DNA of 20,682 nucleotides from a virus: positions 1 to 20,682 of IMG/VR virus record IMGVR_UViG_3300040815_001170; one strand, given 5' to 3'. Made by a program: the position numbers and the translations under genes. Positions 1 to 20,682 of the stretch are shown one piece after another. The notes under the pieces are model-generated. The model did not search any database, was not told the DNA's origin, and saw only the letters and a program-made list of their open reading frames with translations. Numbering within the stretch: the first letter of the stretch is position 1; every line of letters begins with the position of its first letter.

Positions 1-47
1 GCATCAGCAACTGCAACATAACTATTAGTATTTAGAACTAAAGCCAT
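1..47 (-). CDS. Head-tail connector-like protein, N-terminal fragment (cut by window edge)
   Basis: Only the first 15 complete codons are visible. They read MALVLNTNSYVAVAD and then run off the left edge. A strong ribosome-binding site (GGAGGG) lies a few bases before the ATG at 47, and the gene sits 17 bases after the capsid gene, so the start is well supported. The opening 'MAL.....SYV.VA.AD' resembles the N-terminus of the phage 'DnaT-like' connector family that commonly follows the major capsid gene. That position would suit a head-completion adaptor. The assignment rests on very few residues plus context. The existence of the gene is firm and its function is tentative. Confidence 0.5.
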   Translation of the reverse strand, partial: MALVLNTNSYVAVAD

Positions 48-64
48 TAGTCCCTCCTAAATTA

Positions 65-1183
65 TTATGAGTGGAAGATTGGCAAGATGCCCAAATTCAG
101 TGCCTTCATTTTACGACCCCAAGAAGCAGCAGCAGCATAAGTTGCGTTTGTTGCAAAGGCGTTTGTTGCGCCTGACCAGTCATAACCCATTGGGTGCATA
201 ATAAAGCCATAACGATACCAAATGTTAGTTGAACCACCACCAGTGTAAGAAGCCGCATCACGGTCTACTTCAACAGGAGTTGGAACACTTACGGGTGCGT
301 AAGTTACTGAAGCTGGTTTAATCAAGAAAGAACATTTAGTTGATTGAGCGTTCAAGTCACCTGAAGCAGCACCAGAAATCATTTGGTTTGCACGAGTCAT
401 TACCAAACGGAATTTTCCACCGAATACGGTTTGGAATTCAAGGTTGCCATCTTGTACACGAGTTTCGTCTACTAGGTTAGCCGCACGCATTTCTGCCATA
501 ACTTCTGGTGAAGTTACAAGATACATAAAGTCTGGTTCATAGTCTTTGAAACCCATACCTAATGCTTTAAACAAACGCTCACCACGGGCAGCGCCTGTAG
601 CAGTAGAGTCAAACAATGGACGAGCATCTGAAGAACCTGTTGCAGCTGCACCAAATTCACCAAGAGCGTTAACGTCTACAAAGTGACCAGTTGCAGCAGC
701 ATCTCCATCTGTATCAAATGCAGTGTAACCACCGTTACCTGAACCACCTAGATCACCAAGAGTAACTTCGCTTAGTGCTACACCTTTAAGGCAAGACAAC
801 AAAGAATTACCTTCATCGTCACCACGTACTTGTGCAAAGTCACGAGCAATTTTAGCAAGACCATCTTGCTTTGAAATTACTTCTTGCAAGTTAACTTGTT
901 GCGCACCAAATGTACGAACAGTCTTGATGTAATCTGAGATATCAGTTGTGATATCGGTGTATGTACCATCTGTTGCAGAAGACAAAGAAGCAACGTTAAT
1001 GTTTGCTGCAAGTGGTTGATACCAACGGAATTGACCTGTAAAAGATTCGCCGTTAGCGTTAATGTCATCACGTTGTCCTACAATACCTGATGAGTTTAGT
1101 TTCTTTTCAGTAGTGTAAGCTTCATCTGCATAAGCAGAAATAGCCAATGCTACATTTTGAAAGTCTGTATTTGTAATAGCCAT
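65..1183 (-). CDS. Major capsid protein
   Basis: This 372-residue protein follows the scaffold gene and precedes the connector, which is where phage coat genes sit. It has no signal peptide or membrane segment. The N-terminal ~60 residues contain a helix followed by a Gly-rich loop region. The middle (about 130-200) is a Gly/Ala/Ser/Asp-rich stretch resembling a surface insertion. The C-terminal half has a phrase typical of HK97-fold coat proteins, 'IWYRYGFIMHPMGYDW' (about 321-336), where an Arg/His-Pro-Gly pattern closes the A-domain strand. Length fits the family. The ribosome-binding site is AAGGAA. The sampled sequence is richer in GC than the neighbouring polymerase gene (27 of 60 bases at 661-720 by hand count), as expected for a very highly expressed gene. 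Role: icosahedral shell subunit. No separate decoration gene is visible. Confidence 0.85.
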   Translation of the reverse strand: MAITNTDFQNVALAISAYADEAYTTEKKLNSSGIVGQRDDINANGESFTGQFRWYQPLAANINVASLSSATDGTYTDITTDISDYIKTVRTFGAQQVNLQEVISKQDGLAKIARDFAQVRGDDEGNSLLSCLKGVALSEVTLGDLGGSGNGGYTAFDTDGDAAATGHFVDVNALGEFGAAATGSSDARPLFDSTATGAARGERLFKALGMGFKDYEPDFMYLVTSPEVMAEMRAANLVDETRVQDGNLEFQTVFGGKFRLVMTRANQMISGAASGDLNAQSTKCSFLIKPASVTYAPVSVPTPVEVDRDAASYTGGGSTNIWYRYGFIMHPMGYDWSGATNAFATNATYAAAASWGRKMKALNLGILPIFHS

Positions 1184-1214
1184 CTTATATTTCCTTGTAT
1201 ATAACTATTTATAT

Positions 1215-1889
1215 TTAATAATTGAAACTACCTAGTTGTCCTTTTGCAGCAAGATTTAATACTTCCTGTGTTGACATTTCACTAAGTGCTTTCTTTTCAT
1301 TAGTATTAGAAACACCTGCTGGTGTTGCTGTTCCTGCTCCTGAGTTAGCTTTAACTCGAAACAAGAAAGAGTTATCTTCATTACTTGAGTAAGAGGTAAT
1401 AAAGTCTTGAATAGTAGTGCCTGAGTTATGAACCCAACTACCGTTTTCATTCTGAACAAGTTGCTCAACAATATCACGGTAAGCTAGTTGACGACTACGA
1501 TCATTTCGGAAATCTAAACCACTAAGCAATGAGTTAACAACGCTATCTCGATTTAACTTAGTATTCTCTTCTTCGTAGACTTTTAGTTTAGCTTCAAGAT
1601 CAGCAATTTTCATTTCTGATAACTCTTGAAGTTTTCCTTCTTCTTCTAGCCGCTTCATCGTTTCTTGTTTTTGTTGTTGTTCGATTTCAGCAGCTTTCTT
1701 AAGAGCTTCGTCTCGCTCTTTAGCCATGCGGTCAACATTAGACTTCATTTTAGCAAGCCTATTGGCAACCTCTTGTTCAATTGGATCAACACTGTCAGAT
1801 GTTTCCTCTTGAACAGTTTCTTGTTCATTAGTCTCATTGGACTCTTTTTCAGTTACTTCTTCTTCAATTACTGTATTTTCTTCACTCAT
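1215..1889 (-). CDS. Capsid scaffold protein
   Basis: This 224-residue protein starts with a strongly acidic segment (residues 1-40, mostly Glu/Thr/Asn/Gln). A long charged coiled coil follows (about 40-115, rich in Glu, Lys and Ala with heptad-like Leu/Ile/Met). The C-terminal region ends in a short basic and hydrophobic patch that could bind coat protein. This architecture, and its place directly upstream of the major capsid gene, fits an internal scaffold that directs procapsid assembly and then leaves. It starts at ATG 1889 behind AAAGGAAAA. A 6-bp hairpin lies just upstream of that ribosome-binding site. No protease gene is visible near it, so I cannot say whether it is cleaved or simply exits. 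Confidence 0.8.
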   Translation of the reverse strand: MSEENTVIEEEVTEKESNETNEQETVQEETSDSVDPIEQEVANRLAKMKSNVDRMAKERDEALKKAAEIEQQQKQETMKRLEEEGKLQELSEMKIADLEAKLKVYEEENTKLNRDSVVNSLLSGLDFRNDRSRQLAYRDIVEQLVQNENGSWVHNSGTTIQDFITSYSSNEDNSFLFRVKANSGAGTATPAGVSNTNEKKALSEMSTQEVLNLAAKGQLGSFNY

Positions 1890-1901
1890 AATATTTTCCT
1901 T

Positions 1902-1916
1902 TCAAGCACAGCTTGA
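1902..1916 (-). promoter_or_regulatory. Short hairpin just upstream of the scaffold ribosome-binding site
   Basis: On the minus strand TCAAGC-TGT-GCTTGA forms a perfect 6-bp stem with a 3-base loop. It ends one base before AAAGGAAAA, the scaffold ribosome-binding site, inside the 84-base gap after the MuF-polymerase gene. It could mark a processing or attenuation point that raises scaffold and coat expression relative to the polymerase, or be chance. There is no U-tract, so it is not a standard terminator. Confidence 0.35.
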
Positions 1917-1973
1917 GGTTAATGTTTAATTTCGATTCACAGAATCTAAAAAGGCATAGGCTATTACAAATAA

Positions 1974-4900
1974 CTATGGCCCGATACCATACCAGTCTTG
2001 TCCGTCTTTAAGCGGGGCTAGTATGTCTTTTCTTGTTATTTTATTAGGAGGGTCAATAAGACCCTGATCTTTAGCTTCTTTAAGAAGCCTTTGGTAAGTT
2101 CTATAAGACATTCCTTGTCTGCGCATTTCTCTAAGGGTTTTTCTTATAGTATCGCCTTCTAGGGCATCTGCATAGATGGTCCTTAAAGCATCTTTTGCAC
2201 GTTTTGCTTCCCCTATATTAGTAAAGAAAGCATCGTGAATTGTTCCACTGTCTACGTTATTTTTACGCGCCCATAAATGAAAGCGCCTAACTATAACAGC
2301 ATCGTTACTGTGGTTTCCATTAACACCTAACCCAATTCTAGCATCATTAAGAGAGCCTTTACCTAAAAGCTTTCCGTCTTCAGCGCTAGATTCGTATATG
2401 TTAGATATTTTTCTGTTTGTAACCGGATCTCTAAATTCAATACGCTCTTGAATTTTAGGGCGGTATCTTTGTGTCATTATCTTGCCATCAAATGTAACCC
2501 ATGGAATATCAACCTTTTGAGTTTCTTCAACGTAAGCTTTAGCAACTTGTTTCCAATAGTTAATAAAGTTATCAGTAACAGGCGCTCTATCAGCAAGATT
2601 TTTAGACATAATTCTAGATATTTCTGAGAACTCTTTTGGTCCAATAATGCCTCTACGAGCATTAGTAAGCTTGTTAACAAAATCACCAACATCAGGGTGT
2701 ATGTCTTGAGCTTGTTTTAATAAGGTACGACCAACAGGTTCGTTTTTATTAATCAACTCTACAAGTTCACTTCTAAAACTTTTAAGTTCTTCTATTGTAC
2801 CTGTAGCACCTAGTCGTTCAGCTACTTTAATTTTACCGTCAACAACTCTAAGATTAGCACCTAAATTATCTTTAGTAACTGTTATGAAACCTTTTTCGTC
2901 AAGTACTTTAGACAGTTTATTAGCCACGTTAGCGGTTTTCGTAGCAGCTCCAGCACCATAAAATGATACCATGTTTTGAGCTTTGGCTGCTTTAGCAAGA
3001 TCTTCCCATGTAAGATTAGCATCTCTGAGTGCAGGTATTTTAAGAAATTCTGGGTCATTAACTGTATCCATTGCAACTAAGTCATAAAGACGATTTTTTT
3101 GAGTTGTAGCTAAAACATTTGAAGCTTGAGATACTGCTCGGTCTCCTGTAGAAAGCCCAATAATTTGAGCTCCACTAGATGAGGCATCGTTTTCAATCAT
3201 AAGTTTTGTTTTATAGCTAGTTATAGGTTTACCTTGTTTAAGGTGTTTATCAATACGAGCATATTCAATCGCCATCCTGCCCATTTTAGGTACTTCTGGA
3301 CCTTCTAGTCCTCGTATTAATGGATGTTCAAGGAACTCTCTAAGACGCCTGTCTCTTTGAGTTTTAGACATCATAATATTACCTAGTTCAATAATCTTAG
3401 CTTCATTACGATTAAATATAGCATTACGACCTGCTTGAGTAAGCGCTTCAGTTCCTGGACCTATTAAGGCTCCTATTTGAATTCTAAGCTCATCTAAAGC
3501 TTCATTACTCATGTTAACAGCTTTTCCTGAATTAAGGAAAGGTCTAACTAGCTCACCGCCCGTAGGTGTAAGATATCCTCTGTGATATACTCGCCCCCTA
3601 GAATCAATAAATGCTTGAGTCCTAAAGTTTTTCCCTCTTTGAGCATGATATTTAGCAGTAGACATAAATCCATAACCTTGTTCTCCTCGATTTAAAATTT
3701 CATGACGAAACTCATTAATACTGTCATAGTATTTAGATCGTCCTCTAGGATCCCTGAATCTAGCAATATCGTCCATAAACCCGAAGAACTCGTTATCAAC
3801 TCCATATTCAACCTCCATTACGTGATTAAGCATTTGAGCCATTTCACGATCAATTTGTTTAGGATCATAATCTGGAAATTTATCTCTAGAAATTAAAGGT
3901 ATTCCTGTATCATTACCTCTAGCGTCTACATAAGTTTTTTTATTTGCTTTTACATAAAGCCTATCTCTGTTATAAACAGTTCCAAGCCTTCTAGCAATAG
4001 TTACTTTACGTTCTGCTTCTTGAAGTTTAAGTAATGTTTTATCTACAACAATTACTTCTCTAGAAATACTATCAGCCCAACCACCAGACGCTCTACCTGT
4101 ATCTAAATCTAAAACACCTCTACGAGTTTTACCTCTAAATTGGACTTTAATAAGACCTTGGTCTACCATAAAGTCAAGTATTTTAGATCCTTCTTTATGA
4201 AAGTCTTGAAGAGTATGTTTAGTAAAGGGTATGACATTTTCAAAGTCTTTAGAAAATCTTTTTCCTATATTAATAGCTAAAGTATCATAATCGGTAGATT
4301 GTCCTGACGCTACTAACTTAGCAATATTAGTTAAACTATCTAAAGCTTTTTCATCAAACAACTTAGAAGTAGGTTTTTTATTTATAATTAAAAACTCAGC
4401 ATCTAAAAGCCTACGTATAGTTTCTCTGTTACGAGCAGCTAACTTAGTAATTAAAGAATCAGAAGGTTCAGTTGCTAGTTTTTGTAGTTTTAAAAGTTTG
4501 TCAAAACCAGAATCTTTTTTTAATTGTTTAATAAGTCTTTTTTTAGTAGGATACTTATCAGTAAACTTTTTAAAATAAACTCTTAGAGGTGCTCGACCTT
4601 TAAAAAACATTTTAGTAGCTAACTTTTTACCTTCAGTTCTGCGCCATGCATCAATAAATCTTTGATCTTTTAATTGGCTGTCAATTAAATTTTCAAAAGT
4701 ATAATACTTCCCCATAATTTGAACTTGAGGTTTGTCTTGAGATAAATAACTAACAAACATTTCAGAACGCTTACGGGATCGTGTATCTAACAGCCTAGAA
4801 ACGTTTTGTACAGCAAATCTATTTTCTGCCCTTAACACTGCAGCAACATCATTCCAAGGTTTTTTATCTTTTGCATAACGTTCAAATACAACTCTTAAGT

Positions 4901-6329
4901 TTTCAATTACAACAGTTTGTTGATTAACTGAAATCTTATCGTCTAATCCTGCTGCAATGCTTTCAATAAAATCTTTTTCATCTTGTTTGAGAAGCTTAGA
5001 GTTACGCATAAAATCAATACGTTCTTGATACAAATTAAAGTCAGGATCATAAATGTTATTATTTTTAATTTCACCTGTTAGTGGATCAGCACTAAAATTA
5101 CGTTCATCAAACTCATTACCCACCCTACGCCTAGAAGCAGTTTTACCTGCAAGGCTAGTACCTTTATAGTCTGTTAAAGACATGGTTTTAGAATAGTCAT
5201 CAGCATCAAGTAAAAACATTTGCCTTACTAAAGCTTTTTGTTCTGGTGAACGTATCATAGAACTAGGGCGTTTAGCTTGAATATCTACTGCTTGCTCTCT
5301 AAGCTTTTGCTTAGGTGCAAAAATAGCAGTAGCATTAGTAGCTTTATTTCTTAAAGCTTGAATAGACAGTGCTTTACCTTTAGGTGTAACATATTGCTCC
5401 GCTTTTAATTTGCCTTGCCTAAATAAATTAGCTTGATCCATGCCCCCAAGAAGTTTAGATTGGATATCAAACGCTTGGCGTTTTAACCATGCCCCGTAGG
5501 ATTCTACTTTAGGTGCAACACCTGAAAGCGATTCTTCTTTCTTTTTTGCAAGGTTTGTTTTATTAAGCCTACTTGTAGTTTCTTTCTGAAGTTCTTCTTT
5601 AGACTTTAAGACAGGCACCAAAGAACTACGGCAATTCCAATGCAAAGGAGGAGTAAAGCGTCTATCGCTAACATCGTAAATCTTTCCATTATGATAAGAA
5701 CAAATAGGACTAGTACGACTATCAAGCACAGCAGTAAAAACATAGCCTTTTACTACATGAGAGTTTGCTTCTACAACTTTGTTTAAGGCTGCAGTTTGAG
5801 TGCTTGTTATAGAGGTTCTAGTTAAAGTTCTAGCTTGATGCTCCGTAAGCTTAGTAGTTTTAAGAACGTTATTAATAATATCTTTAGGAGATTCACCTTT
5901 AGCAAGACCTGCTTTGACTTTAGATTGTATTCTAACGAGTTCACCTGCAGAAATGTTTTTAACATTTTGAGTAACTGTTTTAACACCTTTAATATTTTGT
6001 CCAGTTATTTCGGCAAGTAATTCTTTACTACGTGGCTTTGATACCTTATAGAATTTATTAAGTTCTTTGTTTAGATTGTCCGAATGAAAGTCCAGTTGAG
6101 ACGTTGAAAATTCTTTTAAAGAGCTAGTCTGATGAGTTAACATTTCTCGACCAAAACGATTTATTTCAGGAGTAACATCATTAGTTAATCTCTCTGACAA
6201 TATATCTCTAAGTCTTTTTCTATGCCTACGCATAATACGTTTATTTTGTAACTGAACACCTTCTTCGTATAATCTTACGTCAGTCATGTGATCGACAATA
6301 CGATCATAAAGTTTTAAATTGATATCCAT
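1974..6329 (-). CDS. MuF minor head protein fused to a single-subunit (T7/N4-type) RNA polymerase
   Basis: This 1451-residue protein (about 165 kDa) has two parts. Residues 1-330 are a full MuF-type minor head protein: a helical N-terminus, then the core 'LDSRTSP' (D203), 'PPLHWNCRSS' (C233), and a closing 'LFRQGKL' segment near 302-308 like that ending many MuF proteins. Residues ~345-1451 carry single-subunit RNA polymerase motifs in order: DxxGR at 909-913 (T7 421-425); motif A 'NDASSSGAQ' with D1048 (T7 D537); motif B with K1116 and Y1124-G1125 (T7 K631, Y639-G640); motif C 'IHDAFF' with H1365-D1366 (T7 H811-D812). The Arg equivalent to T7 R627 is absent (A1112, next to K1113). The polymerase part is ~1100 residues, close to the N4 mini-vRNAP domain, and the long gap between motifs B and C is also N4-like. 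It starts at ATG 6329 behind GGAG and lies between portal and scaffold genes. Inferred role: a capsid-packaged polymerase attached near the portal, transcribing DNA on entry. No frameshift is seen. Confidence 0.9.
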   Translation of the reverse strand: MDINLKLYDRIVDHMTDVRLYEEGVQLQNKRIMRRHRKRLRDILSERLTNDVTPEINRFGREMLTHQTSSLKEFSTSQLDFHSDNLNKELNKFYKVSKPRSKELLAEITGQNIKGVKTVTQNVKNISAGELVRIQSKVKAGLAKGESPKDIINNVLKTTKLTEHQARTLTRTSITSTQTAALNKVVEANSHVVKGYVFTAVLDSRTSPICSYHNGKIYDVSDRRFTPPLHWNCRSSLVPVLKSKEELQKETTSRLNKTNLAKKKEESLSGVAPKVESYGAWLKRQAFDIQSKLLGGMDQANLFRQGKLKAEQYVTPKGKALSIQALRNKATNATAIFAPKQKLREQAVDIQAKRPSSMIRSPEQKALVRQMFLLDADDYSKTMSLTDYKGTSLAGKTASRRRVGNEFDERNFSADPLTGEIKNNNIYDPDFNLYQERIDFMRNSKLLKQDEKDFIESIAAGLDDKISVNQQTVVIENLRVVFERYAKDKKPWNDVAAVLRAENRFAVQNVSRLLDTRSRKRSEMFVSYLSQDKPQVQIMGKYYTFENLIDSQLKDQRFIDAWRRTEGKKLATKMFFKGRAPLRVYFKKFTDKYPTKKRLIKQLKKDSGFDKLLKLQKLATEPSDSLITKLAARNRETIRRLLDAEFLIINKKPTSKLFDEKALDSLTNIAKLVASGQSTDYDTLAINIGKRFSKDFENVIPFTKHTLQDFHKEGSKILDFMVDQGLIKVQFRGKTRRGVLDLDTGRASGGWADSISREVIVVDKTLLKLQEAERKVTIARRLGTVYNRDRLYVKANKKTYVDARGNDTGIPLISRDKFPDYDPKQIDREMAQMLNHVMEVEYGVDNEFFGFMDDIARFRDPRGRSKYYDSINEFRHEILNRGEQGYGFMSTAKYHAQRGKNFRTQAFIDSRGRVYHRGYLTPTGGELVRPFLNSGKAVNMSNEALDELRIQIGALIGPGTEALTQAGRNAIFNRNEAKIIELGNIMMSKTQRDRRLREFLEHPLIRGLEGPEVPKMGRMAIEYARIDKHLKQGKPITSYKTKLMIENDASSSGAQIIGLSTGDRAVSQASNVLATTQKNRLYDLVAMDTVNDPEFLKIPALRDANLTWEDLAKAAKAQNMVSFYGAGAATKTANVANKLSKVLDEKGFITVTKDNLGANLRVVDGKIKVAERLGATGTIEELKSFRSELVELINKNEPVGRTLLKQAQDIHPDVGDFVNKLTNARRGIIGPKEFSEISRIMSKNLADRAPVTDNFINYWKQVAKAYVEETQKVDIPWVTFDGKIMTQRYRPKIQERIEFRDPVTNRKISNIYESSAEDGKLLGKGSLNDARIGLGVNGNHSNDAVIVRRFHLWARKNNVDSGTIHDAFFTNIGEAKRAKDALRTIYADALEGDTIRKTLREMRRQGMSYRTYQRLLKEAKDQGLIDPPNKITRKDILAPLKDGQDWYGIGP

Positions 6330-6355
6330 CTAGTACTCCATTGAGTAGTAAAATG

Positions 6356-7927
6356 TTATTCCTCAATATCTATCTGAGGATCAGCGCTATTTTGTACTGC
6401 TAGCGGATCAGTTTGTATTTCTTCAATTGCTTCTTCGTCACTATAATCAGCAGGTAAAAAGTCATTGTACTTAGCGATGTTAATCCAAGTTGAACGACTA
6501 ATGATTCCTGACTGATACCATTCAGAGACAAGACGCATAGCACCTTCGCCACCTACAATTGGGGAGAAGTCACTAGACATTTGGAATTCAAGGTCATCGC
6601 CTGTATAATCTGTGTTATAATACCAGTTAAGCATAAAGGCCATTACTTCACGAATAGTACCTGATACTTTAGCGTTAAGTGTGCCTAGCTGTGCTGTTTG
6701 AGAAGCATTACGGATTTCTAGTGCTACACCCGAAGCTGCTTGCTCTGGTGAGAGCATTCGAATACCCATCTTAGCCATTTCTTCTACTGTACCTTGAATA
6801 GCTTTTTCCATGTCAGCTAAAGCCGAAGTAGGCGTTTCAAGAACAGTAATAGATTCGTCTTTACGAACTCTAAGCCAAGTACCTAACCCTGCGTTTACGA
6901 TGTCGTCAAATTCCTCGTCTGTCATATCTGATTGTACGACAGGGGTATAAGTAGCAGCACCGTAAAGCAAATGGTTTCGTCTCGATACTTTGTTATAGAG
7001 AGAAACTTCACGATCAACTAGCGGCATAAGAACAGGTTCAACTGGTTCATACTGACCATTAAGAGGCCAAGCAGGAATACGCATTAAACGTTCACCAAAC
7101 ATAGTTGGATAAACTGTATTGACTTTTGTAAAGCCTATTTCACTAACTGATTCTTTGTATTCTTGTTTAATGTCACCATTAAGAACTTTAATTTCATTGT
7201 TAGTATCTGGGTGTTCATAGTAGTCTAATACAAGACGACCCGTTTCATCAATGTAGTGATCACAAACTGTATCTACATAGTCAGGATGCCAAGGATTTTC
7301 TGGTTTATACTTTTCTACTAAGTAACGAGTAACCCAACGAGTTAAAGTCTTTTGGCGTGTAATAGGATGAGTAGATAACTGAATGTTAATAACGTTTTCA
7401 GCTTCAATTACTACTGGATACGGCTTAATCATAGCACGTTCTTCAGGAGTTAAATTGTCGTACTCTTGTTCGCTAACTTGAGGTCTATCTACGTAAACCC
7501 AAGCTCTTGATGTTTGAAGTTCTTCCCAAAGAGCATTATCAAGAAAGTTAAACAATGATCTACCGTCTAGCGTAAAATCATTTTTAAGCCATTGTTTAGC
7601 GTCATCTGGTAGTTCTTCAGGTAGCTTTAAATGAGAGTCTTTACGCAATAAAGCGCTAATAAGTACTTTACAGTATTGAGCAGTTAAGCCTGGAAGTTCT
7701 GACTCTGAACGATAAAAATCATATTGCTTTTGACTCATACTAGGAGAAAAAGGAATAAGAAGGTTTTTATATTCTGCTTCTAAATACTCATCGTGAGCTT
7801 TAACGTTATCTTGTCCTTGTAGAACCGCCCTTGACCGTTTCCAAAGTGGTTTCAAAGAATGATAACTTGCACTTGGATCGGCAACAGACTTTTTAACACT
7901 TTTAGTTGGTTTAGTTAACTGTGCCAT
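6356..7927 (-). CDS. Portal protein
   Basis: This 523-residue protein sits directly upstream of the MuF gene, the usual order in tailed phages. The N-terminal part has the phrase '..LWKRSRAVLQGQ..VKAHDEYL' (about 27-48) followed by 'LLIPFSPSMSQKQYDFY', seen in portals of the DUF4055-like group. 'LFNFLDNALWEEL' and 'AWVYVDRP' follow at about 124-150 in the core. 'EAENVINIQ' near 174-182 and the Gln/Ala-rich helix 'SPEQAASGVALEIRNASQTAQLG' (about 395-417) match the stem/crown helices of portal folds. The C-terminus is acidic. It forms the ring through which DNA enters and leaves the head and on which the tail docks. The start at 7927 has AAAGGAAAA upstream. The next gene begins 27 bases beyond the stop. 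Confidence 0.85.
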   Translation of the reverse strand: MAQLTKPTKSVKKSVADPSASYHSLKPLWKRSRAVLQGQDNVKAHDEYLEAEYKNLLIPFSPSMSQKQYDFYRSESELPGLTAQYCKVLISALLRKDSHLKLPEELPDDAKQWLKNDFTLDGRSLFNFLDNALWEELQTSRAWVYVDRPQVSEQEYDNLTPEERAMIKPYPVVIEAENVINIQLSTHPITRQKTLTRWVTRYLVEKYKPENPWHPDYVDTVCDHYIDETGRLVLDYYEHPDTNNEIKVLNGDIKQEYKESVSEIGFTKVNTVYPTMFGERLMRIPAWPLNGQYEPVEPVLMPLVDREVSLYNKVSRRNHLLYGAATYTPVVQSDMTDEEFDDIVNAGLGTWLRVRKDESITVLETPTSALADMEKAIQGTVEEMAKMGIRMLSPEQAASGVALEIRNASQTAQLGTLNAKVSGTIREVMAFMLNWYYNTDYTGDDLEFQMSSDFSPIVGGEGAMRLVSEWYQSGIISRSTWINIAKYNDFLPADYSDEEAIEEIQTDPLAVQNSADPQIDIEE

Positions 7928-7940
7928 TATTTATTTTCCT

Positions 7941-8228
7941 TTACCACTTTACTTTGTTCGCCCAATATGCGGCAGACATTTTGCCTTTGGCTATATTAGT
8001 AGCATGACGAGCTTTCCAAGCTAATCTACGTTTACGATAAGATTCTGATTCATTAGCCTTTTTAGGAGAACCTACGGCCCCTTGAGAACCAAATCTAATA
8101 GTTTTAATTTGATCACCAGACTTAGCCACAACAATATGAGATTTAGTTGGATGATTAGGAGTACGTTTAGGCTTATTAAAGCCAGAAACTCCAGCACGAG
8201 TAAGTCGTGAGTCTTTCTTTTGAGCCAT
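7941..8228 (-). CDS. Small basic phage protein of unknown function
   Basis: This 95-residue, very Lys/Arg-rich protein opens the head operon, 13 bases before the portal gene. It contains 'GFNKPKRTPNHPTKSHIVVAK', a central beta-like segment ending '..KTIRFGSQG', and a C-terminal 'KARHATNIAKGKMSAAYWANKVKW'. I recognise this as a conserved small protein found in many marine phages (I believe a DUF6321-like family), without a known role. Its strong positive charge and lack of a membrane segment suggest it binds nucleic acid or acidic partners. The ribosome-binding site is weak (AGAAAGAAA), so expression may depend on the unusual leader upstream (8229-8428). Confidence 0.8.
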   Translation of the reverse strand: MAQKKDSRLTRAGVSGFNKPKRTPNHPTKSHIVVAKSGDQIKTIRFGSQGAVGSPKKANESESYRKRRLAWKARHATNIAKGKMSAAYWANKVKW

Positions 8229-8280
8229 AACGATTTCTTTCTATTAATAAAAACAATATACATTAAAATAAACTTTAAGG

Positions 8281-8296
8281 TATACTTTAAAGTATA
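8281..8296. promoter_or_regulatory. Perfect 16-base palindrome, possible operator
   Basis: TATACTTTAAAGTATA is identical on both strands. A related sequence, ACTTTAAGGTAT, lies immediately to its left. It overlaps the end of a minus-strand TATAAT (8296-8301), where transcription of the head operon would start if that hexamer is used. A palindrome across a start site is a typical place for a dimeric repressor or activator, but the region is AT-rich and the match may be structural only. Confidence 0.4.
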
Positions 8297-8301
8297 TTAT
8301 A
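8296..8301 (-). promoter_or_regulatory. Candidate -10 box for the head operon
   Basis: The minus strand reads TATAAT here, about 70 bases before the ATG of the first head gene. There is no convincing -35 hexamer about 17 bases upstream (the sequence there is TAAGAA, within the 19-base repeat). It is either a weak sigma-70 promoter, one needing an activator, or a chance match in AT-rich DNA. Confidence 0.3.
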
Positions 8302-8304
8302 AAT

Positions 8305-8317
8305 AACCCCAAGGGTT
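8305..8317 (-). terminator. Short GC hairpin followed by AT-rich tail
   Basis: The minus strand AACCC-TTG-GGGTT is a 5-bp stem with a 3-base loop, followed by ATTTATAAT. The form is like small phage terminators, but the stem is short and the T-run interrupted. It lies downstream of the stronger UUCG hairpin, so it may act as a second, leaky terminator. Confidence 0.35.
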
Positions 8318-8318
8318 C

Positions 8319-8337
8319 TTCTTAAACGTCAGGTATT
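8319..8337 (-). repeat. 19-base direct repeat, copy 2
   Basis: On the minus strand this reads AATACCTGACGTTTAAGAA, identical to the copy at 8411-8429 and 92 bases downstream of it. It follows the UUCG hairpin directly. I did not see this 19-mer elsewhere in the window. The length, orientation and start 'AATAC' recall promoters of single-subunit RNA polymerases, but ungapped identity with the T7 promoter is only about half, so this is a suggestion. Confidence 0.75.
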
Positions 8338-8339
8338 GT

Positions 8340-8363
8340 GAAGAAGCCCCGAAGGGCTTCCTC
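8340..8363 (-). terminator. Stable UUCG-loop hairpin after the lysis genes
   Basis: As minus-strand RNA, GAGGAAGCCC pairs with GGGCUUCUUC (10 bp, one G-U) around a UUCG tetraloop, about 65 bases after the holin stop. This is the strongest hairpin I found. The bases after it (ACAAUACC) are not a U-tract, so it could be a phage terminator, an RNase III-type processing site, or a 3'-end stabiliser for the lysis mRNA rather than a classical intrinsic terminator. Confidence 0.6.
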
Positions 8364-8368
8364 TGAAT

Positions 8369-8397
8369 AGAGACTGTCAGATGTTTAATCTGTCTCT
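8369..8397 (-). other. Bulged stem-loop downstream of the holin gene
   Basis: The left arm AGAGAC + AGAT (with a 4-base TGTC bulge between) pairs with ATCT + GTCTCT around a GTTTA loop, giving ten pairs. It lies between the holin stop and the UUCG hairpin, so the transcript would carry two stacked hairpins. Function is unknown. RNA processing or stabilisation is plausible. Confidence 0.4.
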
Positions 8398-8410
8398 TTG
8401 TTATCTTTTA

Positions 8411-8429
8411 TTCTTAAACGTCAGGTATT
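8411..8429 (-). repeat. 19-base direct repeat, copy 1, touching the holin stop codon
   Basis: Identical to 8319-8337 on the minus strand (AATACCTGACGTTTAAGAA). Its first base is the last A of the holin TAA stop. Together the two copies bracket the pair of hairpins. They may be duplicated promoter-like or protein-binding sites, or the scar of a local duplication or cassette exchange. Confidence 0.75.
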
Positions 8430-8782
8430 TACTTTTTGCCAAAAAACTTACTAACGCCTCGCATACCAATGCTAGCACTAACAATACCTCCAAGAGAATA
8501 TTGATACCACGCTGGCATAGCTTCAAGGGCTGCAAAGCCTTGAGCAACAATAACATTACCCCAGTCACCACAAAAAGCTAAAATTAAAGGTATTGAAAAT
8601 AATAAAGTTATCCACTCGTCTTTCCATGAGTTTTGAGTAGCTTTAATTGCTTCAATATCCCAATCAATTTCACCTGTAGCTTGTTTAACTTTAATTTCTG
8701 CATTGGCTTTTTGTACAGCTACTTTACCATCTACCCACGTAGACGCTAAGCTACCTACAGCACCTATAATTTGACCTATCAT
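8429..8782 (-). CDS. Holin, three-helix (GTA-like) type
   Basis: This is a 117-residue membrane protein. It has a Gly/Ala-rich hydrophobic N-terminus (1-16), a charged helical segment (22-50), a clear membrane helix 'WITLLFSIPLILAFCG' (about 57-72) and a C-terminal hydrophobic stretch 'YSLGGIVSASIGMRG' (about 95-109), ending in a basic tail. The pattern 'SWKDEW.....IPLIL..........GF..L...P.WYQ....GIV.AS.G.RG' matches the three-membrane-segment holin family named for gene-transfer-agent release. Its ATG overlaps the endolysin stop (ATGA), so the two genes are translationally coupled. Inferred role: permeabilise the inner membrane at the end of infection so the endolysin reaches the wall. Confidence 0.8.
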   Translation of the reverse strand: MIGQIIGAVGSLASTWVDGKVAVQKANAEIKVKQATGEIDWDIEAIKATQNSWKDEWITLLFSIPLILAFCGDWGNVIVAQGFAALEAMPAWYQYSLGGIVSASIGMRGVSKFFGKK

Positions 8783-9234
8783 GAGGCTAACTCAAAGTGA
8801 GGTCCATCAATAAATGGACGTCTGTTTTGTGATCTTCGAGTATCAATGTAAGACATCATAGCAGCCTCTGCTGTACCTTTCCAATCACGGATATCAGGAA
8901 TATGCCAAGCAGCCCCCCAACGTATTGGAACACCTTCTGCAATAGCAGCCTCTTTCATGGCGTCTGCAAGATCATCATAAACATTTAGCTCCCAACAACC
9001 TTTACCGTCTACATAGGCCATAAGGTCTACAGCGTTACCGTCAAGATGTTTTGATTTTAAAGTTTGAGACTTACCTGCCGCTACTAATTTCTTTTGTTCT
9101 TCAAGTGTCCTAAGCCCGTACACAACACCAAAGTCTACTTTAGTAATTTGAATAGCCTTATGCACTACGTTAACCAAGTTATGATTAACGCCTTCTAACT
9201 TGTCTAATGATCTTTTTGAGAGTTTAAAAGACAT
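8779..9234 (-). CDS. Endolysin, M15-family L-Ala-D-Glu-type peptidase
   Basis: This 151-residue protein has the zinc-site pattern of phage T5-type peptidoglycan peptidases: 'YGLRTLEEQ..L.A.G' (about 39-54), 'SKHLDGNAVDL' giving ligands H63 and D70, and 'DGPHFEL' near the C-terminus giving catalytic-type D143 and ligand H146. In the T5 enzyme the corresponding set is H66, D73, D130 and H133. Between them is a longer insert of about 35 residues including 'RWGAAWHIPDIRDWKG'. There is no signal peptide, so it needs a holin. The start is unambiguous behind TAGGAGATAAAATG. It most likely cuts the peptide stems of Gram-negative peptidoglycan. All expected metal ligands are present. Confidence 0.92.
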   Translation of the reverse strand: MSFKLSKRSLDKLEGVNHNLVNVVHKAIQITKVDFGVVYGLRTLEEQKKLVAAGKSQTLKSKHLDGNAVDLMAYVDGKGCWELNVYDDLADAMKEAAIAEGVPIRWGAAWHIPDIRDWKGTAEAAMMSYIDTRRSQNRRPFIDGPHFELAS

Positions 9235-9242
9235 TTTATCTC

Positions 9243-9497
9243 CTATTTTGTTCCGAACTTACGGATGTAAGAGGGATCTTCATCGTAAGCTTCAGACCAT
9301 TTGTTTTCTGTAAAAGTAGCAAAATCAATTAAGTCATTACTGTCTATAATTAATACTTCAATTTCTTGCTGCATAACTTTTACTTGTGATCCTAAGTCTT
9401 GAATTGTGTGGGCTTGCTTAGAAACCCACCATACTCCTGCTGCTAATTGAATAGCCATTGCAAATACTAGTGCAACAGGAAGTTTTAAATCATTCAT
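9243..9497 (-). CDS. Inner-membrane spanin-like (Rz-type) protein
   Basis: This is an 84-residue protein. I chose the ATG at 9497, immediately after the stop of the previous gene and behind AAAGAGAAAT. The open frame extends further upstream, but that would overlap the previous gene. It has one N-terminal membrane helix (about 5-25, 'LPVALVFAMAIQLAAGVWWV') and then a polar helical region (27-50) with coiled-coil character and an acidic C-terminus. That matches inner-membrane spanins, which disrupt the outer membrane together with a lipoprotein partner. It sits between a holin-like gene and the endolysin. I found no embedded lipoprotein (o-spanin) frame, so the partner is missing or elsewhere. 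Family identity is inferred from architecture and context. Confidence 0.6.
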   Translation of the reverse strand: MNDLKLPVALVFAMAIQLAAGVWWVSKQAHTIQDLGSQVKVMQQEIEVLIIDSNDLIDFATFTENKWSEAYDEDPSYIRKFGTK

Positions 9498-9498
9498 A

Positions 9499-9711
9499 TT
9501 ATTTCTCTTTATGCTTTTCATTACCAAGCCATACAGCAAAGCAGCCTGTTAGTGCGCCCATGCACACTGAAACTAAGCCACTCTGTTGTACTGTAGGATC
9601 TGGCAATGACATATACCAATGTACTGATTGATAAGTTAAAACTGTAACAGCTAACATCATTAAACGAGGCATAATTTGCCACTGTAAAATTCTTTCCATT
9701 GCTATTGTCAT
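9499..9711 (-). CDS. Two-helix membrane protein, possible holin or antiholin
   Basis: This 70-residue protein has two predicted membrane segments: about 12-33 ('IMPRLMMLAVTVLTYQSV..') and about 44-62 ('GLVSVCMGALTGCFAVWLG'), joined by a short loop 'SLPDPTVQQS' and followed by a basic tail (NEKHKEK). Similar small proteins starting 'MERILQWQIMPRLMML' occur in marine phages. The layout fits a class II holin. Its ATG overlaps the stop of the 33-codon gene (ATGA). With a separate three-helix holin after the endolysin, one of the two may be an antiholin. A start at the internal ATG (codon 5) is possible. Confidence 0.65.
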   Translation of the reverse strand: MTIAMERILQWQIMPRLMMLAVTVLTYQSVHWYMSLPDPTVQQSGLVSVCMGALTGCFAVWLGNEKHKEK

Positions 9712-9809
9712 TTATTACTCCATTTATCTATCATCTTCTCCGAATCAGGGATGACCTTGTTTAGGACATCCCCTAGGATCGGTGCTAACACGCTCATTAA
9801 CTGTAGCAT
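9708..9809 (-). CDS. 33-residue micro-gene at the head of the lysis cassette
   Basis: A short frame starts at ATG 9809 with AAGGAA eight bases upstream, and its TGA overlaps the next gene's ATG (ATGA at 9711-9708). These two signals make it a real gene despite its size. The peptide begins MLQLMSVLAPILGDVLNKV and continues with IPDSEK and a basic, Trp-containing tail. Residues 3-20 form an amphipathic or hydrophobic helix. The phrase 'NKVIPD' resembles a segment in some three-helix holins. It could be a small membrane-active lysis peptide, a holin regulator, or a leader whose translation couples the lysis genes. No function is claimed. Confidence 0.65.
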   Translation of the reverse strand: MLQLMSVLAPILGDVLNKVIPDSEKMIDKWSNK

Positions 9810-9830
9810 ATTACTGTTCCTTATTTTTAT

Positions 9831-10817
9831 TTATGCGAAATCTGCAATCAGGTATGTTCCTGGATTTGAGTGGTAATGCGGGTAAGCTGTACTGCTACCT
9901 CCCGCTTTGTGTTTATAGCGAGTGCAAGTTATTTTTAGGTTGTCTACACCGTTTATTCGCTCAATCTGAAAACGAGGAAAAAACCAAGTAGTACCACCTC
10001 CAAAAAGACGCTTTGCGCTTGAGCTAGTATCTCCACCAATATATGGATTTGAGACATTCTGTCGCAGAGGATAAAGCTTAGTAACATTGTTCTGAAGCAC
10101 ATCATCAATGTCTGATTGTGGGACATATATGTGGTCTTTGATACGCACAGCTTTCTCTACATAACGACTGTCATAGATTGTGTTGTTGCTACCGTCTTGT
10201 ACCTTGATACCATAACTACCAGAGACTGCAGGAGGAGTAGTACCAACTACTTTATATTCTTGACCTTCTCCATCTTGCCACCAACCCTGACACCAAGCGG
10301 TAAGACCTTTGGCACTAGCATCGTGCCAGTTGAAGGGATTATAGACACTACCAAAGTGGTGAAGACCGTTGGGATTTATTTTGAAGAACACCTCATAGAA
10401 ATTTGAGGGTGTAACTCCAATGGTGTTCGGAATAGCCTTGGGCATGTCATTACCGTAAACGGTGTCTAGACTTAGCCCACTCAGGTCAGTTGCGGTGCTC
10501 CACTGCATTAGATGACTGCGTTCCGGAGAACCATGACCGTTTACGCCAAGCGACCAGCTACCAAGGTCAACCCCCGCAAAAGTCTGATAGTAAACTCTTG
10601 GGCTGCCGTAAGGACTTGTATTACCAGAAACACCAAACTCGTGGTTGTCGTTGATACCTAACGCAATGGTCATCACGCACGTATAACGCCCATCGTGGTT
10701 CATGTGATTATACACATCAGTCCAGTTCATAGTTCCACTTGATTTCTCAAAGAACAAACCTGAGCTACGGAGAACATTCTCTCCGTAGTCATTGATAAAT
10801 TCTACACCATAACTCAT
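9831..10817 (-). CDS. Tail-tip associated protein, larger paralogue
   Basis: This is a 328-residue protein. I start it at ATG 10817, which overlaps the upstream stop as TAATG and has GGAG eight bases before it. A GTG nine bases upstream is in frame but less likely. The first residues, 'MSYGVEFINDYGENVL', parallel 'MSYGFEIKNSNNQVIL' of the next gene upstream, so the two share an N-terminal module that probably anchors them to the tail tip. The rest is beta-rich with many aromatic, Gly and Asn residues. It repeats the phrase 'FGVSGNTSPYG...' and ends in a His/Tyr-rich 'YKHKAGGSSTAYPHYHSN' (about 302-319), which could bind metal or carbohydrate. Probably a distal receptor-binding or accessory fibre protein. 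I do not recognise a named family. Confidence 0.7.
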   Translation of the reverse strand: MSYGVEFINDYGENVLRSSGLFFEKSSGTMNWTDVYNHMNHDGRYTCVMTIALGINDNHEFGVSGNTSPYGSPRVYYQTFAGVDLGSWSLGVNGHGSPERSHLMQWSTATDLSGLSLDTVYGNDMPKAIPNTIGVTPSNFYEVFFKINPNGLHHFGSVYNPFNWHDASAKGLTAWCQGWWQDGEGQEYKVVGTTPPAVSGSYGIKVQDGSNNTIYDSRYVEKAVRIKDHIYVPQSDIDDVLQNNVTKLYPLRQNVSNPYIGGDTSSSAKRLFGGGTTWFFPRFQIERINGVDNLKITCTRYKHKAGGSSTAYPHYHSNPGTYLIADFA

Positions 10818-11284
10818 TACGCCCACTCCAAGAAAACTACTTCACTGTTTCCAAAGTCGTAGCTCGCCCTACTTGTAGAATAGTGTTCTGAGTTCATTGG
10901 ACCTGGATGGGTAAAAGTCATTTGTTTAGTGCTGTTGTTCCAAGCAAGGGTAGGCGTCCACATAGCACCTGCGCCACCAAATCTACGAGGGCTGGTGTGG
11001 AAGTTGTGGTTTGCATTAGTTACGCTATCTAAAACATTTGGAGTAATTCCCAAGTGCTCATAGTCTTTAGTGCTCATGTGCGCTCTTACGTAGTAGCTAC
11101 CTCGTGTGCTATCAAAGTTTGGTACCGAGAAAATGTAAGGGGTGTTTGTATGGGTAGTATAGAAGCTACCAGCGATACAAGCACTGTACGCCACATACTC
11201 TACGTGAATGACACGCATAGTAGTATCCGAATTGTCTAGAATAACTTGATTGTTTGAATTTTTTATTTCAAATCCGTAAGACAT
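10817..11284 (-). CDS. Tail-tip associated protein, smaller paralogue
   Basis: This 155-residue protein lies directly downstream of the J-like tip gene, separated by two bases. It opens 'MSYGFEIKNSNNQVILDNSD', the same pattern as its downstream neighbour. It is beta-rich with aromatic and His residues, has no signal peptide, and has 'RRFGGAGAMWTPTLAWNNSTKQMTFTH' near residues 100-126, a surface-exposed beta-sheet style. Small proteins with this opening commonly follow the host-specificity protein in marine phages, where they may cap the tip or bind receptors. Its stop overlaps the next start (TAATG), so the pair is co-translated. Function is inferred from position. Confidence 0.7.
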   Translation of the reverse strand: MSYGFEIKNSNNQVILDNSDTTMRVIHVEYVAYSACIAGSFYTTHTNTPYIFSVPNFDSTRGSYYVRAHMSTKDYEHLGITPNVLDSVTNANHNFHTSPRRFGGAGAMWTPTLAWNNSTKQMTFTHPGPMNSEHYSTSRASYDFGNSEVVFLEWA

Positions 11285-11286
11285 AA

Positions 11287-14200
11287 TTATAATAATCCTA
11301 TTGTTACACGGGCAACATTATTAGCATCAAAAACTTGTATTTTATTATCTTTTAAAACTAATCGTTCTCCTGTAGCAGCGCTACTAAGAGTACCAATAGT
11401 CATACCAAAAGTACTTATTTCTGTAGAATTTAATTTGTCAGAAGTAATAGTGCTTCCTTGAATTGCATCTGCAGTAACTGTTCCATTAACTAGTAAACTG
11501 CCATCAATAAATTCTGCTTGTTCTGTCCAACCATTATTTGCATTATTTCTTAAATAACCTACTGCTTCATCATTGCTGTTAACTACTATTAGCCTATCTG
11601 CTGCGGTAACAGAAAGACCAGTCGCCGTTGAAAAATAACTATTTAAAACTGTATTACTTAATCCAGTAACAGAGTTAGTATTTCCTGTTTCATATCTCCA
11701 CCAACCAGCACCTCTAGCTCCATTAACTCCAGGATCACCTTTATTATTATTTAAAATAATATTTAAAGTTGCAGAACCAATAGAAGTGATATTATTATGT
11801 GAGTAAGTTACAAGAATAGTGGCATTTTGACCAGACACATTTTTTGAAGCTGAAAGCCTACTGACATTTAACTCATCAGAAATATCAGCATCTCTTGTGG
11901 TTAAAGTTCCCCAACTGTCTGCTGATCGTGCTAATCTATATCTTCGTTTTGCAACTGTAGTAGACCCTTGTCTAAACTCAAAATCAACATCAATATGATT
12001 TGCTGAGTAAGTACCTGCTTCTTGATCTTTAGTAATACTAAAAGTTGTTACCGGATCTGGATCTGCATAAATTGCATCAACACCATCTTCAACTGTAAAA
12101 GTATTAGTTGTACTATCATCGTAAGTAACAGTTACAGTAGTTCCTGATTTAGATACTGAAGCAATTCCATTACCATCATCACCATCAATACCATCATCAA
12201 TTGTGCTAGTTGTACCATCATCATAAGTAATAGTAAGTTGATTACCAACTTTTGAAACATTACTTACTCCATTAACTGTAAAAGTATCAGTACTACTATC
12301 ATCATAAGTAACAGTAACAGTTTGATTTGTTTTTGATACAGAAGAAATCCCTACACCATCAGCAATAATATTTAAAGGTGCAGAAGCAACAGATGTAACT
12401 CCACTATGAGAATAGGTAACAGTTAGTAAAGCAGAAGTTCCAGAGATAGAAATACTAGGAGTTAATCTACTTACATTTGTTTCATCAGCAATATCGCCGT
12501 CTCTAGTAGTTATAGTAGAATCCCAAGTATTACTAGATCTAGCAACTCTATACCTTCTTTTTGCTACTACGGTTCCGGCTTGATTAAAAGTAAAATCAAC
12601 ATCAATATGGTTTGCAGAATAGCTTCCTGATCCTGTTTTAGAAATATTTGAAACAGTAACATAATCAGGATCACCTTGAATAGAGTCTACACCATCTTCA
12701 ACTGTAAAAGTATTAGTGGTACTATCATCATAAGTAACAGTTACAGTAGTGCCAGACTTAGTAACACTATTAATTCCATTGCCATCTGTGCCATCCGTAA
12801 GTGTACTAGTGCTTCCATCATCATAAGTAATAGTTAAAACACCATTTACTTTATTAACAGAGGCTACTCCGTTTACAATAAAGGTATCGGTAGTTCCATC
12901 AGTATAATTAATAGTAACATCATCACCTGATTTTGATATGCTCCCAATACTTATCCCTACAAACCTAGAAAAAGTAAGACCTGAACGGATTGGCAAAGTA
13001 GGTAAGTCACTATCATAATTTTTAAAGGCAACAAATTCATTAGAGCCTTTAGTATAACTTTGAGTATTAGTTGCTAAGTTATTATTATTAGCGTAAATAA
13101 CAGCTACTTTTTCTACAGTTTTAAGTTGAATTGTTTTGTTTTCTACTATAACTCTTTCTGATAAAAGACCAGTAATATTTCTAGATCTAATTGAAAAATC
13201 ATAAACTCCTGTTTTAAGTCCTGTTATATCAAAACTAGTATTAAATGTTTTACCTAATTCATAATAATTTAAACCATTATCTGGTGAAATTTCAATAATA
13301 TACTCGTTTACTGAGGCATCATTTGCAGCTACCCAATTTAATTTTCCACTAGCTGTTCCTATATTGTTGCTTGAATCTAAAGTAAAAGTTCCTGAAGTTG
13401 GTGGCTCAACTTTAAAGTCAAAATTTGGTTTAACAATGTAGTCTAAATCATTCGGCACATTCCATGCTAGTACACTAAAGTCAAACTTATAAGCAGAAAT
13501 TTCTACTGAAAAATCAGTATTAACTTTAATAGATTCTACTCGATATAACTCATTGGTTATGCTCATTGTAGGCATACTAACTTTAATTAAATCTCCAGGC
13601 TCTACAGTAAGTCCTTCTTTGTTAACACTAAAATTTAATGTATAAAGCGCTCTAGATTTTCTTACTTGTTGTTCTGCTAAAGCTTGTGCATGATACTTAC
13701 TAGTAACTCCATCACCTTGTAAAGAAGTTGTTAAAGGTTGATTATTGTCTTCCGATAAATAAGTTTGATGAACGCTACTATTTGTAGGAGGCCAAGTAAA
13801 AGTATCATCTTTAAAGTTTTCAAACTCGTTATCAAAGCTAACTGTTACTTGATTAAATCTATCTTGAGCTTTTGGGAATACTAACTTAACAGATTCACGT
13901 ACTATATTGTCTTCATTAAACGTATGAGTAACTAAAGCATCTTGTTGAGCTTGTGTTTGAGGATAAGACAAAATAAGTTTATACTTACCTTGAGGAGTCC
14001 AAACAAGATCAGACAATCCCATTGTATTAAGAATACGTTCAATATTATTTCGAATAGTTTCTTCAGTACTTAAAGTAATATTACACTCATAAAGAGGAAT
14101 AGTATCTGTAGCCGGAGCAGTAGTTAAGGTATAACTTGCAGTAATATTCGGCGCAGAACCTGATTGAGTCTGAGTATATAGGTTATCATTAGTTTCATCA

Positions 14201-15111
14201 TAATACAAATACCCAGCCATATAAGGCTCAATCTCTGTTGTAGGAAAATCAGCCTGAGAAGTATAAGAAAATATAGGTTTTACATCATTAACTTCACCAC
14301 CAATAGTAGCGCCTGTTAAAACAGGAGTATCACAAATATCTGCTGCATTATAAAAAGATTCTAAATCTACATCATTAGCAGTTAACCCTCTACCGAAGTC
14401 ATCATTTAATAAATAGTCTAACAAACATAAAGCGGGGTTATTAGAATAAGTATAACTAGAATTTAAAGAGTAAGTATAGTTGGGGCTTGATCCGCTACGA
14501 GTAATAGCTCTTACTTTACGACCTTTAACAATATAAGCCATAGAAGGGATACCACTATACTGTGGTTCATCTCTATTTAGTTTAAAAAAGTTATTAACGT
14601 AAGCACAACCTGTAAACTTATTAGTATTAGGAAATCCAAAAGCAGTAGCAGAAGCGTCTGCTGTTCCACCATCTTTGTGTATTAAAAATCTATGATTAAA
14701 AGAAGATTTGTTTTCTTTCATCTCTTTAGTGTAACCACGATAGTCAATTTCATTAACTAGAATATGTTTTACACTTTCAATTCCACCGTGGCATAAAGCT
14801 GTTTGAACACCAAGAAATTCATTTTTAGAACCTGATTGTGCTCCGCTTCCAAATTCAGTAAATAATACTTCATCAGCATTTTCAGTTACGCTTGGATAAC
14901 TAGAGCTTACTTTATAACTACAATGAATACCCCCTAATCTTTGTTTTCCATAAACAACAGGCAAAGGTGCAGAAGTTCCAGAAACAGTAAACTTTTGGCC
15001 TTTACGGGCTTCCGCTGCTGCCTCCATTTTCTTTTTCATTTTTTCTTGTTGTTTTATTTGATATGCTGAAGAAACTAATGTAATAACAGCATAAACAATC
15101 ATTTCACCCAT
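11287..15111 (-). CDS. J-like tail-tip / host-specificity protein
   Basis: This is a 1274-residue protein. A short hydrophobic N-terminus and a Lys/Glu-rich helix (1-38) lead to 'SGTSAPLPVVYGKQRLGG' (about 44-61), the hallmark opening of lambda J-type tip proteins. The hub region (60-560) contains beta domains like baseplate-hub proteins ('EPGDLIKVSMP', about 510). A fibronectin-III-like domain spans about 565-655. Then comes a tandem pair of 203-residue modules made of 'VTVTYDDSTTNTFTV' strands plus a larger 'SANHIDVDF..AKRRYR.ARS' domain (about 720-1120). A short collagen-like stretch 'GDPGVNGARGAGWW' sits near 1124, and a J-type tail follows: 'FIDGSLLVNGTVTADAI' with a closing beta domain. 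It forms the tip of the tail and probably contacts the host receptor. Its ATG overlaps the upstream stop (TAATG). Confidence 0.85.
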   Translation of the reverse strand: MGEMIVYAVITLVSSAYQIKQQEKMKKKMEAAAEARKGQKFTVSGTSAPLPVVYGKQRLGGIHCSYKVSSSYPSVTENADEVLFTEFGSGAQSGSKNEFLGVQTALCHGGIESVKHILVNEIDYRGYTKEMKENKSSFNHRFLIHKDGGTADASATAFGFPNTNKFTGCAYVNNFFKLNRDEPQYSGIPSMAYIVKGRKVRAITRSGSSPNYTYSLNSSYTYSNNPALCLLDYLLNDDFGRGLTANDVDLESFYNAADICDTPVLTGATIGGEVNDVKPIFSYTSQADFPTTEIEPYMAGYLYYDETNDNLYTQTQSGSAPNITASYTLTTAPATDTIPLYECNITLSTEETIRNNIERILNTMGLSDLVWTPQGKYKLILSYPQTQAQQDALVTHTFNEDNIVRESVKLVFPKAQDRFNQVTVSFDNEFENFKDDTFTWPPTNSSVHQTYLSEDNNQPLTTSLQGDGVTSKYHAQALAEQQVRKSRALYTLNFSVNKEGLTVEPGDLIKVSMPTMSITNELYRVESIKVNTDFSVEISAYKFDFSVLAWNVPNDLDYIVKPNFDFKVEPPTSGTFTLDSSNNIGTASGKLNWVAANDASVNEYIIEISPDNGLNYYELGKTFNTSFDITGLKTGVYDFSIRSRNITGLLSERVIVENKTIQLKTVEKVAVIYANNNNLATNTQSYTKGSNEFVAFKNYDSDLPTLPIRSGLTFSRFVGISIGSISKSGDDVTINYTDGTTDTFIVNGVASVNKVNGVLTITYDDGSTSTLTDGTDGNGINSVTKSGTTVTVTYDDSTTNTFTVEDGVDSIQGDPDYVTVSNISKTGSGSYSANHIDVDFTFNQAGTVVAKRRYRVARSSNTWDSTITTRDGDIADETNVSRLTPSISISGTSALLTVTYSHSGVTSVASAPLNIIADGVGISSVSKTNQTVTVTYDDSSTDTFTVNGVSNVSKVGNQLTITYDDGTTSTIDDGIDGDDGNGIASVSKSGTTVTVTYDDSTTNTFTVEDGVDAIYADPDPVTTFSITKDQEAGTYSANHIDVDFEFRQGSTTVAKRRYRLARSADSWGTLTTRDADISDELNVSRLSASKNVSGQNATILVTYSHNNITSIGSATLNIILNNNKGDPGVNGARGAGWWRYETGNTNSVTGLSNTVLNSYFSTATGLSVTAADRLIVVNSNDEAVGYLRNNANNGWTEQAEFIDGSLLVNGTVTADAIQGSTITSDKLNSTEISTFGMTIGTLSSAATGERLVLKDNKIQVFDANNVARVTIGLL
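11745..12960 (-). repeat. Two tandem copies of a ~609-base (203-codon) module inside the tail-tip gene
   Basis: The 10-mer CACCATCTTC and its long flanking sequence recur at 12081 and 12690, exactly 609 bases apart, which is in frame. Each copy encodes three short 'SVSK.GTTVTVTYDDST' units followed by one larger domain with 'SANHIDVDF', 'VAKRRYR' and 'TTRD.DI.DE.NVSRL'. The two copies differ in spelling and in some residues, so the duplication is not very recent. Borders are approximate. Confidence 0.85.
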
Positions 15112-15677
15112 TATACTTTACCCCACTTAAGATTAATTTCACTATCTTCATAAAGACTATCAAAAGAAGTATCTAAACTATCTAACTGATCCATCCCGTC
15201 TTTAGAAACCATTCTGACATTAATTTGATCCAAATCTGCCATAGGTGAAGTTCCCTCAATTAAAGCAAGTTTAGTATCCCAATTATTTTCAATAGAAGGT
15301 CCATCAACAAACCCTGAATACAAACTAATTATATCTTCCGTAGCGGTTAAAGGTTGATCAGTAGCAGGATCAATAATGCCAACTCTAACTTTTATAGGAG
15401 AACCAATAACTCCTGATTTAAAATGAGCAGCAAATTGATCTGAAATATCAGTAATAACTACTTTATAAGCTTCTCTGTCTAAAACAGAAGAAAAGTTAGG
15501 AGGTTCAAATTCAAACAAACCACCATCGGCTATGTAAGTATTACTATTCCAAGTAATATTTCTGTTATAACTTGTAAAGTAATAATTAGTAGATCCAAAA
15601 GTTAAGTCAATTAAAAAGAAATATTTAAATCGTTCTGCATTAATTGCAGTAGTAACTGCTGAACTAAACTCTCTCAT
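15111..15677 (-). CDS. Tail assembly / tip-complex protein (DUF2163-like)
   Basis: This 188-residue protein comes just before the J-like gene and overlaps it by one base (TAATG). It opens with a helix ('REFSSAVTTAINAERFKYFFLIDLTF') followed by beta strands ('YYFTSYNRNITWNSNTYIADGGLFEFEPP', about 32-60). This order is usual in DUF2163 or baseplate-wedge-like proteins that come before NlpC and J genes in siphophages and gene transfer agents. The C-terminus ends '..EINLKWGKV', a phrase shared with that type of tail protein. It likely joins the distal tail to the tip. Family assignment is from memory of the pattern, not a search. Confidence 0.6.
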   Translation of the reverse strand: MREFSSAVTTAINAERFKYFFLIDLTFGSTNYYFTSYNRNITWNSNTYIADGGLFEFEPPNFSSVLDREAYKVVITDISDQFAAHFKSGVIGSPIKVRVGIIDPATDQPLTATEDIISLYSGFVDGPSIENNWDTKLALIEGTSPMADLDQINVRMVSKDGMDQLDSLDTSFDSLYEDSEINLKWGKV

Positions 15678-16291
15678 TATATCGCCTCAATTAAATTAAC
15701 TGTACCAATATTAGAGAGAATACCGTCTGTATAAGTAATTCCCATTTGATTGTCAATACTTTTAAAATAACTTATAACACAATTGTCACCTGTTTGTAAA
15801 GTATTAGAAATTGATACAGAATATAATAATTTAGGGTAAATATTTAAAGTTTGATTTAATGTGCCTGACAAGTTTAAATCAGAAGTAGTAATATAAATTT
15901 TAGGATGATTATTAAATTTTACAAAAGAACCTTTAGGTAAAGCTCCCGTTATATTAGCACTATTATCGATAATAATAGCAGAAGTTCCTGCAGACGCATT
16001 TCCGACAATATTTAAATTAAGATTAGTTAAAGTATTATTATTTCCTTCTTTAACTAACTGTGGCATAATCATTGTATCAGAGGTGTCAAAGTTAACTATA
16101 GTACTTAAAAATAATTCTGCTGCTTTATCTTGATCTGATAAAACATTAAAGCTTAATTCCCAACGTTGATGATCTTGAGAAGCTCTTTGAGTTTTTAATG
16201 AAACTGTTGTCATGTCAAAATGAGGTTCATTTGACGCTATTGTAATTGGTGCAAGTATTTCAGCACCTTGATAAAAATAAGTTTTTGCCAT
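15677..16291 (-). CDS. Distal tail protein, unassigned
   Basis: This 204-residue, beta-rich, Asn/Ser/Thr-rich protein starts four bases after the NlpC-like gene, with AAGGAAA in the end of that gene as ribosome-binding site, and overlaps the following gene by one base. No catalytic motif, signal peptide or membrane segment is seen. It contains 'SLKTQRASQDHQRWELSFNV' (about 31-50), resembling a phrase of distal tail proteins that bind the tail tube end, and a middle domain (about 90-150) of short strands that may be an inserted oligosaccharide-binding-like fold. Context puts it in the tail-tip assembly. I do not recognise a precise family. Confidence 0.6.
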   Translation of the reverse strand: MAKTYFYQGAEILAPITIASNEPHFDMTTVSLKTQRASQDHQRWELSFNVLSDQDKAAELFLSTIVNFDTSDTMIMPQLVKEGNNNTLTNLNLNIVGNASAGTSAIIIDNSANITGALPKGSFVKFNNHPKIYITTSDLNLSGTLNQTLNIYPKLLYSVSISNTLQTGDNCVISYFKSIDNQMGITYTDGILSNIGTVNLIEAI

Positions 16292-16294
16292 TTT

Positions 16295-16732
16295 TTATTT
16301 CCTTGGTCTAGCTAACTCTAAATGTCTTTCTAAAAATAGTATTTGTCTATTTTCACGAACACCTAGATTGTCTTCACGAGTAAGATGCCAAAAACCATCC
16401 CCCGCAATCATTGCCGACCCTTTCTCAAAAGCAATATCACCTAGCTTGGGTCTTCTACTAGGGATGTATTCATAGCCGCAATATTCGGCATAAGTTCTTA
16501 GTGTGTGTCCACTTTTTAATAACTGATGAAGCCATTCTCTTGATGACTTCCAACGAGTAGTAAATAAGTCTCTAGCTTTACTTTTACCTCTAAGTTCTAA
16601 GTCGTACTCAGCAAATAAAGCGAAACAGTCATTTACGCCTCTTGTATATTCTTCGCAAGCATTAGTTAACTGATTTATAGTATCAGTAGCCCGTTGCAAG
16701 GCTGTTAACATTTCTTCGTCTGTATAATACAT
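16295..16732 (-). CDS. NlpC/P60-like (DUF6950-type) tail-associated protein
   Basis: This is a 145-residue protein. The N-terminal helix is followed by 'GVNDCFALFAEYDLELRGK' (C36), the Asn-Asp-Cys active-site context of NlpC/P60-like folds. Later come 'RPKLGDIAFEKGSAMIAGDGFWHL' (about 94-117), with the Gly-Asp-(Ile/Val) strand usual before the catalytic His region, and H116. Such proteins sit beside J in many siphophages and either help assemble the tip or open peptidoglycan at entry. The pattern is like DUF6950. Whether it is enzymatically active cannot be told by eye. It begins the tail-tip operon after a 101-base gap with inverted repeats. Confidence 0.7.
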   Translation of the reverse strand: MYYTDEEMLTALQRATDTINQLTNACEEYTRGVNDCFALFAEYDLELRGKSKARDLFTTRWKSSREWLHQLLKSGHTLRTYAEYCGYEYIPSRRPKLGDIAFEKGSAMIAGDGFWHLTREDNLGVRENRQILFLERHLELARPRK

Positions 16733-16833
16733 CTTACTATCTCTCTGCTACAGAGTGCCACAGAGAGCAACGATAAGACTTATTGGATAATTACCCCCAT
16801 ACACAAGCCTTAACGCTACTCTCTGCGTCTCTT
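16733..16833 (-). promoter_or_regulatory. 101-base gap with nested inverted repeats, before the tail-tip operon
   Basis: No gene is visible here. CTCTCTG at 16741-16747 pairs with CAGAGAG at 16761-16767. Within it CTCTG-CTA-CAGAG (16743-16755) is an alternative 5-bp hairpin with a 3-base loop. A third CTCTCTG occurs near 16816, so the left part can pair in more than one way. The hairpin lies a few bases before the ATG at 16732, which has only a weak ribosome-binding site (GTAAG). It may terminate PhoH transcripts, control tail-gene translation, or hold a promoter. I see no clear -35/-10 pair. Confidence 0.45.
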
Positions 16834-17517
16834 TTATAACTTCTCTTTAATAAACATTCTTACTAGATCTGCTACGATATCACTACGCACAATATCGTCT
16901 ACTGTAAATTTAACTATTGGTAACGGTATACCGTTCTTTTTAATTAAAGCACAAAACCTTAATAAGTCTTGACCTTTTCGCACATCTGACTGTGCTGGGT
17001 CTCCCATAAGTACTAACTTAGAATTTTCCCCTAAACGAGTACTAATTGCTTTAAGCTCATCAATCGAAAGGTTTTGAGCCTCATCTACAAGTACTAAAGA
17101 GTTCTCGAAAGAACGTCCTCGTATTGTTTCAATAGGTTGAATTTCAATGTCACCTTTATTAATCATGTACTTATACTTTTCTTTACCGAAAGCCCGTTCA
17201 AATACTTCGAGCATAGGTAAAAGCCAAGGTGTCATTTTTTCTTGGATAGTTCCAGGGAAATGCCCTATGCTTTTACCTGTAGGTACGTTAGCACGAGTAA
17301 TTACAATTTTCTCATAACCGCCTTTTTGGTAAAGATGTGCGACCGTTCCTGCGCTGCAGTAGGTTTTTCCGGTTCCAGCGCAACCAATAGTAACAGTAAT
17401 AGGATAGACTTTAATAGAGCGAATGAGTTTATCTTGCTTTTCATTCTTTGGTATAACATGAAATCCTATCCTGTGTATATTATTTTTAGTAGCATAACGA
17501 GATTTTCTTTTGCTCAT
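16834..17517 (-). CDS. phoH: PhoH-like ATPase
   Basis: This 227-residue P-loop ATPase has Walker A 'GCAGTGKT' (45-52), Walker B 'LVLVDEAQ' (141-148, with D145-E146), and the PhoH phrases 'TRANVPTGKSIGHFPGT' (74-90) and 'IRGRSFENS' (132-140). This is the short core form usual in phages, without an added RNase domain. I start it at ATG 17517 behind AAAGGA. An in-frame upstream ATG would run into the previous gene. PhoH genes are frequent in marine phages. The cellular protein is phosphate-starvation induced and linked to RNA metabolism, but its role in infection is not settled. No pho-box is seen here. Confidence 0.92.
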   Translation of the reverse strand: MSKRKSRYATKNNIHRIGFHVIPKNEKQDKLIRSIKVYPITVTIGCAGTGKTYCSAGTVAHLYQKGGYEKIVITRANVPTGKSIGHFPGTIQEKMTPWLLPMLEVFERAFGKEKYKYMINKGDIEIQPIETIRGRSFENSLVLVDEAQNLSIDELKAISTRLGENSKLVLMGDPAQSDVRKGQDLLRFCALIKKNGIPLPIVKFTVDDIVRSDIVADLVRMFIKEKL

Positions 17518-17527
17518 TAAGAGTCCT

Positions 17528-17740
17528 TTATTCTTGTGGTTCTTCCTCAAGTGACTTTGTAAGCATATCAACAAAAGCTTGTTTACCAACTTGTAATTGG
17601 TCTAAATTAAACTGAGCTGATCCAATTTTACGATCTAAGTCAGCCACATGGTTAATCATAACCTTTTGTTGATCTGTTAGTTGGTCTTCAGTGTATTCTT
17701 TGTCGTTGATGACAATGGTTTTTGTTTGTTTCTCTGCCAT
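17528..17740 (-). CDS. Small coiled-coil phage protein (DUF6447-like)
   Basis: This 70-residue protein has a short beta opening 'KTIVINDKEYTEDQLTDQQK' (7-26) followed by one long helix with heptad-like spacing (28-65, 'HVADLDRKIGSAQFNLDQLQVGKQAF'). It ends acidic (EEEPQE). The 'I(N/D)..EY..D.L.......I..L..ID..I......L.....A' pattern is that of small phage proteins I know as DUF6447-like. No function is known. The ribosome-binding site (AAAGGAGAAAAAC) is nearly identical to that of the gene at 18340. It lies 10 bases before PhoH. Confidence 0.75.
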   Translation of the reverse strand: MAEKQTKTIVINDKEYTEDQLTDQQKVMINHVADLDRKIGSAQFNLDQLQVGKQAFVDMLTKSLEEEPQE

Positions 17741-17769
17741 TGTTTTTCTCCTTTATTATTATTTACTTA

Positions 17770-18078
17770 TTACCAAGGCACTCCCGCCTCAGTAGTTGGA
17801 TTAGCTATCGCATCAATCTTAGAAGCAATAGCAGCTTCAGTATCAGCTTTCCATGTTTCACTTTGACCCCATACCCAACCAAGTACATTTGCCTCAGTTA
17901 AGCTATCATAGGCTACAAAGCCATCTGCTAATGCATCAGGTGTAAAACCTGCTGTACCATAAGAAGATGCACTATTGTCACCTTCTACGCCTGTGCAACG
18001 CCAGTGTACTACTGTCACACCACCGTCTGCTAAGTTACGTTCTACTGTTGGAACTGTCCAAGTGTAAGTTACAGCCAT
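17770..18078 (-). CDS. Conserved small phage protein next to fibre gene (DUF7936-like)
   Basis: This 102-residue protein begins 'MAVTYTWTVPTVER' and continues 'GGVTVVHWRCTGVEGD..ASSYGTAGFTPD...DGFVAYDSLTEANVLGWVW' and '..NPTTEAGVPW', a well-conserved arrangement in marine phages (including T4-like cyanophages) that I associate with DUF7936. It is beta-rich with many Trp residues and looks structural. It has a strong ribosome-binding site, GGAGGT, in the end of the upstream gene. Position between fibre and tail genes suggests a virion or fibre-related accessory protein. Function is unknown. Confidence 0.75.
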   Translation of the reverse strand: MAVTYTWTVPTVERNLADGGVTVVHWRCTGVEGDNSASSYGTAGFTPDALADGFVAYDSLTEANVLGWVWGQSETWKADTEAAIASKIDAIANPTTEAGVPW

Positions 18079-18079
18079 G

Positions 18080-18340
18080 TTATACCTCCTGTGCTGCTAA
18101 GTGTGCCGCATAAGCTGTCTTAACGGCTGATGTATGTACTGCTGCACAAATGGCTTGTACTTCAGTGCTTTCGTTTGCAAGATCATCTGCTGAGATGTCT
18201 GGTGCAACGACATGGCGTGAGAAGGATCGGCTGATTTCTGTGCCGTCACGCTTGATGACCGTGGCTGTACGCACTTGGATGTGCTTAAAGTCGCCTACGA
18301 TCTCTATTTTGTCTTGTACTGTTTCTTCTGTTAGTGCCAT
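18080..18340 (-). CDS. Small conserved phage protein of unknown function
   Basis: This 86-residue protein has an AAAGGAG ribosome-binding site and lies 54 bases after the fibre gene. A beta half (10-46, 'DKIEIVGDFKHIQVRTATVIKRDGTEISRSFSRHVV') is followed by an Ala-rich helical half (48-85). Similar small proteins follow fibre genes in marine phages, usually paired with the DUF7936-like gene as here. I do not know a function. The size and fold suggest a small structural or chaperone role in fibre assembly, which is a guess. It shares the higher GC content of the fibre gene rather than that of the tail genes. Confidence 0.7.
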   Translation of the reverse strand: MALTEETVQDKIEIVGDFKHIQVRTATVIKRDGTEISRSFSRHVVAPDISADDLANESTEVQAICAAVHTSAVKTAYAAHLAAQEV

Positions 18341-18394
18341 CGTTTTTCTCCTTTGATGGTTGGACTGTCCGACCCAAAGCTATGCAGTGGGTTA

Positions 18395-20682
18395 TTATGA
18401 TGAAACGGTGTACATACCAGAGCCGTAAACTGAAAGATTGTTATTTGTGGTAAAGTCAGAGACGGAGTAACCGGCGGTGTTACCAGCTCCCTGTACAACA
18501 CAATATATCTTGTTGTCGTTGTTTCTAAAGTAACCCGCAAGAACTCTACCCGTAGATATATTTGTGTTAACAATGTAGTTGAATTGAAACGAATTACCCT
18601 CAGAAATTGGTACGTTACTACTGTTGTTATAGGGCAAACCTGATATATTCATATTACCGCTGCCACCACTTGCTGTAAGAACTTTTATGTAAAGATACAC
18701 ATACACCGTATTGCCAATTTTTGTATACCTCCCAAACCTTTGATCATAACTTATGGTGGGGTCTGTAGTCGTTGCTACAAAACTAGGCGTCCAAGTCCCC
18801 TCCTCATAGTCATCCAGCTTATTAGCCGACCCAGTGCCGCCAAGGTAGACACCGCCAGAGAGGTAGAGGTCTTGGAAGCGGGCAGTTGCATCACCAATAT
18901 CCAATGCTCCATCCGTAGAATTTCCAGAGGCATTTACAGGATAAAGGTTGTCTCCACCAATACCCAAACCAACCCCAGATGCAGCAGACATATACAGGTT
19001 TGCACCTGAAGCGACACTCCCAATACTCCCCACAGTGGTGCCGTCTTTGGCTATGTTAATTGTATTCCCGTCTGTCCCGTTACGACCAACGTAAAGCACA
19101 CTACTGCTATCAGCACTTGGGTATGTTTTGGAAAGGAAACCCCATCCATCCGCACCCAACACAGCACCGTCATTAGTGTCACCAATTCCAGGCGTTGAGT
19201 TCGTAGTTCCCACCAGCAAGTTACCGCTGCTGTCGATGCGCATGGCTTCTGAGCCGCCAGTGGAAAAACCTAGATGGTCGGCTGCAGGTCTATACATACC
19301 AGTGTTGGGGTCACTATAAAACGTATGCGTTGGGGCTGCTTCTGTACCGTTTTGAGTTCCCACACCGCCTGCAATAGATAACTTAGTGCTGCCGCCAGTC
19401 GAGCCAATATCTACATTACCGCTGCTGTCGATGCGCATACGTTCTGATGGAACAAAAGCAGCATCAGCAGTTTTAGATGCAGCGGCATCAACAAAGAATT
19501 GTATTAAACCGCTAGTTGAATCGCCTGTGCCACTAATTTCTATTCCAGCAGCACCAAAAGTTGCGGTGGTAGATGTCTTATAGGCGTTGGCAGTAGTATC
19601 TCCATAATAGTTAGAAGTTAGATTAAGTGAACCTTCACTATAACTCCCAAATATGTTGTTGTATTTAGCAAACGTAAGCGATCTGCCTGATGATGGTGCG
19701 CCTAGATCAAGAACGCCTTGAGGCGAACTCGTCCCAATCCCAACATTACCGCTGCTGTCGATGCGCATACGTTCATTTCCACCATTGGTGTTAAACGAAA
19801 GTGCGTCACCGCCTGCTGCTTGCAGTGTAACTACGTTTGCGCTGTCATTTGTGATATACAGGTTGCCATCATTACCACCGACAAATCTTGCCATAGATGT
19901 GCCAGAGGTATTAACGTGTAAGGGAACACTAGGCGAACTCGTCCCAATGCCTACGTTACCATCGTTCTGGAATGTAACTAATGCACCTGCTCCATAAGTA
20001 ATCTTTAAGTCATTGCTATCAGCATGAATACCGTATTTAGAAGCTTGCCCTGTATCATTTATTACAATACCGGGTGAAGTTGCACCACTAATTTCTAAAG
20101 CTGTATCAGAGCCATAATCAGGGTTAGGCGAACTCGTCCCAATCCCAACATTACCGCCACCAAGTAAAATATCAGGATTTGTAGTTGAATTTCCTAACTG
20201 AACACTCTCAGAAGAGTTAGTAGTTACAATTTTAAAATAACTATTTCCACCTTGTTGAATGGTCACTGGGCCAGAATTATTATCTTCAATTTCCACAGTC
20301 AGCCCATCGCTGGTCAAAGTACCCGTGACATTGACCCCAGAAGTCGTTGTAATTATTTTTTCAGCGTTATCGAAATAAAGCGCAACGCCCGCATCAGGTT
20401 CTGCTAAGATCATTCGCTCTGTGTTACCTGAGTTTCTCAACTCAAAGTTGGCAGCAACAATACGCATATTGCCTTGGCCCACATCGCTAATATAACTATG
20501 CGACCCATCATGGTAAATCTGTAGGTCAGACCCAGCGCCAAACACAGCCTTGTCATTATCACCAAAAGTCATATCACCAGAGGTTACAAAGCTAGTACCT
20601 GTAATAGTTGTACCTGTAATTGCTGCTGCAGTAGTTGCACCAATAATTGTACCATCAATGTTACCACCGTTAATGTCAGCAG
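18395..20682 (-). CDS. Tail fibre protein, N-terminus cut by window edge
   Basis: The frame is open to the right edge; the visible 761 residues are its C-terminal part. The first ATG in the frame (20572) is internal, because in-frame sequence 'ADINGGNIDGTIIGATTAAAITG' precedes it. From the visible N-side: a low-complexity Gly/Thr segment; 'LQIYHDGSHSYI' beta repeat near 53; repeated 'GNVGIGTSSP' and 'ERMRIDSSGN' units; and a C-terminal 'YEEGTWTPSF' domain (last ~130 residues) ending in a beta-rich knob typical of receptor-binding heads in marine phage fibres. The gene is clearly richer in GC than the tail genes (36 of 60 bases at 19201-19260 by hand count). Likely a trimeric fibre that recognises the cell surface. 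The missing N-terminus should hold the tail attachment. Confidence 0.85.
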   Translation of the reverse strand, partial: ADINGGNIDGTIIGATTAAAITGTTITGTSFVTSGDMTFGDNDKAVFGAGSDLQIYHDGSHSYISDVGQGNMRIVAANFELRNSGNTERMILAEPDAGVALYFDNAEKIITTTSGVNVTGTLTSDGLTVEIEDNNSGPVTIQQGGNSYFKIVTTNSSESVQLGNSTTNPDILLGGGNVGIGTSSPNPDYGSDTALEISGATSPGIVINDTGQASKYGIHADSNDLKITYGAGALVTFQNDGNVGIGTSSPSVPLHVNTSGTSMARFVGGNDGNLYITNDSANVVTLQAAGGDALSFNTNGGNERMRIDSSGNVGIGTSSPQGVLDLGAPSSGRSLTFAKYNNIFGSYSEGSLNLTSNYYGDTTANAYKTSTTATFGAAGIEISGTGDSTSGLIQFFVDAAASKTADAAFVPSERMRIDSSGNVDIGSTGGSTKLSIAGGVGTQNGTEAAPTHTFYSDPNTGMYRPAADHLGFSTGGSEAMRIDSSGNLLVGTTNSTPGIGDTNDGAVLGADGWGFLSKTYPSADSSSVLYVGRNGTDGNTINIAKDGTTVGSIGSVASGANLYMSAASGVGLGIGGDNLYPVNASGNSTDGALDIGDATARFQDLYLSGGVYLGGTGSANKLDDYEEGTWTPSFVATTTDPTISYDQRFGRYTKIGNTVYVYLYIKVLTASGGSGNMNISGLPYNNSSNVPISEGNSFQFNYIVNTNISTGRVLAGYFRNNDNKIYCVVQGAGNTAGYSVSDFTTNNNLSVYGSGMYTVSS
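19413..19774 (-). repeat. 32-base direct repeat in the fibre gene (19413-19444 and 19743-19774)
   Basis: The two stretches are identical for 32 bases, starting ACATTACCGCTGCTGTCGAT on the plus strand, and encode the 'ERMRIDSSGNV' unit. A third, shorter copy (23 bases) lies at 19221-19243. High DNA identity between protein repeats makes unequal recombination between units possible. Confidence 0.85.
19721..20157 (-). repeat. 32-base direct repeat in the fibre gene (19721-19752 and 20126-20157)
   Basis: Both copies begin AGGCGAACTCGTCCCAAT on the plus strand and are identical for 32 bases. A third copy of the first 18 bases is at 19931-19948. They encode 'GIGTSSP' units. The first copy runs directly into the other repeat family (19743-19774), so the gene is a string of interchangeable DNA blocks. 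Confidence 0.85.

Follow-up and report, generated by a model that had tools for sequence, protein, structure and literature searches.

A 33-codon open reading frame at the head of a viral lysis cassette is probably the relic of an internally deleted PF11351 holin gene

The window considered here is the whole of a 20,682-base virus record. Its minus-strand gene order begins with what we take to be a PhoH-like protein and tail genes, putative names given from reading the sequence, and runs through a putative tail protein of 1274 aa, proteins of 155 aa and 331 aa, a 33-codon open reading frame (ORF), proteins of 70 aa and 83 aa and an M15-type endolysin. Past the endolysin lie proteins of 117 aa and 95 aa, then one of 523 aa at the position of the portal, and finally a MuF-type head protein of 1451 aa. 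The 33-codon ORF fills the 119-nt gap between the stop of the 331-aa tail-region protein and the 70-aa ORF. The genes and signals around it are as follows.

9831 to 10814, minus strand: tail-region protein of 327 aa (331 with a GTG start), upstream of the 33-codon ORF; relative in contig L380
9818 to 9822, minus strand: AAGGA, Shine-Dalgarno sequence of the 33-codon ORF, ending 8 nt before its ATG
9708 to 9809, minus strand, stop included: 33-codon ORF, read from sequence and homology as an internally deleted 3TM holin gene (relic)
9718 to 9721, minus strand: GGAG, Shine-Dalgarno sequence of the 70-aa gene, within the last codons of the 33-codon ORF; leader in 3 of the 7 nearest relatives
9499 to 9711, minus strand: 70-aa membrane-type protein (phrog_10198; sequence and family match), ATGA-coupled to the 33-codon ORF
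9243 to 9494, minus strand: 83-aa protein with one N-terminal hydrophobic segment (family scan and hydropathy)
8779 to 9234, minus strand: M15-type peptidase endolysin (family matches: phrog_465, E 4e-53; PF13539)
8429 to 8782, minus strand: 117-aa membrane protein (phrog_2524), candidate replacement holin (family, profile comparison and model)

The ORF runs from 9809 down to 9708 and would encode the peptide MLQLMSVLAPILGDVLNKVIPDSEKMIDKWSNK. A preliminary description of this DNA had reported a good ribosome-binding site and an ATGA overlap with the 70-aa gene, and had placed the ORF at the head of a lysis cassette. All of these features are present, with an ATG start and the AAGGA site, the TGA of the ORF overlapping the ATG of the 70-aa ORF at 9711-9708, and the 70-aa, 83-aa, M15-type endolysin and 117-aa genes come next. 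The same description called the peptide hydrophobic or amphipathic, which is fair for residues 1-20, and amphipathic stretches are indeed present, but no 19-residue segment reaches the cut-off for a hydrophobic segment (19-residue window of at least 1.6 on the Kyte-Doolittle scale), the maximum being 1.43. When the 119-nt gap preceding the 70-aa gene was subjected to 5,000 dinucleotide shuffles, an ATG-initiated ORF of at least 33 codons appeared in 88 and one with an SD-like 4-mer as well in 3, so the frame is unlikely to have arisen by chance; homology, described below, settles the matter. The G+C content near the ORF (0.37-0.40) is uninformative. HMMER comparison of the 33 residues with Pfam and PHROGs returned 0 families up to E 10; PF11351 has no match anywhere in the window, and the 33 residues do not pass the curated Pfam cut-off. 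A single weak NCBIfam match (E 0.15) was taken as chance.

Full-length PF11351 holins of 130-133 aa occupy the slot of the 33-codon ORF in 10 viral contigs, where they fall into four types (L374-L379 plus L381 as one type, with the L381 copy cut by the contig end, and L380, L388 and L389). Gene order in these 10 contigs matches that of the window as far as each stretch reaches, while in six others (L382-L387) it differs or is not fully seen. The PF11351 cut-off was passed by phage C72C1 and by six contigs, among them those of L258, L380, L388 and L389; the 130-aa protein in the equivalent slot of L258 matches this family with an E value of 9e-17, and phrog_3427, labelled 'holin', is matched by the proteins of L388 (E 1e-31) and L380 (E 7e-30). 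A search with the 33 residues and the L258 holin aligned gave 23 loci, 16 of them close (58-100%) and 7 distant (34-36%).

The evidence linking the short ORF to these proteins comes from its two ends. The L388 holin has 131 residues and ends in ...GEKMIDKWSNK; when the 33 residues are read as its head followed by its tail, 28/33 are identical, with the best cut after residue 23, while the maximum in 20,000 shuffles of this head and tail comparison was 12 identities. L388 residues 24-121, equivalent to 98 codons, are missing from the window in frame. The ORF can accordingly be divided into three parts.

9741 to 9809, minus strand: codons 1-23, from the holin N-terminus; 18/23 identical to L388
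9735 to 9746, minus strand: deletion junction region (codons 22-25), where 98 L388 codons are missing; the break point may be off by a few codons
9711 to 9740, minus strand: codons 24-33 (EKMIDKWSNK), from the holin C-terminus; 10/10 identical to the last 10 residues of the L388 holin

The junction was placed by this two-end count, which we preferred to the different position given by MAFFT. The L258 holin behaves in the same way in BLASTP, with residues 1-28 of the peptide aligned to its residues 1-28 (15/28, E 2e-9) and residues 23-32 aligned to residues 121-130 at its very end (7/10, E 7e-4). The peptide thus carries the N-terminal segment LAPI.GD...K.IPD of the PF11351 members in the group (15/28 with L258, 18/23 with L388), and the C-terminal tail of a PF11351 subgroup, GRSGEK...KW, is represented by the EKMIDKWSNK shared with L388. 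A pattern drawn from the middle of the peptide, GD..[ND]K.[IF]PD, matched 41 viral stretches, of which 35 are by reading the N-termini of holin-like proteins (two cut by contig ends, and one, L284, longer than the others) and 6 are unrelated. A profile of C72C1-type holins alone scored the 33 residues at 5.6 bits, compared with 6.1 for the best of 906 scored shuffles, and 111 of 6,462 scored ORF starts, many of them holins, reached the score of the peptide; since this score is about that of the best shuffles, that test alone gave the holin link no support, which came instead from the closer full-length relatives. On the strength of the two-ended match, the ORF almost certainly originates from an internally deleted holin gene of PF11351 (GTA_holin_3TM, phrog_3427) and is not a new kind of gene.

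Gene order points in the same direction. L258 and its kin are collinear with the window, with identities of 73% for the portal-position protein, 64% for the head protein (over the part held), 47% for the tail protein and 45% for the endolysin. Earlier searches of viral contigs and phages had given no relative of the window's 331-aa protein, and only L380 later did: a 23%-identical relative (311 aa, E 4e-10) lies directly upstream of its holin, and the leader before the L380 holin start shares AAAATAAGGAA with the leader in the window, so that, together with the lysis-side neighbors, both sides of the slot are matched. For the 155-aa protein, a single weak match (E 0.7) was obtained among phages. 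An ATGA junction is also found in L388, where the stop of the full-length holin overlaps the endolysin start; because the same junction follows a full-length holin there, the coupling in the window was probably inherited. Thus the relic has its N-terminal segment, C-terminal tail and slot after the tail genes in common with the PF11351/phrog_3427 holins of L388, L380, L374 and L389 from IMG/VR, and with that of L388 also the ATGA coupling to the next lysis gene. It differs from the full-length holins in lacking 98 inner codons, including the predicted membrane-spanning part, and in having no Pfam or PHROG match of its own.

Two of the neighboring genes have distinctive features of their own. 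In the 1451-aa ORF (1974-6329, minus strand), a MuF head-morphogenesis domain (PF04233) is fused with a region resembling single-subunit RNA polymerases (PF00940 at 1034-1415, E 4e-7; phrog_414, E 6e-24), and this long fusion is kept in relatives (L270, 68% over residues 3-1127). Residues 810-1451 had no solved-structure match by sequence, and the fusion may represent a polymerase that enters the cell attached to the head protein. The 70-aa protein has relatives in 358 phage records, 348 of which are Vibrio phages; among the 20 such records listed are 250-kb genomes, and the match falls under unnamed proteins in nearly all. In Puniceispirillum phage HMO-2011 (L244, 46023-46223), the stretch matching the 70-aa protein has one in-frame TGA and is annotated only as a shorter CDS.

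The sequence at the junction suggests how the deletion came about. The window reads GGAGAAG (9741-9735); the corresponding heptamers of L388 are GGACAAG where the first break falls and GGAAAAG where the second does, and the deletion likely arose at this short, imperfect 7-bp repeat. The part lost is the one expected to sit in the membrane: the hydrophobic segments of seven full-length parents, scored on the Kyte-Doolittle scale, lie at residues 61-102, within the missing part, with one extra segment at 3-21 in the L380 holin, and the membrane-spanning segments of the family (three by the name GTA_holin_3TM) are not found in the 33 residues. A model of the L388 holin, of low to middling confidence (pLDDT 72), has helices at 2-19, 23-57, 61-91 and 102-129, and the relic would retain about the first of these plus the last ten residues. 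Foldseek gave this model no match at E 0.001 or better; its second row was named 3TM holin (E 0.097). In the 18 N-terminal codons compared, 2 amino-acid and 8 silent changes separate the window from L388. Amino-acid changes number 2 to 7 when the window is set against the seven full-length genes and 0 to 5 when these are paired with one another; the excess is against L380 alone and is too small to separate decay from constraint. Most of the N-terminal divergence from L388 may predate the deletion.

The 70-aa gene is found at 91-99% identity in seven contigs (L162, L163, L081, L082, L083, L084 and L085), and in L162 both the endolysin and the 117-aa protein are 100% identical to those of the window. 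In these seven, the nearest relatives found, the 33-codon ORF is absent before the 70-aa gene (7/7) and the downstream genes are intact; the preceding gene encodes a protein of 289, 100, 283, 283, 130 or 131 aa, the 100-aa one perhaps truncated where its contig ends, or else a long tail-type protein. The preliminary description had named a frame broken in close relatives beside intact flanking genes as the pattern that would tell against it. The relatives largely conform to this pattern, except that their upstream flank has also been replaced, so that the frame is missing altogether and not disrupted in place. The leader of the 70-aa gene, GGAGTAATA(A/G)ATG, is kept in 3 of the 7, and since this DNA also encodes the last codons of the 33-codon ORF, the 3' end of the ORF looks conserved while the ORF itself is not; a scan for the conserved leader gave 5 matches, namely 3 relatives without the ORF and 2 unrelated ones. 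As a separate observation, the region that separates the 70-aa gene from the long tail protein (9712-11284) looks like a swap site, the same seven contigs (L162, L163 and L081-L085) having near-identical lysis genes with other proteins at the equivalent position.

Wider searches for other copies of the ORF gave a similar picture. In tblastn up to E 10, the 33 residues matched none of 50,697 phage records; none of the 35 holin-type pattern matches was a stand-alone short copy (two of them being cut by contig ends); and across 161 loci the ORF preceded no 70-aa homologue among the matches listed, the window's own locus excepted. In 247 loci searched by tblastn up to E 1, the other matches were limited to L189 (E 0.64, a holin N-terminus) and L021 (E 0.64, with stop codons). 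A second contig with the same deletion was not found in the viral contigs searched. A joined-motif scan of prokaryote genomes gave 3 proteins, all unrelated.

If the old holin has been lost, another protein may serve in its place, and the 117-aa protein is the likely working holin. Across 17 records searched whole, an author-chosen set with many fragments that gives a pattern rather than a census, a PF11351 holin was present in 7 and the 117-aa protein in the other 10, so that every record had exactly one of the two. The 70-aa protein occurs in 11 of the 17, once alongside a PF11351 holin (phage C72C1). Profile comparison aligned an N-terminal module of the 117-aa family with that of PF11351 holins (34 columns, probability 82%, E 1.1e-5), and a low-confidence model of the 117-aa protein (pLDDT 64) has three helices in its second half. 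The family itself, phrog_2524 ('unknown function'), has the look of a holin family that has escaped annotation and is mutually exclusive with PF11351 holins in 17/17 records.

Taken together, we assign a probability of roughly 0.8 to the reading that the 33-codon ORF is a PF11351 holin relic produced by internal deletion, whose remaining role, if any, is cis coupling to the 70-aa gene. Comparison shows that an in-frame deletion of 98 codons, covering the long second helix together with the predicted membrane-spanning part, brought codons 1-23 next to the final 10, and that the start signal, first helix, tail, stop and ATGA overlap survive. The old holin could have become dispensable because its role passed to the 117-aa protein, perhaps acting with the 70-aa protein. 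The relic's product would then no longer make holes, and the 33-residue peptide is very probably without holin activity. Ribosomes would start at the relic's Shine-Dalgarno sequence, make the peptide, terminate at the TGA and reinitiate on the 70-aa gene, whose ATG overlaps this stop, perhaps with the aid of the GGAG in the relic's last codons. We lean towards such cis coupling as the only role left to it. Of the two functions proposed in the preliminary description, the translational coupler is therefore plausible, the ATGA junction already following the full-length holin of L388. The membrane-active lysis timer is not supported, as the parent's predicted membrane-spanning part is missing and no other stand-alone short copy was found; the link to lysis stands by descent, both peptide ends coming from a PF11351 holin. 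Counted against the relic reading are the single contig with the deletion, the intact frame and the mostly silent N-terminal differences, as expected of a selected peptide, along with the failure of the 33 residues to match a Pfam or PHROG family and their weak score against the profile of C72C1-type holins.

In the best surviving alternative, the 33 residues still serve as a regulator, such as an antiholin-like amphipathic peptide tuning lysis time through binding to the membrane face or to the replacement holin's N-terminal helix. The intact frame, Shine-Dalgarno sequence and stop, the amphipathic stretches and the N-terminal module that the 117-aa family has in common with PF11351 holins would all suit such a role, and antiholins often lie near or inside holin genes, according to the ICP1 study (PMC7182436). 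We nevertheless consider it unlikely, given that other stand-alone copies number 0/35 among the pattern matches and 0/7 among the nearest relatives, with none in the phage collection, and that selection cannot be shown from one sequence. Its more specific form, a holin cut to its amphipathic N-terminal helix and charged tail and kept as a 33-residue soluble regulator of the 117-aa holin, strikes us as quite unlikely. An assembly or sampling artefact, with a full-length holin in the real phage, would fit a single uncultivated contig with no second copy found. The break, however, lies at an imperfect repeat of just 7 bp or so, and assembler words are usually much longer; the joined frame is exact, and the window has the 117-aa protein, which never occurred with a PF11351 holin in 17/17 records, making this explanation highly improbable. 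A novel small gene of independent origin, membrane-active or a lysis timer, as the Shine-Dalgarno sequence, overlap and amphipathic opening might suggest, is scarcely credible and is refuted by the two-ended homology, 28/33 residues being those found at the ends of a known holin that occupies this slot. Finally, a chance ORF across the leader of the 70-aa gene would explain why its last codons coincide with that leader (GGAGTAATAAATG), kept in three relatives without the ORF, but has a negligible probability, an ORF with an SD-like 4-mer arising in only 3/5,000 shuffles and the match of the peptide to a holin at both ends refuting it.

The preferred reading, that of a holin relic, can be set beside what has been published on related systems. 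In the ICP1 work, TeaA is a PF11351 holin with tested holin activity, its expression lowering the proton-motive-force signal and lysing cells, and ArrA is an antiholin, as shown by plaque and lysis phenotypes (PMC7182436). TeaA belongs to the family of the relic's parent gene and differs from the relic, which is without a predicted membrane segment. Antiholins such as ArrA resemble the 33-residue peptide in being small and are thought to act beside holins, whereas the peptide is known from sequence alone. As reported in another study, the membrane segment of one Bacillus phage holin was by itself insufficient for toxicity and both ends were needed (PMC9327680), and holin and endolysin genes were noted in most CRP-822-type roseophages (PMC12629253). 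We found no published holin relic in the open-licence PMC literature, as covered by titles and the starts of abstracts.

The locus looks like a holin replacement caught part-way, in which the ends and coupling signal of the old gene remain and another membrane protein is present in the cassette. It illustrates that a good ribosome-binding site and an overlap with the downstream gene do not prevent a short ORF from being a relic, an origin that emerges only from comparing both of its ends with full-length relatives. Should the peptide be functional, it would offer a simple model for an antiholin arising from a holin; were the regulator reading true, a dead lysis timer would have become the brake of its replacement.
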